Assembly: GCF_001548675.1 (NCBI RefSeq)
Contig: NZ_CP010834.1
Location: 965,501 to 1,029,500, forward strand
Direction of reading: 5' to 3'
DNA: 64,000 nt
Origin: Methanobrevibacter sp. YE315
Lineage (GTDB): Archaea > Methanobacteriota > Methanobacteria > Methanobacteriales > Methanobacteriaceae
The notes below the pieces were generated by a model, which was not told the origin of the DNA, did not search any database, and was given only the letters and a program-made list of their open reading frames with translations. The translations under genes were made by a program, and so were the position numbers. Positions 1 through 64,000 of this stretch are shown piece by piece (within the stretch, counting starts at the first letter, position 1; every line of letters starts with the position of its first letter).

Positions 1-1530
1 CTTATTTTAGAGGCCACTTTAATCAAAAAGCATCGTCCAAGATATAATGTCCAGCTGAAGGATGATAAGAGATATCCTTATGTCAAAATCACTGACGAGG
101 AATTTCCAAGGCTGGTCATTACAAGAAACGTTACAAAAAACGGTGTTTATTTCGGTCCGTTTACTGATGCTGGTTCTGTAAAGCAGACAGTCAAATTCCT
201 GAAGTCATTATTCAAGATAAGAACTTGCCGCAATATGAACGGCCCTTGCCTGAACTCCCAGATTGATTTATGCTATGCTCCATGTGATGGCAGGATAACC
301 AAGGAGGAATATTCGAAGATAATAAATAAAATCGATCTGTTTTTCCAGGGTAAATATTCAACCATTGTAAAGAATCTTAAAAGGGAAATGATGCAAGCCG
401 CTGAAAATGAGGAATTTGAAAAGGCGGCTGTAATTAGAGATCAGATTTCTTCAATTGAAGAGATTATGGAAAAGCAGTTCGTTGATTTGGCCGATGATGA
501 TTTGGACCAGGATGTAATAGCTATTGCTCCAAGCAAGGATGAGGTCGTGGTCATTATAATGCCGATTCGAAACGGAAAGATTGTCGGGCGTGATGACTTT
601 TTGATGAGCGGTGCTCAATATGAGTCATCTTCTGAAATCATGTTCGCTTTTATTCAGCAGTATTATGGTTATAATAGGCATATTCCAAAACAGATTCTCT
701 TGGATGAGGACATTGATGAAAAGGAATTGCTTGAGGAATGGTTAAGTGATTTGAGGGGAAATAAGGTAAAGATTAAGGTTCCTCAAAAGGGTGTTAAGTT
801 AAGGCTTGTTAAGATGGCAAAGAAAAATGCCGAAATAATCAAGCATCAAAAGAAAAAGATGGAAAGTTCATTGATAGAGCTTAAAAAATACCTTAAACTC
901 GAAAAATTGCCCCGTGTAATTGAAGGATACGATATCAGTAACATTTCAGGCAAGTTTGCAGTAGGTTCTAAAGTGTCGTTCAAGGACGGCAAACCGGACA
1001 AGAAAAAGTATAAGCATTTCAGGATGGAAACTCCCGGACCAAACGATTTTGCGATGATGGAGGAATTGCTGACCCGCAGATTAAAAATGATTGACTCAGA
1101 TCCCGAACCTGACTTGATAGTGATTGATGGTGGTAAGGGACAGCTTGGCATGGCATGTGGTGTTTTGGAAAAACTCAATTTGACTCATATTCCAATCATT
1201 GGTCTTGCAAAGGAGTTTGAAGAAATATATCTTCCAAACACTAAACGTCCAATAATTATTCCTAAAAACAACAAGGCACTACATTTGCTTCAGCAAGTCA
1301 GGGACGAATCTCACCGTTTTGCAATAACATATCACAGAAAACTCCGTAGTAAGGATATACAATCCTCTTCTCTTGATGATATCGTTGGGATTGGTAAAAA
1401 AAGGAAAATTAATTTATTAAAAGCTTTTGGAAGCATAGATAATATAAAACAAGCCTCAATAGAGGATTTAGCTAAAATAAATGGCATGAATCAAAAAACG
1501 GCTGAAAATGTCTATAATTATTATCACTAA
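1..1530 (+). CDS. uvrC: Excinuclease ABC subunit C, 5' end missing
   Basis: This is the nuclease subunit of UvrABC nucleotide excision repair, which cuts DNA on both sides of a bulky lesion. The frame is open from base 1, so the gene starts before the window. The first visible residues are the end of the GIY-YIG nuclease domain, including the E-A-T-L-I-K segment that normally carries its catalytic Glu. A UVR helix follows (about bases 370-480), then the RNase H-like second nuclease domain (YDISN, then ETPGPNDFAMMEEL, about bases 920-1350). The C-terminus is a helix-hairpin-helix DNA-binding region with the GIG and INGM turns. No truncation is visible apart from the window edge. Confidence 0.96.
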   Translation, partial: LILEATLIKKHRPRYNVQLKDDKRYPYVKITDEEFPRLVITRNVTKNGVYFGPFTDAGSVKQTVKFLKSLFKIRTCRNMNGPCLNSQIDLCYAPCDGRITKEEYSKIINKIDLFFQGKYSTIVKNLKREMMQAAENEEFEKAAVIRDQISSIEEIMEKQFVDLADDDLDQDVIAIAPSKDEVVVIIMPIRNGKIVGRDDFLMSGAQYESSSEIMFAFIQQYYGYNRHIPKQILLDEDIDEKELLEEWLSDLRGNKVKIKVPQKGVKLRLVKMAKKNAEIIKHQKKKMESSLIELKKYLKLEKLPRVIEGYDISNISGKFAVGSKVSFKDGKPDKKKYKHFRMETPGPNDFAMMEELLTRRLKMIDSDPEPDLIVIDGGKGQLGMACGVLEKLNLTHIPIIGLAKEFEEIYLPNTKRPIIIPKNNKALHLLQQVRDESHRFAITYHRKLRSKDIQSSSLDDIVGIGKKRKINLLKAFGSIDNIKQASIEDLAKINGMNQKTAENVYNYYH

Positions 1531-1631
1531 TTTTTTATCATTTTTTTTAAAAAACAGATGATTTTCCATTAAGTTTAAATATAAGTATTTTTATAAAGTT
1601 TTTATAAGTAAATTGGAATAGGTAAATATTT

Positions 1632-2174
1632 ATGGTTAGATGTCCGAGGTGTGGATATGATAATCCGTCCACAGCCGTATATTGTAATAACTGTGCATAT
1701 CTCCTTGTAGACCATGGCGGAAAAACAATAAATAATACAAGAAGGACTCCTCGTTGGAATATGGGCACAGCTAGAAAAATTGTTATCGTTTTGGGAATTA
1801 TTATTATAGCACTGTTGTTGTTTTCTTTTATTTATAATTTTAACCAGCCGTCTTATGATGAAAATCTGAATGTCATCACTGATAATGGAACCGTTCATAA
1901 ATCTGCAGCATATCCTTATCGTGCCGTGATTCAATATAACGGTAGTTGGTATGCTCAAATGGGCAATCCATCTTATCTTGTATCAGAATCAGGTGAAGGT
2001 TCAGAGTCATTTGTTTTGGACTGCGCTGCTTGGGATAGAATATGTCTTGATGTTCAAAAGCAGGATGGCGGTGATGGCGAACTTAAAATTCAACTTTTAA
2101 GAAACGGTCAGGTCGTAGATGAAAAATCAACTACAAATGCTACTGGAAATCTTGTAATCAATTATAATTATTAG
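1632..2174 (+). CDS. Zinc-ribbon membrane-anchored protein, unknown function
   Basis: The 180-residue protein starts with a zinc ribbon (C4-x2-C7 and C18-x2-C21). A basic linker and one hydrophobic segment follow (about residues 47-67, IVIVLGIIIIALLLFSFIYN). The roughly 110-residue C-terminal domain is rich in Asn, Gly and beta-prone residues. The likely topology is a cytoplasmic zinc finger, one membrane span and an external domain. Small zinc-ribbon/one-span proteins are common in Methanobrevibacter, but I know of no defined role. The gene stands alone, with a TATA-like AT stretch upstream (about 1573-1600). Confidence 0.8.
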   Translation: MVRCPRCGYDNPSTAVYCNNCAYLLVDHGGKTINNTRRTPRWNMGTARKIVIVLGIIIIALLLFSFIYNFNQPSYDENLNVITDNGTVHKSAAYPYRAVIQYNGSWYAQMGNPSYLVSESGEGSESFVLDCAAWDRICLDVQKQDGGDGELKIQLLRNGQVVDEKSTTNATGNLVINYNY

Positions 2175-2178
2175 TTTT

Positions 2179-2475
2179 TTATAATTGGTTTACTTTTGTT
2201 TCCAATAATTCGATGAGTTCATCTGTTTTATATAGTCTAATTTCCTGTTCGTCCTTGTCTTTAAATATTTGAATAAATTTGATGAGGTCATTGCATAGTT
2301 GGTCGTATTGAATGTTTAGTGTGTTAAAGTTAGACATTAGTGCAACTAGTTTGTCCTGTTCTAATTTTTCATTGTCTCTTAAGATTCTTTCAATGTTAAC
2401 AAAATGAGTTTCAATCATAATTTTTTCTTGTTCTAAGCTGTCTATGAACTCTTGTATTTTATTTTCGCTAGCCAT
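2179..2475 (-). CDS. Small coiled-coil protein, unknown function
   Basis: I place the start at the ATG complementary to 2473-2475 (MASENKIQEF). It is preceded by an AAGTGATT ribosome site and sits at a better distance from the promoter than the in-frame ATG 48 bases upstream. The product is 98 residues, almost wholly charged helix (LEQEKIMIETHFVNIERIL and similar), with heptad-like spacing and no membrane segment or cysteine. I do not recognise a family. It is transcribed away from atwA from a shared AT-rich intergenic region, and its 3' end lies 4 bases from the end of the zinc-ribbon gene on the other strand. Confidence 0.65.
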   Translation of the reverse strand: MASENKIQEFIDSLEQEKIMIETHFVNIERILRDNEKLEQDKLVALMSNFNTLNIQYDQLCNDLIKFIQIFKDKDEQEIRLYKTDELIELLETKVNQL

Positions 2476-2561
2476 TTTAATCACTTGATTTTTATAGTTA
2501 ATATAAAATATAAATACTTTCATTAATATAAATTTGTATTAATATGAATGGGGCATAAAGA
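2476..2561. promoter_or_regulatory. Divergent promoter region for atwA and the coiled-coil gene
   Basis: These 86 bases are over 80% A+T and contain TATA-like stretches readable on both strands (around 2502-2515 and 2525-2540). The GGGG before the atwA ATG is its probable ribosome site. Confidence 0.45.
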
Positions 2562-4268
2562 ATGATAAAAGTTGAGAATGTAAGTAAAGTTTATGAATTG
2601 GCTGATGGGACTTCAGTCAGCGCACTTAAGAATGTAAGTTTCGAAGTTGAAGAAGGAGAGATATTGGGAATCATGGGAAAAAGTGGTTCCGGTAAGACTA
2701 CACTTTTAAGGGCGATTAGAGGCGTAGAACATATTGATGAAGGAAGCATTAGTGTAGGCGATGTTAAAGTAACTTCTGAATCCTCTCAATTCTATTATAA
2801 TAATCTTAAAAAAGAAACCGCAATTCACCTTCAAAGGTCCTTTGGTTTATGGCCTGACACTGTACGTGAAAATGTTTTAAGAAAATTGTATGCTCGCAGG
2901 TATTTTGATGAAGGAGATACCAATTTTGAAACTGCAGAAAGTGAATTCGGCGATGAAGCGGATGAGCTTTTAGAACTTGTTTCATTAACCCATAAGGCAG
3001 ACCATTATGCATCTGTCTTAAGCGGCGGTGAAAAACAAAGGCTTATCATGGCAAGGCAGCTTGCAAAGCAACCTAAGGCTTTACTTCTTGATGAACCTGC
3101 AACCATGGCATGCCCTAAAACAAAACAAGAAATATTGGATGCAGTTAAAAAAATCAATAAGGAATTGAATATCACTGTTATTGTCGTATCTCATTTACCT
3201 GACGTTCAAAAATACCTTGCGGATAGGGTAATCCTTCTTGAAGACGGTGAAATTGCTGATGAAGGCAGCCCTGAGAAAATCTGTGACGAATTCATGGAAG
3301 ACATGGACGATATCGTGGACATCAAGAACATATCAACTGATGAGGATGTTATTGACGTTAAGGATATCTATAAGAGATTCTATTTATTGACCGGTGGTGA
3401 AGTGCTTCAGATTGAAGATGTCAACTTCAAGGTCAAAAAAGAGAATATTTTAAGCATCATTGGACCAAGCGGTGCTGGTAAAACTGTGCTCCTAAGAATG
3501 CTTGGCGGTCTGGATGATCCTGATAAGGGTGAAGTCTTGTATAAGCTCGATGACGGCACTTGGGCTGACATTGACATTCCCGGCATGAACCGTATGAAGA
3601 TAAGGTCAAAATTAGGATTTATGCATCAGGAATTTGCATTAAGCCATTATGCAACAGTCTTAAATCAGCTGGCTGTCCGTTTAGGTTATAAAAATGACAA
3701 TATCATTAAGGAAGCTCAGGAAAGGGCTAGAAGAGTAGGCCTTAGTGAAGAATTGTTGGATTCATTTTATTTGCTCACTGATTTACCTGAAGTTGAAGCT
3801 CGTGACCGCTTAAGACAGATTGGACTTGATTCTGATATATTGGATGATCTGTTCCCAAGATTCCCGGAAACTGCAACTAAGGAAGCGGTAGCCGACATTT
3901 TCGAAAGCCTTGATTTGGACATGGACATATTGTACAGGAAATCCTATGAATTGTCCGGTGGTCAGAAGGTACGTGTAATGCTTGCATTGATTTTGGTTTC
4001 AAGGCCAAAATATTTGCTTTTAGATGAACCGTTCGGTGATTTGGACCCTGTAACCTTAAGGGATGTTACCAATGCTTTGAAAACAATTTCAAAAGATTAT
4101 GGAATTACCATTGTAATGATTTCACATAACACTGACTTCATTAAAGAGTTAAGCAATAGGGCAATCTTCATGGATGACGGAAAAATCATCGACGATAGTG
4201 AAGACATTGATCAGATTGTAGGTAATTTCATTGATTTCTGTCATGCAGACTATCTGAAAGGAGATTAA
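2562..4268 (+). CDS. atwA: Methyl-coenzyme M reductase activation component A2 (AtwA), tandem ABC ATPase
   Basis: AtwA is the ATP-dependent component A2 used in methanogens for reductive activation of methyl-coenzyme M reductase. The 568-residue protein has two ABC ATPase domains and no membrane segments, so it is a soluble ABC protein. Domain 1 has Walker A GKSGSGKTT (residues 39-47), signature LSGGEKQR and Walker B LLLDEPA. Domain 2 (from about residue 275) has Walker A GPSGAGKTV, signature LSGGQKVR and Walker B LLLDEPFGDLDP. The D-loop of domain 1 (MACP) departs from the usual form, which I believe is typical of this family. A universal stress protein gene follows after 2 bases and is probably co-transcribed. 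Confidence 0.9.
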   Translation: MIKVENVSKVYELADGTSVSALKNVSFEVEEGEILGIMGKSGSGKTTLLRAIRGVEHIDEGSISVGDVKVTSESSQFYYNNLKKETAIHLQRSFGLWPDTVRENVLRKLYARRYFDEGDTNFETAESEFGDEADELLELVSLTHKADHYASVLSGGEKQRLIMARQLAKQPKALLLDEPATMACPKTKQEILDAVKKINKELNITVIVVSHLPDVQKYLADRVILLEDGEIADEGSPEKICDEFMEDMDDIVDIKNISTDEDVIDVKDIYKRFYLLTGGEVLQIEDVNFKVKKENILSIIGPSGAGKTVLLRMLGGLDDPDKGEVLYKLDDGTWADIDIPGMNRMKIRSKLGFMHQEFALSHYATVLNQLAVRLGYKNDNIIKEAQERARRVGLSEELLDSFYLLTDLPEVEARDRLRQIGLDSDILDDLFPRFPETATKEAVADIFESLDLDMDILYRKSYELSGGQKVRVMLALILVSRPKYLLLDEPFGDLDPVTLRDVTNALKTISKDYGITIVMISHNTDFIKELSNRAIFMDDGKIIDDSEDIDQIVGNFIDFCHADYLKGD

Positions 4269-4270
4269 GA

Positions 4271-4696
4271 ATGTTTGATGTGATTGCAGTTCCTGTAGAC
4301 GGTTCTAATTATGGATATCAGGCGGCTGACGTAGCTATTGAAATAGCTAAAAGATTCAACTCTAAAATTGCTGCCGTTCATGTTCTGGAGGAATTTTCAT
4401 TCAGCAGCTATGATTCGGAAGAGGATTCTGGTGATGCGATTTTGGCAAAAATCACTGAAAAGGCAAATGAAGCAGGTATTGAGGTCATCGAACATCTGCT
4501 TACTGCAGACCCATTAAGGGACATGAAGTTCATAATAGACCAGACACGTGCGGATTTGGTTGTCATACATGCGCATGGGGCGAATAACAATAGATTCGTA
4601 TCATTTGATGAGAATAATGTCTCAGATACACAAATAGGTTCAGTCTCAGAAAGGCTTATTAGGAATTCTGAAGTTCCGGTATTATTGGTAAAATAA
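4271..4696 (+). CDS. Universal stress protein (UspA family)
   Basis: The 141-residue protein is a single Usp domain. It has an N-terminal strand with the ATP-site Asp (VIAVPVDGS), the VVIHAHG strand, and the GSVSERLIRNSEVPVLLV ending typical of the nucleotide-binding Usp type. The usual G-x2-G-x9-G loop is stretched by an Asn/Asp-rich insert, so ATP binding is likely but not certain. It starts 2 bases after atwA with the ribosome site AAGGAG overlapping the atwA end, so the two are probably one transcript. The link to methyl-CoM reductase activation is inferred from position only. Confidence 0.88.
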   Translation: MFDVIAVPVDGSNYGYQAADVAIEIAKRFNSKIAAVHVLEEFSFSSYDSEEDSGDAILAKITEKANEAGIEVIEHLLTADPLRDMKFIIDQTRADLVVIHAHGANNNRFVSFDENNVSDTQIGSVSERLIRNSEVPVLLVK

Positions 4697-4730
4697 TACT
4701 TAAAAATTTTTATTTTCTTTTTTTATTCAT
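4679..4730 (+). terminator. Hairpin plus T tract after the Usp gene
   Basis: An 8-bp perfect stem (GTATTATT / AATAATAC, 5-base loop, 4679-4699) encloses the stop codon and is followed by T-rich tracts to about 4730. Confidence 0.6.
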
Positions 4731-4816
4731 TATAACATCTATTTTTAACTAAACATTTTAATATAATAAAAAATAAACTAAATATAACATAAATTGTTTA
4801 TTATAGGAGATATTTT

Positions 4817-4984
4817 ATGATAGTAAAAGATTGGTGCTCATTTTGCGGTGAGTGCGCTGGAGTTTGTCCAAGAAATTTAATACAAGTAAGAGAGTATTCA
4901 TTAGTATTTAATGATGATGACTGTAAAGAATGTGATACATGCATTAAAGCATGTCCGATAAATGCATTAGAAAAAGAGGATTGA
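4817..4984 (+). CDS. Small 2[4Fe-4S] ferredoxin
   Basis: The 55-residue protein is little more than two cluster motifs: C7-x2-C10-x2-C13-x3-C17-P and C36-x2-C39-x2-C42-x3-C46-P. It has the standard bacterial-type ferredoxin layout. The start has a TAGGAGAT ribosome site at 4804-4811. It ends 4 bases before a geranylgeranyl reductase gene. A ferredoxin gene next to geranylgeranyl reductase is known from Methanosarcina acetivorans, where the ferredoxin is needed for full saturation of archaeol. The natural inference is that this ferredoxin is the electron donor for the next enzyme. Confidence 0.92.
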   Translation: MIVKDWCSFCGECAGVCPRNLIQVREYSLVFNDDDCKECDTCIKACPINALEKED

Positions 4985-4988
4985 TTAT

Positions 4989-6167
4989 ATGATTGAAACT
5001 GATGTAATTGTAGTTGGTTCAGGACCTGCAGGTTCAAGTGCAGCTAAACATGCCGCATTAGGTGGCGCTAGAGTAATTTTAATGGATAAGAAATCTGAAA
5101 TCGGTTCACCAAAAAGATGTGCTGAAGGTGTTTCAATTCAAGGACTTGAAAAATTAGGAATTGAGCCTTCACCTCGTTGGGTAACTCAGGAAATCCAGGG
5201 TATCAGAATCCAAACTCCCGATGGAACTGACGTATGGATGACTAGTGAAGAAGTCAAAATACCTGAAGCAGGTTACATTTTGGAAAGAAAAGTTTTCGAT
5301 AAGCATATGGCAATGGATGCTGCAAGAGCAGGTGCAGAAATCAGAATCAAAACCTTAGTAACCGGAATTGATAAGATTGAGGATGGTTATATTGTCTACA
5401 CCGAATGCATGGGTGAACAAATAGATTACAAATGTAAAGTTTTAATCGCAGCTGACGGTCCTGAAGGTCACGTTGCAAGATGGGCTGGATTAAGACCTGC
5501 AGCAAAACCTAAAGAAATGGAATCAGGTGTTCAATATGAAATGTGCAATGTGGAATTCGAAAGACCTGGAGTAATTGAATTTTACTTAGGCTCATGTGCA
5601 CCTGGCGGATATGTCTGGATTTTCCCTAAAGGTGATGACATTGCAAATGTTGGTTTAGCTATTTTACCGCACAAGGCTGAAAAAACAGCAAAAGAATACT
5701 TGGATGACTTTATTGCAAAATGCCCATACACTCAAAATGCTCAGGCTGTTGAGATGAATGTAGGTGGAGATCCAGTTGGCGGAATGACCAAAAAACTTTA
5801 TGATGACAACATTTTAGTATGCGGAGATGCTGCCGGTCAGGTAAACCCATTAACCGGTGGTGGAATAATCTCAGGTATGACTGGTGGAATGTGTGCAGGT
5901 CAAGTTGCAGCTCAAGCTATTAAGGAAGACTGCTCCAAAAAATTCCTAAAACAGTATGATGAAATGGCTCATGCAGAATTGGACCATGATATCAAAAGAT
6001 ATAAGAAGGTACAGGAATACTTGCTTACCTTATCTGATGACGAATTGGACAGCATAGGACATGCATTCCAAGACGAAAGCTTTGATAAGATTTCAACCAC
6101 TGAAATCGTTAAAAAATTAATTAAAGTATCTCCAAAAGCATTACTTAAATTAGGTAAATTTGTATAG
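4989..6167 (+). CDS. Geranylgeranyl reductase (digeranylgeranylglycerophospholipid reductase)
   Basis: This FAD enzyme saturates the geranylgeranyl chains of archaeal membrane lipids. At 392 residues it has the family's normal length. It shows the N-terminal FAD motif VVGSGPAGSSAAKHA (about residues 8-22), the conserved KRCAEGVS near residue 40, the substrate-site motif YVWIFPKG, and the FAD-binding GDAAGQVNPLTGGGI (about residue 280). The short C-terminal helical part matches archaeal GGRs. It follows the ferredoxin gene by 4 bases; galE begins 10 bases later, so the three are probably one operon. Confidence 0.93.
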   Translation: MIETDVIVVGSGPAGSSAAKHAALGGARVILMDKKSEIGSPKRCAEGVSIQGLEKLGIEPSPRWVTQEIQGIRIQTPDGTDVWMTSEEVKIPEAGYILERKVFDKHMAMDAARAGAEIRIKTLVTGIDKIEDGYIVYTECMGEQIDYKCKVLIAADGPEGHVARWAGLRPAAKPKEMESGVQYEMCNVEFERPGVIEFYLGSCAPGGYVWIFPKGDDIANVGLAILPHKAEKTAKEYLDDFIAKCPYTQNAQAVEMNVGGDPVGGMTKKLYDDNILVCGDAAGQVNPLTGGGIISGMTGGMCAGQVAAQAIKEDCSKKFLKQYDEMAHAELDHDIKRYKKVQEYLLTLSDDELDSIGHAFQDESFDKISTTEIVKKLIKVSPKALLKLGKFV

Positions 6168-6177
6168 GTGTGTTTCG

Positions 6178-7149
6178 ATGATTCTAATTACTGGTGGGGC
6201 AGGCTATATAGGTTCCCATACAAATAAAGCTCTAAATAATGCAGGTTATGAAACTGTCGTTGTTGATAATCTTTCTAAAGGTTATGAGTCATTTGTTAAA
6301 TGGGGGAATTTTGAAAACTGTGATTTTGGAAGTCAGGATTTAAGGAAAGTTTTCGAAAAATATGATATAGATGGTGTTATTCACTTTGCTGCTTTTTCAT
6401 CAGTTGCAGAATCTGTTGAAATGCCACAAATGTATTTTAAAAATAACTATAGAAACACATTAAATCTCCTAAAGATAATGAGGGAATTTAATGTGGATAA
6501 ATTTATTTTATCATCAACTGCTGCAGTATATGGGAATCCTGAAAAAATTCCAATAACTGAAGATCAAGACTTAAAACCAATCAATCCTTATGGACACTCC
6601 AAATTCATCACTGAAAAGGCTTTGGAAAGAGAAGCTGAAAAGGGTGATTTCAGTTATGTATCTTTAAGATATTTCAATGCGGCAGGTGCTGATTTTGATT
6701 GTGAGATCGGGGAATTGCATGACCCTGAAACTCACTTAATCCCATTAGTATTGGATGCGGCTATCGGAAAGCGAGACAGCATTTCCATTTTTGGAGATGA
6801 TTATGACACTCCCGATGGAACTTGCATCCGAGATTATATTCATGTCAATGACTTGGCTGATGCACATATTAAAGCATATGAATACCTATGTGAAGAAAAG
6901 GAATCAAATGTCTTTAACTTGGGAAATGGGGAAGGATACTCTGTTCTTGAGATTATTGACGAATGCAAAAAAGTCACTGGCAATGATTTTGAAGTAAAAA
7001 TTGATGAACGCCGTGAAGGCGATCCTGCTATTTTAATAGCGGATTCTACAAAAATCAAAGATAAATTGGGTTGGACTCCTAAATACAATCTGGAACAAAT
7101 CATTGAGTCTGCTTGGAAATGGCATGAAAAAATGAATTTAATCGGGTAA
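6178..7149 (+). CDS. galE: UDP-glucose 4-epimerase
   Basis: A member of the SDR (extended) superfamily that interconverts UDP-glucose and UDP-galactose, or the N-acetyl forms. I use the ATG at 6178 because an AGGTGTG ribosome site precedes it; an in-frame ATG at 6160 would overlap the previous gene. The 323 residues include the NAD motif GGAGYIGSH at the start, SSTAAVYG, the catalytic YGHSK, and RYFNAAGA, all as in GalE. The probable role is supply of galactose-type sugars for pseudomurein, glycoprotein or glycolipid. C-terminal binding residues are not distinctive enough to choose the exact substrate. Confidence 0.9.
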   Translation: MILITGGAGYIGSHTNKALNNAGYETVVVDNLSKGYESFVKWGNFENCDFGSQDLRKVFEKYDIDGVIHFAAFSSVAESVEMPQMYFKNNYRNTLNLLKIMREFNVDKFILSSTAAVYGNPEKIPITEDQDLKPINPYGHSKFITEKALEREAEKGDFSYVSLRYFNAAGADFDCEIGELHDPETHLIPLVLDAAIGKRDSISIFGDDYDTPDGTCIRDYIHVNDLADAHIKAYEYLCEEKESNVFNLGNGEGYSVLEIIDECKKVTGNDFEVKIDERREGDPAILIADSTKIKDKLGWTPKYNLEQIIESAWKWHEKMNLIG

Positions 7150-7154
7150 TATTC

Positions 7155-8048
7155 ATGGAAACCGAAAATCATGAATCAAAAATTGATGTTCGTATAATTG
7201 TATCTGGATTGGATGTTGCACAGCTTGTATCAAAAGCTGTTAACAATATTCAACTTGAAAGGGATTATAATATAGTTGTTTCATCCATCATTCCTACCGT
7301 TGAAGTGGATATCGTTAAGAAAGTAGCTAGTGGAGCGGATATCCTTTTGATTGGCGGATATGGCCATGATGAAACTTTCAATATTCTTTTCAATGAATTG
7401 AAAACTGATTTTAATCATATTGGATTATTTGACTATAACAATATCATTATTGAAGACGAATCCATTGATGCCCATTTGGCTGAAAAGGAGATTTTAAACT
7501 CAATAATTAAATCGACACTATCTTATTCTCTGAATCTAATCAATATCCACACTCTTGAAAACAAACTGATTAAGGTAACCCACAACTATAATAATTTGCT
7601 TGATGATTATAATCAGCTTATTAAGGAAAATGAAGTCATATCTCAAGAAAATAAGGAATTGATGGAGGATTTCAAGGAAATAAAATCTGATTTTGAAGAC
7701 TTCAAGCTACGTTACAACGACATTTATTCCCGCGATATTCTTGAAATCTTTAATCTGGAAGAACTCTGGCAGGAAGCTTTTAGACAGGATTTGGCCGATA
7801 TGGAAAGGGTTATAATCGCCACAGAAAAGTTCAAGCCGGACAATATAATTGTTGGACAAGGTTATATTGCAGCTGAATCTAAAAGCAAGGCAATTGAATG
7901 GTTAAAGATTGTAAGAACCGCATTGATATTTGTTGATGATAATTCTGATGATTTAAAAAGAGATTCGGATGATGCTGATGAAGTTAAAGTTCCAGAAGTA
8001 AGGGACGATTATGATATTCCGGATACCTTTGAGAATTTTTGGGATTAA
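7155..8048 (+). CDS. Unrecognised protein with central coiled coil
   Basis: The 297-residue acidic protein is not one I recognise. Residues 1-85 look like an alternating strand/helix domain (IDVRIIVSGLDVAQLVSKAV, ADILLIGGYGHDETF). About residues 135-190 form a strong coiled coil (NLLDDYNQLIKENEVISQE and onward). A short helical/strand region follows (IIVGQGYIAAESKSKAIEWL) and then a very acidic tail. There is no signal peptide, membrane span or cysteine cluster. It begins 5 bases after galE and is probably in the same transcript. The N-terminal pattern could be a nucleotide-binding or sensor-type fold, but that is a guess. Confidence 0.75.
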   Translation: METENHESKIDVRIIVSGLDVAQLVSKAVNNIQLERDYNIVVSSIIPTVEVDIVKKVASGADILLIGGYGHDETFNILFNELKTDFNHIGLFDYNNIIIEDESIDAHLAEKEILNSIIKSTLSYSLNLINIHTLENKLIKVTHNYNNLLDDYNQLIKENEVISQENKELMEDFKEIKSDFEDFKLRYNDIYSRDILEIFNLEELWQEAFRQDLADMERVIIATEKFKPDNIIVGQGYIAAESKSKAIEWLKIVRTALIFVDDNSDDLKRDSDDADEVKVPEVRDDYDIPDTFENFWD

Positions 8049-8120
8049 TTGACTAAAACAATTATAATTTTATACTAGTTAAAAGATAATTATATTCATA
8101 TTATTTATAGGAGTTAGCAA

Positions 8121-9542
8121 ATGCAAGGAGAAATGGAAGATAAGTGTGGTATTATTGGATATCATTCAAAAAATGATTCTAAAAATGTTGCATCCTTTGT
8201 TTATTATTGTTTGTATGCTTTACAGCACAGAGGTCAAGAATCAGCAGGAATAGCTACTTTTAATCCAGAAAAAGGATTGAATTATTATTGTGGTATGGGC
8301 TTAATAACCGATGTTTTTAAGGATTATGAAATCCAAAATCTGTTGGGAAACATGGCTATTGGGCATGTGAGATACTCAACCACAGGCCAATCAAGGCTCG
8401 AGAATTCACAGCCTTTTGTCACTGATTTTGATGATGGATTTATAGCTATGGCTCATAATGGGGATATTGTCAATTCCGCTGAGCTAAGAGAAGAATTGAT
8501 AAATGACGGCTATGAATTCAAGTCTGACACTGATTCTGAAGTGATTTGTTATATGCTTAAAAAGGAACATTACGATAATAATAAAAGCATGATTGAATCC
8601 ATTGAATGCGTTTCCAAAAAATTAGTTGGATCTTATGCATTGACTATTTTGGTCAACGGTGATTTGTATGGTGTTAGGGATCCAATGGGAATAAAACCGC
8701 TTGCTATTGCTGATAAAGATGGTGATTATATTTTAGCATCTGAAACTGTTGCGTTTGATGTTGTAAATGCTGAATATATCAGAGATATAAAGCCAGGCGA
8801 AGTTGTATACTTCGATAATAATGAAATTAACTCCTACATGTTAGAAAGTGCAGGCAAATGTAAACTTTCTCACTGTATGTTTGAATACGTTTACTTTGCA
8901 AGGCCTGACAGTACAATAGACGGCGTAAACGTTTACGAAACCAGAATGAATATAGGTAAACAATTACGTAAATTGTACCCTATTGATGCTGATGTCGTTA
9001 TTCCAGTACCTGATTCATCAATTCCTGCGGCTATTGGATACTCAAGAGCTTCCGGAATACCATATGGTGAAGGTTTAATCAAGAACAGGTATGTCGGAAG
9101 AACATTTATCATGCCAACTCAAGAAGAACGTGAATTGGCTGTAAGACTTAAGTTAAATCCTATAAAAGATGCCATTAAAGGCAAAAAAATTATCCTGATA
9201 GATGATAGTATTGTAAGAGGTACCACTTCCAAACAGTTGTTGGACCTTGTTAAGGAAGCGGAACCTGCTGAAATTCATTTCCTTGTAGGTTGTCCTCCTG
9301 TTATTGCACCTTGTTACTATGGTGTTGCAATGGCAACCAAAAAGGAATTGATTGCGGCTAATTATTCAGTTGAAGAAATTCGAGAACAGCTTGACATTGA
9401 TTCATTAGGCTATATCACTATGGAAGCTTTGGTTGAAGCAATAGGAATGCCTAAGGATAACTTATGTTTAGGTTGTATAAATGAGGAATATCCTACAGAA
9501 ATTCCTGAAGGTCTTGAAGCTGAAACTTATTACAAACCTTAG
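8121..9542 (+). CDS. purF: Amidophosphoribosyltransferase
   Basis: PurF makes 5-phosphoribosylamine from PRPP and glutamine, the first committed step of purine synthesis. The start at 8121 has an AGGAG site 8 bases upstream. It gives a short propeptide (MQGEMEDK) before the catalytic Cys of CGIIGYH, which would be removed in maturation; ATG 8133 is an alternative. The class II glutaminase domain comes first ([24 protein letters not shown]). The phosphoribosyltransferase domain follows, with [17 protein letters not shown] as the PRPP loop. The late LCLGC pair and other Cys fit the [4Fe-4S] Bacillus-type enzyme. At 473 residues it is full length. Confidence 0.95.
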
Positions 9543-9548
9543 ATATTT

Positions 9549-10796
9549 ATGGTTGAATTATTAGCTCCTGCGGGAAACTTTATTTCACTTCGTGCCGTTT
9601 TGGAAAATGGTGCGGATGCTGTTTACTTTGGCCTTGAAGATTATAATATGAGGGCCAATGCAAAAAACTTTTCTCTAGATGAGTTGGCAGAAGTATCTAG
9701 AATAGCTAATGAGTATGGAGCTAAAACCTATCTGGGTACAAATATTATTTTAAATGAACGTTTGGCATCAGAACTTGAAAAAAAATTAGAAGAGATTTCA
9801 GCTAGTGAAATTGATGGACTTATTTTATCTGATATCGGTTTAATTGAAGATACGGTTTCACATGGTTTGGAAGCCCATATCAGTGTTCAGGAAAATGTTT
9901 GCAATTCCTACACCCTTAAAACCCTTAAAAAGCTTGGCGCCAAACGCGCAATTCTTTCTCGCGAATTATCTTTAGCAGAAATTACTGAAATAACTGAGAA
10001 ATCCCCGATTGAAACAGAAATTTTCATTCATGGGGCAATCTGCATGGCGATTTCCGGAAGATGCTTTTTAAGCTATGGACTATATGGAAGGAGTGCAAAC
10101 TGCGGGGACTGTTTGCAGCCTTGCCGTAAAAACTGGACATTGACATATGAAGAGGGGGATGATTCTGTAATCAACTTCTCTGATGTTGAAGATGAAAGGT
10201 TCATAATCACCGGAAGCGAGGATGGAAGTTATAGAACTAATTTCTTTTCACCAAAAGACATGTGCATGATTGAATATATACCTGAATTGATGAAGAGCGG
10301 TGTTGCATCATTTAAAATTGAAGGAAGAGCAAGAAGCCCGGATTATGGTGCAATGGTTACCGGAATCTATAGGCAGGCTATTGATGATTATATTGATGAT
10401 CCATTGAATTATAAAGTTAAGGACGAGTGGATGGAGGAACTTACCAGCGTATTTAATCGTGGTTTCGACACTAATTTTTATTTCAATACACCATTTGAGA
10501 CAAGTGAAGACAATCAATCAAAATACATTAAAAAGGACATTGGACAAGTGGTTAATTACTACAATAAGGTTAAAGCGGCCGAATTAAGGATATGGGATGA
10601 TTTGAAAATCGGAGATAAGATAATTATCCAAGGCCAAACTACCGGTTCAATTACTCATACTATTGAATCCATGCAGATTGAAGGCAAATCTGTTGATAAA
10701 GTTGAAAAAGGTTCTAATGTAGCAATTGCCATTCCAACGAAAGTTAGGGAAAATGACTTTGTATATAAGTTAGTCGAGAGGAATGCTGATGATTAA
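9549..10796 (+). CDS. Peptidase U32 family protein
   Basis: The 415 residues contain the U32 signature: IFIHGAICMAISGRCFLS followed by the cysteine cluster in GRSANCGDCLQPCRK. Upstream are the N-terminal ELLAPAGN and a TIM-barrel-like region (DAVYFGLEDYNMRA). Several U32 members (RlhA, TrhP/TrhO type) are now known as iron-sulfur-dependent RNA-modifying hydroxylases, not peptidases, so 'peptidase' is a historical label here. The four Cys near the middle are the presumed cluster ligands. It starts 6 bases after purF and overlaps cfbC by 8 bases, so it lies inside a probable purF-U32-cfbC-ogt operon. Confidence 0.88.
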   Translation: MVELLAPAGNFISLRAVLENGADAVYFGLEDYNMRANAKNFSLDELAEVSRIANEYGAKTYLGTNIILNERLASELEKKLEEISASEIDGLILSDIGLIEDTVSHGLEAHISVQENVCNSYTLKTLKKLGAKRAILSRELSLAEITEITEKSPIETEIFIHGAICMAISGRCFLSYGLYGRSANCGDCLQPCRKNWTLTYEEGDDSVINFSDVEDERFIITGSEDGSYRTNFFSPKDMCMIEYIPELMKSGVASFKIEGRARSPDYGAMVTGIYRQAIDDYIDDPLNYKVKDEWMEELTSVFNRGFDTNFYFNTPFETSEDNQSKYIKKDIGQVVNYYNKVKAAELRIWDDLKIGDKIIIQGQTTGSITHTIESMQIEGKSVDKVEKGSNVAIAIPTKVRENDFVYKLVERNADD

Positions 10797-11583
10797 GAAA
10801 ATAGCTATTTACGGTAAAGGCGGAATTGGAAAAAGTACTACAGTAGCTAATTTATCTGCTGTATGGGGTAGTGATGATTTAAACTGTCTTGTTATTGGAT
10901 GCGATCCAAAGGCGGATACTACACGTACATTATACGGTTCAAGAATTCCGACTGTTGTTCATACTTTAAAAGATAATAGAAAACCTGAAAAGGGTGATTT
11001 GGTTTTCGAAGGTTTTAAAGGCATTTTATGTGTTGAAAGCGGAGGTCCCGAACCTGGTGTGGGCTGTGCCGGGCGTGGCGTGATTGTAGCAATGAAACGT
11101 CTTGAAAACTTGGGAATCTTTGATGAGGATTTGGATGTCGTTGTTTATGACGTATTGGGGGATGTCGTTTGCGGCGGTTTTTCTGTGCCTTTGCGTGAAA
11201 AGTATGCTGATGAAGTTTTAATTGTAACTTCCGGAGAATACATGTCCCTTTATGCTGCAAACAATATTGTTCGAGGTGTCAAGAAACTTAAAGGTAACTT
11301 GAGCGGTATTGTATGCAATTGCAGAAACGTTGAAAATGAAGAGCAAATTGTCAACGACTTTGCTGAAAAGATAGGCACACATGTTATTGGTACAATCCAT
11401 AGAAGTAATTTGATTCAAGATGCTGAATTAGATGCAAAAACAGTTGTAGAAAAATACCCTGAAAGTGATGAAGCACAAGAATACAGAGACCTTGCTTCAA
11501 GTATAATGACTAATGAAAACATATCAACTCCTGAACCTATGAGTGATGAGGAATTCGAGGAATTTTTTAAATCATACTTATAG
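10789..11583 (+). CDS. cfbC: NifH-like reductase of F430 biosynthesis (CfbC)
   Basis: This is the iron protein that, with CfbD, reduces Ni-sirohydrochlorin a,c-diamide during coenzyme F430 synthesis. It is NifH-like: P-loop GKGGIGKST (residues 9-17), GCDPKADTT, and cluster ligands C93 (GVGCAGRG) and C128 (DVLGDVVCGGF) matching the two [4Fe-4S] cysteines of NifH. I chose ATG 10789 over 10783 because GAGAGG sits directly against 10783. No nifDK-like gene is nearby, which favours CfbC over nitrogenase reductase; a stand-alone NifH paralogue of other function cannot be excluded. It overlaps the U32 gene and precedes ogt by 4 bases. Confidence 0.85.
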   Translation: MIKKIAIYGKGGIGKSTTVANLSAVWGSDDLNCLVIGCDPKADTTRTLYGSRIPTVVHTLKDNRKPEKGDLVFEGFKGILCVESGGPEPGVGCAGRGVIVAMKRLENLGIFDEDLDVVVYDVLGDVVCGGFSVPLREKYADEVLIVTSGEYMSLYAANNIVRGVKKLKGNLSGIVCNCRNVENEEQIVNDFAEKIGTHVIGTIHRSNLIQDAELDAKTVVEKYPESDEAQEYRDLASSIMTNENISTPEPMSDEEFEEFFKSYL

Positions 11584-11587
11584 AAAA

Positions 11588-12070
11588 ATGTACTACTCAA
11601 CTAACTATTCTTCCCCGCTGGGCGAAATGATTATTGTAAGTGACGGTGAAGCCGTTTGCGGCCTTTGGTTTTATGGACAAAAACACTTCAAGGAAAATAT
11701 AGGCAAAACCATACAAAAGGATGATCTGGCTATTTTTAAAAAGGTTACAAAATTCCTTGATGATTATTTCAATGCTTTAAATCCCGAAATTGATTTCAAG
11801 CTTAAGCCAAAGGGCAGCGAATTCAGACTTAAAGTTTGGAGAATACTGTGTAAAATTCCCTATGGTGAAACATTGACATATGGTGAGATTGCAGGAAAAA
11901 TTTCAAAGACAATGTCCGCTCAGGCCGTTGGAGGGGCTGTAGGCCATAACCCGATTTCCATTCTGATTCCATGTCACCGTGTTTTGGGGGCAAACGGCAA
12001 ATTGACAGGTTATGCTGCAGGTATCGATAAAAAAATAGAGTTGTTAAAATTGGAAAAAAATAGGTTATGA
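11588..12070 (+). CDS. ogt: Methylated-DNA--protein-cysteine methyltransferase
   Basis: A suicide repair protein that removes methyl groups from O6-methylguanine. The 160 residues carry the MGMT active site IPCHRVLG with acceptor C129. The helix-turn-helix upstream of it (IPYGETLTYGEIAGKIS) has the family's arginine-finger region and a normal GAVGHNP segment. The N-terminal SSPLGEMIIVSDG is the usual first strand. The gene starts 4 bases after cfbC, so it is probably read from the same transcript. It ends 4 bases from the end of the opposing ARPP-1-like gene. Confidence 0.94.
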   Translation: MYYSTNYSSPLGEMIIVSDGEAVCGLWFYGQKHFKENIGKTIQKDDLAIFKKVTKFLDDYFNALNPEIDFKLKPKGSEFRLKVWRILCKIPYGETLTYGEIAGKISKTMSAQAVGGAVGHNPISILIPCHRVLGANGKLTGYAAGIDKKIELLKLEKNRL

Positions 12071-12074
12071 AAAC

Positions 12075-13025
12075 CTATATTCTTTCCCCTAATTCAATGT
12101 CTTCAATTACATCTTCCTTTTTCTGGTCGTCGCTACTTTTTTTGAAGTAAGACCAGTGCAGGATTTCTTGTTCGTAGATGTAAAGGTTTCCGAATCCGAT
12201 GGAATTTTCAAATTCGAATACTTTTTCAAGGCCGTTGCTTGGCTTGTCTTCGAATGTTGAATCTTTGGCCTGTTCGATTACAAGTCTTGCCTCATCGATG
12301 TTTATGGCATAGGTTGTGTTTTCAATTTTTGAATCAATCAGATAGCTTTTTATTATTTTTTCATGGAATTGGCTGTAGATTTCTGGATTTAGGAATAATT
12401 CAAAACCTTTTATTTCACCATTGAGAATTATTAAAGCACCATTTTGACCGTCAACAATTTCAAATGCCTTTAGAAATTCCGCATGATTTATTTTCTGTGA
12501 TTCATAGCTTTCAGACATTGCACTTGTATCTGATGAAAAATCGATTGATTCTTCTAGATCGTCTATTGATGACCAGACTTCTTGCTGAACGGGCATGTTG
12601 GAACGTTTTGCCCTTAATTTTGCTCTACGGGTTTTGTAGTTTGCAATGTGTGCTGAACTTCTGAATTCACTTTTATATTTCCAACGGCCATGTTCTGTAC
12701 AGCTGACGGAAATCTTGCTTAGGGATTGCGGTGCTATCAGTATTGTTGAGTTCACGATTCTGTTTTGGTCTCCTCCAACAACTTCTTCACCGTCAACCAA
12801 TAGCAGCGGATCAATTGATTTGTTCTTTACGATTAGGGTGTTGACTGTTGAGTGTTTGCATTCCTTTACTTCAACAAGACCCAATTCAAATCCTTTTTTT
12901 AGGGTCAATATGTCTAATTTATAGCTGTGTTCGGTTTTCAATGGAACAATGGTCATGTGTTTATGGGTCTGTGGGTTTAAAAGCTCTACATTTGAATTTA
13001 TTTTTTCTACTCCGGGTATTATCAT
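12075..13025 (-). CDS. ARPP-1/DUF6569-like protein
   Basis: The 316-residue protein has the conserved core I associate with the ARPP-1 (DUF6569) family: LLVDGEEVVGGDQNRIVNST, then ISVSCTEHGRW, then a KSEFRSSAH segment. The enzymatic activity of the family is not established; it was named for co-occurrence with ADP-ribosylglycohydrolase and rhodanese-phosphatase genes. The acidic middle (about residues 150-175) and C-terminal tail look disordered. There is no signal peptide or membrane span. It starts 1 base after the HIRAN-like gene, so the two form a tight two-gene operon. The family assignment rests on motif memory. Confidence 0.7.
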   Translation of the reverse strand: MIIPGVEKINSNVELLNPQTHKHMTIVPLKTEHSYKLDILTLKKGFELGLVEVKECKHSTVNTLIVKNKSIDPLLLVDGEEVVGGDQNRIVNSTILIAPQSLSKISVSCTEHGRWKYKSEFRSSAHIANYKTRRAKLRAKRSNMPVQQEVWSSIDDLEESIDFSSDTSAMSESYESQKINHAEFLKAFEIVDGQNGALIILNGEIKGFELFLNPEIYSQFHEKIIKSYLIDSKIENTTYAINIDEARLVIEQAKDSTFEDKPSNGLEKVFEFENSIGFGNLYIYEQEILHWSYFKKSSDDQKKEDVIEDIELGERI

Positions 13026-13026
13026 T

Positions 13027-13398
13027 TCATTCCTCCAGGTTTAATTTGGTTAAATCGTCAAATAGGTAGTGGATATCACTTTTTGGATTTTCCACCTCTT
13101 TTGCGAATTCTTCTGCGGTTAATACTTTTGCTATTGCTTCGCCTTTGTGGATGAATCTTATTTTTGCAACATATTCGTCTGTGATTTTGTCGTATAGTCT
13201 TCCAGCACTCATTGTTCCTATGATTACTGTTCTGGTGCTGTTTGATACATATCCTATTTTTCCGTAATGTCTCATTTCACAGGCGATTGCTTCTGAATCA
13301 TATTTGTTTGTCGGTTCTTTTACTAGTTTTACCAAACCGTTTAATACTAATGGTTTTGGTCCGTGCATATTATCAAATGCCTGTATTGTTATATACAT
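13027..13398 (-). CDS. HIRAN-domain-like small protein
   Basis: The 123-residue protein matches the HIRAN pattern: an N-terminal strand, G-L-V-x-L-V-x-E-P-T-N-K-Y-D-S-E-A-I, then GKIGYVSNS, as in the OB-like DNA-binding domain of HLTF/Rad5. Stand-alone HIRAN proteins occur in bacteria and archaea; in eukaryotes the domain binds free 3' DNA ends at damaged forks. The C-terminal 40 residues are helical and acidic. It is the first gene of a two-gene operon with the ARPP-1-like gene. Its AGGTGAT ribosome site is visible just upstream (about 13402-13409). Confidence 0.75.
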   Translation of the reverse strand: MYITIQAFDNMHGPKPLVLNGLVKLVKEPTNKYDSEAIACEMRHYGKIGYVSNSTRTVIIGTMSAGRLYDKITDEYVAKIRFIHKGEAIAKVLTAEEFAKEVENPKSDIHYLFDDLTKLNLEE

Positions 13399-13494
13399 AT
13401 TATCACCTTGTGTATACTTTGTGCCTTATAGTATTTAAACTTTCGCATGATGATTGCAAAATTAATTTGTAGGATAAGCTATAAATGTAGATTC

Positions 13495-14139
13495 ATGAAG
13501 AAACTTGCAATTTTTGACTTTGACGGAACATTATTCGATTCAATTAATGATGTGGTAATATGTTTCAATAAGGCCCTGACCGTACATGAATTTCCCAATT
13601 TGACCCGTGAGGAATACATTCCATGTCTGGGTGGAAATATTGATGATATAGTTTCATTGGTCTTAAATGACAACAGCACTCCCGAAAATGTTGAAATGGT
13701 TAAGGAAACTTATCTGAACTTTTACAATGCATCTAAAAAAGAAAATACAGTTCCTTTTGATGGTGTCAAGGAAGTCTTAATGAAATTGCAGGATAAGGGA
13801 ATACTGCTGGCCATCAATTCCAATAGGCTAAACTATTCCTTAAAGGAATTCGTAGGCAAATACTTTGATGATATTGACTTTGTTCTAGTCGAAGGCCATG
13901 AGTATCCAAATCCATCCAAACCTGACCCGTATGGCGTAAACAGGATTATTGAAAAGGCAAATGTCGATATCGATGAGGCAGTATACATCGGAGACTCTTC
14001 TACAGATATTAAAACCTCTCAAAATGCAGGAATTGACTGTTTGCTAGTTAAATGGGGATACGGCAATCAGGAGGATTTCGAAAACGAATATGTTTTGGAT
14101 GTAATTCCAGATGTATACAGCATAGTTGACTATTTTTGA
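13495..14139 (+). CDS. HAD-superfamily hydrolase, phosphoglycolate-phosphatase-like
   Basis: The start MKKLAIFDFDGTL (ATG 13495) puts the catalytic DxD motif at the N-terminus as in all HAD enzymes; the open frame begins further up but has no better start. Motif II is LAINSNR, motif III the Lys near PSKPDPYGV, and motif IV is IGDSSTDI. The helical cap lies between motifs I and II, giving the Gph-like subclass of small phosphatases. Phosphoglycolate, pyrophosphate or a nucleotide could be the substrate. It is a single gene, divergent from the HIRAN/ARPP-1 operon. Confidence 0.87.
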   Translation: MKKLAIFDFDGTLFDSINDVVICFNKALTVHEFPNLTREEYIPCLGGNIDDIVSLVLNDNSTPENVEMVKETYLNFYNASKKENTVPFDGVKEVLMKLQDKGILLAINSNRLNYSLKEFVGKYFDDIDFVLVEGHEYPNPSKPDPYGVNRIIEKANVDIDEAVYIGDSSTDIKTSQNAGIDCLLVKWGYGNQEDFENEYVLDVIPDVYSIVDYF

Positions 14140-14193
14140 AGAAATTTAATTAAAAAAAAGTTTTAAAATCAAGAAGCAAAAAAAACTTCCTGA

Positions 14194-15570
14194 TTATTCG
14201 ATTTGAGATTTGTCTGACCTGATACCCCAGATTGAAAATACGATTGCAACAATACACAATACTGTACAGATGACTGCTATGATTCTTGAGGATGCAACAA
14301 GCAAACCCGCATTTTCCTGGGATAATGGTAAATTGCCCATGACAAATGAACATATCAGGGTCAAAAGACCCAGACTCAGTGTTTGGCCACATGACCTTAA
14401 AGTAATCTGTGTAGCAGCCGCATAAGGCGCACATTCATCAGAAACAGAACTTACAACGGCATTGGTATTTGGAATGGAAAAGAAACCTGTTCCCACTGCC
14501 AGTAAAGCCATTGCAATTATAACAATATATGTAGGGGTATTCACATCTAAAAATATTAAACCGACAATCGGAATCAGCAATATTACCAATCCCATTGTTG
14601 AAATCTTTTGCGGAAGTATCCTGTCCGAAAGCCTTCCGGCGTTCGGTGAAATTATTGCCAATATAATGGATGAAATGATTAATATGTATCCTGTAAATTG
14701 AGGATCCCATCCTTTGGCATATTGGTAATAATAATTAAAGATGACATCGAATACCGCCATAGCAAACAATGCGAAAAATCCGGTTAAGTTATAGGCCGCA
14801 AAGGTTTTATTTTTAAATAGCTTAATTTTGAATACGGGGCGCTCGTGTCTATATTCATATATTCCGAATATGACAAGTGTTAGAATACCAATGATGACAG
14901 ACAGTTTTCCGGTGAATGTAAGCAAATCTGAAAAACCATAAATGAACAGACATATGCCTATTACATATAATAAACTGCCGATCAGGTCCATCTTATCGTT
15001 TTCATTGGTTATCCACTCTTCATCGATTTTTAGGAATGTGAATATTGTGCATACAATCATAAATGGCAATATAAAGTAATAGATTGATCTCCATCCGAAG
15101 TTGTTAATTAAAAATCCTGCGATTAACGGTGATGTGGTATATCCTAAATAAGTACCCACAATAACCAGACCCAAGGATTTTCCACGATGTTTCTTGTCGA
15201 TGGCCAATACCAGCATTGCGGTTTCGGCAACAAGATACAGGGCAAGACCTATACCATGTATCACCCTTGATGCTAAAAACATTTCGGGAGAAATGGAAAT
15301 GCATGATACGATTAAACCCAGTATAATTACCAGACAACCGGCAACAAATATTTTCTTGCATCCGAATTTACCGCAAATCTGGCCTGAAGGTATCGTAAAT
15401 GCAGCAAGAATCATCAAAAAGATTGTTATAATCCAATTTTGAACAACGTTATTCATAGCAAAGTCTTTTCCAATGGTAGGTGTTGCAAGAATTGTACTAT
15501 AAATCAGAAACACTGTTGAAAATGAGGTTATAAATGATACTAATATAACAAATTTTTCTATCTTTTCCAT
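14194..15570 (-). CDS. MFS drug/proton antiporter (EmrB/QacA-like)
   Basis: The 458 residues form at least 12 hydrophobic segments, with the MFS motif A region GKFGCKKIFVAG after the second span and motif C-like glycines in the fifth (LGLVIVGTYLGYTTSPLIAGF). The overall pattern resembles DHA2-type multidrug exporters; the substrate cannot be predicted. The gene stands alone with a long AT-rich leader (15571-15745) shared with the divergent ArsC-like gene. Its 3' end faces the HAD gene across about 50 A/T-rich bases containing T runs in both directions. Confidence 0.88.
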   Translation of the reverse strand: MEKIEKFVILVSFITSFSTVFLIYSTILATPTIGKDFAMNNVVQNWIITIFLMILAAFTIPSGQICGKFGCKKIFVAGCLVIILGLIVSCISISPEMFLASRVIHGIGLALYLVAETAMLVLAIDKKHRGKSLGLVIVGTYLGYTTSPLIAGFLINNFGWRSIYYFILPFMIVCTIFTFLKIDEEWITNENDKMDLIGSLLYVIGICLFIYGFSDLLTFTGKLSVIIGILTLVIFGIYEYRHERPVFKIKLFKNKTFAAYNLTGFFALFAMAVFDVIFNYYYQYAKGWDPQFTGYILIISSIILAIISPNAGRLSDRILPQKISTMGLVILLIPIVGLIFLDVNTPTYIVIIAMALLAVGTGFFSIPNTNAVVSSVSDECAPYAAATQITLRSCGQTLSLGLLTLICSFVMGNLPLSQENAGLLVASSRIIAVICTVLCIVAIVFSIWGIRSDKSQIE

Positions 15571-15745
15571 ACAAGCGAACCCCTTTTTAAAATCAAATAT
15601 TAATATATTTTATATCCTACTATAAAAATAATTATTATTCATTCAATTATTTTTCATCAGAATCGGATTTTGTTTTTTCAAACATTAACTATTTTTACAT
15701 ATAATCTAAAATGTTATATTGATGGAAAAATAAGGAGTAATCAAC

Positions 15746-16096
15746 ATGTTATTTGTAAATTATCCGAAATGCTCAACATGCCGCAAAGCAAAAAACTGGT
15801 TGGACGAACACAATATTGAATATGATTCAAGACACATCATTGACGACAATCCTGCCGCTGATGAATTGCGCAAATGGTGGGAAATATCCGATTTGCCTCT
15901 TAAAAGATTTTTCAATACCAGCGGAATGAAATACAGGGAATTGAAATTAAAAGATAAGCTTCCAGACATGACCGAAGATGAACAGCTGGATCTGTTGGCT
16001 ACCGACGGAATGCTGGTCAAAAGACCGATACTTGTAGATGATGATGTTGTTCTTGTTGGATTTAAGGTAAAGGAATGGGAAGAAAAGCTATTGTAA
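15746..16096 (+). CDS. ArsC/Spx-family thioredoxin-fold protein
   Basis: At 116 residues it has the ArsC-family beginning FVNYPKCSTCRKAKNWLDEH with a CxxC pair (residues 10 and 13), and the family's central region (LKRFFNTSGMKYRELKLKD). The LVKRPILVDDDVVLVGFK ending is the conserved substrate/GSH-site region in YffB- and Spx-like proteins. True arsenate reductases, Spx regulators and uncharacterised reductases share this fold; without an ars operon nearby a general thiol reductase is the safer reading. The ribosome site is AAGGAGT at about 15732-15738. Confidence 0.87.
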   Translation: MLFVNYPKCSTCRKAKNWLDEHNIEYDSRHIIDDNPAADELRKWWEISDLPLKRFFNTSGMKYRELKLKDKLPDMTEDEQLDLLATDGMLVKRPILVDDDVVLVGFKVKEWEEKLL

Positions 16097-16307
16097 AAAA
16101 AATCCTTTTCAAAAAAATAATAGAGAGATGGATAGAATTTTTTGATTAAACTATTTAAAGGGATTAGGTGATTTTTTTAGCTCAATGCTTTTTCAAAAAA
16201 TTCTTTAGAAATCCCATGATCATGTTTTATTTAATTTGTGTTATCCGTTGGGAGGAAAATGGTGTGTCATGTTCATTCTTTGATTTTTTGATATAGCCAT
16301 CTCTTAA

Positions 16308-16329
16308 GAAAGTGCAATATTGCGCTTTC
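16308..16329. promoter_or_regulatory. 22-bp palindrome, possible operator
   Basis: The two 11-base arms, GAAAGTGCAAT and ATTGCGCTTTC, are complementary except for one G-T type mismatch. It lies about 65 bases upstream of the TATA box of the HxlR-type regulator. A palindrome this size without a T tract is more like a dimer-binding site than a terminator; autoregulation is inferred. Confidence 0.45.
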
Positions 16330-16395
16330 ACTACAACATAGGTTAATCATATTTAAAAGCTTTTGGTAACCATTTACTCACCATCATCGTTAACT

Positions 16396-16409
16396 TTAAA
16401 TATATAAAA
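16396..16409 (+). promoter_or_regulatory. TATA box of the HxlR-type regulator
   Basis: TTTAAATATATAAA lies about 45-55 bases upstream of the GTG start, the right distance for an archaeal promoter with a short leader. Confidence 0.55.
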
Positions 16410-16450
16410 AATAATCATTAATCAGAAATTAATTTGTTGGAGGGTTTTTT

Positions 16451-16822
16451 GTGAACGTTAATACTCAATTAAAAAATTTCCCAATAGATAATGTAATTCA
16501 ATTGATTAGGAAAAAATGGGTTGTACAAATTATAAACGATTTATTTTTTGGAAAAACCCGTTTCCATGAATTTAAAGAAGATAAACCAAAATTATCCAAT
16601 AGGGTCTTAAGCAGCTGCCTTAAGGAAATGGAGGATAATGGTTTAATTAAACGTATCGTTGACAAATACGATAAAAAGAACGTAAGGTACTATTTAACTG
16701 AAAAAGGCCGTTCATTAAATAAGATTATCTATGAAATGGCAATATTCAGTGTAGATAGTGAAGACTACACAGACCAGACAAAAGATGAATTAAAAACAGT
16801 TTTTAAAGAAAGGCTGTTATAG
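16451..16822 (+). CDS. HxlR/MarR-type winged helix-turn-helix regulator
   Basis: A GTG start is used (TTGGAGGG ribosome site ten bases upstream). The 123 residues show the HxlR core: the first helix ending in KKWVVQIINDLFFG, RFHEFKED, the recognition helix LSNRVLSSCLKEMEDNGLI, and the wing RIVDKYDKKNVRYYLTEKG. The Cys-Pro near the N-terminus that many HxlR redox sensors have is replaced by Phe-Pro (NFPID), so a thiol switch at that site is not expected. The palindrome upstream is a candidate binding site. Target genes are unknown. Confidence 0.87.
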   Translation: MNVNTQLKNFPIDNVIQLIRKKWVVQIINDLFFGKTRFHEFKEDKPKLSNRVLSSCLKEMEDNGLIKRIVDKYDKKNVRYYLTEKGRSLNKIIYEMAIFSVDSEDYTDQTKDELKTVFKERLL

Positions 16823-16961
16823 TGATTTGGGTTCTATTCGAATCCAAAAACTACTTTTTTTATTTTCAATTATTTTTAGGATAATTTCCCATTTATCATT
16901 AACTTTAAAAAACAAAAAAATCATAGTTATATTTGTATAAAATATTTTAGGGGACAAAATA

Positions 16962-18239
16962 TTGTTAGATATAAAATTGTTCAGAGAAAATCCAGAAATT
17001 ATCATAGACTCTGAAAAGAAGAGATTTAGAGGCACTGAAAATGTTGAAAAGGTAATTGAATATGACACCTTATGGAGAGAAGGTGAAAGAAAACTCAATT
17101 CTTTAAGATCTGAAAAAAACAAATTATCAAAATCATTCAAAAAAGCAAAAGAAGAAGGCAATTTGGATGAAGTAATTAAAAGATCTAAAGAAGTGGCCAA
17201 TGAGATTAAGGAACTCACAGCCAAAAACGCCGAATACCTTAAGCTCAGGGAAGATTACAGATACAAAGTTGGAAACATCATTGACGAGGACGTTCCGATT
17301 TCAGACACTGAAGATGATAATGTGGTAGTCAGAACATACGGTGAAATTCCGGAATATGATTTTGAACTGCTGAATCACGTAGACTTGATTAACAAAATCG
17401 ATGGTGCAGACCTTGAAACTGCAGCAAGCATTGCAGGAGCTCGTTTTTACTACTTGAAAAGAGATATCCTACACTTAAACTTGGCATTGATTCAATTTGC
17501 ACTGTCAGAACTTGAAGCTGAAGGATACATTCCAATGCAAACACCATTCTTTGTAAAAGGTGAAGTTGCAGCAGAAACCTCAGAACTTGGCGAATTTGAA
17601 GAAACTCTATACAAAGTTGAAAATGAGGACATGTACCTGATTGCAACTGCCGAACAGACCTTAGCGGCACTTCACAGAGATGAAATCATCGCACCTGATG
17701 AATTGCCTTTAAGATACTGCGCTCTTTCCACTTGCTTCAGGAAGGAAGCAGGATCACACGGAAAGGATACTTTAGGCATATTCAGAGTTCACCAATTTGA
17801 AAAAATCGAACAGTTCATTTTCTCAACCCCTGAAGATTCAAGAAATCAGCACAATCACTTGATGGAAGTAACTGAAAGGATATATCAAAAGTTAGGCCTT
17901 CCATATCAAATCATAGCTATCGTATCATCCGCCTTAAATGATAATGCGGCCATCAAATACGACCTTGAAGCATGGTTCCCAGGTTCAGGCGCATTCAGAG
18001 AATTGGTATCCTGTACAAACTGTAAGGATTACCAAGCTCGTAAAACCAAGACACGTGTTGGAAGGGCAGGTTCTGGAGATGCTCAAATCTTGCACACTTT
18101 AAACAGTACAGCTATTGCAACTGAAAGGACAATGTGCTGTATTTTAGAAAACTATCAACAGGCTGATGGTAGTGTTAAAATTCCTGAAGTGTTAGTCCCT
18201 TACATGAATGGAAAAACAGTTATTGAAGCTAAAAAATAG
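16962..18239 (+). CDS. serS: Seryl-tRNA synthetase, common (bacterial-like) type
   Basis: It charges tRNA-Ser with serine. I use a TTG start (LDIKLFRENPE), with AGGGG 8-12 bases upstream; no ATG is available before the conserved N-terminus. The first 100 residues are the long antiparallel coiled-coil arm that grips the tRNA-Ser long variable arm. Class II motif 2 is FRKEAGSHGKDTLGIFRVHQF and motif 3 is NSTAIATERTMCCILENYQ. At 425 residues it is the common type. The divergent zinc-dependent SerRS first described from Methanothermobacter and Methanococcus has a different N-terminus and is not this protein. Confidence 0.95.
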   Translation: MLDIKLFRENPEIIIDSEKKRFRGTENVEKVIEYDTLWREGERKLNSLRSEKNKLSKSFKKAKEEGNLDEVIKRSKEVANEIKELTAKNAEYLKLREDYRYKVGNIIDEDVPISDTEDDNVVVRTYGEIPEYDFELLNHVDLINKIDGADLETAASIAGARFYYLKRDILHLNLALIQFALSELEAEGYIPMQTPFFVKGEVAAETSELGEFEETLYKVENEDMYLIATAEQTLAALHRDEIIAPDELPLRYCALSTCFRKEAGSHGKDTLGIFRVHQFEKIEQFIFSTPEDSRNQHNHLMEVTERIYQKLGLPYQIIAIVSSALNDNAAIKYDLEAWFPGSGAFRELVSCTNCKDYQARKTKTRVGRAGSGDAQILHTLNSTAIATERTMCCILENYQQADGSVKIPEVLVPYMNGKTVIEAKK

Positions 18240-18260
18240 CTTCTTTACTTTACTTTTTTT
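18225..18260 (+). terminator. Hairpin and T tract at the end of serS
   Basis: A 7-bp stem (GAAGCTA / TAGCTTC, 5-A loop, 18225-18243) spans the stop codon, followed by T-rich sequence ending in seven T (18254-18260). Confidence 0.6.
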
Positions 18261-18320
18261 ATAATTAATTAACTCATCTTCACGAAATAATTTATAATTA
18301 AGTTTCAATAATCTATAATT

Positions 18321-18953
18321 ATGAAAACAATTGTCATTAATGCAAGTCCGAGAAAAACATGGAATACTGCTGAAATTATGCAATCTGCTCAAAAAGGGGC
18401 GGAATCTGTAGGTGCTGAAACAGAATATTTCAATTTATATGATTTGGTTTTTACAGGCTGCAGGAGTTGCCTTGCCTGCAAGCTTAAGGAAAAAACAAAA
18501 GGTAAATGCTATTGGAGAGATGATTTGCAGCCGGTAATCGAAAAGATATTGGATGCTGATGCTCTTTTAATTGGTTCTCCAATCTACTTTGGACAGCCCA
18601 CCAGCGAGTTTAGGGCTTTGCTTGAGAGGCTCATATTCTGCGTGATGTCCTATGATGATGGATCAAGCTATTTCACCGGCAAGGTCAATGTCGGAATATT
18701 CTATACAATGAATGCTCCATTGGAGTTTTATGAACAGTCCATGAAGGACAGTTTGTCAAGCACTGAATTTTTATTCTCATTTTTGAATGGAGAGATTGTA
18801 ACCTATCCTGTTTGCGATACAATTCAAGTCAGCGATTATTCCAAATTCAATATGGCTGGCTTTTCACAGGAAGCAAAGGAAAAGCAATGGATATTGCAGT
18901 TTCCAAAAGATTTGGAAAAGGCCTTTGAAATCGGTGCTGAGTTAAGCAAATAG
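18321..18953 (+). CDS. Flavodoxin-fold oxidoreductase, iron-sulfur flavoprotein-like
   Basis: The 210-residue protein starts with the FMN-binding pattern of NADPH-dependent FMN reductases (IVINASPRKTWNTAEIM) and has the second FMN loop GSPIYFGQPTSEFRALLERL. Between them is a cysteine cluster C-x2-C-x2-C-x8-C (GCRSCLACKLKEKTKGKC). This is close to the compact motif of methanogen iron-sulfur flavoproteins (Isf), although the last spacing is slightly longer. It could therefore bind FMN plus a [4Fe-4S] cluster and act in oxygen or peroxide detoxification. A simple NAD(P)H:FMN reductase is the alternative. Confidence 0.85.
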   Translation: MKTIVINASPRKTWNTAEIMQSAQKGAESVGAETEYFNLYDLVFTGCRSCLACKLKEKTKGKCYWRDDLQPVIEKILDADALLIGSPIYFGQPTSEFRALLERLIFCVMSYDDGSSYFTGKVNVGIFYTMNAPLEFYEQSMKDSLSSTEFLFSFLNGEIVTYPVCDTIQVSDYSKFNMAGFSQEAKEKQWILQFPKDLEKAFEIGAELSK

Positions 18954-18966
18954 TTTTTTTTAAAAA

Positions 18967-18999
18967 AAGTGTGCAAATGTGCTTTTTCACACTTAAACA
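18967..18999 (+). terminator. Hairpin after the flavoprotein gene
   Basis: AAGTGTG (18967-18973) and CACACTT (18988-18994) pair across a 14-base loop, followed by a short T-rich stretch from about 19002. Confidence 0.45.
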
Positions 19000-19027
19000 A
19001 TTTTTATATTTTTTTAAAATAAAATTA

Positions 19028-19056
19028 TTAACCGGGGTCGTCCCCGGCTTGGTTAA
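19028..19056. repeat. GC-rich inverted repeat between convergent genes
   Basis: CCGGGG (19032-19037), loop TCGT, CCCCGG (19042-19047) form a 6-bp all-GC stem, flanked on both sides by TTAA (19028-19031 and 19053-19056). It stands out in sequence that is otherwise mostly A+T. It lies between the ends of the flavoprotein gene (+) and the DUF308 gene (-), so a two-way transcription barrier or a small structured RNA are both possible. Confidence 0.5.
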
Positions 19057-19122
19057 TGATTTAAAATGTTTTATTGGTGATGGTTAATGTCGGTTCTTCT
19101 TTTTTGGATTGTTAACCAAGTC

Positions 19123-19608
19123 TTAATCACTAAGCAAATAAGAGATTCCTTCAATAATTAAGACAACACCAATAATAATTGCAAGATATAACGGGTTGTT
19201 AGCAGCAAATACTCCAAGAGCGATTGCAACAATACCCATTAACAAGACAAGTATTGATGTAAAGTTTGAGATCCTGTTTACTTTTGATATTAATCCGACT
19301 ATTCCGAATAGTATCATAATGAATCCTACAATATAGAATTCGAAAGCAACCAGGAATGCTATTGCATTAATGTAGAAGATAAATAACAATCCTATAATCA
19401 TTGATATTATTCCGATAATGATGATTGCAATTGCAACTTCCCTTTGTTCGTCTTTTAATGTGTATCCCATAAAAGCTGCGGAAATACCGAAGAATACTAA
19501 GCTTAAACCAACAATTATTGAAACCAATTCAGTTGAAAACATTGGGAACAGAATGAATATCAAACCTAAAACAAGGAAAAATATACCTGCACTCTTTTCA
19601 TAATCCAA
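19123..19608 (-). CDS. DUF308 (HdeD-like) membrane protein
   Basis: A small membrane protein with about six hydrophobic segments in three repeated pairs (FFLVLGLIFILFP, ISMIIGLLFIFYI, LLMGIVAIALGVF), the DUF308 pattern also seen in acid-resistance protein HdeD. The function is not known in archaea. I prefer a TTG start at 19608: the in-frame ATG at 19623 directly contains the ribosome site (ATGGAGGTG), and the TATA-like box on this strand (about 19640-19650) would place the transcript start close to 19620. With the ATG the protein would be 166 residues; with the TTG it is 161. Confidence 0.82.
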   Translation of the reverse strand: MDYEKSAGIFFLVLGLIFILFPMFSTELVSIIVGLSLVFFGISAAFMGYTLKDEQREVAIAIIIIGIISMIIGLLFIFYINAIAFLVAFEFYIVGFIMILFGIVGLISKVNRISNFTSILVLLMGIVAIALGVFAANNPLYLAIIIGVVLIIEGISYLLSD

Positions 19609-19621
19609 TCGATTCACCTCC

Positions 19622-19650
19622 ATTTATATAAACTAATTATTTATATGATG
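19622..19650. promoter_or_regulatory. Overlapping divergent promoters
   Basis: ATTTATATAAAC (about 19622-19633) reads as a plus-strand TATA box for the nitroreductase, while TTATATGA (about 19641-19648) read in reverse gives a TATA box for the DUF308 gene. Only about 60 bases separate the two chosen start codons. Confidence 0.45.
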
Positions 19651-19668
19651 GAAATGTTATTTATAAAT

Positions 19669-20184
19669 ATGTCTGATTTTGAAGAAATTATAAACACAAG
19701 AAGAAGCATTCGCGAATATCAGGACAAAGATGTTGATGATGAATTAATATTGAAGATATTAAAGGCGGGAATGCAGGCACCTGGTTCCAGATTAGGCGCT
19801 GAACCTTGGGAATTTGTTGTAATCAAAAATAAGGAAACTCTTTTAAAACTTTCAGAAATCAAACCTAGAGTCAAAACAGCACCTGTTGCAATTTTGCTTG
19901 TAGCTAATATTGAAAGGGCATTCTATAAGGCCCATTGGCAACAGGATATGTCAGCAGCCTGTGAAAACATGTTGCTTGAAGCAGTTAATCTAGGGTTAGG
20001 CGGTCTTTGGAATGGTGTAGCGCCGACTGAAGAGACAATGAAAAAGGTAGCTGAACTGTTCGACTTGGATAACGTTAATCAGATTCCATTTTCAATAATC
20101 ACATTAGGTTATCCCGCTGAAGGTTGGGAAAACAAGTTCATGGACAAATTTGATGAAAGCAGGATTCACTATGAAAAATACTAA
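19669..20184 (+). CDS. Nitroreductase-family flavoprotein
   Basis: An FMN-dependent nitroreductase-fold enzyme with the usual motif TRRSIREYQDKDV at the N-terminus, the GMQAPGSRLGAEPWEFVVI flavin-site segment, and LGLGGLWNG plus IITLGYPAEG near the end. I place the start at ATG 19669 (MSDFEEIINTRRS) because the upstream in-frame ATGs at 19645-19654 lie at or before the expected transcript start. The 171-residue length is normal. The natural electron acceptor is unknown. Its 3' end overlaps the next gene's start by 14 bases, so the two are translationally linked. Confidence 0.88.
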   Translation: MSDFEEIINTRRSIREYQDKDVDDELILKILKAGMQAPGSRLGAEPWEFVVIKNKETLLKLSEIKPRVKTAPVAILLVANIERAFYKAHWQQDMSAACENMLLEAVNLGLGGLWNGVAPTEETMKKVAELFDLDNVNQIPFSIITLGYPAEGWENKFMDKFDESRIHYEKY

Positions 20185-21337
20185 ATATGACTTTGAAAGT
20201 GTCATTGACAGAAAAGGCACCAATTGCCTGAAATGGGACTTTTTTGATGATGATTTGCCAATGTGGGTAGCGGATATGGACTTTAAGGTCGCTCCCGCTA
20301 TAGAAAAAGCCATTAAGGAAAGGGCAGAGCATCCAGTATATGGATATACGATTGTTCCGGACGAGCTATTTGAAAGCTATATCGGCTGGTGGGATAGACG
20401 ATATGGTCTTGAAATGTCCCGTGAGGAAATGACATATGCCATTGGGGTGATGCCGTCAATTTCATCAATGATTAGATGCTTAACTGATGAAAATGATGAG
20501 ATATTAATCCAATCTCCAGTTTATCATGTATTCTACTATGTTATTGAGGACAATAATCGTAAAGTCCTTGAAAACGAACTGATTTATGAAAACGACGAAT
20601 ATAAAATCGATTTTGATGATTTGGATGAAAAATTGTCAAAAGTGAAAATGATGATACTTTGCAATCCCCACAACCCTATAGGCAAAATCTGGTCTGAAAA
20701 TGACCTGAACCGCATTGGAGAGTTATGCAAAAAGCATGATGTTATTCTGATTTCTGATGAGATTCATTGTGATTTGACAGACCCTGGAGTCATGTATAAT
20801 CCGTTCAAGCCCGATGATAATGTCATAAGATGTTTATCCCCTTCAAAATCATTCAATATTGCCGGTTTTCAAAGTTCGATAGTCCAATCAACCAATGCTG
20901 AACTATTGGAAAAGATAAAAACACAAATGCACATTGACAATTCGGATTCATGCAATGTATTCGCCACATCTGCAGTAATGGCTGCTTATAATGAGTCTGA
21001 AGAGTGGTTGGAAGAGCTGAAGGAAATATTATATGAAAACAAGCAAATCGTTAAGGAGTATTTAGCTAGTGAATTGCCAATAGTTAAATTAATCGACTGT
21101 GATGCAACTTATCTTTTATGGCTTGACTGTTCAGCATTAGAGGTTCCTTCGAAGATTCTTTCCGAGTTTTTAAGAACTAATCAGGGATTGTTTTTGTCTG
21201 CAGGAATTGATTTTGGCCAGAATGGAGATGATTTCTTAAGGTTGAATATTGCCTGTCCTCAAAAACTTCTGAAAGAAGGTTTGGGAAAGTTAAAGGCAGG
21301 TGTTACAGCTTTAAACATAATCAACAATCACTTTTAA
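20171..21337 (+). CDS. PLP-dependent C-S lyase / aminotransferase, MalY/PatB type
   Basis: A class I/II PLP enzyme of the MalY/PatB (cystathionine beta-lyase) group. The start MKNTKYDFESVIDRKGT and LPMWVADMDFKVAPAI are typical of the group. The N-P-H-N-P-I-G-K motif, ISDEIHCDL and the Schiff-base Lys in SPSKSFNIAG are all present. The 388-residue length is normal. The reaction is likely release of thiol, ammonia and pyruvate from cystathionine or cysteine conjugates. It overlaps the nitroreductase gene by 14 bases. A pyridoxal-kinase-type gene lies just downstream on the other strand. Confidence 0.88.
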   Translation: MKNTKYDFESVIDRKGTNCLKWDFFDDDLPMWVADMDFKVAPAIEKAIKERAEHPVYGYTIVPDELFESYIGWWDRRYGLEMSREEMTYAIGVMPSISSMIRCLTDENDEILIQSPVYHVFYYVIEDNNRKVLENELIYENDEYKIDFDDLDEKLSKVKMMILCNPHNPIGKIWSENDLNRIGELCKKHDVILISDEIHCDLTDPGVMYNPFKPDDNVIRCLSPSKSFNIAGFQSSIVQSTNAELLEKIKTQMHIDNSDSCNVFATSAVMAAYNESEEWLEELKEILYENKQIVKEYLASELPIVKLIDCDATYLLWLDCSALEVPSKILSEFLRTNQGLFLSAGIDFGQNGDDFLRLNIACPQKLLKEGLGKLKAGVTALNIINNHF

Positions 21338-21397
21338 CTTTTTTTTTAATTTGAAATTTTAAAAAACAGCAATGGTATTGAAAAAAATAGTTAAGGT

Positions 21398-21430
21398 AGT
21401 ATTTACCGTTTTAGGCAAATACTTTTTTTA
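21398..21430 (+). terminator. Hairpin and T tract between convergent genes
   Basis: AGTATTT (21398-21404) pairs with AAATACT (21417-21423) across a 12-base loop, and T7 follows directly. It serves the MalY-like gene; the facing pdxY-like gene ends at 21434. Confidence 0.55.
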
Positions 21431-21433
21431 ATT

Positions 21434-22282
21434 TTAAATTGAATCTAATAGTCCATATATTTCAGGAATGACTTTCTCAAATTTGACTCCATAGGTATGT
21501 TCAGGATCGTCAATGGTCTCTTCCAATGCCCTTTTGGTGAATTCTCCTGCGATTTTTGCAGCGGAAGTTGGAGATTTGCCGACCATAATGGATCCGACAA
21601 AAGCTGAAGCAAAAACGTCACCTGTTCCGTGGGATACGTGGTCTATTTTGTCGTTGTATACGAATTCTATGGATGGAGTTTCATCTTTATCTAAAACAAT
21701 CATTCCTAATTTGTCTTGCTTGTGTGTGTCCCCTTTTAAAATGACGTGTCTTTTTGTGAAGTTAGAAAGTTCATCTACCATTTCCAGCATTTCTTCTTTT
21801 GAAAATTCCTCTTTCCAAGGTTTATGTAATAAGTAGCATGCTTCTGTTGTGTTTGGAAGTACATAATCACCTATTTTACATAGTTCGCCCATGGTGTCTG
21901 CGAAATCCTGGTCAAATCCGTTGTAGAATTCGCCGTTGTCAGCCATTGCAGGGTCGACAAAAACGATTCCATCAGGTTTTAATCTGGAGTTTATGATGTC
22001 TTTTATGTATCCAAACTGTTCTATTGAGCCTATAAATCCTGTATAAATAGCATCGAAGTATATGCCTTCTTTTTCCCAATGCTCTAAAATGCCTGGAAGG
22101 TCATCTGTTAAATCTCTGACTGTATAGTCGGTAAATCCTGAAGTATGTGTGGATAAAACAGCTGATGGTATTACTGCTGTTTCTATTCCGAATGCAGAAA
22201 TTATTGGCAGTGCAACGGTTATGGAGCACTGACCGTAACATGATATGTCTTGTATAGTTAAGATTTTTTTAGTTTCGCTCAT
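21434..22282 (-). CDS. pdxY: Pyridoxamine/pyridoxal kinase (PdxY-like)
   Basis: A ribokinase-fold vitamin B6 kinase of 282 residues. The N-terminal TIQDISCYGQCSITVALPII and PSAVLSTHTSGF match the PdxK/PdxY substrate site. VFVDPAMADNGEFY and LPNTTEACYLL are the usual middle motifs, and VSHGTGDVFASAFVGSI has the catalytic Asp of the GxGD anion hole. It would phosphorylate pyridoxal or pyridoxamine in a salvage route to PLP. It stands alone with an AT-rich upstream region. Separation of PdxK from PdxY by eye is uncertain. Confidence 0.88.
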   Translation of the reverse strand: MSETKKILTIQDISCYGQCSITVALPIISAFGIETAVIPSAVLSTHTSGFTDYTVRDLTDDLPGILEHWEKEGIYFDAIYTGFIGSIEQFGYIKDIINSRLKPDGIVFVDPAMADNGEFYNGFDQDFADTMGELCKIGDYVLPNTTEACYLLHKPWKEEFSKEEMLEMVDELSNFTKRHVILKGDTHKQDKLGMIVLDKDETPSIEFVYNDKIDHVSHGTGDVFASAFVGSIMVGKSPTSAAKIAGEFTKRALEETIDDPEHTYGVKFEKVIPEIYGLLDSI

Positions 22283-22462
22283 TTTTTCATTCTCTCTATT
22301 GATTTAGTTAATTATATATAACCATTGTTATTTATAATTGTTGTTATAATCTATATACCATTATAATTATTACATAATGATATATATGTTTTTTGTAAAA
22401 TTTATATTGATTTCTTAAAGGTTTGTTCAAATATATTTTAATATTTATATCTATTATTTCAA

Positions 22463-23257
22463 CTATATCGAGTCGATAAAGTACTGTATCAGCCAGTCTG
22501 AAATGCTGATGTCAGAAGGATATCTGATTATTTCATCTTTTTTGAACCATTGCGCTTTTACTATCTCATCACCATCCACCTTTATATCACCTGAATCATA
22601 TTCAGCGGTAAATCCAAGCATCAGTGAGTTTGGAAATGGCCAGGATTGGCTTCTTTCATATTTCAAGTTCTTAATTTTTATCCCTACCTCTTCTAAAACC
22701 TCGCGATGAACGGCATCTTCAATAGTTTCGCCGGGTTCTACAAATCCGGCTATTAATGCAAATCTGATATTGTCATGGTAGCTGTGCTTTGCCATAAGCA
22801 GTTTATCGTCTTTTCTAATTGCTACAATAATTGCGGGGGCAATGCGGGGATAATGGTTCTGACCGCATTTCGGACATTTCAGCATCATGTCCTTTTCATC
22901 CAGTTCTGTCGGTGTTGCGCATCTTCCGCAAAACCTGTGGGATATGTACCAATCATTAATAAGAACGGCTTTTCCGCCCATCAGGTACAGGTCCTTGTTG
23001 AATTCATAGACCTCATAAAGGGGATAGAAAGATTCATCGCTATTCACATTGGCTACAAATGCTTTTTTGCCCATGAAGTTTCCAATGTAAAAACAAAAAT
23101 TAACATCAAAATCATCCAATACATTTGCTAGTTCTTTATTTGAATCTAAATACAACTCTCTATCGTCATTAAATATAAAAGTGTAATCATCTGCAGTTGG
23201 TGTAATCCTGTCATCAAAATCGATTTGGTAGTTTTCGTAAATGGACTTTTCTATCAT
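22463..23257 (-). CDS. nudC: NADH pyrophosphatase (NudC-type Nudix hydrolase)
   Basis: It hydrolyses NAD(H), and in bacteria also removes NAD caps from RNA. The 264-residue protein has the NudC layout. The N-terminal domain comes first, then a zinc ribbon (FCGRCATPTELDEKD, then KCPKCGQNHYPR). The Nudix box is GFVEPGETIEDAVHREVLEEVG. The NudC-specific motif appears as SQSWPFPNS (usual form SQPWPFPxS, one substitution). It is divergent from ferritin, with start codons 74 bases apart. Confidence 0.92.
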   Translation of the reverse strand: MIEKSIYENYQIDFDDRITPTADDYTFIFNDDRELYLDSNKELANVLDDFDVNFCFYIGNFMGKKAFVANVNSDESFYPLYEVYEFNKDLYLMGGKAVLINDWYISHRFCGRCATPTELDEKDMMLKCPKCGQNHYPRIAPAIIVAIRKDDKLLMAKHSYHDNIRFALIAGFVEPGETIEDAVHREVLEEVGIKIKNLKYERSQSWPFPNSLMLGFTAEYDSGDIKVDGDEIVKAQWFKKDEIIRYPSDISISDWLIQYFIDSI

Positions 23258-23289
23258 GTTAATTAATATGTCTTTTGTTTAACTTAAAC

Positions 23290-23326
23290 TATATATGAAA
23301 CTATATACAAATTCTATAATGGTGAT
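23290..23326 (+). promoter_or_regulatory. Promoter and ribosome site of ferritin
   Basis: TATATAT at 23290-23296 (a second TATA-like run at 23302-23307) and a GGTGAT ribosome site at 23321-23326 precede the ATG at 23332, implying a very short leader. Confidence 0.5.
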
Positions 23327-23331
23327 ATTAA

Positions 23332-23832
23332 ATGGTATCCGAAATTATGGAAAAAGCATTAAACGCACAATTAAACGCTGAAGTTTATTCAGGATATTTA
23401 TATTTGTCCATGGCTGCTTACTTTGAAGATGAAGATTTAGCAGGATTTGCTAATTGGATGAGAATCCAAGCAGAAGAAGAATTGGAACATGGAATGAAAT
23501 TTTACGACTACATTATCAGAAGAGGAGCTTCTGTAACCTTAACTGCTATTGAAGCACCACAAACCGAATGGGACGGTACTCTTGCAGCATTCGAACATGT
23601 TTTAGAACATGAGAAAAAGGTAACAGGCCTTATCAATGACCTCGTTAACTTAGCTATTGAAGAAAAAGATCATGCAACAAACAACTTCTTGCAATGGTTC
23701 GTTGAAGAACAAGTTGAAGAAGAAGAAAATGCAATGGAATTAGTTGCAAAAGCTAAATTAGCTGAAGGCGACAAAAGATTAATTTATGAATTAAACAAAG
23801 AATTAGGTGCACGTGCACCTTCCGAAGACTAG
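23332..23832 (+). CDS. ftn: Ferritin
   Basis: A non-haem ferritin of 166 residues, the normal length. The ferroxidase ligands E17, E50 and H53 fall at the same positions as in bacterial FtnA ([22 protein letters not shown]). The later helix contains E-x2-V-E-E-E-E-N-A, as in the family. It would store iron as a mineral and consume oxidants. It is a single gene with its own promoter, and a stop-spanning hairpin follows. Confidence 0.95.
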
Positions 23833-23866
23833 ATTTTACTCTAGTCCATTTTTACTTTTTTTTTGT
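23827..23866 (+). terminator. Hairpin and T tract at the end of ferritin
   Basis: GACTAGA (23827-23833) pairs with TCTAGTC (23840-23846) around the stop codon, then T5 and a run of ten T follow. Confidence 0.65.
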
Positions 23867-23872
23867 GATTTT

Positions 23873-24532
23873 ATGAGTATTTACCCTGAATACCCTACTG
23901 ATGAGGCTCAAGTTGATTCTACTCAATACGAATCAGAACTTATTGGCCAAAACGACTTGGGTAGTGTACATTTGCATGGTCCTTTTGGAAATGTTGAATC
24001 AAACATTAAAATTGCATATCTTATTGGAATGCATCCTCTTGAGAGTAAATCCCATAGGGCACTGTTTGAGAAATTGACTTCTAAAAGTGATTTGAATCAC
24101 TGTTATTATCTCTACAATATTAACGTTCTGGATAAAAACAGCCAAAGCGAAGGAAGGGATGAAGGCCAGCTTTTGGCCCAAAAATTCGTTCGTGATGATA
24201 TTATAGACAAAAATTATGATTTGTTCCTAGACATTCACTCAAACAGGGGTTCAAAAGGTCCTGGTGATTATAAGATAACCAATTTCCTTTTTGCTCCGGG
24301 CTTTGATGAAAAATCCAGCAAGTTTTTGAATGAAATTCTATCGAAAATAGATGAACTTGTCTATTATGCTCCAGAGTTCAGGTCAAGTCCGTCATACATT
24401 ACAGAACCGACAGCTGAAGCGGGCATTCCAACATTGGTTTATGAGTGCTATTCATATGAAGCAATGGATTTGACATTGGAGTTAGCAGAGAAATTGATTC
24501 ATGTTGTGGATAATCTTGACAGTTTTATTTAG
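23873..24532 (+). CDS. Possible zinc carboxypeptidase/AstE-AspA-like (M14 fold) protein
   Basis: I start at ATG 23873 (MSIYPEYPTD) with a GTGATT ribosome site; the frame runs 66 bases further up into the ferritin gene. The 219 residues contain what look like the three M14-type metal and catalytic positions in order: H-P-L-E in IGMHPLESKSHRALF (HxxE), the His of FLDIHSNRG, and a late Glu in PTLVYECYSYEA. This resembles succinylglutamate desuccinylase/aspartoacylase-type M14 proteins, but the arginine-binding elements are not clear. I treat the call as a hypothesis. Substrate unknown. Confidence 0.55.
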   Translation: MSIYPEYPTDEAQVDSTQYESELIGQNDLGSVHLHGPFGNVESNIKIAYLIGMHPLESKSHRALFEKLTSKSDLNHCYYLYNINVLDKNSQSEGRDEGQLLAQKFVRDDIIDKNYDLFLDIHSNRGSKGPGDYKITNFLFAPGFDEKSSKFLNEILSKIDELVYYAPEFRSSPSYITEPTAEAGIPTLVYECYSYEAMDLTLELAEKLIHVVDNLDSFI

Positions 24533-24592
24533 ATTAATATAATTTTTTTTAATTGAACTTATATGAAAAGCTTTATTAAACTTTATTTACAT

Positions 24593-24603
24593 AAATATAT
24601 AAG
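24593..24603 (+). promoter_or_regulatory. TATA box of mptG
   Basis: AAATATATAAG lies 27-37 bases upstream of the mptG start codon, implying a nearly leaderless or short-leader message. Confidence 0.55.
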
Positions 24604-24629
24604 AAAAATTATTATATGGAAGTGAAAAA

Positions 24630-25613
24630 ATGATTATTAGGGCACCTTCAAGAATACATATGTCCCTTATTGACTTAAACGGGTCATATAGAAGAGTTGA
24701 TGGTGGTATTGGTCTTGCATTACAAGACCCTCAATTTGTTTTGGAAGTTGAACAGATTGAAAGCGGAATAGAACTTGAATTTGCCGACACTGTAGATGAT
24801 GAAGAAGCTATTTTAGAATGTAAGGAAAAAATTCCTGACGCTGCTAAAAAGACAATAGAACATTTTGACATTGATTCTGGTTTTAAGTTTATTGTACATC
24901 AGACTTATCCTCCGCATTCAGGTTTTGGAAGCGGAACTCAAATCGCTGTTTCAACAGCTCATTTGATTACAGAAACTATGGGTATTGATGTGGAAAGTAA
25001 AGAACTAAGTACTATTGTCGGAAGAGGAGGAACTTCCGGAATTGGAACTTATACCCATGATTTAGGCGGATTTATTTTGGATGGTGGACACAGTAAAGAG
25101 GAAAAACCTCTATTTTTACCTTCAGGTGCATCAAAAGCAAAACCTGCAACATTAATTGCAAGATATGATTTTCCTGAAGAATGGAATATTCTAATTGCCA
25201 TTCCTGAAATCGAAAAGCATATGGAAGGTGACGATGAGGTGGATGTTTTCCAAACCTATTGTCCGATTCCAAAAGAAGAAGTGGAACAAGTATCTCACCT
25301 GATTTTAATGAATCTTGTTCCGTTCATGCTTGAAAAAGATATTAAAAACTTTGGTTGGGCCGTAAGTGAACTTCAAAAAGTTGGATTTAACAAATTGGAA
25401 CACTCACTTGATGCCAGTTACTTGCCGACTATGCAGGCCATTGAAGCTGCCGGTGCATATGGTGTAGGTATCTCATCATTCGGGCCTGTTCTCTATACTG
25501 TATTTGATGAATCCAATGAATTCATTGTAGAAAAAACCAAAGAAATCATCGGTGAAAAAGGAACTGTCTTTGTCACCAAAGCACAAAATCACGGATTTGT
25601 TATTGAAAAATAG
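24630..25613 (+). CDS. mptG: Beta-ribofuranosylaminobenzene 5'-phosphate synthase
   Basis: This enzyme joins 4-hydroxybenzoate or 4-aminobenzoate with PRPP, the first committed step of the arylamine part of methanopterin. The 327 residues have the family's N-terminus (IIRAPSRIHMSLIDLNG), the GHMP-like glycine-rich loop PPHSGFGSGTQIAVS (about residue 90), and RGGTSGIGTYTHDLGGFILDGGH in the middle. The C-terminal AAGAYGVGISSFGPVLY is also typical. The gene stands alone with its own promoter. Confidence 0.92.
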   Translation: MIIRAPSRIHMSLIDLNGSYRRVDGGIGLALQDPQFVLEVEQIESGIELEFADTVDDEEAILECKEKIPDAAKKTIEHFDIDSGFKFIVHQTYPPHSGFGSGTQIAVSTAHLITETMGIDVESKELSTIVGRGGTSGIGTYTHDLGGFILDGGHSKEEKPLFLPSGASKAKPATLIARYDFPEEWNILIAIPEIEKHMEGDDEVDVFQTYCPIPKEEVEQVSHLILMNLVPFMLEKDIKNFGWAVSELQKVGFNKLEHSLDASYLPTMQAIEAAGAYGVGISSFGPVLYTVFDESNEFIVEKTKEIIGEKGTVFVTKAQNHGFVIEK

Positions 25614-25737
25614 CTAATCCTCTTTTTATTCTTTTTTTTGATTAAATGGTCAGTTAAAGACTAAACTTTATATGAATATAACATTAACTTAAAAAAATCA
25701 ACAAATACATCTGCCAATTCGTTAAATAAATTTCATT

Positions 25738-26283
25738 TTAAAATTCTAATTGCTCTGCAATGCACATTTTACAGACTGCGTTTGGAGATTCGAGATTGGC
25801 ATCTTTTACTGGACAATAATAAACTCCGTCATGCTCTTCTACGTATAATGATCCTGGAAATGGAGTCCCAACAGGATGAATAGGTTCATTCAGAATGAAT
25901 GTGGTGTATATTGAAACAATTCCATAAATCAACGGAAATTTGGATTTAGATTTAATGGATTCATTATCCTGATAAGATTTTAAAGTAGCAACAGCATCAA
26001 TAAACTCTTCCTTGTCTATGTCTGAATCATAATGAGTTTCATCGCTGGAAATATCTTTGATTCTGCCTAAAAAATATTTAGCATATACTCCATGGCTTTT
26101 CATCTTATAACTGTCCTGAACATATTTGCTTTCTTCAATCATCTCAGCATTGACTGCCATTAAATCGAATACTGAAATCGTAGAAGAATACTTCTTTAAA
26201 ATTTCTAAAACAGAATCACAGGATACAGATTCCTCATTTGAAATTACATTTGAAAAATCCTCATATAAGTTATTGTCATCCAT
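25738..26283 (-). CDS. UPF0305/DUF2115-family protein
   Basis: The 181-residue protein has the C-terminal signature HPVGTPFPGSLYV, YYCPVKDA and CKMCIAEQ, which I recognise from the DUF2115 (UPF0305) family of methanogens. The function is unknown. The CPVK/C-x2-C cysteines at the end could bind a metal. The N-terminal two thirds are helical. A TATA-like stretch on this strand (about 26337-26352) lies 55-70 bases upstream of the start. Confidence 0.8.
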   Translation of the reverse strand: MDDNNLYEDFSNVISNEESVSCDSVLEILKKYSSTISVFDLMAVNAEMIEESKYVQDSYKMKSHGVYAKYFLGRIKDISSDETHYDSDIDKEEFIDAVATLKSYQDNESIKSKSKFPLIYGIVSIYTTFILNEPIHPVGTPFPGSLYVEEHDGVYYCPVKDANLESPNAVCKMCIAEQLEF

Positions 26284-26571
26284 TTATCCACCACATGATA
26301 ATATTTACAGAAGTTTAAGATGTTCTTCCAGTTTTTCTTTATATATAATTTTAATCATCAGACAATTAAATCTTTTTTCCATTTCAACACAAATATTCAT
26401 AATTAGCATTCCAGATTAGGAATAACATCATCTATCTATCGAAAAATAGAATTTTTTAAAATTTATTTTTTCTATTGTATAATATTAAATATTGTTAAAA
26501 AAAGTAGAATCTCAAATATATTCGGAAAAATGTTAAAATAATTATACAAAAAATAAAAAAAGGTAAAGAAG
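26284..26571. other. AT-rich intergenic region
   Basis: It contains the promoter of the UPF0305 gene near its left end and T/A runs beyond the end of the ACT-domain gene. I see no further gene or RNA. Confidence 0.5.
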
Positions 26572-27003
26572 TTATAAATTGTAAACTTCTTCGGATGGAA
26601 CAATAGGTATGTTGTTGTCTTTTAATACATCGGATAGCCTTTCGATTTCATCTGCATGCAATAATAAAATGGCTTTGTTTTCTTTGTCATGTGTAAAAGC
26701 ATATAAATATTCCAAATCAATTTCATTGTCTTTAATGACTTTTAAAACTGATGTAAGGCCTCCGGGTGCATCATTCATTTCAACACCAATGATTTCTGTG
26801 ATTTTTACAAGGAAATTGTTTTCTTCCAAAACTTCCCTTCCTTTTTCAGGGTCATCGACAACAAGTCTTAAGATACCGAATTCGGAAGTGTCCGCCATGC
26901 ACATTGCCCTAATGTTCACGTCATTTTCTGAAAGTACTTCCAGAGGTTTGGATAGGCTTCCCATTCTATTCTGTAAAAATATTGATAATTGTTTGATTCT
27001 CAT
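26572..27003 (-). CDS. ACT-domain protein, tandem ACT
   Basis: The 143 residues hold two ACT-type beta-alpha-beta units (IKQLSIFLQNRMGSLSKPLEVL and GVEMNDAPGGLTSVLKVIKDN). These domains usually bind amino acids. I start at the ATG complementary to 27001-27003 because AGGTGATG lies just upstream; the GTG at 27012 is within the ribosome site. It follows the phenylacetate-CoA ligase gene by 9 bases. That pairing is common in methanogens, where the ligase and an ACT protein often accompany indolepyruvate oxidoreductase genes. A sensor role for aromatic amino acids is inferred. Confidence 0.86.
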   Translation of the reverse strand: MRIKQLSIFLQNRMGSLSKPLEVLSENDVNIRAMCMADTSEFGILRLVVDDPEKGREVLEENNFLVKITEIIGVEMNDAPGGLTSVLKVIKDNEIDLEYLYAFTHDKENKAILLLHADEIERLSDVLKDNNIPIVPSEEVYNL

Positions 27004-27012
27004 GTTCATCAC

Positions 27013-28314
27013 CTAATGTAAGTTTCTCTCATCAATTACTCTTTTTGCTTTTCCTTCAAATCTTGGCAATGTTTTTGGTTCTACAAGTGTTACTTTCACT
27101 CTAATGCCTGTTTCGTTTTCAATTGATTTGCCGATTTTATCTTGGATTGCCATCATTTCTTTTACACCGTCAAAGAAAATGTCATGGGATGCTTCCACTT
27201 TCACTTCAATTTCATCAAGTGTTCCAGGTCTTGAAACTATTATCATATAATGAGGCTCTACATCGCCAACTCTTAGCAATGCTTTTTCTATTTGTGATGG
27301 GAAAATGGCTACTCCCTTAACTTTAATCATGTCGTCAGATCTGCCGGTTATTCTGCTCATTCTTGCGTGTGTTCTTCCGCAGCTGCATTTTTCATAGGTG
27401 ATTTTGGTCAAGTCTTTTGTTCTGAATCTTATGACCGGCATTCCTTCTCTTTCCAAGTTGGTTAAGACAAGTTCTCCAGGGGTGTTTTCTGGTAGGGTTT
27501 TGCCGGTATTTGAATCGATGATTTCGGGATAGTAGATGTCTTCTGCAATGTGCAGGCCGTTTTGGGCTTCACATTCGATACCTACACCAGGTCCCATTAG
27601 TTCTGTTAGGCCGTAGATGTTGTATGCTTTTGCACCGAAAATCTCTTCCACTTTTTGTCTGATTTCTTCTGTCCACATTTCAGCTCCGAATCCAATGGCT
27701 TTAATCCCTAACTCTTTAGGGTCAATTCCATCTTCAAGGGCGACTTCTCCCAGGTGGATACCGTATGAAGGGGTAAAGATCAATCCTGTTGTTCCAAAAT
27801 CGCTCATTATTTCGATTTGCCTTCTGGTTTGTCCTGTGGAGATTGGAATGATTGCTGCTCCGACTTTGTGGGAACCGTAGTGAACTCCGAATCCTCCGGT
27901 AAACATTCCGTATCCGTGGGTGTTCTGCAGGATATCATCTTCGCCAATGCCCATCATGGTAAGTCCACGTGCAATTGTCTCTGCCCATGTATCCAGGTCC
28001 TTTTGGGTATATCCTGAGACTACAGGTTTTCCTGTGGTACCTGATGAGGAATGCAATTCTTTGATTTCCTTGATGTCCACTGCAAAAAGTCCGAATGGGT
28101 AGCTTTCCCTCAGGTCATCTTTTGTTATAAATGGAAGTTTTTCTATATCTTTTAAAGTTTCAATGTCTTCCGGATAAACTTCAGCTTCGCTATATCTTTT
28201 GTTGTAATAAGGTATTTTATCAAATGCTCTTTTAACGATAGCCTGAAGCTTCTTTAATTGCAATTCTTCAAGATCTTCTCTTGACATAGTTTCAATCTTT
28301 TCATTCCAAAACAT
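27013..28314 (-). CDS. paaK: Phenylacetate-CoA ligase (PaaK-like)
   Basis: An AMP-forming acyl-CoA ligase that activates phenylacetate or related aryl acids. The 433 residues show the adenylate-forming P-loop LHSSSGTTGKPVVSGYT, the motif YNIYGLTELMGPGVGIECE, and the late RFRTKDLT and RITGRSDDMIKVKGV. I choose the ATG complementary to 28312-28314 (MFWNEKIETMS), which has GAGG six bases upstream. In methanogens this enzyme is thought to serve reductive synthesis of aromatic amino acids from aryl acids, together with indolepyruvate:ferredoxin oxidoreductase, which is not in this window. The ACT-domain gene is co-transcribed. Confidence 0.9.
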   Translation of the reverse strand: MFWNEKIETMSREDLEELQLKKLQAIVKRAFDKIPYYNKRYSEAEVYPEDIETLKDIEKLPFITKDDLRESYPFGLFAVDIKEIKELHSSSGTTGKPVVSGYTQKDLDTWAETIARGLTMMGIGEDDILQNTHGYGMFTGGFGVHYGSHKVGAAIIPISTGQTRRQIEIMSDFGTTGLIFTPSYGIHLGEVALEDGIDPKELGIKAIGFGAEMWTEEIRQKVEEIFGAKAYNIYGLTELMGPGVGIECEAQNGLHIAEDIYYPEIIDSNTGKTLPENTPGELVLTNLEREGMPVIRFRTKDLTKITYEKCSCGRTHARMSRITGRSDDMIKVKGVAIFPSQIEKALLRVGDVEPHYMIIVSRPGTLDEIEVKVEASHDIFFDGVKEMMAIQDKIGKSIENETGIRVKVTLVEPKTLPRFEGKAKRVIDERNLH

Positions 28315-28456
28315 TTTTAGCCTCATTTTATGTTAATATAATTTATTTGGTTTTTGCATACCTTAAAAGTTACCCTCAAACATGGGGCATTAATATTTAA
28401 ATCATGAAATTGTAATATATTATTGATGTTCGCATTATTGCACATCGGCATTAAAA

Positions 28457-28467
28457 AATTTATATAC
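28457..28467 (+). promoter_or_regulatory. TATA box of the DUF2162-ExbB-DUF2149 operon
   Basis: AATTTATATAC lies about 62-72 bases upstream of the first start codon. Confidence 0.5.
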
Positions 28468-28528
28468 TTTGTTAAAGTAATATAAAATTGTAATTTATTA
28501 AGTTTTATTTGATTATGGAGAAATTAAT

Positions 28529-29239
28529 ATGGATATGATGAGTGTTTTATGGCAAGTTGGTATTTTTGCATCTGTTCTTGTTTTCGGTGTCAAGATTGGC
28601 CTGGCATCAGGCTTGGCTAATTTGCCAAAGAAATTGTTTGCGGTAATCTGCATTGCATATGGTGGAGGTGTAGTTATTATATCTGCAATTGCTTCATTGT
28701 TCGCTGACCAGCTGATACAGGCAATCTACAGTTATAATTCAATATTCTACATTATTATGGCTTCAATCATGATTGTTGCAGGTTTGTTTACAATAAGGGA
28801 ATGGAAAATACATGATAAGAATACGTCAACTGCGACTTCTCTGGCCATTATTGCTCCTTGTCCATGCTGTTTCGGTTCAATTATTGCAAGTGTTTTGGTT
28901 GTTGCACCAACAATAGGCGTCAGTTCACTTAACTTAAGCTGGTATGCCGCTGCAGCGTTGGTTGCTGTAATGATTGTAACCTATTTCGCATCAAATACAA
29001 TAGTTAAGTACATTGATCATCCTTATCCTATTGTTTTGGGCAATTTCATGCTTTTATTGGGAGCATATTTCCTGCTTTCAGCAATTGTCATTCCAAACAT
29101 TGCAGGAGCTTTGACAAAAACCACAAGTCCTATTACTATTGGTTCTCCTCAAGACATACTTATGGTTGTTATAGCATTTGCTATTTTAATTTTTGGCGGT
29201 ATGATTTTAAATAAAAGAGGTAGAAGTATTCTAGAATAA
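28529..29239 (+). CDS. DUF2162 membrane protein with CPCC motif
   Basis: The 236-residue integral membrane protein has about seven hydrophobic segments, matching what I know as DUF2162, a putative transporter family of methanogens. A striking motif APCPCCFGSI (C111, C113, C114) lies at the start of a membrane segment. Another conserved-looking element is VFGVKIGLASGLA near the N-terminus. It resembles the layout of small LysE/CcdA-like transporters, but the substrate is unknown. It is first in an operon with a MotA/TolQ/ExbB-type proton channel (16-base gap) and DUF2149, which suggests ion-driven energising of this transporter. Confidence 0.82.
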   Translation: MDMMSVLWQVGIFASVLVFGVKIGLASGLANLPKKLFAVICIAYGGGVVIISAIASLFADQLIQAIYSYNSIFYIIMASIMIVAGLFTIREWKIHDKNTSTATSLAIIAPCPCCFGSIIASVLVVAPTIGVSSLNLSWYAAAALVAVMIVTYFASNTIVKYIDHPYPIVLGNFMLLLGAYFLLSAIVIPNIAGALTKTTSPITIGSPQDILMVVIAFAILIFGGMILNKRGRSILE

Positions 29240-29255
29240 ATTTAGGTGAAAAATT

Positions 29256-29900
29256 ATGGCTTTAAATATTCCTGGTGGAGAATTCTTAACAGGTTCTCTT
29301 GATGTAATCTCACAAAGTTTAACAATCCCCGTATTGATTATTTTGCTTATAATTGTAATTATATCAATTATTACTTTGGGTGGAGCTATTGCAGAATATA
29401 CTTCAAGGAAAAAAGTCCCTGTTGGAACTATTAGAGACTTGATTTATGATATTAATGCAGCTGAATCTGTTGATGCATTGAAAAATGTGATTTCTTCAGC
29501 AAAAATTCCGAAATCTCAAAAGAAGGTCTTAAACGAAATCGCATCTTCTGAAGCATTAGGCCAATCTTCAAGAGAAGCCTTGGCTCGTAAACTCTTCGAG
29601 TTTGAAGAAGAAAAGACTATGGATACATTGCAGAAAACAGATATTATTACTCGTATCGGACCGACCTTAGGGTTAATGGGTACATTGATTCCTATGGGTC
29701 CTGGACTTGCCGCTTTGGGTGCAGGTGACATTAACACTCTTGCAAGTTCCCTAACCGTTGCTTTCAACACAACTATTGTTGGTATCGGTTCCGGTGCATT
29801 ATGTTATGTTATAGGAAAAATTAGATCCGGATGGTATGATCGTTATTTATCTGATTTAGATGCTTTAATCGATGCTGTCTTGGATAGAATGAACAGTTAG
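29256..29900 (+). CDS. MotA/TolQ/ExbB-family proton channel protein
   Basis: The 214-residue membrane protein has one N-terminal span (PVLIILLIIVIISIITLGG), a roughly 100-residue cytoplasmic helical part, and two C-terminal spans. The ExbB/TolQ signature is IITRIGPTLGLMGTLIPMG, then DINTLASSLTVAFNTTIVGI, including the Thr-rich pore helix. In bacteria such proteins form a pentameric proton channel driving TonB- or Tol-type machines. Here the partners appear to be DUF2149 (7 bases downstream) and DUF2162. Archaea have no TonB outer-membrane receptors, so the driven process must differ. Confidence 0.9.
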   Translation: MALNIPGGEFLTGSLDVISQSLTIPVLIILLIIVIISIITLGGAIAEYTSRKKVPVGTIRDLIYDINAAESVDALKNVISSAKIPKSQKKVLNEIASSEALGQSSREALARKLFEFEEEKTMDTLQKTDIITRIGPTLGLMGTLIPMGPGLAALGAGDINTLASSLTVAFNTTIVGIGSGALCYVIGKIRSGWYDRYLSDLDALIDAVLDRMNS

Positions 29901-29907
29901 TGATTTT

Positions 29908-30228
29908 ATGGTAAGAAAAAATGGTAGAAGAAGATCAAAAAGAGTCGAAGAAGACCCGATGGCAGGTACATCCAACCTTGTAGATGCAATGCTTGTTATT
30001 GCTGTTGGTTTTCTTGTTTTTGTTATCATAAGCTGGAACATGCAGGCGATGATTGACCCTACACAGAACATACATGACCAAATGCAGCAGAAGATGACAG
30101 AAGTGGACCAAGGTCAGCAGTTGAATGAAACCCCGGACACTTCAAACAGTACAGGTCAGGGTTATACTGAAATGGGTAAGGTATACAAGGACCCTGCTAC
30201 GGGCAAGCTGATAATGGTGGAAGGTTGA
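29908..30228 (+). CDS. DUF2149, ExbD/TolR-like single-span protein
   Basis: The 106-residue protein has a basic N-terminus and one membrane span (about residues 24-42). Its start, LVDAMLVIAVGFLVFVI, closely resembles the ExbD/TolR span with its essential Asp (typical ExbD form FIDVMLVLLIIFMV). The Asp here is residue 26, near Asp25 of E. coli ExbD. A short Gln/Asn/Thr-rich external region follows and ends in a YKDPATGKLIMVEG segment. With the ExbB-like gene 7 bases upstream, it is the probable ExbD-equivalent stator subunit. The family name DUF2149 is from memory. Confidence 0.82.
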   Translation: MVRKNGRRRSKRVEEDPMAGTSNLVDAMLVIAVGFLVFVIISWNMQAMIDPTQNIHDQMQQKMTEVDQGQQLNETPDTSNSTGQGYTEMGKVYKDPATGKLIMVEG

Positions 30229-30332
30229 CCCTTTCACATACAAACTTTTTTTTAAACTTTTTTTCAACCGATTATTTTATTTACTTGTTTTACTAAATTA
30301 ATACTTACGAATTTTTAATGGTGTTTAATAAT

Positions 30333-30650
30333 ATGGAATTCTGTCCTAATTGCGGTAAGATGTTAATGCCTGATAAAGGCAAGATTAAATGTAGATGCGG
30401 TTATGAAAAATCTCTTAAAAAGGAGGATTTGGAGGAGCAGTATCACATGGAAGGCGAAACCAATCCCGAGGCAAAAGTGATTGTAACTGATAGGAATAAT
30501 GTTGCCCTGCCGACTACAACAATAACCTGCTACAAATGCGGAGGAACAAAAGGCTACTGGTGGACAGTGCAGACCCGTTCAGCAGATGAAGCACCAACAA
30601 ACTTTATCAGATGCGCCAATTGCGGAAACACATGGCGAAGCTCTAACTAG
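30333..30650 (+). CDS. tfs: Transcription factor S (TFS)
   Basis: TFS is the archaeal RNA-polymerase cleavage factor, related to TFIIS and Rpb9. It restarts backtracked polymerase by stimulating RNA cleavage. The 105 residues have two zinc ribbons: C4/C7/C20/C22 at the N-terminus and C66/C69/C94/C97 at the C-terminus. The acidic hairpin D85-E86 (RSADEAPT) needed to induce cleavage is intact. I start at ATG 30333; an ATG 15 bases upstream is less likely. The last 18 bases of its coding end are repeated exactly at 35033-35050. Confidence 0.93.
   Translation: MEFCPNCGKMLMPDKGKIKCRCGYEKSLKKEDLEEQYHMEGETNPEAKVIVTDRNNVALPTTTITCYKCGGTKGYWWTVQTRSADEAPTNFIRCANCGNTWRSSN
30632..30649 (+). repeat. 18-bp direct repeat, copy 1 (3' end of tfs)
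   Basis: ATGGCGAAGCTCTAACTA forms the last codons and most of the stop of tfs. An identical copy lies 4.4 kb away at 35033-35050. Confidence 0.85.
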
Positions 30651-31177
30651 AACATAGGATTCCCTCTAAAATAACTAATGGTATAACTAATAATGTAAAT
30701 TTAGTAATTTTTTATGATTCTTTTTTATTATTCTGTATAATATTTTTAACATACTATTTTTTTTTAAATGAAATTCCTATAAAGAAAATGATTACAGCTG
30801 CATGAAGCTAAAATTTATTAAACTGTCGAATATTTTTTAAATTTACTAAATTTTATAACTTTTTTATTATAAATTGTTTACAAAGTGATATTTTTCAAAA
30901 CCATTTACATGATTTTATTTATTTTTTAGATAATTTTTGTCGAGGATTAGCTCAATTTAAAATTTAAAAAATTATTTTAAAAATTTTTAATTATTTTAAA
31001 TAATTCCTTTAAATTTATAACTATTTGTTTATTTAATTAATTAAATATTGAATAAAAATCTAAAAAAAATCAAAATATTTAAATACAATCCACATCAAAC
31101 TTAAAACTGTAAATAATTGGCAATATCTGCAATTATTACAGCACCTTTAATTAATCAAAAGTTTTCATTTGATTTAA
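30651..31177. other. Very AT-rich intergenic region, no gene seen
   Basis: These 527 bases are mostly A and T, with a stretch around 30955-31010 almost free of G and C. I find no gene-length frame, RNA fold or repeat beyond simple A/T runs. It separates tfs from a decayed ubiB copy and may be eroded former coding sequence. Confidence 0.5.
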
Positions 31178-31481
31178 ATGGAAAAGGAAATGAAAAATCG
31201 CATCCGTGAAATAACCTCCGCAATGCGAAAATACGGTTTTGGCAAATACTATTCATAAAATGAATGATGGGGAGATGAACTTAGGTTTGAAATTGACAGA
31301 CTTGACCCTAAGCAAGTTTTCATTGGTTGTGATTATTGCAGCACTTTTAATGAGTTTTTCTATAGTGATGACCATTAATAGGGGACCAATTTTATTTGAC
31401 ATGCCTTTGATTGCAGTTTTAGGTTAGTTAGCAACCTTTATTTTAGGAATTATAGGCATTATAAATCATTTAAATGAATGA
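31178..31481 (+). pseudogene. Remnant of a UbiB/AarF (ABC1 kinase-like) gene, core deleted
   Basis: Two ends of a UbiB-like protein survive. The N-terminal stub MEKEMKNRIREITSAMRKYGFG (31178 onward) stops at a TAA. In another frame comes a C-terminal segment: GEMNLGLKLTDLTLSKFSLV, then a span with VVIIAALLMSFSIVM, then MPLIAVLG, an in-frame TAG at 31425-31427, and LATFILGIIGIINHLNE up to a TGA at 31481. Two closing membrane spans after GEMxLxL is the usual end of UbiB proteins, and Trp is the likely lost residue at the TAG. The whole kinase-like core (roughly 400 residues or more) is missing. Family membership is by pattern memory. Confidence 0.65.
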
Positions 31482-31518
31482 TGGAAATTAATTATTTAGT
31501 TTGATGGAGGGAGATTAA

Positions 31519-34500
31519 ATGAAAAAACATTTGATATGCACAATACTAATTTTGATATTTATTTTTTCAATGGGAACTATAAGTGCACAGGATATAAACG
31601 ATACGGCTCAATCAATTGATGATGAGAATGGAATTGTCATTGCTGATTCAGATTTGCCTTCAAATTCACCTAAATCTTTTAAAGATCTGGAGAATGATTT
31701 GCCAACATATTATGACAATGTATCTGAATTTAATATAAGCGATGATTATGCATATAATGAAGAGACAGACTCTAATATGACACCATTTGATTTAATGATT
31801 GGAGGCTTCGATTTTACCATAAATGGGAATAATCATTTTATTGACGGAAAAAATCGGATATCCGGATTCATGATATTTGGAGGAAATATTACAATTAAAG
31901 ACTTAACATTTATAAATTGTAATGAGTCCTGGATAAATGGAATGGGTACAACCGTTAATTTGAATAATGTTAAATTTATAGATAATGGAACTGATGGAAA
32001 TCAAACTTTAATTAAAATAGTGGGCTCTAATTTAACTGTAAAAAATTGTTCATTCTATTCCACCACCAAACATAAAGCAGATATCGTGGGAGCATTAATT
32101 AGTAGCGTTTCAGTTGAGGATTCTACATTTTTAGGAGGAAGAGTAGATTATGGTAGGATTTTAGTTCCTTATGGTTGCAATTTGTATGTAAATAATGCAA
32201 CCTTCACCAATTCATCTGCTAGATATGCACCAGCAATCTATTGTGAAGGACTTCAGTGGGTAATTAGAAATTCAAAATTCATTAATCTGAGTTCAGACTT
32301 ATCTTCAGGAGCGATAGGATTTAAATTTCCACATATTGCCGATTTTAATCAAACTCCTTTATTTTTAATAGAAAATTGCATATTTGAAAATACATCTTCC
32401 ACAAAAGATGCCGGCGCAGTGTTCTTTGATTCTTTAGGAATGCTAGCTTATGGGGCTCTGTATGAAAATTTAACATTGGATATTATTAACTCAACTTTCA
32501 AAAATTGTAGCAGTAATTTTGGAGGAGCTATCCTCCACCTCTACGGTAATTTAAATATTGCTGATTCAACTTTCATGAACAACAAGGCAACCAGTTCCGG
32601 TGGCGCAATTTATACTTCCTGTACTAATTTGAATATTTCCAATTCCACTTTAACCAATAACGTTGCAGACTATCAAGCTGGAGCAATATTTTTCGATGAA
32701 GGGAATTTGACCATTTCAAATTCTAAATTAATTGGCAATAAGGTTACATATTCCGCCATAAAAAACACTGCACACACAATCTATGCATATGATGCAAATA
32801 TGATTTTTGAAGATTCATTATTCAATAATTCCGGTGTAAGCGTTGTTGGATTTTTCAGTGATTTAAAAGATATGAATACAACATTTCTTAATGATGAACT
32901 GTCTACAAACAATACCGAATATGAATATTTTGTTGCAAGATATGCAATGCCTATTGAGCTGGTCAACAATACAATAGATGTGGATGGCATTCCATCCAAA
33001 TTCGATTTGCGTGATTGGGGATGGGCAGGAAATGTTTATAATCAAGGAAATAACGGAGCTTGCTGGGCAGTTGGTTCAGTAGGTGCACTTGAATCAGCAT
33101 TGCTTAAAGCAACAGGAGTTCAACATTTATTCTCACCAAATAACATGCAGAATATGGAATTGATATATTCAAAATATGGAAGTACAGCCATGATTGAAGG
33201 GGGATATGTATTCAGTGCCCCAGGATATTTATTAAGTTGGTTAGGACTTCAAAGCAGCGAAATAGACCCTTATGATGAAATGGGCAAAATATCTGAATTG
33301 ATTTTTGATGATGACGAGACAATTCATGTTCAAGATGTGATCGTTATTCCGGGAAGAACAGATACAACTGATATCGAACTTAAAAAAGCAATACTCAACT
33401 ATGGAGCTCTTGCCATCATATACGGTGCACACGGTGATACAGAGCCATATTTCAATTCGGAAAATGGAGCATGTTATTATAATGAATCACACAGTGCAAA
33501 CCATTTGATTGATGTTGTTGGATGGGATGATAATTATTCAAAGGATAACTTTATCATTACTCCTCCAGGAGACGGCGCATGGATTTGTAAAAACAGTTGG
33601 GGAACTGGAACTGGAGATGGAGGCTTTATCTACTTGTCTTATTATGATATGTCATTTTTATATCTGGAGAACATGACCGGTTTATTCTCAGGAGCGGTAG
33701 GATATATATTCAATAATACCATTCCGTATACGATTAACTATCAAACCGACTTTGCAGGATTGGGATATTTTGATGGAAACTACACACATTACTCAAATGA
33801 GTTCATTTCACAAACTTATGAACTATTGGGTGCTGTTGGAACCTACTTCAATGAAACCGGGGTTGATTATGAACTTAAAATCTATGTTAATGATGAGCTA
33901 ATTCATACACAAACCGGCACCAGCGAATATGCAGGATTCAAAACAATCATTTTAGATAAATACGTTCCAGTCATTCTCGATGACAAGATTAAAGTAGAAT
34001 TTAAAAGTAATTCTGTTCCTATCGCAACTCAAACAAGACAACACCTTCTTGCAAATGTATCATTTGTAAGTGCCGACGGTGAAAATTGGATTGACGCTCT
34101 TGATTTTGACAGTACAGTTTGTCTTAAGGCATACACTGTTGATGATGATACAAAAATAATTGATAATGAAAACATTACAGTTTACTACAATAGTGGATCT
34201 TACTTTAGTGTAAAGGTTGTAACTGCTGACGGCAGACCTGTCGGTGCAGGCGAAAGAGTTAAATTCACCATCGGTGAAAAAACTACTACCGCTAGAACTG
34301 ACAATGATGGGATTGCCAAAATCGAAATAACCGAAGAACCTGGCACTTATGTCATGACAACAACAACATTCAATGGTGATACATACACAAACACCATTAC
34401 TGTAATATCAAACTCAAGTAATGATAATAATACACCGGATAAAGGCAACGAATCTGATGACAAGTCAGTTCCTGACATTAAGCCAACTCCAAGCAGTACC

Positions 34501-34824
34501 ATGCCTGCCTATTCAAGACAGTCCAGTTACAACTCAGAATACGTATACACATTATACCGTGCGGATGACATGAAAGTAATCTGCCGTTCAAATGTAGTTA
34601 TTCTTAAGGCATTGATGGATCTCTTTAAGGTTAATCTGACAAATGGACACCTAAAAGTATACATTGATGGCGTGCTTGTATTTGACGGTGATGTAGACGA
34701 TAATTTATCTAAAGTAATTTTTGAGATTCTTGAAAAATTCTTGGGCAAACATGAAATTACTGTAGAGTTTACAGACAGCGAAGGAAAAACACAAACTTAT
34801 AATGAAACAATGATAATTGAATAA
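31519..34824 (+). CDS. Adhesin-like surface protein: beta-helix plus papain-like (C1A) peptidase
   Basis: The 1101-residue secreted protein has a GGAGGGAG ribosome site. After the signal peptide (residues 1-24, LICTILILIFIFSMGTISAQ) come about 420 residues of right-handed beta-helix repeats, typical of methanogen adhesin-like proteins. A C1A peptidase domain follows from about residue 490: PSKFDLRDWG, catalytic C515 (NNGACWAVG), H662 (SANHLIDVVGWDD) and N692 (KNSWGTGTG), all intact. Next come a lectin-like beta domain of the kind found behind clostridial C1 peptidases and an Ig-like domain (about 885-960). A Pro/Ser/Asn linker and a short C-terminal domain end it, with no clear membrane anchor. 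It probably digests peptides at the cell surface. Confidence 0.88.
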   Translation: MKKHLICTILILIFIFSMGTISAQDINDTAQSIDDENGIVIADSDLPSNSPKSFKDLENDLPTYYDNVSEFNISDDYAYNEETDSNMTPFDLMIGGFDFTINGNNHFIDGKNRISGFMIFGGNITIKDLTFINCNESWINGMGTTVNLNNVKFIDNGTDGNQTLIKIVGSNLTVKNCSFYSTTKHKADIVGALISSVSVEDSTFLGGRVDYGRILVPYGCNLYVNNATFTNSSARYAPAIYCEGLQWVIRNSKFINLSSDLSSGAIGFKFPHIADFNQTPLFLIENCIFENTSSTKDAGAVFFDSLGMLAYGALYENLTLDIINSTFKNCSSNFGGAILHLYGNLNIADSTFMNNKATSSGGAIYTSCTNLNISNSTLTNNVADYQAGAIFFDEGNLTISNSKLIGNKVTYSAIKNTAHTIYAYDANMIFEDSLFNNSGVSVVGFFSDLKDMNTTFLNDELSTNNTEYEYFVARYAMPIELVNNTIDVDGIPSKFDLRDWGWAGNVYNQGNNGACWAVGSVGALESALLKATGVQHLFSPNNMQNMELIYSKYGSTAMIEGGYVFSAPGYLLSWLGLQSSEIDPYDEMGKISELIFDDDETIHVQDVIVIPGRTDTTDIELKKAILNYGALAIIYGAHGDTEPYFNSENGACYYNESHSANHLIDVVGWDDNYSKDNFIITPPGDGAWICKNSWGTGTGDGGFIYLSYYDMSFLYLENMTGLFSGAVGYIFNNTIPYTINYQTDFAGLGYFDGNYTHYSNEFISQTYELLGAVGTYFNETGVDYELKIYVNDELIHTQTGTSEYAGFKTIILDKYVPVILDDKIKVEFKSNSVPIATQTRQHLLANVSFVSADGENWIDALDFDSTVCLKAYTVDDDTKIIDNENITVYYNSGSYFSVKVVTADGRPVGAGERVKFTIGEKTTTARTDNDGIAKIEITEEPGTYVMTTTTFNGDTYTNTITVISNSSNDNNTPDKGNESDDKSVPDIKPTPSSTMPAYSRQSSYNSEYVYTLYRADDMKVICRSNVVILKALMDLFKVNLTNGHLKVYIDGVLVFDGDVDDNLSKVIFEILEKFLGKHEITVEFTDSEGKTQTYNETMIIE

Positions 34825-34851
34825 CTATTCAATTATTATTTTATTTTTTTA
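34813..34851 (+). terminator. Stop-spanning hairpin and T tract
   Basis: An 11-bp perfect inverted repeat (ATAATTGAATA / TATTCAATTAT, centre AC, 34813-34836) encloses the stop codon of the peptidase-adhesin gene and leads into T-rich sequence. Confidence 0.6.
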
Positions 34852-34904
34852 ATTTAGACAATATTTCTCCAAATCTAAATCAATGATGTTTCCAATTAAT
34901 TTAC

Positions 34905-35051
34905 ATGTGGAAGGAATTAGAAAAAAGGATTAAGAAAAATCCATATGAGCTTGCTGGTGGAAATGAATATGTTATCAAGAGAGCAAAGTTAGGTGTGAGT
35001 TTTTCTAGGATTGCTAAAGAAATGGGATTAATATGGCGAAGCTCTAACTAA
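34905..35051 (+). CDS. Short ORF with HTH-like segment fused to the TFS tail; possible gene fragment
   Basis: The 48 codons read MWKELEKRIKKNPYELAGGN, then a possible helix-turn-helix (KRAKLGVSFSRIAKEMGL). It ends IWRSSN-stop, and these last residues are encoded by the exact 18-bp repeat of the tfs 3' end. No ribosome site precedes it. The helix-turn-helix-like part would be the N-terminal piece of a larger protein whose remainder was lost when the tfs tail was joined to it. I regard it as a recombination product; translation is doubtful. Confidence 0.4.
   Translation: MWKELEKRIKKNPYELAGGNEYVIKRAKLGVSFSRIAKEMGLIWRSSN
35033..35050 (+). repeat. 18-bp direct repeat, copy 2
   Basis: Identical to 30632-30649 in the same orientation and same reading phase (encoding WRSSN and a stop). 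Confidence 0.85.
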
Positions 35052-35169
35052 GCAAATTTAAAGCTATTATATTTAATTTAAATTTTAAACTTTTTTTTTT
35101 TATTTCAAATCATTCCTAAAATTGAAAGTTTTATTATATATGAAAAATATAGTTATTTATGTATATTTC

Positions 35170-35690
35170 ATGAAGGAATATCATATTAAAAAAGTTAGAA
35201 GATATTGACGTCCGCATTGGTTTGATATATCCTGACTATTATGAGAATGTTTTATTGTCATTGGGTTTTAGTTTTTTATACCATATGCTAAATGAGAGAG
35301 ATGACTGTTATTGTGAAAGAGTGGTATCAGAAGATCTCTAAACAAGGACTTCTCTGATGAAATAGTGGATTATCCAATTATTCAATAAATGTCAGATTGG
35401 ATTTCAATTCTAATGAAGACTCACAAGGATTATGTTTTATCCTGTAGAGGCAATGAAATTGGAGATCCTATGATGAACAGCAGTCTTAATAGCTTGATGT
35501 CCGAATGGGAAAAATATTTCCCAAAATATGAAATCGGTGATGAATTGCCTTGGGATTGTATAGATTTGGGTTATAGGAAGTCCTTTATAAGGAGGGAACA
35601 TAAGAAACTGTTTAAAAATGAACTCACTCCATGGTGTTGAGAAAGTCCATGCTATAACTGCAGGGATAACTGTCGCGATAATGATTTAAT
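35170..35690 (+). pseudogene. Remnant of an archaeal radical SAM protein, core deleted
   Basis: From ATG 35170 (MKEYHIKK) an apparent +1 shift near 35194 leads to KLEDIDVRIGLIYPDYYEN, LLSLGFSFLYHMLNERDDCY and CERVVSEDL, then stops. This is the N-terminal pattern of large archaeal B12-domain/radical SAM proteins. A second frame from 35389 gives VLSCRGNEIGD, LMSEWEKYFPKYEIGDELPW, DCIDLGYRKSFIRREHKKLF and NELTPWC, then a stop and CYNCRDNC, matching the C-terminal ELPWDxID and cysteine end of such proteins. The radical SAM core between them (CxxxCxxC) is gone. The gene is dead. Confidence 0.65.
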
Positions 35691-35717
35691 TAAAAAAATA
35701 AGGGAGCGTGCTTCTTA

Positions 35718-36641
35718 ATGGAAATCAAAGATAAGATTTTGGTTATAAGTGATGATGATGAAAATAAGTTAGTTAATCAATTTGAAGAGATATTGAAAGA
35801 TAGCGAAATCGAAATGATTTCTTCCAGGTCCGACATTGACGATTTGAAAATGAATATGAGAAGGGACTTTTATGTAATCTTCGTTGATTATGACTATCTT
35901 GATACAGAGGTCAACAGGTTGGTAAGTTTGATTAGGGATTATCTTCGTGCATTGCCTCTTATTGATGTAATGTCTTTTGACACTTCCATTTTTAATAGGG
36001 AAAAGATACCTCATGTATCTTTCTTTGATAAGAATAGTTCATTTGAATCATTGCACAATCAGTTGCTTAATTTTATAAAAATCATGAAATTCAACAAATC
36101 CCTTAATGACGTTTCCCATCTTCCGGGAAATTTTGTTATAAATGAGGTTATGGAAACCAAACTCAGAAATAAGGATGATTTTGTAATAATGTATCTTGAC
36201 ATTGACAAGTTCAAGGCATTCTGCGATTATTTCGGAATATACAGGTCAGGCAAAGTCATTGAATTCTTATCTTCATTATGCATCAAGCTGGTTGATGAGT
36301 ATGGGGTTCCTGAAGATTTCATAGGCCATGTCGGTGGTGATGATATGGTATTGATTTTTACCGACTTTGAAAATGCTAAATTCATTGGAAACAAGATAAT
36401 TGAAGAGTTTGATGCCCATATAAAAGATTTCTATGATAAGAAAGATGTGGAAAAAGGATATATAGAAGTTTTAAACAGGAAGGGAATTATGGAAAAATTC
36501 CCATTTGTAACATTGTCAATTGTTACAATTAGTAATGAATTTAAGGATTATTCCACTACTGATGAAATTTATAGGGATATGATGGTTGCCAAAAAAGAGG
36601 CTAAACAAACAATGGGGTCTATTTTATTGCACAGCACATAA
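35718..36641 (+). CDS. Receiver-like plus GGDEF-like domain protein
   Basis: The 307 residues combine a response-regulator-like N-terminal domain (LVISDDDENKLVNQFEEIL, FYVIFVDYDYL, with Asp residues where a receiver has its acidic pocket) and a C-terminal GGDEF-like domain from about residue 130. The latter has the LPGN opening (HLPGNFVINEVM), the metal Asp pair in YLDIDKFKAF (D161, D163), and GHVGGDD (206-209) in place of GG(D/E)EF. The last part diverges from bacterial diguanylate cyclases. Whether it makes c-di-GMP, another nucleotide, or only binds one is unknown. A paralogue follows 10 bases downstream. Confidence 0.8.
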   Translation: MEIKDKILVISDDDENKLVNQFEEILKDSEIEMISSRSDIDDLKMNMRRDFYVIFVDYDYLDTEVNRLVSLIRDYLRALPLIDVMSFDTSIFNREKIPHVSFFDKNSSFESLHNQLLNFIKIMKFNKSLNDVSHLPGNFVINEVMETKLRNKDDFVIMYLDIDKFKAFCDYFGIYRSGKVIEFLSSLCIKLVDEYGVPEDFIGHVGGDDMVLIFTDFENAKFIGNKIIEEFDAHIKDFYDKKDVEKGYIEVLNRKGIMEKFPFVTLSIVTISNEFKDYSTTDEIYRDMMVAKKEAKQTMGSILLHST

Positions 36642-36651
36642 TTGGGGTGAT

Positions 36652-37590
36652 ATGATGATTTATAAAAATATTGTTGTCATTGATGATTTAGGAGATGTTT
36701 TTGAACCGTTAAATGATGCCTTTAGTGATGATTTGGAAATAAAAATAAGGCATTTAACTTCAGATTTCGATTCATTAAAGAAATATTTGACAAGGGACAC
36801 TTATATTATTTTAATAAATGAAACAGGTTTGAAGGTTGATTTGGACCAATTGGTTGATTTTATCCAGAGGAATCTGTTTTTCTTGGCAATTCCGATATTG
36901 ATAGTTTCTGATAATGAAGAAGTAATCAAAAGACCTCCAAAATTGGATTCTCCAGTTTTGAATGTTGCATTAAAACCATTGGTTATGAGCGATTTCAAAC
37001 CACGTCTTGAATATGCCATTGAAGTCTTTGAATACAACAGGAATATTAATGACATATCAGGCCTTCCTGGAAATAAGATTATAAGTTCAAAATTGTTGTC
37101 TGAAATTTCTAAAAATTCCAAGTTTGCATTGGTATTTTTAGATTTGGATAACTTCAAAGAGTTTGATGAATATTACGGATTGTACAAAGGAAGCCAAGTC
37201 ATGTATTTCTTGGCCAACTTGATTGAAGAGTCAATTAAAGAGTATGGTTCTATTGAAGATTTTGTCGGTAATGTCGGTGGAGATGACTTTATAATGATTT
37301 TAAAAGATTATAAGGCTGCTGATTTAATATGTAAAGACATAATCGCAAAATTCGATAAACAGATTCTTGATTTTTATGATGAAGATGATATCAAAAACGG
37401 ATATATTGAAACAATGAACAGGGATGGTGAAATCGAAAAAATCAGTTTCATGGGAATTTCTGTTGTTATAATGAACTATATGGAATTCAAGGGCAAAATG
37501 TTCGATGAAGTCTTCAGAAAAATGAATGAGGTTAAAAAGATAGCAAAACAGGTTGATGGAAGTGTTCTTCTGGACGCTAAGAACTATTGA
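36652..37590 (+). CDS. Second receiver-like plus GGDEF-like protein
   Basis: A tandem paralogue of the preceding gene with the same order of domains: a receiver-like part (IVVIDDLGDVFEPLNDAF, YIILINETGL) and a GGDEF-like part with GLPGNKII, FLDLDNFKEF, and GNVGGDDFIM (GGDD at 209-212). The start is ATG 36652 or 36655; GGGGTGA directly upstream favours the second. The usual phospho-acceptor Asp of a receiver is not clearly retained (INETG at that strand end), so phosphorylation control is doubtful. Same transcript as the upstream gene. The two proteins might form a heterodimer. Confidence 0.78.
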   Translation: MMIYKNIVVIDDLGDVFEPLNDAFSDDLEIKIRHLTSDFDSLKKYLTRDTYIILINETGLKVDLDQLVDFIQRNLFFLAIPILIVSDNEEVIKRPPKLDSPVLNVALKPLVMSDFKPRLEYAIEVFEYNRNINDISGLPGNKIISSKLLSEISKNSKFALVFLDLDNFKEFDEYYGLYKGSQVMYFLANLIEESIKEYGSIEDFVGNVGGDDFIMILKDYKAADLICKDIIAKFDKQILDFYDEDDIKNGYIETMNRDGEIEKISFMGISVVIMNYMEFKGKMFDEVFRKMNEVKKIAKQVDGSVLLDAKNY

Positions 37591-37619
37591 TTCTGATTCA
37601 TTGATAAAAAGTGTGTTAC

Positions 37620-38981
37620 ATGGCAAATAAGAATATGGAAATCCTCACGGGAGATCCAAAGACATCATTATTGAAGCTTTCATTCCCCATAATGGTTACA
37701 CTATTGGTAACTACCCTTTATAATGTAGTTGATGGAATATGGGTTGTTGGCTTAGGTGTGAATGCAGTTGCGGGCATAGGTTTAGTCACTCCATTATGGA
37801 TGATTATCAATGGTGTTGCAACAGGTCTGGCCAACGGTATTACCAGTTCAATCACCCGTTTCAGAGGGGAATATGGTGGGGAAAAGCCAGATGAGGTAGC
37901 CGGGCAGTCTGTAGTAATCCTTCTAGTCGTTTCAATTATATTGACAATAGGCCTATTGTTGGCTTTAGGTCCTTTCATAAATCTATACTCCCCATCCTCT
38001 AAGGCAACAGAAGAGGCATTTGCATATTCAATTCCGTTGTTTTTAGGTCTGTTCGGATTTGTATTCTCCTGTGGATTTTCAGGCATACTTCGTGCAGAAG
38101 GGGATACCAAAAGGGCAATGTATGCAACCACTTTGGGTATAATATTAAATGCCCTCTTTGATCCGATATTCATCTATGTCTTCAATTGGGGTTCTGCAGG
38201 AGCGTCAATTTCAACAATCGTTACTTCTCTAATCAGTGCAGTGATTATGTACTATTGGATTTTTGTCAGAAAGGATACTTACATAAACATTGATGTAAAA
38301 AGGATATTGAAATCCAAATGGGATTGGAGCATATCAAAGGATATTTTAAGCACTGGAATTCCCGCTTCAGCTGTTTTATTCATGTTGTCATTTGCCGCAA
38401 TGATATTTTACTATTTGATAGGCATGATTTCCGGTGATTTGGGTATTGCTATATTTTCATCCGCCTATAGGATTTATTTGCTTGGCCTGTCACCCATATC
38501 CGCATTCTGTTCGGCATTGGTTGCAATTATTGGAACTCATTATGGTGCAGGCAATATCAAGGATGTAAAAAGGGCTCATACTTATTGTACATTATATTCT
38601 TTTATTCTCGGAGCAGTAATATGTGCATTATTCATTGTTTTTAAAAATCAGTTGGCTTATGTATTCTTATTAACTATAAATAACCCTAACCTATTTGAAG
38701 GCATCGTTGAATTTATTGCAATAACATCTTTCTGCATCCCGTTTTTAGGAATCGGTATGCCTTCCTCTTTTTTATATCAGGGATTAGGTAAAGGAATAAT
38801 CAGTTTTGCCTGGACATTAATTTATGAAATCATATTCACTGTTCCGGCCACTATCTTTTTTGCATTTGTATTGAATTATGGTTTGACAGGTATTTGGTTA
38901 GGTTTTGTTGCTGGAAGGTCTGCTGCAGCAGTCTTAAATTACATCGGTGCAAGGTATTCCATAAAAAAATTGTCCAGATAA
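37620..38981 (+). CDS. MATE-family efflux transporter
   Basis: The 453-residue protein has about 12 membrane segments in two halves. The MATE hallmarks are LSFPIMVTLLVTTLYNVVDGIWVV at the first span, GILRAEGDTKRAM after the fourth, and the repeat of the same in the second half (FCIPFLGIGMPSSFLYQGLGKG). I start at ATG 37620 (MANKNMEIL), preceded by a weak GTGTG site. It would export cationic or xenobiotic compounds with Na+ or H+ import. It follows the GGDEF-like pair by 29 bases, perhaps in the same transcript. Confidence 0.9.
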   Translation: MANKNMEILTGDPKTSLLKLSFPIMVTLLVTTLYNVVDGIWVVGLGVNAVAGIGLVTPLWMIINGVATGLANGITSSITRFRGEYGGEKPDEVAGQSVVILLVVSIILTIGLLLALGPFINLYSPSSKATEEAFAYSIPLFLGLFGFVFSCGFSGILRAEGDTKRAMYATTLGIILNALFDPIFIYVFNWGSAGASISTIVTSLISAVIMYYWIFVRKDTYINIDVKRILKSKWDWSISKDILSTGIPASAVLFMLSFAAMIFYYLIGMISGDLGIAIFSSAYRIYLLGLSPISAFCSALVAIIGTHYGAGNIKDVKRAHTYCTLYSFILGAVICALFIVFKNQLAYVFLLTINNPNLFEGIVEFIAITSFCIPFLGIGMPSSFLYQGLGKGIISFAWTLIYEIIFTVPATIFFAFVLNYGLTGIWLGFVAGRSAAAVLNYIGARYSIKKLSR

Positions 38982-39067
38982 TTTTCCAATAAGATTTATA
39001 ATTAAAAAAATAAAAAGTTATTATTAAGGGAAAATTTTTTGAGATTTAATATGTATGGGGGCTTTTT

Positions 39068-41611
39068 ATTAAAAAAAGATATTTTTCAATAATCTGCATA
39101 GTTGCATTGCTTTTGGCTATAGGGTGTGTTTCAGCTAGCGATAGCGATAACTCTTTACAGAGCATTGATGATAAAGCAGATTTGAAGGATTCCATTATCC
39201 CTGATGGCGGTGAACTGACATCCTCAAACGAATGGTATGTTGATGCAAGCAGCAGTGAAGGCGGTGACGGTTCACGTGATGCGCCATTTAACAACTTGAA
39301 TAGTGCTATAACTCACTCAAAAGATGGCAACACAATATATATTGCACCAGGAACCTATAGCGGTTCTGGACTCAATGTAAATTTGAGCATCGACAAATCA
39401 TTAAACCTCATTAAGCTTGGTGAGGGCGATGTGATATTTGATGGTGAGGGCACCTATCAGATTTTTAGTATTTCATCCAGTTCATTTAATATAGATGGAT
39501 TGACTTTTACTCATGGAATGTCTGATGAAAATGGTGGTGCAATCTATTTTGCTAACGGATTAAAGGACAGTAAGATAAATGCCAGCTTCATTGAAAACAA
39601 TGCCCGACTTGGAGGTGCAATATATTTCAATGATAAAATCATCAACAATACTTTTACAGGCTCATATATTCGCAATGAAGTAAAAAGCAATGGCGGAGCT
39701 ATTCTTGTAAATGGAATTGCTAATTATAACACATTTTCAGCTGATTTTTGCGAAAATAAAGGAAACGGCTATTATGGCGGTGCAATCCATTTCACCAATC
39801 ATACTTCTGATAATAAATTTTATGGAAACTTCCTGAACAATTATATTGTAGAGGGATCAGGTGGAGGCATAGTTTTTGACTGGGACGTAAATAATACAAT
39901 ATTTGCAGCCAATTTCAGCAATAACTATGTATATCATTTTCCTAGTGCCGCATTTGAAGTATATGGTACTTTTTACAACAATACAGTTAGCGGTTATTTT
40001 GAAAATAATCGTGAAGCAGCAGTATTGTTAAGCATATGTATCGATAATACGTTCAATGCCACATTTATAAATAATTCAGCCCGTTATGGAGGTATCCTAT
40101 CCATAGAAACGTCCATTAACAATTATTTTTCATGCATTTTCATTAATAATAGGGGGCAAAAGGGTTCTGCGCTTAATTTTATGATGGACGTGATAAATAC
40201 CACTATAGAAGGGGCTTTTATAAATAATACTGCCACTATTTTCGGAGGAGCTATTTCAATTTACCCATATATTAACTCAAGGGATTACAAAATCCAAAAT
40301 CTCACCATCAGCGCTGATTTTATTAACAATACTGCGCAAAGATATGGCGGAGCCGTTTATCTTGTAACTAACTACAGCGTGCAGTTTGAAGATTCATTTT
40401 TCGAGAACAATCATGCAAAAAATGGTGGGGCAATCTATTTGGATGTTGCAAATGTTTATTTTGATTCATGTATCTTCAATGATAATGATGCTGAAGACGG
40501 TGGAGCTATTATTAATTACGGAAACCTGACAATCAGCAATTCCCAATTTGGAGATAATACTGCAACTTTGGGAACAAATTATATCAGCCTGAAAGATAAT
40601 GCAACACTTACATTGAATAATGTAACCCCTGAAGACCTAAGACAATTACGTTTAGGAAATCTAATTTTAAATGCTAGCAATATTACATATGGAGAAAACG
40701 TAAGGATTATTGCAAACGTAACTTATGAAAAAAATGTTCCATTCAATGACGGTAAAATCTCTGTTGTAGTTAATGGCAAAACCTACAGCGCAGATGTTTC
40801 CGATGGAATCGGTACAATTGAGATTCCGGGATTGGATGCCGGAAACTATACTGTCAATGTTACATATGACGGTAATGAATATATCTCAACTGCACCGGTC
40901 GAATTCAGTGTCTTAAAGCAGGATACTGATATTGCTGCTACAAACAAAGCATACACAGTTGATTATGGAGGAACATACTCAATTGAACTGAAGGATGCAA
41001 ATGGAAATCCTGTCAGTGGCAAAAAAGTGGAATTTATATTGGACGGCAAAGATATCGGATATGCAACCACTGACGCGGAAGGCATAGCTTCTATAGAATT
41101 AACTCCAAAAATACTAAAAGAATCAGGTATTAAGAGCCTTGAAATTAGATTTGATGGTGATGTTAATTATAATCCTGCATCAAAAGCAGTTGAGATAACT
41201 GTCAACAAGCAAAAAGCAAAAATTCTTCCAAATGAAAAATCATACAATAATGCTAAAAATATTAAAAAATACCCAGCTACTTTCAAAAACAGCAATGAAA
41301 AAGCAGTTAAAAAAGTAAAGGTCAGATTAGACTTTAAGCTAGGAACTTACAAGACTTCAAAAAATCAGTGCATTGTGTTATCTTTGTACAATATCAAATG
41401 GACAGAGGAAATAGGTCCTGATGGAAAGATCATCATCACAGATAGAAATAATGAGACTTTGTGCATACTGACAATAAACTGCTTTAAAGATGGTAAAACA
41501 ATGATTATTGATTTTGACTATAAACGGGACCAACCTAACCAATTTACATTATATGTCACATTAAATCTGGAAACCCTTGGTGAAGTTCTAATCAACTTTA
41601 TTTCCTTATAA
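39068..41611 (+). CDS. Adhesin-like protein: beta-helix repeats and Ig-like domains
   Basis: This secreted protein has about 848 residues. The mature N-terminus follows a signal peptide (KKRYFSIICIVALLLAIGC to VSAS), which begins only if translation starts at ATT 39068, six bases after GGGGG. The first in-frame TTG (39107) would cut the signal peptide in half, and ATG 39051 is out of frame by one base. About 430 residues of beta-helix repeats (GGAIYF, NNTF, ENN) follow, then two Ig-like domains (GDGKISVVVNGKTY-type from about residue 560, and YTVDYGGTYSIELKDANGNP from about 630). A C-terminal beta domain ends the protein, with no clear anchor. A role in binding to cells or host glycans is inferred. 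Confidence 0.83.
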   Translation: MKKRYFSIICIVALLLAIGCVSASDSDNSLQSIDDKADLKDSIIPDGGELTSSNEWYVDASSSEGGDGSRDAPFNNLNSAITHSKDGNTIYIAPGTYSGSGLNVNLSIDKSLNLIKLGEGDVIFDGEGTYQIFSISSSSFNIDGLTFTHGMSDENGGAIYFANGLKDSKINASFIENNARLGGAIYFNDKIINNTFTGSYIRNEVKSNGGAILVNGIANYNTFSADFCENKGNGYYGGAIHFTNHTSDNKFYGNFLNNYIVEGSGGGIVFDWDVNNTIFAANFSNNYVYHFPSAAFEVYGTFYNNTVSGYFENNREAAVLLSICIDNTFNATFINNSARYGGILSIETSINNYFSCIFINNRGQKGSALNFMMDVINTTIEGAFINNTATIFGGAISIYPYINSRDYKIQNLTISADFINNTAQRYGGAVYLVTNYSVQFEDSFFENNHAKNGGAIYLDVANVYFDSCIFNDNDAEDGGAIINYGNLTISNSQFGDNTATLGTNYISLKDNATLTLNNVTPEDLRQLRLGNLILNASNITYGENVRIIANVTYEKNVPFNDGKISVVVNGKTYSADVSDGIGTIEIPGLDAGNYTVNVTYDGNEYISTAPVEFSVLKQDTDIAATNKAYTVDYGGTYSIELKDANGNPVSGKKVEFILDGKDIGYATTDAEGIASIELTPKILKESGIKSLEIRFDGDVNYNPASKAVEITVNKQKAKILPNEKSYNNAKNIKKYPATFKNSNEKAVKKVKVRLDFKLGTYKTSKNQCIVLSLYNIKWTEEIGPDGKIIITDRNNETLCILTINCFKDGKTMIIDFDYKRDQPNQFTLYVTLNLETLGEVLINFISL

Positions 41612-41694
41612 TCTTACATGGAAAAGGATTTAAGTTATTGTAACACAATTATTAACAGGATTAATACAAGATAATTGATGGGAGGAAAAGTGAT

Positions 41695-41847
41695 ATGAAG
41701 ATTTGTCCAAGCTGCAGATCCGTACTTGCGGACAATGAGCCTTACTGTGAAAACTGTGGTTATGACCCTGATTTTGATGGGGGAAGCTGGCTTCCAGATA
41801 ATACCTCTTTGAAAATGTCATATTATCATGGTGAACGCATTAAATAA
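41695..41847 (+). CDS. Tiny zinc-ribbon protein
   Basis: A 50-residue frame with a strong GGGAGGAAAAGTGAT ribosome site. MKICPSCRSVLADNEPYCEN is followed by CGYDPDFD, giving a C-x2-C plus C-x2-C zinc ribbon, and then a short hydrophilic tail (SWLPDNTSLKMSYYHGERIK). The function is unknown; similar mini zinc ribbons are frequent in these genomes. It lies 83 bases after the adhesin gene. Confidence 0.72.
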   Translation: MKICPSCRSVLADNEPYCENCGYDPDFDGGSWLPDNTSLKMSYYHGERIK

Positions 41848-41993
41848 TGATGATTCTATATAATGGTGCAAGAATGCTCAGACTTATTTTAATTCGTTGA
41901 TGAATTGCGCAAAGCGAGGGTGCAATATTTTTTGTTGTTTATCGGCGAATTTATAGATATTTTTTTAAATATAGGTATCAAAAAAGTTGATTT

Positions 41994-43244
41994 TTAATCT
42001 TTGGCAAATTCTCCCAAATAGTTAACAGGCTCTCCGTTTTTTTCCCTGTCCCGATATTCTGCTGTAGCTGAAAACAGTGCATCTCCTGATGAATTTAGGG
42101 CTGTTTCACATGAATCCTGAATAACTCCGATGATGAATCCGACTGCAACAGCCTGCATAGCTATATCATTGCTGATTCCAAACAATGAACATGCCATTGG
42201 AACCAGAAGCAGTGACCCTCCTGCAATACCTGACGCTCCACATGCACCTAAAATTGAAATTAGGCATAGTATGAGTGTCAATGGCAATGCCACCTGAATT
42301 CCTAATGTGTGGCACACGGCAAGACTCATTACAGTTATTGTTATGGCCGCTCCACCAGTATTTATTGTTGAGCCTAGAGGAATGCTGATTGAATAGAAAT
42401 CCTTGTCAAGGCCTAATCTTTCACAAAGGTTCATGTTGACGGGAATGTTTGCCGCTGAACTTCTTGAGAAGAATGCTGTAAGGCCGCTTTCCTTAAGGCA
42501 TGTGAACACTAAAGGATATGGATTTCGCTTTAATGTAATGAAGGTAAGCATTGGATTTACTATAAACATAACAAAAGCAATGCATCCGACTAAAAGCAGA
42601 ATCAACTCGCCGTACTGTGTAAAGATTCCGATGCCGCTTTGTGAAACTGATGTGAATACTAAACCTAAGATTCCTATAGGGGCGAATTGTATTATTGACC
42701 ATACTACTTTAGTAATGGCATCGGCAATGTCGCTTAAAACATCTTTGGTGGTGTCATTTGCAACACTATTTAAAGCCGCTCCTATAACAATGGACCAGAA
42801 TAGGATTGATAAATAATCCCCTTCAACAAGTGAATGCAGGGGATTTTCGAATATCTTTAAAAGCATATTTGAAATAATTTCATAAAGGCCCTCAGGAGCT
42901 GCAACGCTGGCACTTGCCACGTTTGAAAGAGGTATGGATACCGGGAACAGATAACTGCCGATAATAGCCACTAGCGCCGCAAAAAAGGTACTGAAGAAAT
43001 AAAGGTAAATTACAGTTTTGAATCTGGATCCGATTCCTGTCTTTGCCTTTGATATGGCTGAGGTTACCAGTACGAATACTAGAATGGGAGCAATAGCTTT
43101 AAGAGCGCTTACAAATAATGTCCCTAACAGTCCTATCGCTGACAATTTTGGTAAAAAGATTCCTAATATTGTTCCAATAATTATGCCGATAACTATTTTC
43201 AATATCAAGCTAGTTTGAGTCCATTTTTCTATTATATTTGCCAT
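41994..43244 (-). CDS. sstT: Serine/threonine:sodium symporter (SstT-like)
   Basis: A DAACS-family secondary transporter of 416 residues, about eight spans and two re-entrant hairpins. The first hairpin is FFSRSSAANIPVNMNLCERLG (the serine-rich tip, SstT form). The second region is GSTINTGGAAITITVMSLA with the conserved N-x-x-G-x-A, and HETALNSS-like VIQDSCETALNSSGDALF lies near the end. The SstT-type substrate residues suggest Na+-driven Ser/Thr import. An AAGGAAA ribosome site is visible. It lies next to the ATP-grasp cluster on the opposite strand; a functional link is only a guess. Confidence 0.9.
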   Translation of the reverse strand: MANIIEKWTQTSLILKIVIGIIIGTILGIFLPKLSAIGLLGTLFVSALKAIAPILVFVLVTSAISKAKTGIGSRFKTVIYLYFFSTFFAALVAIIGSYLFPVSIPLSNVASASVAAPEGLYEIISNMLLKIFENPLHSLVEGDYLSILFWSIVIGAALNSVANDTTKDVLSDIADAITKVVWSIIQFAPIGILGLVFTSVSQSGIGIFTQYGELILLLVGCIAFVMFIVNPMLTFITLKRNPYPLVFTCLKESGLTAFFSRSSAANIPVNMNLCERLGLDKDFYSISIPLGSTINTGGAAITITVMSLAVCHTLGIQVALPLTLILCLISILGACGASGIAGGSLLLVPMACSLFGISNDIAMQAVAVGFIIGVIQDSCETALNSSGDALFSATAEYRDREKNGEPVNYLGEFAKD

Positions 43245-43404
43245 GTAAATTTTTCCTTACTTATCTGTGTTTATTTTTATTCTACATTATTTTAAATATT
43301 ACTTTTTTTAGAATAATTGGATTTTGAATTCAGGCTAAATTAAATTGATTAATCTGATTGGGAAATTCATATTTTAACTGTATTCTATATTTAAGAGGAA
43401 ATAA

Positions 43405-43695
43405 TATGGGAAATATAGTTAAAAAGCCATTTACAAAACTTCCCATGAAATAACTGTCATTCAGCACGATTTGTCAAAACAAAGGAATAAAACAACCAAT
43501 GGAAGTGATTATATGATTCATTGAGATGTCTATCCATCAAAAGGATTTGGATTTCTTATGCATCCTTGAAGATATGCATTTGAGTTAGTTTTAAGTAAGG
43601 GTTATGATAAAATAATTATCACTGATGATGATAAGACATTAGATTATGTCAAATCAACTCCGAAAGGTTTAAAGGACTTTGTTATATTTATTTTG
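43405..43695 (+). pseudogene. Broken fifth copy of the ATP-grasp paralogue (C-terminal part)
   Basis: Out-of-frame and stop-containing sequence here matches the region of the downstream gene after its ATP-grasp domain. The bases around 43418-43436 align with those for KSHYKTS. Then SHEITVIQHDL leads to KTTNGSDYMIH, a stop, DVYPSKGFGFLMHP, a stop, and RYAFELVLSKGYDKIIITDD, DKTLDYVKST. The intact gene has ETTGGTVYLVHED, then RYAFDLVLSEGSDKKITIDE and KALDDVYST in the same order and spacing. The ATP-grasp domain itself is absent. It lies directly upstream of, and in the same direction as, the first intact copy. Confidence 0.72.
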
Positions 43696-43729
43696 CATCA
43701 TACAAACTTCTGGATATGGAGGATAGAAT

Positions 43730-45421
43730 ATGAGAAATATTGTTATTGTTGATCCTGCTTCAACAGGAATTAATTTTATTCAGGATGTAATCAATAGAAA
43801 CTATAATCCTATTGGTTTAGAATTAAACGTAATTGATGATGAAGAACATATGGAATATAAAAAAATGGTCAATGCGTGTATTGCTTCAATTGACGCTGAT
43901 TTTGAGATGATTCAAGAAAAAGACACTTATGAAGAAACTCTTGAGATGATTAGGGAATATGACCCTTTATTGGTTATTCCCGCCGCTGAAAGAGGCGTTA
44001 GAATAGCTACCAAATTGGCAAATGATTTAGGTCTTAAATGCAATCCCATTGAAAATCTTGATGCAATAACTTATAAGGATAAGATGCAGGAAAAAATTGC
44101 TGAAAGCGGTCTTAGACATATCAGGGGCCGTGTTGTCAAGTCTGTTGAAGAAGCTATTGAATATTATGATGAATCAGGCTTCAGCGAAGTTGTTGTAAAG
44201 CCGATATATAGTGCAGGCTCTGTGGGCGTTAGAATATGCTTAAATAAAGAGGAAATGATCAATTCCCTTAATTATCTATTTAATGAAATAAACATGTATG
44301 GAGATAAGATTACAGAAATGGTTGTTCAGGAACGCATCAACGGTGAGGAATATTTTGTCAATACCGTTTCTTGTGATGGCAATCATCGTGTAACTCTTAT
44401 GTGGAAGTATACTAAAGTAAAAACCGCTGAAGGAGGACATATCTACGATTCTATTGATACTGTTAATGAATTGGGTCTAGGTGAAGCGGAAATAGTTGAA
44501 TATGCTTATGATGTTGCTGATGCATTGGGTATTAAGTATGGTGCAGTTCATGGTGAGTATATGGTCGATGAAAAGGGCCCTGTTTTGATTGAGGTTAACT
44601 GCCGCCCGTCTGGAGGAAACATGGATGCTGAATATCTGGATAGGATTTCCGGTCAGCATGAAACCGACAGCATTCTTGATGCTTATCTAAACCCTGAAAA
44701 CTTTTTTTACGAACGTGATAGGGGATATAAGTTATATGCTCATGGGTCTTTGAAATTGTTCATTGTCCCAAAAGATATTCTTGCTGAGTCCTCTCCAATG
44801 AAATATATCAGCAATAGGCTGAAAAGCCATTACAAAACATCACAAGATATGATTGATGATAGAAAATTATTTGTCAAAACACAGGACTTTGAAACAACTG
44901 GAGGAACCGTTTATTTGGTCCATGAAGACGGCTATGTGCTCCAGCAAGACCTTAATTTCTTGCGAAGCATTGAAAGATACGCCTTTGATTTGGTTTTAAG
45001 TGAAGGTTCTGATAAAAAAATCACTATCGACGAAAATAAAGCGTTGGATGATGTTTATTCAACTTTGGATAGAGTCAAAGCTCTTGGTTCTACTCTTTTT
45101 GTTACTGAGCAAGTTTTGGATATCGAAAATGTACTGCAGGTTTCTCCTGATGACATTGATGATGTAAAGGGAGAGTTTAACTGTGTCGTCGTTAATCTGA
45201 ATAAAAGTCTCCTGGATTTAAAAGATGACCTGATTGCATACCTGTTCTTAAGGATAATTGACAAGGTCAAAGTGGGAGGATTAATCTTCATTCCTGAAAG
45301 TACTTATCAATGCATTCCTCGTGGAAGAATAGGTACTGAGGCTTTAATCAAGGTACTCGATTTGAAATTGGAATTGCCACTGCATAACTTGAAAAGAATG
45401 GTTATAGCTTCAAAAAGGTAA
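43730..45421 (+). CDS. ATP-grasp ligase paralogue 1 with extra C-terminal domain
   Basis: The 563-residue protein starts with a pre-ATP-grasp Rossmann-like domain (IVIVDPASTGINFIQDVI; DPLLVIPAAERGVR). The ATP-grasp domain spans about residues 110-325: K157 (VVVKP), loop SAGSVGVR (161-168), E201 (VVQERINGEEYFVNTV), and the metal site E288/N290 (IEVNCRPSGG). About 240 further residues follow. The final 100 (EFNCVVVNLNKSL, KVKVGGLIFIPESTYQ, MVIASKR) look like the second half of a methyltransferase-type Rossmann domain lacking the SAM glycine loop. The family resembles amino-acid/peptide ligases, not carbamoyl-phosphate synthase (half the size). Substrate unknown. Confidence 0.82.
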   Translation: MRNIVIVDPASTGINFIQDVINRNYNPIGLELNVIDDEEHMEYKKMVNACIASIDADFEMIQEKDTYEETLEMIREYDPLLVIPAAERGVRIATKLANDLGLKCNPIENLDAITYKDKMQEKIAESGLRHIRGRVVKSVEEAIEYYDESGFSEVVVKPIYSAGSVGVRICLNKEEMINSLNYLFNEINMYGDKITEMVVQERINGEEYFVNTVSCDGNHRVTLMWKYTKVKTAEGGHIYDSIDTVNELGLGEAEIVEYAYDVADALGIKYGAVHGEYMVDEKGPVLIEVNCRPSGGNMDAEYLDRISGQHETDSILDAYLNPENFFYERDRGYKLYAHGSLKLFIVPKDILAESSPMKYISNRLKSHYKTSQDMIDDRKLFVKTQDFETTGGTVYLVHEDGYVLQQDLNFLRSIERYAFDLVLSEGSDKKITIDENKALDDVYSTLDRVKALGSTLFVTEQVLDIENVLQVSPDDIDDVKGEFNCVVVNLNKSLLDLKDDLIAYLFLRIIDKVKVGGLIFIPESTYQCIPRGRIGTEALIKVLDLKLELPLHNLKRMVIASKR

Positions 45422-45487
45422 CATATTTTTCATAAATTTTATACTATAGAATTTATAAATTATATTGTATAATAAGAAGGGGTATAC

Positions 45488-47179
45488 ATGAGAAATATTG
45501 TTGTTGTGGAACCTGTATCAACAGGATTTAATTTTATTAGGGATATTGCAAATAGGAATTTTCGTCCTGTAATCTTGGATATGGACGTTTTGGATAATGA
45601 GGACAATGTAGGATATGACGCTATGTTTAAGGAGGCATATTCTAAAATTGATGTGGACTATGATTTGGTTCATGTAAAGGATACTTATGAAGAGACTCTT
45701 GAAATGATTCGTGAATATGACCCCTTACTTGTTCTTGCTGGTGCCGAATATGGTGTTATCTATGCTACCAGATTGGCAAATGATTTAGGCCTTAAATGCA
45801 ATCCTATTGAAAATCTCGATGCCATGACTTTCAAGGATAAGATGCAGGAAAAAATTGCTGAAAGCGGTCTTAGGCATATCAGGGGCCGTGTTGTCAAGTC
45901 TGTTGAAGAAGCTATTGAGTATTATGATGAATCCGGCTTTGATGAAGTTGTTGTAAAGCCTGTATATAGTGCAGGATCAGTTGGTGTGAGAATATGTCTG
46001 AACAAGGAGGAAATGATTAAATCCCTTACTGAACGGTTTAACGATGTAAACATGTACGGGGAGGAGGTCACAGAAATGGTTGTTCAGGAGCGCATTAATG
46101 GTGAGGAGTATTTTGTCAATACCGTTTCATGTGATGGCAATCATCGTGTAACTCTTATGTGGAAGTACAATAAGGTTAAAACAGCCGAAGGAGGACACAT
46201 TTATGATTCCATTAACACTGTTTATGAATTGGGTCTAGGTGAAGCGGAAATAGTTGAATATGCTTATGATGTTGCTGATGCATTGGGCATAAGGTATGGT
46301 CCGGTTCATGGTGAGTATATGGTTGATGAAAAAGGCCCTGTTTTGATTGAGGTTAACTGCCGTCCAGCTGGAGGAAACATGGATGCGGAGTATCTGGATA
46401 GGATTTCCGGTCAGCATGAAACCGACAGCATTCTTGATGCCTATTTGAACCCTGAAAACTTTTTTTACGAACGTGATAGGGGATATAAGTTATATGCTCA
46501 TGGATCTTTGAAATTGTTCATTGTCCCAAAAGATATTCTTGCTCAGTCTTCTCCAATGAAATATATCAGTAATAGGCTAAAAAGTCATTACAAAACCACT
46601 CAGGAAATTAATGGAGATACACAACTGTTTGTAAAAACACAGGACTTCGAAACAACTGGAGGAACAGTTTATTTGGTTCATGAAGACGGCTATGTGCTCC
46701 AGAAAGACCTCGACTTTTTGAGAAGCGTTGAAAAATATGCTTTTGATTTGGTTTTAAGTGAAGGTTCTGATAAAAAAATCATTGTCGATGATGATGAAGC
46801 ATTAGATGAGGTTAAATCAACTCTAGAGAGGGTTAGAGGCCTAGGGTCTACTCTTTTTGTAACTGATCAACGTTTTGATGTGGATAATGTACTGCAGGTT
46901 TCTCCTGATGACCTTGATGAGGTTAAGGGAGAGTTTAACTGTGTCGTCGTTAATCTGAATAAAAGTCTGGTTGATTTAAAAGATGACATGATTGCATACC
47001 TGTTCTTAAGGATAATTGACAGGGTCAAGGTGGGAGGAATAATTTTCATTCCCGAAAGTACTTATCAATTCATTCCTCATGGCCGTATTGGTGCTGAAGC
47101 TCTTATTAAGGTTTTCGATTTGAAATTGGAGTTGCCTTTACATAATCTGAAAAATATGGTCATCGCTTCAAAAAATTAA
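45488..47179 (+). CDS. ATP-grasp ligase paralogue 2 with extra C-terminal domain
   Basis: Same length (563) and architecture as the preceding gene and very similar to it, with long stretches identical even at base level (for example around 45840-45900 compared with 44090-44150). All ATP-grasp residues are retained (VVVKPVYSAGSVGVR, VQERINGEEYFVNTV, IEVNCRPAGG). Most differences lie in the first 60 residues and in the 430-490 region. That pattern suggests the N-terminal domain sets specificity, while the catalytic part is under constraint or homogenised. It has its own ribosome site (AAGAAGGGG) and an AT-rich promoter-like gap of 66 bases. Confidence 0.82.
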   Translation: MRNIVVVEPVSTGFNFIRDIANRNFRPVILDMDVLDNEDNVGYDAMFKEAYSKIDVDYDLVHVKDTYEETLEMIREYDPLLVLAGAEYGVIYATRLANDLGLKCNPIENLDAMTFKDKMQEKIAESGLRHIRGRVVKSVEEAIEYYDESGFDEVVVKPVYSAGSVGVRICLNKEEMIKSLTERFNDVNMYGEEVTEMVVQERINGEEYFVNTVSCDGNHRVTLMWKYNKVKTAEGGHIYDSINTVYELGLGEAEIVEYAYDVADALGIRYGPVHGEYMVDEKGPVLIEVNCRPAGGNMDAEYLDRISGQHETDSILDAYLNPENFFYERDRGYKLYAHGSLKLFIVPKDILAQSSPMKYISNRLKSHYKTTQEINGDTQLFVKTQDFETTGGTVYLVHEDGYVLQKDLDFLRSVEKYAFDLVLSEGSDKKIIVDDDEALDEVKSTLERVRGLGSTLFVTDQRFDVDNVLQVSPDDLDEVKGEFNCVVVNLNKSLVDLKDDMIAYLFLRIIDRVKVGGIIFIPESTYQFIPHGRIGAEALIKVFDLKLELPLHNLKNMVIASKN

Positions 47180-47221
47180 TCTGCATGGAATAAGGTCATA
47201 AAAAAATAGAAATGATTGTAG

Positions 47222-48931
47222 CTATCTTTTTGATGCTACAATTGTGTTTTTAATTTTGTATGGTGGCAGTTCGATTTTAAGGTCAAGCAGTTTTATCAAT
47301 GCTTCTATACCTTTTCTACCACTTTTGAAGTGTTGGTAGGTTGATTTTGGAATTATGATTGTTCCGCTTGTTTTTACTTTTTCAATGCTGCTTAATAAGA
47401 TTTTTATGAGGGTTTCTGTGTTGTTTTCAACCATGCTTTCATTTAGATTAAGGATTACATAATCGAATTCGCTTCCAATATCGTTTAAGCTGTCCGGAGA
47501 GACCTGAAGTATGTCAATATCTTCGAAATATTCATCTGTTATGAAAAGTCCGGTTCCGTAGATGTCGCTTTTTTCAATTAATTGCCTGAATTTATCAATG
47601 TCAATTGGTTCATTAACTTCTCCTTTGTTGGATTCATCGCTTAAAACTAATGAAAATGCGTGTTTTTCAATGTTTCTTAAATAGTTGATGTTGTCTTGGA
47701 TTACACTATAATCTTCATGAGCCAAATAAACAATGCCGCAGGAACTGTCTAAATCAATTGTTTTGAAGTATGTTTTTTTATCTGTTTCATCGAGATTGTC
47801 CATTGCAGTTTCAACATGGCTTTTTAATTTAACGCTGATGTTTTTCATCGGTGTGGATGTGGCCACCATATCCTTCGGCACGATGAATAATTTCAAAGCT
47901 CCGTAATTGTATAACTCATATTTCTTTTTAAGTTTTTCATGGAAGCGTTTCGGATTTAGATATGCATCCAATATGCTGTCTGTTTCGTGCTGTCCTGAAA
48001 TCTTGTCCAGGAATTTTGCAGACATGTGCGCTCCGCATGGACGACAGTTTACTTCAATGAGGACAGGTCCCTTCTCATCAATCATGTATTCGCCGTGTAC
48101 AGGCCCATATTCGATTCCAAGAGCATCTGCTACATCATAGGCGTATTCTATCATTTCAGCTTCGCCAATATTTAATTCATTTACGCTTTCAGCGGTATCG
48201 TATATTATAGCCCCGTCTGCTGTCTGTATTTTATGGTATTTCCATACTAATGTTACCCTGTGTTCTCCAGCACAGGAAACTGTATTTACAATGTATTCGT
48301 CTCCGTTGATGCGTTCCTGAACCAGAATCTCTGATAAAAGATCTCCATAGACATTGTATTCTTTAAATAATTCTTTTAGTGTGGTTATCATTTCCTCTTT
48401 GTTGGTACACATTCGGACACTTGCTGAACATGAGCTGTATATTGGTTTTAGGACGACTTGCTTTAGGTTTTCGTTATCGTAAAATTCTATTGCCTCTTCA
48501 ATTGACTTAACGACCTTTCCTTTGATTGAGCGAAGGCCATATTCAGCAATTCTTTTTTGCATTTCGTCTTTATAGGTCATTGCATCGAGATTCTTTAAAT
48601 CATTGCATATCAAGTTCAAGTCATTCGCCAATCTGCTTGCAAGCCTTACTCCCTTTTCGTTTCCTGGAAGAACCAAAATAGGATTGAATTTCCTGACAAG
48701 TTCAAGGGTCTCTTCATAGGTGTCCTGTTCATCAATAGAATCAAAATCATACTTAATACTTTTAAGGTCATCTTCTGATGTTTCCTTACGTGCATCTCCC
48801 CTTTCGCTATCTGCGTATTTCGGAGTGAGCACAACAGGGCGGTAGCCTCTATTGACAATATCCTCAATAAAATTAATTCCTGTAGACCTGCATTCTACAA
48901 TAACAATACTTTCCCTTTTTCTGTTTAACAT
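47222..48931 (-). CDS. ATP-grasp ligase paralogue 3, glycine loop altered
   Basis: The 569-residue relative of the two plus-strand copies faces them tail to tail, with a 42-base gap. The domains are the same: VIVECRSTGINFIEDIVNRG, LVLPGNEKGVRLASRLANDL, ATP-grasp, and the C-terminal FDYVILNLNESMVEN / KTSGTIIIPKSTYQ / NTIVASKR. Unlike the other copies the ATP loop reads KPIYSSCSASVR (Cys for Gly) and the metal motif VNCRPCGAH (Ala for Gly), so its activity may be reduced or changed. It is downstream of, and in line with, paralogue 4, separated by 163 bases. Confidence 0.82.
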   Translation of the reverse strand: MLNRKRESIVIVECRSTGINFIEDIVNRGYRPVVLTPKYADSERGDARKETSEDDLKSIKYDFDSIDEQDTYEETLELVRKFNPILVLPGNEKGVRLASRLANDLNLICNDLKNLDAMTYKDEMQKRIAEYGLRSIKGKVVKSIEEAIEFYDNENLKQVVLKPIYSSCSASVRMCTNKEEMITTLKELFKEYNVYGDLLSEILVQERINGDEYIVNTVSCAGEHRVTLVWKYHKIQTADGAIIYDTAESVNELNIGEAEMIEYAYDVADALGIEYGPVHGEYMIDEKGPVLIEVNCRPCGAHMSAKFLDKISGQHETDSILDAYLNPKRFHEKLKKKYELYNYGALKLFIVPKDMVATSTPMKNISVKLKSHVETAMDNLDETDKKTYFKTIDLDSSCGIVYLAHEDYSVIQDNINYLRNIEKHAFSLVLSDESNKGEVNEPIDIDKFRQLIEKSDIYGTGLFITDEYFEDIDILQVSPDSLNDIGSEFDYVILNLNESMVENNTETLIKILLSSIEKVKTSGTIIIPKSTYQHFKSGRKGIEALIKLLDLKIELPPYKIKNTIVASKR

Positions 48932-49094
48932 GATTCCTATATCTATAATATATTTAATTTAAATCTAATTATTACATTAAATATTGAGAGTATTATCTTT
49001 AATTTATTGATATGTTTACTATCTCATTGATTTATTGCAAAGATTATCTATTAGTGCAGTTAAAGGATGGTGTTAAAAAAATAGGGTATTGCAG

Positions 49095-50807
49095 CTATCT
49101 TTTTGATGCTACAATTGTGTTTTTGATTTTGTATGGTGGCAGTTCGATTTTAAGGTCAAGCAGTTTTATCAATGCTTCTACGCCTTTTCTTCCACTGTTG
49201 AAGTGTTGGTAGGTTGATTTTGGAATTATGATTGTTCCGCTTGTTTTTACTTTTTCAATGCTGCTTAATAAGATTTTTATGAGGGTTTCTGTGTCGTTTT
49301 TAACCATGCTTTCATTTAGATTAAGGATTACATAATCGAATTCGCTTCCAATATCGTTTAGGCTGTCCGGAGAGACCTGAAGTATGTCAATATCTTCGAA
49401 ATATTCATCTGTTATGAAAAGTCCAGTTCCGTAAATGTCGCTTTTTTCAATTAATTGCCTGAATTTATCAATGTCAATTGGTTCCTTAACATCTCCCTTG
49501 TCGGATTCATCGCTTAAAACTAATGAAAATGCGTGCTTTTCAATGTTTCTTAAATAGTTGATGTTGTCTTGGATAACGCTATAATCGTCATGAACCAAAT
49601 AAACAATGCCGCAGGCGCTGCTCACGTCATCTGTCTTGAAGTATGTTTTTTTATCTGTTTCATCAAGGTTGTCCATTGCAGTTTCAACATGGCTCTTTAA
49701 TTCAATGCTGATGTTTTTCATCGGTGTGGATGTGGCCACCATATCCTTCGGCACGATGAAGAATTTCAAGGCTCCGTAATTGTATAACTCGTATTTCCTT
49801 TTAAGCTCTTCTTGGAATCTGGCTGGTTTAAGATATGCGTCCAGTATGCTGTCTGTTTCGTGCTGTCCTGAAATCTTGTCCAGGAATTTTGTAGACATGT
49901 GTCCTCCGCATGGGCGGCAGTTCACTTCAATGAGGACAGGTCCATTTTCATCAATCATGTATTCACCGTGCACAGGTCCGTATTCGATTCCAAGGGCATC
50001 TGCTACATCATAGGCATATTCTATCATTTCAGCTTCGCCAAGATTTAATTCATTTACGCTTTCACAGGTATCATATACCATGGCTCCGTCTGCTGTCTGT
50101 ATTTTATGGTATTTCCATACTAATGTTACGCGGTGTTCTCCGGCACAGGATACTGTATTTACAATGTATTCATCCCCGACGATACGTTCCTGAACCAGAA
50201 TCTCTGATAGGGCTTCTCCAAATGAATTGAATTTGTGAAATGTGTCTTTTAATGTGTTTATCATTTCTTCTTTGTTGGCACACATTCTCACGCTAGTTGA
50301 ACCGGAGCTGTATTTTGGCTTCAATACGACTTGCTTTAGGTTTTCATTATCGTAAAATTCTATTGCCTCTTCAATTGACTTAACAACTTTTCCTCTGATT
50401 GAGCGAAGGCCATATTCAGCAATTCTTTTTTGCATTTCATCTTTATAGGTCATTGCATCAAGATTTTTTATATCATTGCATATCAAGTTCAAGTCATTCG
50501 CTAATCTGCTTGCAAGTCTTACTCCCTTTTCGTTTCCTGGAAGAACCAAAAGAGGATTATATTTCCTGACAAGTTCAAGGGTCTCTTCATAGGTATCCTT
50601 CTCGTCAATAAAATCAAATTTATAATTAACATGTTTAAGGTCATTTTTCGATGCTTCATCACGTGCATCGCCCCTTTCACTATCTCCATATTTTGGATTG
50701 AGTATAACTGGATAGTAGCCTCTATTGACGATATCTTCAATAAAGTTGATTCCAGTAGACCTGCATTCCACAATAATGATGTTTTTCTTATCAGCGCTGC
50801 CCAACAT
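49095..50807 (-). CDS. ATP-grasp ligase paralogue 4 with extra C-terminal domain
   Basis: The 570-residue close sister of paralogue 3 has intact motifs: KPKYSSGSTSVR, LVQERIVGDEYIVNTV and IEVNCRPCGGH. The C-terminal 150 residues are almost identical to those of paralogue 3, with the base sequence differing at only scattered sites, while the first 60 residues differ more. This resembles recent duplication or gene conversion. The promoter lies in the roughly 100-base divergent gap before the MGMT-family gene. A role in ligating an amino acid or small acid to an amine is inferred from the fold alone. Confidence 0.82.
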   Translation of the reverse strand: MLGSADKKNIIIVECRSTGINFIEDIVNRGYYPVILNPKYGDSERGDARDEASKNDLKHVNYKFDFIDEKDTYEETLELVRKYNPLLVLPGNEKGVRLASRLANDLNLICNDIKNLDAMTYKDEMQKRIAEYGLRSIRGKVVKSIEEAIEFYDNENLKQVVLKPKYSSGSTSVRMCANKEEMINTLKDTFHKFNSFGEALSEILVQERIVGDEYIVNTVSCAGEHRVTLVWKYHKIQTADGAMVYDTCESVNELNLGEAEMIEYAYDVADALGIEYGPVHGEYMIDENGPVLIEVNCRPCGGHMSTKFLDKISGQHETDSILDAYLKPARFQEELKRKYELYNYGALKFFIVPKDMVATSTPMKNISIELKSHVETAMDNLDETDKKTYFKTDDVSSACGIVYLVHDDYSVIQDNINYLRNIEKHAFSLVLSDESDKGDVKEPIDIDKFRQLIEKSDIYGTGLFITDEYFEDIDILQVSPDSLNDIGSEFDYVILNLNESMVKNDTETLIKILLSSIEKVKTSGTIIIPKSTYQHFNSGRKGVEALIKLLDLKIELPPYKIKNTIVASKR

Positions 50808-50908
50808 GATATAATATCTGTAAAATATTTAATTTAAAGTTAATCAGTAAAAATGTTTATATATTTGACTTTTTAGATTATAGGGTACTGTAAAATATAG
50901 GTGATGAT

Positions 50909-51388
50909 ATGGCCCGCAAAAGCTTTAATGAAAAATTGCAAGACTCTAAAGACATGCCGAAAATAGTCGTGATTGATGATGAAAAGTCAATTGAAAGATA
51001 TGGCGGAAAAAACATGCTTATTGCGCCACCGATAGAATATAGTCAATTGATGTCTAAAATTCCTGAAGGCAAAGTGATTACAGCTGTTCAGATTAGGGAA
51101 TTTCTAGCCGACAAATATAAATCTGATTTTACATGCCCAATGACTGCAGGAATTTTCATAAGCCTTTCAGCTCAGGCAAGTGATGAGAGAGATACGGGTA
51201 AGATTCCATTCTGGAGAACTTTAAAGACCGATGGGGAACTAAATCCAAAATATCCCGGTGGAATCGAATTTCAAAAAGAAAAACTTATTGGGGAAGGCCA
51301 TGAAATCATTACAAAAGGCAGAAAAAATATTCGCTATTTTGTAAAGGATTTTGAAAATGATTTATATGATTTAAAACAAATTAGATAG
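50909..51388 (+). CDS. MGMT-family (alkyltransferase-like) protein
   Basis: The 159-residue protein has the alkyltransferase fold core in a form found in small 'MGMT family' proteins: IPEGKVITAVQIREFLADKY, DFTCPMTAGIFI, PFWRTLKTDGELNPKYPGG and EGHEIITKG. The usual PCHR active site is replaced by a TCPMTAG segment, so it is not a classical O6-methylguanine methyltransferase. The ogt gene at 11588 is the canonical one. It may bind altered bases like alkyltransferase-like proteins. A GGTGAT ribosome site precedes it. It lies 2 bases before the ClC gene and is probably co-transcribed. Confidence 0.72.
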   Translation: MARKSFNEKLQDSKDMPKIVVIDDEKSIERYGGKNMLIAPPIEYSQLMSKIPEGKVITAVQIREFLADKYKSDFTCPMTAGIFISLSAQASDERDTGKIPFWRTLKTDGELNPKYPGGIEFQKEKLIGEGHEIITKGRKNIRYFVKDFENDLYDLKQIR

Positions 51389-51390
51389 TA

Positions 51391-52947
51391 ATGAGATATC
51401 TTGAAAAAACTTTAAAATCTGTGGCTGAAAATCCAAAATATATTTTCCGTTTAACCGTTCAAGGAGTAATGGTCGGTATATTTGCAGGATTGATGGTATG
51501 TTTGTACCGTTTTTTACTTTATGGCTCAGAACATGTTTTAAGAGATTATCTTGCTGTAATTAATGGAAATTTAATTTATACTATTCTATTTTTTATTGCC
51601 CTTGCCATTATGGGGCTTTTGGTTGACTGGCTGACAAAATGGGAAGTCGATTCGGCCGGAAGCGGAATACCTCAAGTTTATGCAGAGATAAAGGGCCACA
51701 TGGAAGCGAATTGGGCAAAAGTGCTTTTTTCAAAAATCGTATCTGGAGTTTTGACAGCTCTAGGCGGTTTATCACTGGGTCCTGAAGGTCCATCCGTTCA
51801 GATTGGTGGTATGGCCGGAAAGGGTGTTGCTAAGCTTTTCAAAGGATCCAAAACGGATGAGCTAAGATTGATTTTGGTCGGTTCTGCAGTAGGTATTACA
51901 GCTGCATTCAACGCTCCTCTTGCAGGTGTATTGTTTGTCCTTGAGGAGATTAATCATGGATTTGACAAAACCCTTGTGTTTATTGCACTTGTATCTGCCA
52001 TCGTATCGGATTTCATATCAAAAATAATCTTTGGTCAATCCACTGCATTAACCTTTCCTATTCATAACATTCCTTTAGACGGCTATTGGCTGCTGATTGT
52101 TTTAGGTGTATTGATCGGTCTTTTAGGCTACATTTACAATATAGGAATGGTTAAATCAAGTGATTTCGTGAATAATCTTAAAATTCCGTCATGGCTTAAG
52201 TTCGTATTGGTATTTTTGGTTTCAGGTGTAGTAGCTCTCACCATTCCTGAAATAAGCGACGGCGGGCACTTCATGATGGACATGCTGGACATTGCAATGC
52301 CTTCACTTGGCGTTATCGTTTTCCTTTTGGTTTTAAAATACCTGTTTTCAATGTTTTCATTCTCATCAGGAGCTCCAGGAGGCATATTCTTGCCGATACT
52401 TGTATTGGGAGCATATATCGGAGCTGCATTCGGATCTGCAGTTGTGCCGATATTCGGTTTTGAGCATGATTTGATTTACAAGTTCGTTGTTATTTCAATG
52501 GCGGGATTTTTTGCCGCCACTGTAAGATCCCCTATTACAGGGGTTGTTCTGATAGCCGAGATGTGCGGCTCAACTGAGTCCTTGATAGCTATGATTATCG
52601 TATCATTGATAGCTTATGTGGTTCCGACCCTTCTTGGAAACGAACCTATTTATGAATCATTATATGACAGATTGCTTATGAATAAAAACAGGGAATTCGT
52701 TAAAAAACCATCCAAACATGTCTTATCAGAGTATTTGGTGCCTTTGGATTGCAATTACATTAATTTTAAAATTAAGGATATTCCATTTCCAAAAAATGCC
52801 ATTGTAGTGTCTGTTATAAGGAATGGCAAGTATGTTATTCCTAGCGAGGATTTCCATATCAAATACGGAGACCAGATTCATATTCTGAGTGATGTCAATG
52901 ACTATCCGTTTGTTCGCGAAGAGATTGAGGAGTTGTTTGGTGGTTGA
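51391..52947 (+). CDS. ClC-type chloride/proton antiporter with TrkA-C domain
   Basis: The 518-residue protein has the ClC signature sequences in order: GSGIPQV, GPEGPSVQIG (containing the gating Glu), FNAPLAGVLFVLEEI (with the internal Glu of proton-coupled members), and SSGAPGGIFLPILVLGA. Both glutamates point to an H+/Cl- exchanger, not a channel. The last 80 residues (YINFKIKDIPFPKNAIVVSV, EDFHIKYGDQIHIL) form a TrkA-C/RCK-C-type ligand-binding domain in place of the CBS pair. Its stop is directly followed by the start of a nitroreductase gene. Confidence 0.93.
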   Translation: MRYLEKTLKSVAENPKYIFRLTVQGVMVGIFAGLMVCLYRFLLYGSEHVLRDYLAVINGNLIYTILFFIALAIMGLLVDWLTKWEVDSAGSGIPQVYAEIKGHMEANWAKVLFSKIVSGVLTALGGLSLGPEGPSVQIGGMAGKGVAKLFKGSKTDELRLILVGSAVGITAAFNAPLAGVLFVLEEINHGFDKTLVFIALVSAIVSDFISKIIFGQSTALTFPIHNIPLDGYWLLIVLGVLIGLLGYIYNIGMVKSSDFVNNLKIPSWLKFVLVFLVSGVVALTIPEISDGGHFMMDMLDIAMPSLGVIVFLLVLKYLFSMFSFSSGAPGGIFLPILVLGAYIGAAFGSAVVPIFGFEHDLIYKFVVISMAGFFAATVRSPITGVVLIAEMCGSTESLIAMIIVSLIAYVVPTLLGNEPIYESLYDRLLMNKNREFVKKPSKHVLSEYLVPLDCNYINFKIKDIPFPKNAIVVSVIRNGKYVIPSEDFHIKYGDQIHILSDVNDYPFVREEIEELFGG

Positions 52948-53448
52948 ATGAGTCTAATTTTTAAAAGGAAAAGCGTTCGCAAGTTCAAAGATGAGAAAGT
53001 CCCGGATGAATTGATTGAAAATCTGTTGAAGGCAGGCATGCAGGCCCCTTCTTCATGCAATTCACAACCCTGGGAGTTTATTGTTGTTTCCAAAAAGGAG
53101 GATAAGGAAGCCATTTCTAAAATGCACAGATTTGCAAAACCTGCAGCAGGTGCTTCACATTTGATTGTTACGTTGGGAAATCTTAATCAGGCAAAAGTTA
53201 TAAGGATGATTGAACAGGATCTTGGAGCCTGTAATGAGAATATTCTGCTTCAGGCAACTCATGAGGGATTGGGTGCCGTTTGGTTGGGTTTTCATCCGAT
53301 TGAAGATAGGACACTTAAATTGAAGGAATATCTGCAAATTCCGGATTACTGCATTCCATTTTCTGTCATATGTGTGGGATGGCCCGAAAGGCAGGGTGAA
53401 GTTAATTTAAGGTATGACAAATCAAAAGTACATTTTGACAGATTTTAA
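52948..53448 (+). CDS. Nitroreductase-family flavoprotein
   Basis: The 166 residues start with FKRKSVRKFKDEKVPDELIE, then MQAPSSCNSQPWEFIVVS (flavin site), EGLGAVWLGFHP and VICVGWPERQ, all in the normal order. It is a paralogue of the nitroreductase at 19669 but not a recent copy. The start codon follows the ClC stop without a gap, so translation is coupled and the three genes from 50909 appear to be one operon. The physiological substrate is unknown. Confidence 0.9.
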   Translation: MSLIFKRKSVRKFKDEKVPDELIENLLKAGMQAPSSCNSQPWEFIVVSKKEDKEAISKMHRFAKPAAGASHLIVTLGNLNQAKVIRMIEQDLGACNENILLQATHEGLGAVWLGFHPIEDRTLKLKEYLQIPDYCIPFSVICVGWPERQGEVNLRYDKSKVHFDRF

Positions 53449-53535
53449 TCATAATGCTGAATTTTTTTCAATAAGTTTATATAGTGTATTGTTAATATGA
53501 TAATTAGCTAATATTTTTAGGAGGTGTTGTAAATC

Positions 53536-54270
53536 ATGAATAAGAAGATATTTACAATATTATGCATTGCAATTTTCTTGATTGCATCTGTAAGTTTCAT
53601 TTCAGCGGCAGAAAACTTTTCTGCTGATAGTGGATCCGTTGTTGATGCAAAATCTGTAAATGATGTTCAAACCGTATCAAAATCTAAAGACATAAAAGTT
53701 AAAATTGTTTGGGATGATTCAGGCAAAGCTAGTGATAGGCCAGCACAAGTTAAGGTCAATCTTATAAAAAATGGTGCTGTTGTCGATACTATCATTTTAA
53801 ATAATGAAAACGGATGGTCCGGTGCTTTTAAAGTACAGAATGATGGAAATTATAAAGTAACTGCTGATGTATCCGGTTATTCAACCTCCATTAGTGGAAA
53901 TGCAGATAACGGATTTGTAATTACAAACTGCGCTTCAGAAGCAAAATTAGGTGCTACTGGTGATAATCCTGTTGTTGAAGCAGATAATGCCACTGCAGAT
54001 GACAATAATACTGCTAATGTAGAAAATACCACTGCAGACGATAACGCTACTGATGACAGTAACCAAACTGCTGATGATAACAGCACTCAACCTGACAAAA
54101 ACAATACCGACGGCAATAAAAGTAATGTCCCATCTAAGGATATCAAAAAGCCTGTTAAAAAACCGGTTGTTACTAAAAAACATTTGCTTCATACTGGTCT
54201 TCCAATCGCAGCATTGGTACTTGTGCTTGTAGCTGTAGCATTTGTTCCATTTTCACGTGGGAAAAAATAA
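53536..54270 (+). CDS. Surface protein with Cna-B-like domain and C-terminal anchor
   Basis: The 244-residue protein has a signal peptide (residues 1-25, ILCIAIFLIASVSFISAA). A Cna-B-like beta domain follows (VKIVWDDSGKASDRPAQVKV to YKVTADVSGYS). A long Asn/Asp/Thr-rich region with N-x-T/S sites, probably glycosylated stalk, comes next. The C-terminus reads KKHLLHTGLP, then a 16-residue hydrophobic span and the basic tail RGKK. This tripartite end with L-L-H-T-G resembles an LPxTG-type sorting signal. GGAGGTG precedes the start. It may be a cell-wall or pseudomurein-linked stalk protein. Confidence 0.8.
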   Translation: MNKKIFTILCIAIFLIASVSFISAAENFSADSGSVVDAKSVNDVQTVSKSKDIKVKIVWDDSGKASDRPAQVKVNLIKNGAVVDTIILNNENGWSGAFKVQNDGNYKVTADVSGYSTSISGNADNGFVITNCASEAKLGATGDNPVVEADNATADDNNTANVENTTADDNATDDSNQTADDNSTQPDKNNTDGNKSNVPSKDIKKPVKKPVVTKKHLLHTGLPIAALVLVLVAVAFVPFSRGKK

Positions 54271-54281
54271 CTGAATAGAAG

Positions 54282-54323
54282 GTAGATGATTTTTTTCATC
54301 TACAATATTTTTCTTTTTTTTTA
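54282..54323 (+). terminator. Hairpin and T tract after the Cna-B-like gene
   Basis: GTAGATGA (54282-54289) pairs with TCATCTAC (54296-54303) over a 6-T loop; a T-rich run ending in nine T follows. Confidence 0.65.
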
Positions 54324-54378
54324 ATAATTTCAATTCTTTCTTTTTTTTAAAACTTTTTAGGCAAATATAAATAAGAAT

Positions 54379-54391
54379 AAAAATATATTTT
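54379..54391 (+). promoter_or_regulatory. TATA box of mch
   Basis: AAAAATATATTTT lies 51-63 bases upstream of the ATG; a GAGGT ribosome site follows at 54431. Confidence 0.5.
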
Positions 54392-54441
54392 TATTCAGTA
54401 ACTTAAAAGTTATAAGTTAGAATTATAAATGAGGTTAAACT

Positions 54442-55413
54442 ATGGTAAGTGTAAACATTGAAGCAAAAAAAACCGTAGATGTAATGATTGAAAAAGCAGA
54501 TGAATTGAACATCGCTGTTGCAACTTTAGAAAATGGTGCTACTGTTTTAGATTGTGGTGTAAACGTAGATGGAAGTTTTAAAGCAGGAGAACTTTATACT
54601 AAAGTCTGTCTTGGTGGACTTGCAGATGTTGGAATTTCAATTCCTGGAGATTTATCTGAAAAATTCGCACTTCCTTCAGTAAAGATTAAAACAGACGCCC
54701 CTTCCATTTCAACCTTAGGTTCTCAAAAAGCAGGTTGGTCTGTATCTGTAGGAGATTTCTTTGCATTAGGTTCCGGTCCTGCAAGAGCAATCGCATTAAA
54801 ACCTGCTGAAACTTATGAAGAAATTGGATACGAAGACAAAGAAGCAGATTTAGCAATTTTAACTTTAGAAGCTGATGTATTGCCTGGTGAGGACGTTGCT
54901 CAATATATTGCTGATGAATGTAATGTTGATGTTAAAAATGTATACTTACTTGTAGCTCCTACTTCCTCTCTTGTCGGATCCATTCAAATTTCCGGAAGAG
55001 TTGTTGAAAACGGAACATACAAAATGTTAGAATTCATCAAGTTTGATGTTACCAAAGTAAAACATGCTGCAGGTATTGCACCAATCGCACCGGTCGACCC
55101 AGATGGATTAAAAGCAATGGGTAAAACCAACGATGCAGTATTGTTCGGTGGAAGAACTTACTACTATGTTGAATCTGAAGAAGGAGATGACATTGCTGAT
55201 GTAGCAGCTCAATTACCATCCTCTGCTGCTGACGGATATGGAAAACCATTCTTCGATGTATTTAAAGAAGCAGGATTTGATTTCTACCAAATCGATAAGG
55301 GAATGTTTGCTCCTGCAGAAGTAGTAATCAATGATTTAACCACCGGTAAAATTTATAAAGAAGGATTTGTAAACGCAGATTTACTCAAAAAATCCTTTGG
55401 TGTAGATGAATAA
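54442..55413 (+). CDS. mch: Methenyltetrahydromethanopterin cyclohydrolase
   Basis: Mch interconverts N5-formyl- and N5,N10-methenyl-tetrahydromethanopterin in methanogenesis from CO2. At 323 residues it has the family length. Recognisable segments are VSVNIEAKKTVDVMIEKADEL at the start, LDCGVNVDGSFKAGELYTKV, GWSVSVGDFFALGSGPARA and the late NDAVLFGGRTYYYV. It is a single gene with its own TATA box, and a stop-spanning hairpin ends it. The regular use of preferred codons fits a highly expressed pathway enzyme. Confidence 0.97.
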   Translation: MVSVNIEAKKTVDVMIEKADELNIAVATLENGATVLDCGVNVDGSFKAGELYTKVCLGGLADVGISIPGDLSEKFALPSVKIKTDAPSISTLGSQKAGWSVSVGDFFALGSGPARAIALKPAETYEEIGYEDKEADLAILTLEADVLPGEDVAQYIADECNVDVKNVYLLVAPTSSLVGSIQISGRVVENGTYKMLEFIKFDVTKVKHAAGIAPIAPVDPDGLKAMGKTNDAVLFGGRTYYYVESEEGDDIADVAAQLPSSAADGYGKPFFDVFKEAGFDFYQIDKGMFAPAEVVINDLTTGKIYKEGFVNADLLKKSFGVDE

Positions 55414-55443
55414 TTTTATTCATCTTTTTTCTTTTCTTTTTTT
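55405..55443 (+). terminator. Stop-spanning hairpin and T tract of mch
   Basis: GATGAATAA (55405-55413, including the stop codon) is complementary to TTATTCATC (55416-55424); T6 and later T8 runs follow. Confidence 0.65.
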
Positions 55444-55541
55444 TCAATTTAACCAATTAATTTAAATAGTATTAAGTTTAATATTATCATGACACTTTAA
55501 ATGGGGTGTTTTTTTATTTAAAAAATATAATAGGTGAAAAA

Positions 55542-56258
55542 ATGAGCGTAATAGAAGTTATTTCAGATGCTATTGCATATCCGTTTTCGGATATTAAAAA
55601 ATATTTAATAGTAGGAGTATTAACATTACTTGCAGGATTCTATAGTGTTCTTGGCTCCTTTGGAATTGATAATAGTATATTAATGTTACTTGCAATTCTT
55701 GTATCTATCGTTTTTGCATTAATCCTTTCAGGATACGGTCTTCAAGTTATTAAGAAAGGTATTCAACATTCAAATGAAATACCTGATATTGATCCTGTTA
55801 CAAATTTAGTTGACGGAATCAAAGTATTAATCATTGGAATTGTCTACTACATTATTCCTGTCATCATTGCTATGATTTTAGGTGTATTCTCTGGATTAGT
55901 GGGTGCTGGTCTTAATCATACAGGTGTCGGAATAGGTGTAGGTACAATATTAGCAATAATAGTAGTCATCATATTTTCAATATTAGAAATTGTTGCAATT
56001 GCTAAATTCGCTGATACTGGTAATATGGGTGACGCTTTCAGCTTTGGCCAAATATTTGAAGATGCTAAAAGAATCGGAATTTTAAATATCATCCTATTCG
56101 TAATCATTGCATTAATCATTATTTTAATTTTGTCCTTTATTTTAGGTTTACTTGCAATTATTCCATATATCGGATTTATTATTGGAATGATTTTATTAGG
56201 CGGATTTATTGTATTGTTCTATAATAAAGGAATAGGTTTATTATATGCATCTGCATAG
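55542..56258 (+). CDS. DUF4013 membrane protein
   Basis: I start at ATG 55542 (MSVIEVISDAIAYPFSDIKK) with the GGTGAAAA ribosome site; an in-frame ATG 36 bases upstream would add a hydrophilic piece not found in the paralogue. The 238 residues comprise about six hydrophobic segments of Ile/Val/Leu, with short loops such as GYGLQVIKKGIQHSNEIPD. I recognise the DUF4013 family of archaeal and some bacterial membrane proteins. The function is unknown. A paralogue lies downstream after its own promoter-like gap. Confidence 0.83.
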   Translation: MSVIEVISDAIAYPFSDIKKYLIVGVLTLLAGFYSVLGSFGIDNSILMLLAILVSIVFALILSGYGLQVIKKGIQHSNEIPDIDPVTNLVDGIKVLIIGIVYYIIPVIIAMILGVFSGLVGAGLNHTGVGIGVGTILAIIVVIIFSILEIVAIAKFADTGNMGDAFSFGQIFEDAKRIGILNIILFVIIALIIILILSFILGLLAIIPYIGFIIGMILLGGFIVLFYNKGIGLLYASA

Positions 56259-56379
56259 ATAAATCTACTTTTTTTTCTTTTTTTATTATTTTGTCTATTT
56301 TTAGTTAACTTTATATATTTCCATGTTTAAACTTTATATGTACTTTTAAAGTATTTAATTTAAAAAAAGGTGTATAATT

Positions 56380-57216
56380 ATGGAAATATTGGATATTATT
56401 AAAGAAGCATTCATTTTCCCATCAAAAAATTTAGATAAACTCGCGATTTACATCGTATTGTTGTTTGTCATGGGATTGTTAGTTGGAGGAGGATTTTTCA
56501 CCATATTCGCTGCAATTAATGATTCTAGTTTATATTTCATTATTACTGCAATTCTTTTTATAATTGCAATTATAATTGCATTGATAATAACAGGTTATCA
56601 GATAGGCATTATTAAATCAGGTATAGACTTTGATGAAAAAGCCCCTAGCTTTGATTGGAAAAATGATTTGATCACTGGTATTAAAATGATTATCGTGAGC
56701 ATTGTATACATGATTATTCCAGCTATAATCGTTGGAATCATTGCATTGATTACAAATGTTCCTGGAAATATTATGAACTTTATTCAAGAAGCTACTGTGA
56801 CTTCTGCAAATGCAACAGCAATTGCAAATTCATCTGCTCCGGCACTATCTTCCATTTCTAGTGCTACTCAATCTGCATTAATCACTTCATTTACTATTAC
56901 TGCAATTATTGGTATTATTGTATTTATCATATTCGCATTCCTCCAGACCATGGGCGAAGCAAGACTGGCAAATACAGGCAGTTTAGGCGAAGCGATAAAT
57001 ATTCCTGAAGCTGCAAGGGACATCTCAAGAATAGGTGTCGGCAAAGTGATTGGTGTAATTCTTTTTTCAATAATTGTCGTGGCTGTAATTGAAACTATTT
57101 TAGGAGCAATATACGGTAAAATTCCGGAATTGTCAATTCTTTCCATTGTAGTGACTCCATACTTTGCATTCTTTACCCAAAGAGTTACCGGGTTACTATA
57201 TTCTGATATAGCTTAA
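56380..57216 (+). CDS. Second DUF4013 membrane protein
   Basis: A 278-residue paralogue of the preceding gene with the same first-helix pattern (ILDIIKEAFIFPSKNLDKLA), the GYQIGIIKSGIDFDEKAPSF loop, and the RLANTGSLGEAINI segment that corresponds to KFADTGNMGDAFSF in the first. It has a longer external loop rich in Ala, Ser and Thr (residues about 135-170). The function is unknown. The 120-base gap between the two contains T runs and a TATA-like stretch (about 56306-56320), so each may be transcribed separately. Confidence 0.83.
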   Translation: MEILDIIKEAFIFPSKNLDKLAIYIVLLFVMGLLVGGGFFTIFAAINDSSLYFIITAILFIIAIIIALIITGYQIGIIKSGIDFDEKAPSFDWKNDLITGIKMIIVSIVYMIIPAIIVGIIALITNVPGNIMNFIQEATVTSANATAIANSSAPALSSISSATQSALITSFTITAIIGIIVFIIFAFLQTMGEARLANTGSLGEAINIPEAARDISRIGVGKVIGVILFSIIVVAVIETILGAIYGKIPELSILSIVVTPYFAFFTQRVTGLLYSDIA

Positions 57217-57250
57217 GATTTTAAGCTATTCTTTTTTTCTTTTTTTTTAA
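57208..57250 (+). terminator. Stop-spanning hairpin and T tract
   Basis: ATAGCTTAA (57208-57216, including the stop) pairs with TTAAGCTAT (57221-57229) over 4 bases, then T7 and T9 runs follow. Confidence 0.65.
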
Positions 57251-57281
57251 ATATTTTAAAAAATTTTTTAAATGATAATTG

Positions 57282-57292
57282 CTATATATAAT
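57282..57292 (+). promoter_or_regulatory. TATA box of rubrerythrin 1
   Basis: CTATATATAAT lies 65-75 bases upstream of the chosen start. Confidence 0.5.
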
Positions 57293-57356
57293 ATTATTCT
57301 ATATTAGAATGAATATTCAACATTTTAGTTGAGTTATTTTAATGGAGATGTATATT

Positions 57357-57902
57357 ATGTCTGATTTAAAAGGTACAAAAACTGAAGCAAACTTACAAGC
57401 AGCTTTTGCTGGTGAGTCCCAAGCACATACCAAATACCAATATTTTGCTGCTAAAGCAAAAGAAGAAGGCTACGTTCAAATCCATGATATTTTCATGGAA
57501 ACTTCCAAAAACGAAAGAGAACACGCTAAAATTTGGTTTAAAATTTTACACGATGATGATATTCCTGACACAGTAGCTAACCTCAACGCAGCTGCTGACG
57601 GTGAAAACGAAGAATGGACTTCAATGTACAAAGAATTCGCTGAAACCGCTAAAGAAGAAGGTTTCCCAATGATTGCATTCTTATTTGAAAAAGTAGGAGC
57701 AATCGAAAAAGAACACGAAGAAAGATACAGAACATTACTCGCTAATGTTGAAAACGATGCAGTATTTAACAAAGAAGCAGACATTGAATGGAAATGTGAA
57801 AACTGTGGATTTGTATTCTCAGGCCCTAACGCACCTGAAAAATGTCCTGTATGCGGACTTCCAAAAGCACACTTTGAAGAAAGAGCTACCAACTTTAAAT
57901 AA
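57357..57902 (+). CDS. rbr: Rubrerythrin 1
   Basis: A peroxide-reducing protein with a diiron four-helix domain and a C-terminal rubredoxin-like centre. I start at ATG 57357 ([13 protein letters not shown]), because the ATG at 57342 is fused to the GGAG ribosome site. The diiron ligands lie in [27 protein letters not shown] and [11 protein letters not shown]. The rubredoxin iron is bound by [10 protein letters not shown] and [12 protein letters not shown]. The 181-residue length is normal. A second rubrerythrin follows with its own TATA box, so the two may be differently controlled. Confidence 0.95.
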
Positions 57903-57931
57903 GCTCTCTACTTTTTTTATTTTTTTTTTAG
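57882..57931 (+). terminator. Hairpin and T tracts after rubrerythrin 1
   Basis: AGAGCT (57882-57887) can pair with AGCTCT (57902-57907) across the stop codon; T7 and T10 runs follow. Confidence 0.5.
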
Positions 57932-57951
57932 TTACTGAATGATTACCAAAT

Positions 57952-57962
57952 ATTTATATATG
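57952..57962 (+). promoter_or_regulatory. TATA box of rubrerythrin 2
   Basis: ATTTATATATG lies 36-46 bases upstream of the start at 57998. Confidence 0.5.
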
Positions 57963-57997
57963 ATTATTTTAAATTGTAATCTACGGAGATGAATAAA

Positions 57998-58543
57998 ATG
58001 GCAGATTTAAAAGGAACTAAAACCGAAGAAAATTTGAAAGCGGCTCTCGCTGGAGAATCCCAAGCACGTGTAAAATATGAATTTTACGCATCTCAAGCTA
58101 AAAAAGATGGTTATGTGGAAATCAAAGACATTTTCCAAGAATCATCTGACAATGAAAAAGAACATGCAAAAATCTGGTTCAAACTCTTGAATGGCGGCAA
58201 AGTACCTGATACTGAAAGCAACCTTGCTGATGCAGCTGCCGGTGAACATGAAGAATGGACTTCAATGTACAAAGAATTCGCGGAAACCGCACGTGAAGAA
58301 GGATTCGATGACATCGCAGACTTGTTCGATGCAGCAGGAGCTACCGAAAAAGCACACGAAGACAGATACAACGCTTTATCAGATAAGATCAAAGCAGGTA
58401 AAGTATTCAAGAAAGATGAAGAAATTGCATGGAAATGTAATAACTGTGGATACATCCATTATGGAACCGATGCTCCAGAAGTATGTCCGTTATGCGATCA
58501 CCCACAAGCTCACTTCAGAAAACAAGATACTAGCTATATCTAG
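57998..58543 (+). CDS. rbr: Rubrerythrin 2
   Basis: A paralogue of the previous gene, also 181 residues. I start at ATG 57998 ([13 protein letters not shown]) with ACGGAG about 10 bases upstream. The diiron motifs are [27 protein letters not shown] and ATEKAHEDRYN. The rubredoxin-like cysteines are WKCNNCGYIH and VCPLCDHPQAHF. In the third diiron helix the first copy has IEKEHEE and this one TEKAHED, so the second copy has lost a Glu just before the conserved His pair; the ligand Glu and His themselves seem kept. Peroxide reduction is expected. Confidence 0.94.
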   Translation: MADLKGTKTEENLKAALAGESQARVKYEFYASQAKKDGYVEIKDIFQESSDNEKEHAKIWFKLLNGGKVPDTESNLADAAAGEHEEWTSMYKEFAETAREEGFDDIADLFDAAGATEKAHEDRYNALSDKIKAGKVFKKDEEIAWKCNNCGYIHYGTDAPEVCPLCDHPQAHFRKQDTSYI

Positions 58544-58621
58544 ATCTTTTTTCCTTTTTTCTTTTTTTTAGTAAAATATATATTATATAACAATCTAATA
58601 ACTATCTTAAAAAGTGATATT

Positions 58622-60031
58622 ATGATTGAAAATAATATTTGTCTTTTAACAGATAGTTATAAGGTAACCCATCACTATTTCTACCCTAAAGGAACCGAAA
58701 AAATCTATTCGTACCTTGAAAGTAGAGTGGGTGCTGAGTTCAACAAGACTATTTTTTATGGACTTCAGTATATAATAAAGAAATATTTGGAAGGTCCGGT
58801 CTTAAGCCAGGAAAAGATAGATGAAGCGGATGAACTAATATCTGCCCATATCGGCGAAGGCATTTTCAACAGAAAAGGCTGGCAATACATTTTAGACGAG
58901 CATGACGGTTATCTGCCGATTGAAATAAAGGCGGTTGCTGAAGGAACACCGGTTGGAGTGGGCAATGTATTGATGACAGTTGAAAACACTGATAAAAAGT
59001 CATTCTGGCTTGTGAATTATTTGGAATCTCTTTTACTTCAAGTATGGTATCCATCAACCGTTGCAACATTGTCAGCAGAGGTCAGAAAGCTTGCAAACTT
59101 CTATCTTGAAGTCACAGGTTCTGCCAAGGATAACCTTGACTTTATGCTTCATGATTTCGGATATCGTGGAGCCACATCAACAGAATCATCAATGCTTTCA
59201 GGATCCGCTCATCTTTTAAGCTTTTCAGGAACTGACACAATTCCTGCACTGACAATACCAGAAAACTACTACAATGACTCAAACCTCTATGGATTTTCCG
59301 TTCAGGCTACAGAACATAGCGTAATGACTTCATTAGGTCCTGAAGGTGAAATAGACCAAATTCTGAATGTCATTGACAAGGCCAAAAATGGAATATTGTC
59401 AATGGTTATCGATTCATACAACTACAGGAACTTCCTTACTGAAGCGGGAAGCCCGGACAGCAGACTGAACAGGGCAATCAATGATTTTTTAGCAATTGAA
59501 GGAAACAAGGTCGTGTTCAGACCGGACAGCGGAGAGCCTGTTTCTACAACAATAGACTGTTTGAACATATTGGAAAAAGGTTTCGGCTCTTACTTGACCG
59601 ATAAGGGCTATAAGGTATTCGATTCAAATATCGGGCTTTTGTGGGGTGACGGTTTGAACTATCAGAAAATACGTGACATACTCTTTGCAATGAAGTCCAA
59701 CGGCTGGGCGGCTCAAAACATTATCTTCGGTATGGGCGGTGGCCTGCACACTGCAGTCAATCGTGATACCCAGAGAAATGCATTCAAGTGTTCCGCCCAA
59801 TTGCGTGACGGCGAATGGTTTGACATATTCAAAAACCCGCTTGATTCAAGTAAAAAATCCAAAACAGGAAGATTCAAACTGGTCTGTGAAAACAATTCAT
59901 TCAGGACAGTTCCGATTGACAGCGAAGGTGATGATTTGCTTCGCACAGTTTTCAAAAACGGTGAATTGGTGGTTGAAGATAAGTTTTCTGATGTAAAGTC
60001 AAGAGCACAAAATTATTCAAATTTTTTATGA
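58622..60031 (+). CDS. nadV: Nicotinamide phosphoribosyltransferase (NadV/NAMPT type)
   Basis: It converts nicotinamide and PRPP to NMN, an NAD salvage step. The 469 residues have NAMPT landmarks: LLTDSYKVTHHYFYPKGTEK at the start, HDFGYRGATSTESSMLSGSA, SFSGTDTIPAL, the catalytic-His region SVQATEHSVMTSLG, and RPDSGEPV plus GMGGGLHTAVNRDTQRNAFK late. This type is common in bacteria and vertebrates but rare in archaea, which usually salvage nicotinate. The bsh gene starts 9 bases after its stop, so they are probably co-transcribed. Confidence 0.93.
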   Translation: MIENNICLLTDSYKVTHHYFYPKGTEKIYSYLESRVGAEFNKTIFYGLQYIIKKYLEGPVLSQEKIDEADELISAHIGEGIFNRKGWQYILDEHDGYLPIEIKAVAEGTPVGVGNVLMTVENTDKKSFWLVNYLESLLLQVWYPSTVATLSAEVRKLANFYLEVTGSAKDNLDFMLHDFGYRGATSTESSMLSGSAHLLSFSGTDTIPALTIPENYYNDSNLYGFSVQATEHSVMTSLGPEGEIDQILNVIDKAKNGILSMVIDSYNYRNFLTEAGSPDSRLNRAINDFLAIEGNKVVFRPDSGEPVSTTIDCLNILEKGFGSYLTDKGYKVFDSNIGLLWGDGLNYQKIRDILFAMKSNGWAAQNIIFGMGGGLHTAVNRDTQRNAFKCSAQLRDGEWFDIFKNPLDSSKKSKTGRFKLVCENNSFRTVPIDSEGDDLLRTVFKNGELVVEDKFSDVKSRAQNYSNFL

Positions 60032-60040
60032 GGTGGTAAG

Positions 60041-61021
60041 ATGTGTACAGCAAGTAATTATATAACCGAAAACCATTATTTCGGCAGAAATTTTGATTAT
60101 GAAATTTCATATAACGAGAGGGTTACAATAACTCCCAGAAACTATGAATTCAAATTTAGGAAAATAGATGATATCAAATCCCATTTTGCAATAATAGGTA
60201 TTGCTGCAGGTGTTGACGGATATCCATTATATTATGATGCATGCAATGAAAAAGGATTAGCTATTGCCGGGCTGAACTTTGCAGGTAATGCAGTATATAA
60301 TGAATTTAAAGAAGGCATGGTCAATATAACTCCTTTTGAATTAATTCCATATATACTCGGTTGTGCCGCAAGTGTCAGTGAAGCCCGTAAATTGTTTGAG
60401 AAAATCAATCTGGTAAATATCAATTTTGCAGATGAGCTCCCGCTTTCCCCGCTCCATTGGATGCTTTCCGATAATAGCGGCGAATCAATTGTTGTTGAAC
60501 CGTTGAGTGATGGGTTGAAAATTTATGATAATCCTGTTGGAGTTTTGACAAACAATCCTCCATTTGATAAGCAATTGTTCTATCTAAATAATTATAGAAG
60601 TCTGTCTACAAAAAATCCTGAAAATACCTTTTCAAGTGATATTGATTTGGATGAATACTCAAGGGGAATGGGTGCAATAGGACTTCCTGGTGATTTGTCT
60701 TCATCTTCAAGATTTGCAAAAGTTGCATTTACACGTGCAAATTCATACTCTGATATGGATGAAGTCAGTAGCGTTGGACAGTTTTTCCATATTTTGGGAT
60801 CTGTCGAACAGCAGAACGGATGCACTTTTATTGATGATCCGAATTTGTTTGAATATACAATATACTCTTCATGCTACAATACAAATGATGGAGTGCTGTA
60901 TTATAGGACATATAAAAATTCCCAAATCACAGCCGTCAAATTGGGCAGTGAAGATTTGGATTCTAAAGATTTGATCAATTATACCCTAATTAATGAAGAG
61001 CAGATTAACTTCATTAATTAA
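60041..61021 (+). CDS. bsh: Choloylglycine (conjugated bile salt) hydrolase
   Basis: An Ntn-hydrolase that cleaves the glycine or taurine amide of conjugated bile salts; penicillin V acylases share the fold. The nucleophile C2 is exposed when Met1 is removed (MCTASNY). R16 and D19 (FGRNFDYE), the Asn of AIAGLNFAGNAVY, the Asn of GVLTNNPPF and the Arg of LSSSSRFAKVAF all sit at the expected catalytic places. At 326 residues it is full length. It has no signal peptide, so is cytoplasmic. It is coupled to nadV. Such genes are known in gut Methanobrevibacter and are thought to come from gut bacteria. Confidence 0.93.
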   Translation: MCTASNYITENHYFGRNFDYEISYNERVTITPRNYEFKFRKIDDIKSHFAIIGIAAGVDGYPLYYDACNEKGLAIAGLNFAGNAVYNEFKEGMVNITPFELIPYILGCAASVSEARKLFEKINLVNINFADELPLSPLHWMLSDNSGESIVVEPLSDGLKIYDNPVGVLTNNPPFDKQLFYLNNYRSLSTKNPENTFSSDIDLDEYSRGMGAIGLPGDLSSSSRFAKVAFTRANSYSDMDEVSSVGQFFHILGSVEQQNGCTFIDDPNLFEYTIYSSCYNTNDGVLYYRTYKNSQITAVKLGSEDLDSKDLINYTLINEEQINFIN

Positions 61022-61154
61022 ATTCTTTTTTTTATTTTTTTTTCATAAATATATATTGTACTTCCTAAAACCATCTATTATTTATATTATATTTGCTCAA
61101 AATAATAATATCCTATATAATTTAATAATAATTGTTTAAAATGAGGGTGTTATT

Positions 61155-64000
61155 TTGAAGAAAAAATTCATAATTATATTGTTTATAGCGCTTATGTTTG
61201 CCATTCCGGCAACGTTTGCAGCCGACAACCAGACAATGCTTGAGCTAAATGATAATGATGGTAACCTATCAGCTTCATACTATTTTAATCCGAATGCTGA
61301 AAACGACAATGGAGACGGGTCAATTAATAATCCATATAAGTACCTGACATGGGATAGAATCCGTGACAATTCCATTCTTCATCTGAAAAACGGTGAATAT
61401 GATTTGGGAAATAGGTATTCAAACATCTATAATGTAACATTCCTCGGTCAAAACTGCGATAGGACAATTATTAAAAATGCAAGATTCACTGTTCAAAGCT
61501 CAATTGTTATTAAGGATTTGACATTGACATCCTCAGTCATCTCCAACAATGGAGATATAAATGCAAGAAATGTGATCTTTAAGGATTCATATTCCACTTC
61601 AGGCGGAGGAGCCATAAGCTCTACAAATTCGAATTCGCTTGTAAAAGTGTATAACTGCACCTTCCTGAATAACAGCGCCAAATATGGCGGTGCGATATAT
61701 ATGAGCAAGGGTACTCTATCTGTTTCCAATTCCATTTTCAGGGATAATCATGCGCAGCTGTTCGGCGGAGCCATTGCATGTGAAAACAATGTGGATGGAG
61801 CCATTTTCCAGTCAAACTTCTTGAATGACTATTCCGTAAGTGATGCTGGCGGTGCAATTTACGTGAGCGACTCCTTGAAGTTCATTGCAAACAGGGTAAC
61901 TCTGACAAACTGCAGCGCTACCTTTGGAGGGGGAATAATTTCCCTTAGCACAAATCTTACATTGAAAAACAGCACTGCTAAAAACAACAGGGCAAAATAT
62001 GACGGAGGGGCAGTCTATCTGATGTATCGCTATTTCACTCTTAGAGATTCCAATTTCAACAATAACACAGCAAACAACGGTGGAGCGCTATATGTTGACG
62101 GCGCCGACATATTCAATATCTATTATAATAAATTCATAAATAACAAGGCCCAAAACACTGCCGGTGCGGTTTACTGTCTTTTAAGCGACATATTCTATGA
62201 TTCAATTTATGATTCTCGACTTGGAAACTCATTTTCAAACAATAAGGCGAAATATCAAAACAATGCATATCAGACCGATGATGTTGATTTAAGTATTGGC
62301 AGTGGGGATTATACTCTTCTTATCAAAAAATCACCTTCAACTGAGTATATTCCTATAAAATATGATTTAAGAGATTTAAATCAGGTTACAAGCGTTAAAA
62401 ATCAGGAAAAAGGTTCAAACTGTTGGGCATTTGCGGCCATCGGTTCATTGGAATCCTGCATCCTCAAGGCTATGAGCAAAAATTATGACTTTTCCGAAAA
62501 CAACATGATAAATCTAATGTCAAAATTCTCCGACTATGGATGGAACATGGCTACTAATGACGGTGGATATGATGATATGGGCATAGGATATCTGACCAGC
62601 TGGCTGGGTCCTGTTCTTGAAAGCCAGGATGAATATTCTCCGATAAACACAATTTCTCCTGTTTATAATAGTCTAAATCATATTCAAAATGTATTATTCC
62701 TAAAACGCAGCGATTATACTGATAACAATGATATCAAGTTGGCAATCAGGAATTGCGGAGGTGTTGCAACAAGCATCTATTGGAGTGGTTCATTCATCCA
62801 GAACCAGAAGAATTATTACTATGATGGTGGAAACACTCCAAATCATGCAGTCGTAATTGTCGGATGGGATGACACCTATTCAAAATCAAACTTCAAGTCA
62901 ACACCCCCTGGTGATGGGGCATGGATTATCAAGAACAGCTGGGGAACTTCAAGCGGTGAAAATGGTTATTATTATGTATCATATTATGACACTAAATTGG
63001 CACAAGTCAACAAATCCGATGTCACTTATACGTTTATTTTAAACGATACTATCAAATACGATAAGAATTACCAATATGATATACCAGGCAGGACAGATTT
63101 CTTTATAAATTCATCAAATGTAGTATGGTATAAGAACAGGTTTACCGCAACAGACAATGAATACCTTACTGCCGTTTCAACATATTTCCAAAAGGCAACC
63201 GACTGGATCGTATACATATATGTCAATGGCCAAAAGGTTCTCACCCAGTCAGGAAAATCCCCTTCAAGCTATTCTACAATAGAACTTAATAAGTTCATCC
63301 AGATAAATAAGGGTGATGTTTTTGAAGTCGTATTTAAGATAACCGTTGACAATGAAGCGGGCGTTCCGATTTCAGAAGAAGTTTCACTTAACAAACAGCT
63401 CTATAAAGAAGGCATATCCTACATCAGCTATGACGGCAAAACCTGGAAGGACCTATATGATTTGACATGGTCATATTCAACTCACACATATGCATCACAG
63501 GTTGCATGCATCAAGGCGTTCACAATCCTCAATAAGATAGTCCCAAAGATTACATTATCCGTAAATGAGGGAGATACACCATGGCTGATATCAGCAAATG
63601 TGAAAGATTCTTATGGAAATCCGGTCAAAACAGGAAAAGTCACTTTCACGGTTGAAGATGAGACAGTTACCTGCAATGTAGTCGATGGATACTGTGAACT
63701 TGCCCATATATTCACAACCGTAGGCGAAAAGGCGATTACTGCAAAATTCAGCCAGAGCGGCTATACAAGCCCAACTTCAAAAATCAAGGTGAATGTTACT
63801 CAAATTAAGGATGAAATGTTTTTGAATATCAAGACTAATGTCTTGGATGCGAGAATAAATGTCATATTAACCAGAAACGTTGATGGAACAGCATATTTCA
63901 TCATCAATAAACATAACTATCAGTGCGATGTTGTAGACGGCAGGGGAGTTCTGGAGATGAACAACTGCTACTATGGAAAGTACAATGTCATGGCCTATAT
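61155..64000 (+). CDS. Adhesin-like surface protein with C1A peptidase domain, 3' end missing
   Basis: The frame is open from TTG 61155 (GAGGGTG site upstream) to the window edge, at least 948 residues. A signal peptide (KKKFIIILFIALMFAIPATF) is followed by about 320 residues of beta-helix repeats (GGAIYMS, NNSAKYGG). A C1A peptidase domain comes from about residue 400: KYDLRDLNQVTSVKNQ, C423 (SNCWAFAAIGS), H564 (NHAVVIVGWDD) and N594 (KNSWGTSSGE). A lectin-like beta domain and Ig-like domains (KITLSVNEGDTPWLISANV and onward) complete what is visible. The architecture matches the gene at 31519, though the sequences differ clearly. Extracellular. Confidence 0.88.
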   Translation, partial: MKKKFIIILFIALMFAIPATFAADNQTMLELNDNDGNLSASYYFNPNAENDNGDGSINNPYKYLTWDRIRDNSILHLKNGEYDLGNRYSNIYNVTFLGQNCDRTIIKNARFTVQSSIVIKDLTLTSSVISNNGDINARNVIFKDSYSTSGGGAISSTNSNSLVKVYNCTFLNNSAKYGGAIYMSKGTLSVSNSIFRDNHAQLFGGAIACENNVDGAIFQSNFLNDYSVSDAGGAIYVSDSLKFIANRVTLTNCSATFGGGIISLSTNLTLKNSTAKNNRAKYDGGAVYLMYRYFTLRDSNFNNNTANNGGALYVDGADIFNIYYNKFINNKAQNTAGAVYCLLSDIFYDSIYDSRLGNSFSNNKAKYQNNAYQTDDVDLSIGSGDYTLLIKKSPSTEYIPIKYDLRDLNQVTSVKNQEKGSNCWAFAAIGSLESCILKAMSKNYDFSENNMINLMSKFSDYGWNMATNDGGYDDMGIGYLTSWLGPVLESQDEYSPINTISPVYNSLNHIQNVLFLKRSDYTDNNDIKLAIRNCGGVATSIYWSGSFIQNQKNYYYDGGNTPNHAVVIVGWDDTYSKSNFKSTPPGDGAWIIKNSWGTSSGENGYYYVSYYDTKLAQVNKSDVTYTFILNDTIKYDKNYQYDIPGRTDFFINSSNVVWYKNRFTATDNEYLTAVSTYFQKATDWIVYIYVNGQKVLTQSGKSPSSYSTIELNKFIQINKGDVFEVVFKITVDNEAGVPISEEVSLNKQLYKEGISYISYDGKTWKDLYDLTWSYSTHTYASQVACIKAFTILNKIVPKITLSVNEGDTPWLISANVKDSYGNPVKTGKVTFTVEDETVTCNVVDGYCELAHIFTTVGEKAITAKFSQSGYTSPTSKIKVNVTQIKDEMFLNIKTNVLDARINVILTRNVDGTAYFIINKHNYQCDVVDGRGVLEMNNCYYGKYNVMAY

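Follow-up and report, generated by a model that had tools for sequence, protein, structure and literature searches.

Adhesin-like proteins carrying a papain-family peptidase have been on record in methanogens since 2010. Such proteins, each with a Peptidase_C1 domain, are described for Methanobrevibacter ruminantium M1 (mru_0015, mru_0020 and others), M. smithii and Methanosphaera stadtmanae (PMC2812497, PMC5816558, PMC11532034), and a lauric acid table gives positive change values of 1.49 and 2.78 for mru_0015 and mru_0020, respectively (PMC5816558). Among proteins that have been studied, the closest relative of the one described here is the structurally characterized Cwp84 of Clostridioides difficile (PDB 4ci7, 4d59), in which a C1A peptidase is followed by a lectin-like domain; Cwp84 needs Cys116 to cleave SlpA, and matures that surface protein (PMC4089489). 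Here, we analyzed a 64,000-nucleotide stretch of the Methanobrevibacter sp. YE315 chromosome (NZ_CP010834.1, positions 965,501 to 1,029,500; hereafter, the window), in which an ORF with an ATG start (31519..34824, + strand) encodes a protein of 1101 aa that Pfam and AlphaFold2 identified as adhesin-like, with C1A peptidase and lectin-like domains. Taken together, our results indicate that it is probably a Cwp84-like cysteine endopeptidase of the papain (C1A) type, which a gut methanogen secretes and displays on its surface by means of an adhesin-like scaffold.

An AlphaFold2 model of the whole protein, built from a 41-row alignment, had a mean pLDDT of 81.8 and a pTM of 0.79, and was confident mostly from about residue 50 to 963 and not at 19-40 or over most of 966-1101. 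Residues 1-24 (31519..31590, +) resemble a signal peptide, with a hydrophobic helix at 2-20 of the model; the export signal was judged by eye on the sequence, and its role and cleavage point are putative. At about residues 47-466 (31657..32916, +), the model forms a right-handed beta-helix, with ten-residue blocks mostly above pLDDT 80 and a few at 66-77. VIA, used as a second look at the Foldseek matches, aligned this region with the right-handed beta-helices of Vag8, phage tailspikes, AlgE and the adhesin PfbA (Z up to 29.8), and Pfam placed a single Chlam_PMP repeat at 349-367. Hence the protein is of the surface beta-helix type, as the initial annotation of this ORF had proposed. A linker of about residues 467-490 (32917..32988, +) leads to the C1A peptidase domain at about 491-715 (32989..33663, +), for which Pfam reported Peptidase_C1 (PF00112) at 491-707 (E 3.5e-19; 70.2 bits against a cut-off of 20.7) and the structural searches returned Cwp84 and cathepsins. 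Directly after it comes the lectin-like domain, at about 735-877 (33721..34149, +), matched by Lectin_like (PF18560) at 741-873 (E 2.8e-12) and by the structure of Cwp84; the domain had been called in this place from the letters alone. These Pfam matches are, as statistical statements about the sequence, far beyond chance. An Ig-like (Big) domain follows at about 886-963 (34174..34407, +), seen as AlphaFold2 strands in ten-residue blocks of pLDDT 73-89 and represented in Pfam by sub-threshold YtkA and Big_1 matches only. The protein thus has both the fold (PF00112 and Foldseek) and the residues (Q509, C515, H662 and N692) of the C1A, or papain, group, together with the predicted export signal and the beta-helix and Ig-like parts of a Methanobrevibacter adhesin-like protein. 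Pfam includes a model for C71, the family of PeiW and PeiP, and a search to an E value of 10 returned no match to it, the only matches being C1, Lectin_like, Chlam_PMP, YtkA and Big_1.

The catalytic residues were located by alignment. Cys515 (33061..33063, +), His662 (33502..33504, +) and Asn692 (33592..33594, +) fall in the family's catalytic Cys, His and Asn columns, bearing out the intact triad claimed initially, and Gln509 (33043..33045, +) aligns with Gln110 of Cwp84, its oxyanion-hole residue (PMC4089489). All four residues are kept in 34/34 rows of a set comprising the window protein and the 33 top-scoring HMM loci of the order Methanobacteriales; the 33 include that protein's own locus (L004). 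In three finished genomes, where 30 of 35 match rows were covered and two rows (L021 and L028) also belong to the 34-row set, Gln and Cys are present in 29/29 spanning rows and His in 30/30, while the Asn position holds Asn in 25/30 and Asp in 5/30. A third set of 90 rows has Cys and His in 90/90 and Asn in 89/90, the last count being biased because the scan pattern itself includes the Asn; the counts from the 34-row set and the finished genomes are free of that pattern. Such conservation is what one expects, at the level of sequence, of a family of functional enzymes. With the catalytic residues preserved in nearly all of its relatives, it is very likely that the window protein acts as a protease at the surface. 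A protein that is mainly an adhesin, with the C1 domain reduced to a non-catalytic binding module, would be consistent with the beta-helix and Ig-like domain, which are adhesin parts, with a propeptide that goes unrecognized in the window protein, and with the Asp found in 5/30 paralogue rows. This reading is nonetheless unlikely, as the catalytic residues of the window protein are canonical and, across the sets examined, no row that spans the Cys and His positions lacks either residue.

In the PDB, both sequence and fold match Cwp84 best, so that the likeness to a clostridial surface peptidase noted in the initial annotation holds. It ranked first in Foldseek, and residues 491-876 aligned in VIA with Cwp84 minus its propeptide at a Z of 41.7 and an rmsd of 2.3 over 365 residues. 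The two proteins share the order of the C1A and lectin-like domains, and the interdomain Gln of Cwp84, Q338 (PMC4089489), is kept as Q742. They differ in that the window protein has a beta-helix in front and no recognizable propeptide, has the Asn of a KNSW motif where Cwp84 has Ser in the alignment, and gave no match in the Pfam scan to the cell-wall-binding repeats of Cwp84, which we take to be CWB2. A further difference lies within the lectin-like domain, where Asn487 of Cwp84, which binds calcium (PMC4089489), aligns with Thr866. An Asn occupies this position in 0/27 and 1/23 (3 gaps) rows of Methanobacteria; elsewhere it is present in 12/14 rows of Methanomicrobia, 13/15 of Bacillota and 7/11 of other bacteria. 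Judged from these alignments, the calcium ligand is lost in the Methanobacteria rows, and because a Thr stands in its place, the lectin-like domain may not work as it does in Cwp84. We have filed the window protein, which lacks a recognizable propeptide, as a relative of Cwp84 and not as its orthologue.

The same C1-lectin domain pair, with the catalytic residues kept, occurs in proteins of Methanosarcina, Methanomicrobiales, Lachnospiraceae and other bacteria, and the methanobacterial proteins differ from these mainly in what precedes the peptidase. Between 299 and 1093 residues lie before C1 in 44 Methanobacteria rows, compared to 53-227 in 39 others. In many of the relatives outside Methanobacteria, the place of the window protein's linker is taken by a conserved propeptide. 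Using cross-tested profiles, which give fair counts, we recognized it in 24/39 non-Methanobacteria rows and in 0/44 Methanobacteria rows; a count of 36/39 is obtained when training rows are included. A profile trained on bacteria (16 rows) matched 13/14 Methanomicrobia and 0/44 Methanobacteria (best E 0.012 against a cut-off of 0.01). It also matched 0/9 Lachnospiraceae-type rows, and therefore these differ too. Conversely, a profile trained on Methanomicrobia (14 rows) matched 11/16 other bacteria and 0/44 Methanobacteria (best E 0.014 against the same 0.01 cut-off). Since the best methanobacterial E values lie near the cut-off, very weak remnants of the propeptide may exist. The window protein, tested apart from the 44 rows, matched neither profile (E 3.3 and 0.47). 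Rows that are 5'-truncated (L058, L079, L085, L086 and L116) or whose called start lies inside C1 (L071) were dropped from this comparison.

Chlam_PMP repeats occur in 17/41 A2 members, 8 of which are domain segments only, and with this distribution the beta-helix modeled in the window protein is likely to stand before C1 in every methanobacterial relative. The want of a recognizable propeptide, and with it of an evident restraint on activity, is a point against the window protein as an active protease. One conceivable solution, which we consider quite unlikely, is that the inhibitory propeptide of the ancestral C1A-lectin protein was replaced in Methanobacteria by the beta-helical adhesin, and that the adhesin, or its binding to a partner cell, restrains or switches on the protease; the result would be a surface protease gated by adhesion, of which a genome would have up to about 20 divergent copies serving different partners. 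In the portions of the published accounts of methanogen C1 adhesin-like proteins consulted here, neither the missing propeptide nor the missing calcium ligand is described.

The resemblance of the domain pair to clostridial surface peptidases had led the initial annotation to suggest that the gene was transferred from gut Firmicutes. A scan of named genomes, in which relatives were found by a pattern that includes the catalytic Asn, yielded 568 relatives; among the best 80 of these, Methanobrevibacter and Methanosphaera came first, from 52% identity downward, with other Methanobrevibacter as the closest rows, followed by Methanosarcina, Methanomicrobiales, Lachnospiraceae and other bacteria at about 28-35% identity. 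Plasmid and phage collections held distant relatives only (48% identity or less). A careful tree of C1 plus the lectin-like domain was then calculated from 89 rows, with a long-branched Monoglobus row excluded, as it was from the C1-only trees, and with locus L046 unused owing to a stop inside its translated stretch. In this tree, the 50 Methanobacteria rows, including the window protein, make up one side of a branch (support 99/95; 98% of 200 bootstrap trees), and a constraint placing the window protein with Bacillota was rejected (p-AU 6e-9). Based on the tree and the constraint tests, therefore, the window gene is no recent gift from Firmicutes, and the suggestion of transfer must be abandoned in that form.

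Trees of C1 alone are weaker. With the careful C1-only tree, the window-plus-Bacillota constraint was again rejected (p-AU 2.3e-4); with a quick one, it was not rejected (p-AU 0.18). Phylogeny of the C1A domain by itself, the check that the initial annotation had proposed, consequently speaks against the transfer in the former tree and not in the latter. In the careful C1-only tree, one Methanobacteria row (L089) joins bacterial and other rows (97/86), and the branch uniting the other 49 is weak (22/74). A purely archaeal phylogeny, named at the outset as evidence that would count against transfer, is found in the neighborhood of the gene and not in the family as a whole, which has bacterial members. 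With the C1-plus-lectin rows, Methanobacteria and Bacillota as one clade gave a p-AU of 0.48, i.e., no rejection, and Methanobacteria with Methanomicrobia a p of 0.033, both values being loose because the two groupings were named after the tree was known. An ancient exchange between the whole methanobacterial family and Bacillota may thus have occurred (p-AU 0.48). Recent acquisition of the gene from gut Firmicutes is another matter. The best solved-structure match is clostridial, methanogens are reported to have gained short C1A peptidases by horizontal transfer (PMC10380794), and the quick C1-only tree, the position of L089 and the unrejected Methanobacteria-Bacillota clade, though the last bears on deep origin, all lean toward it. 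Set against these are the single methanobacterial branch, the two rejections by the careful trees, the 0/44 Methanobacteria rows matched by the propeptide profiles and the Methanobrevibacter rows that are closest among the best 80 of 568, and we regard a recent acquisition as highly improbable.

Within the order, C1 domains were found in 107/150 Methanobacteriales genomes and in 7/19 genera, a single genome having as many as 20 matches, and Lectin_like was found in 82/114 genomes of at least 85% completeness. The genome of the window has four C1-lectin ORFs, all on the + strand and within 202 kb of its 2.27-Mb chromosome; besides the ORF analyzed here, one of these four begins inside the window, at about 61.2 kb. 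When the ORFs were placed at random, a span as small arose in 0.28% of draws, a question posed after the positions were known. A quick paralogue tree of four genomes grouped the window protein with two copies each from two other genomes (G023 and G043; support 96), and its lineage therefore appears older than its own genome. The family seems to be of long standing in Methanobacteriaceae, where it has grown into many divergent copies; such growth would fit diversified targets. The three further C1-lectin ORFs, like the Ig-like domain and the C-terminal module described below, were absent from the initial annotation.

Residues 1008-1101 (34540..34821, +) form a C-terminal module that we propose serves surface attachment. 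It occurs at 6 places in its own genome, one of them a 39-residue fragment, where it ends secreted proteins with unrelated bodies, and in 22/94 genomes, a few by weak matches only. No Pfam model matches the module, and a single-sequence model of it was poor (pLDDT 59). This ending, an NGHLxVYIDG module, distinguishes the window protein from many methanogen relatives with other tails (e.g., Big_1 in 20/41 A2 members). The Pfam scan of the window protein gave no match to pseudomurein-binding repeats (PMBR), and the protein ends in this other shared module.

If the window protein is a surface protease of the Cwp84 kind, it would leave the cell and stay attached to its surface or to vesicles. A study of M. 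smithii and M. intestini reported higher levels in vesicles of a putative peptidase_C1 protein that has adhesin-like domains (PMC12134236), a finding that bears on homologues of the window protein. The beta-helix would hold the peptidase off the cell and may bind a partner, and the lectin-like domain, which would border the cleft at one end as it does in Cwp84, could help choose the substrate. That substrate would be a surface protein, i.e., one of the cell's own adhesin-like proteins or a surface protein of neighboring microbes or the host, and probably not the pseudomurein wall. The pseudomurein endoisopeptidases described so far are cysteine enzymes, which counts in favor of an enzyme that cuts pseudomurein peptide cross-links and serves wall turnover. 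The cell is likewise walled with pseudomurein and the protein expected at its surface, and a role in wall turnover was suggested for adhesin-like proteins of M. ruminantium (Leahy et al., 2010; PMC2812497). Pseudomurein-binding repeats, however, are present in 91/94 genomes. Among the genomes with a completeness of at least 90% and a contamination of at most 5%, 27 have no C1 match, and 25 of these carry the repeats; therefore the wall does not need a C1 protein. In addition, C1-lectin relatives occur in Methanosarcina and Methanomicrobiales, which are not known to have pseudomurein, and the window protein itself, as noted above, has no PMBR match. Pseudomurein turnover as a general role is disfavored by this distribution, and with it the cross-links that were initially listed among possible targets; for the window protein, we judge wall turnover to be quite improbable. 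A nutritional exoprotease supplying peptides or amino acids would suit the several Methanobrevibacter that need or profit from amino acids or peptone (PMC10658910), but a multi-domain protein of surface type, present as many divergent copies per genome, would seem an odd design for bulk digestion, and there is little likelihood of such a role.

Gut methanogens attach to hydrogen-producing partners via adhesin-like proteins, which they have in large numbers and of which only a few have been assigned a function by experiment. Papain-family gene duplication is said to be almost restricted to eukaryotes (PMC10380794), a view with which the at least 10 C1 matches in 26/150 Methanobacteriales genomes fit badly; one gene can give more than one match. 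The features most worth keeping are the size of the family, the loss of the calcium ligand and a beta-helix standing where a propeptide is missing. That a long N-terminal region, in the window protein a beta-helix, has taken the place of the propeptide raises the question of how the enzyme is controlled. The C1-bearing subset of the adhesin-like proteins should carry a working enzyme, and this would make it accessible to standard cysteine-protease probes.

The C-terminal module of the main ORF (residues 1008-1101 of the 1101-residue protein; window 34540-34821) gave no Pfam match. The same module was found among loci L134, L135 and L136, where it is carried by proteins built of LSGxDLSS-type repeats and also by a 285-residue open frame rich in Ser, Thr and Asn.

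A second adhesin-like ORF with the C1-lectin pair, L039 (1316 aa), occupies window positions 61155-64000 and continues past the window end; its subfamily differs from that of the main ORF at 31519-34824. A further adhesin-like protein, with matches to Big_3_5, Big_1 and Chlam_PMP, is encoded at 39107-41611. Separately, we observed that this archaeal genome encodes two GGDEF-domain (diguanylate cyclase) proteins side by side, at 35718-36641 (GGDEF match, E = 9e-7) and 36586-37590 (E = 2.6e-13), each of which reads GGDD at the signature position.

In genome G117, two C1 ORFs, L162 and L163 (about 3014 and 3013 aa, respectively), were identical in the C1-lectin stretch over the part compared, and in both the position of the catalytic Asn is occupied by Asp. 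When the C1 domain alone was analyzed in a careful tree, that of L089, from a Methanobrevibacter MAG, fell outside the methanobacterial group, a placement that may point to a second acquisition or swapping of the domain, or else to an error in binning.

Follow-up and report, generated by a model that had tools for sequence, protein, structure and literature searches.

ATP-grasp proteins of the L-amino-acid-ligase type with a predicted methyltransferase-like C-terminal extension form a multi-copy family in Methanobrevibacter

The solved L-amino acid ligases (LALs), such as BacD/YwfE, BL00235 and RizA, share a three-domain ATP-grasp fold and are the closest described relatives of the genes reported here. 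A second point of reference is Methanobrevibacter ruminantium, in which non-ribosomal peptide synthetase (NRPS) genes adjoin MatE exporter genes (mru0068/0069 and mru0351/0352); ATP-grasp proteins are not mentioned in the paper describing them (PMC2812497). Our literature search retrieved nothing on PRK07206, on the ligase structure 30vh, or on ATP-grasp proteins with a methyltransferase-like domain in archaea.

Here, we analysed a stretch of 64,000 nucleotides (hereafter, the window) from the genome of Methanobrevibacter sp. YE315, which consists of one contig of 2.27 Mb. As the initial annotation had described, the window contains four intact ATP-grasp paralogues of 563–570 codons, two on the forward and two on the reverse strand, together with a broken fifth copy:

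43423–43659, forward strand: decayed fragment of a fifth copy, residues ~365–445 (tblastn, 48% to copy 2, E 5e-15)
43730–45421, forward strand: copy 1, ATP-grasp ligase of clade A, 563 aa
44990–45418, forward strand: C-terminal extension of copy 1, residues 421–563, predicted methyltransferase-like partial fold
45488–47179, forward strand: copy 2, ATP-grasp ligase of clade A, 563 aa
46748–47176, forward strand: C-terminal extension of copy 2
47222–48931, reverse strand: copy 3, ATP-grasp ligase of clade B, 569 aa, with G163C and G296A
47225–47650, reverse strand: C-terminal extension of copy 3
49095–50807, reverse strand: copy 4, ATP-grasp ligase of clade B, 570 aa
49098–49523, reverse strand: C-terminal extension of copy 4 (dS against copy 3, 0.09)

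The fragment is interrupted by three in-frame stops (two TGA and one TAA). Upstream of the fragment and copy 1, in divergent orientation, lies a gene of the sodium:dicarboxylate symporter family (PF00375; 41994–43244). Outside the window, the same genome encodes one more full-length copy, the fifth, at 1758343, and three short paralogues of 424–427 aa (1575079–1578915) that have no C-terminal extension. In one of these short paralogues (L010:6062–7336), the conserved Lys157 is replaced by Arg, which may impair the protein. In addition, an ORF of 244 aa (L011:4131–4865; 2172148–2172849 in the window's genome) spans no more than the C-terminal half of a short ATP-grasp ligase and is possibly a truncated gene.

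By sequence and predicted fold, residues 1–420 are of the L-amino-acid-ligase type. When the family profile was searched against the PDB, the LAL 30vh was matched over residues 3–419 (E 1e-57), followed by BL00235 and BacD. The AlphaFold2 model of copy 1 (pLDDT 86, pTM 0.83) shows the three-domain ATP-grasp fold of the solved LALs, and in the Foldseek search of this model against the PDB, LALs took ranks 1–4, 6, and 7 (E 1e-21 to 1e-25), with BL00235, BacD, and RizA among the best fold matches. The 30vh profile and these three folds support the earlier proposal that the proteins ligate amino acids or small peptides. The initial annotation had also stated that all copies but one keep the catalytic residues; the seven key residues of the LAL ATP/metal and catalytic sites (K116, K157, E207, E276, E288, N290, and R292) are in fact present in all four window copies, and what sets copy 3 apart is G163C and G296A, two positions that are variable in other family members too. 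Among the NCBIfam models, PRK07206 (NF005543) matched residues 1–418 of the window copies with E ~1e-78 (256–265 bits, under the cut-off of 302 bits), and DdaF (NF041595, dapdiamide A synthase) matched with E ~1e-38 to 1e-45 (130–154 bits, under the cut-off of 840 bits).

On balance, we regard it as probable that these genes encode NRPS-independent ligases that produce small exported peptides and carry a non-catalytic methyltransferase-like tail. Following the chemistry of the family, an amino acid or a related acid would have its carboxylate activated by ATP to an acyl phosphate, which a second amino acid would attack through its amine, yielding a dipeptide-like product with no NRPS involved. 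This product would be a specialised metabolite, likely leaving the cell through a dedicated pump, which in many relatives would be a directly downstream MATE. The paralogues would probably differ in the substrates they accept, and the tail would probably serve as a structural, docking, or gating domain. The scores below the PRK07206 and DdaF cut-offs count against this reading; judged from sequence and model, the genes have the fold and residues of LALs yet fall below the cut-offs of the named subfamilies.

The C-terminal extension is smaller than previously thought. Among the matches listed, the bacterial plasmid relatives end at residue 400–438, and none of the 147 plasmid-search records covered 80% of the query. 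Since 30vh aligns up to residue 419 and the listed plasmid relatives end at 400–438, residues ~301–420 are assigned to the ligase, so that the 240 extra residues of the initial annotation shrink to an extension of ~143 residues (421–563), the remainder being part of the ligase. The tail was modelled alone with 46 relatives (pLDDT 84, pTM 0.80), giving the order helix, strand, strand, helix, strand, helices, strand, helices, strand, strand. In the Foldseek search of this model, the best PDB matches were nearly all SAM methyltransferases (E 1e-4 to 1e-3), and the GxGxG glycine loop for SAM binding was absent in all 46 tails. For the tail, a class I methyltransferase fold is predicted that is truncated and has no SAM loop; judging by the order of its elements, a portion of the fold's first half appears to be missing. 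The model, the Foldseek matches, and the lack of GxGxG bear out the methyltransferase-like partial fold without a SAM loop that had been proposed for this region. The match is partial and based on a predicted model (TM ~0.5, rmsd 5–9 Å), which counts against our preferred reading.

Sequence comparisons of the tail gave faint signals. The tail alone matched unrelated proteins among the PDB sequences (best E 0.04), and Pfam returned only scattered weak matches for the 46 tails, a few of them to methyltransferases and none significant. Its profile aligned with two single methyltransferases in the correct register, for one of them from strand 4 to strand 5, but at non-significant levels (E 0.02 and 0.07, against 0.44 for a control protein). 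No standalone tail genes were present among the matches, each of which lay in a frame of ligase length, in a broken or incomplete copy, or at the end of a contig. On a Yersinia plasmid, the gene of a bacterial relative has an overlap of 4 bp with a complete methyltransferase gene, which hints at a way in which a ligase-methyltransferase fusion might come about. The same overlap, the methyltransferase identity of the top fold matches, and the conservation of the tail, in which some residues are near-invariant, could instead point to a bifunctional enzyme whose tail retains an atypical mode of binding SAM or a different nucleotide and modifies what the ligase makes. We consider this quite improbable, given that GxGxG is found in no member and that the element order lacks part of the first half of the fold. 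The preferred reading remains that of a ligase with a non-catalytic tail. The initial annotation had been unable to match the whole domain order to a named enzyme: the core does fall in a known ligase group, and the extension matches no known ligase family.

The extended family was found in 35 of the 139 Methanobacteriaceae genomes, in 3 of the 17 genera, with 1–9 copies each and a patchy distribution; PRK07206-like genes of any kind were found in 38 of the 139. It is consequently an accessory multi-copy family and not a wide single-copy housekeeping gene. A second scan gave 49 loci, comprising 48 from Methanobrevibacter and one from an ‘archaeon’, and the hosts, where given for these loci, were goat, deer, reindeer, or horse. 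In the collections searched, every occurrence of the extension was in a Methanobrevibacter-type methanogen, most of these methanogens coming from herbivore guts. The distribution bears on two other possible functions. A weak match to the NCBIfam model MptN (E 1e-6) would fit a cofactor ligase, for example one that adds glutamate tails to methanopterin-type cofactors. We give this next to no credence, as the match is far weaker than those to LALs and DdaF and the family is patchy, whereas methanopterin-type cofactors are universal in methanogens. The capsule or wall product envisaged by the initial annotation is likewise not supported, the family being too patchy for a pseudomurein enzyme. Methanobrevibacter does possess pseudomurein, and the ATP-grasp protein OG0001014 has been put forward as a candidate for pseudomurein synthesis; OG0001014 is, however, annotated as CPS-like and lies within the conserved wall-gene cluster (PMC11915815). 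Wall genes should be universal, and presence across the pseudomurein-containing archaea would be expected (PMC11915815) where the extended family occupies about a quarter of the genomes; we therefore rejected pseudomurein cell-wall peptide ligation, which is very unlikely.

The evidence for export of a peptide product comes from the neighbouring genes. A MATE exporter was the next gene on the same strand in 16 of the 53 members with a known next gene, and in 12 of these 16 it was within 18 bp of the ligase; MATE genes account for ~0.7% of all genes in the window's genome. The binomial probability of this linkage is 1e-21 if members are treated as independent, a value that is far too strong because the members are related. 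The starred branches of the tree force at least three changes of the MATE label, and from those alone P is ~0.007. Other transporters also occur beside family members and relatives: some other copies adjoin MFS transporters, the fifth full-length copy has an FtsX-type ABC permease on each side and an ABC ATPase close by, a short archaeal relative adjoins a POT/PTR2 peptide transporter, and a relative on a Priestia plasmid overlaps an EamA transporter in a cluster that includes a carrier protein. Approximately two-thirds of the copies, among them the four of the window, are without a directly adjoining exporter, which counts against the preferred reading. The secreted product suggested earlier is accordingly supported through the linkage of relatives and not through the window's own copies, and export is the least certain step for the window cluster because no exporter lies in the same unit as these copies.

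The linked MATEs form one clade (support 99). Next to it in the tree (support 87; 54% identity) stands a MATE of the window's genome that is encoded immediately after an NRPS; canonical MATEs, for example that at 37611 in the window, are distant. The linked MATEs (L055:8934–10631 and others) are also ~100 aa longer than canonical ones. A histidine-kinase-like ATPase tail was considered for these proteins, scored weakly in 3 of 19, and was dropped as evidence. The kinship with an NRPS-linked MATE raises the alternative that the ligases tailor or extend the NRPS products of the same genome and do not make free peptides. In line with this, the three short paralogues sit between an NRPS and a MATE, and extended copies lie 3–8 kb from NRPS genes at two loci (L076 and L085). 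We nevertheless judge it unlikely, because most extended copies, including those of the window, have no NRPS nearby and many copies form a two-gene unit with a pump.

Further gene arrangements were observed around these loci. The window's genome has additional NRPS genes, each followed by a long MATE, at L101, L102, and L104 (555–565 kb and 1447–1457 kb); small ORFs of STAS-like and anti-sigma-like type occur in their vicinity, an arrangement also described for M. ruminantium. At L085 (11064–14040), an extended ATP-grasp copy is followed directly by two nitrogenase-component-1-like genes, and NRPS genes are found to either side. Another locus (L105; G129:C70:1–11480) carries at least six short ATP-grasp ligase-like genes in tandem beside an amino acid permease; it has a GC content of 28.5% and in-frame TGA throughout (open if TGA encodes Trp), and the contig is probably a contaminant derived from an organism that uses a different genetic code.

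The window copies are 82% (copies 1 and 2) and 88.5% (copies 3 and 4) identical within pairs and 55% identical between pairs. The dN/dS values of the two close pairs were 0.19 and 0.20; such purifying selection indicates that the copies are real genes whose function is maintained. The fastest-diverging part is the first 62 residues (dN/dS 0.47 for copies 1 and 2), so the claim that the N-terminal domains vary most holds for this segment, while the rank of the tail differs between the pairs: it is the second-fastest to diverge in copies 1 and 2, yet the best-conserved part in copies 3 and 4. Between copies 3 and 4, dS is 0.66 over the first 62 residues and 0.09 over the tail, and this contrast suggests that their 3′ ends were homogenised by recent gene conversion. 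The tree places copies 1 and 2 as a recent pair in clade A and copies 3 and 4 as another recent pair in the separate clade B. A goat-gut relative (L056) has one clade A and one clade B copy, tail to tail, flanked by the same ClC-like and nitroreductase-like genes as the window cluster. Taken together with the tree, this arrangement is most simply explained if the cluster grew from an ancestral convergent A/B pair, the gene on each side duplicating.

If our preferred reading is correct, a ligase and a pump, with the ligase in up to nine copies per genome, would give the archaea that produce rumen methane a second, simpler way of making peptides for export, one that surveys for NRPS clusters would be expected to miss, as they would pass over a lone ATP-grasp gene. 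The interest of the family lies in its pointing to peptide metabolism without NRPSs in these rumen methanogens, and its tail would be a clear case of a methyltransferase-like fold apparently reused for another purpose. More tentatively, and with doubt prevailing, one could imagine an unrecognised small-peptide system in gut Methanobrevibacter, in which an expanded ligase clade carries a fused, dead methyltransferase-like domain needed for activity or for hand-over to a dedicated MATE, and the paralogues produce different secreted peptides acting on neighbouring rumen microbes.

Compared with the described systems, the type of the ligase core is known, and what appears to be new, from sequence and modelling, is the methyltransferase-like extension of 143 residues. 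The family shares with LALs the ATP-grasp architecture over residues 1–420, the ATP/metal residues, the best sequence and fold matches, and exporter neighbours; it differs in its low identity, its methanogen origin, its multi-copy clusters, and the tail, which is found in none of the solved ligases. PRK07206 is matched over residues 1–418 and DdaF over most of the core, but neither model includes the tail and the scores are under the cut-off, far under in the case of DdaF. The predicted fold of the tail partially matches class I SAM methyltransferases, and the tail departs from them in being truncated, lacking the glycine loop, and being fused to a ligase. The NRPS-MatE clusters of M. ruminantium belong to the same genus and have the same exporter type, the linked MATEs being kin of an NRPS-linked MATE, whereas the biosynthetic gene here is a single ATP-grasp ligase.
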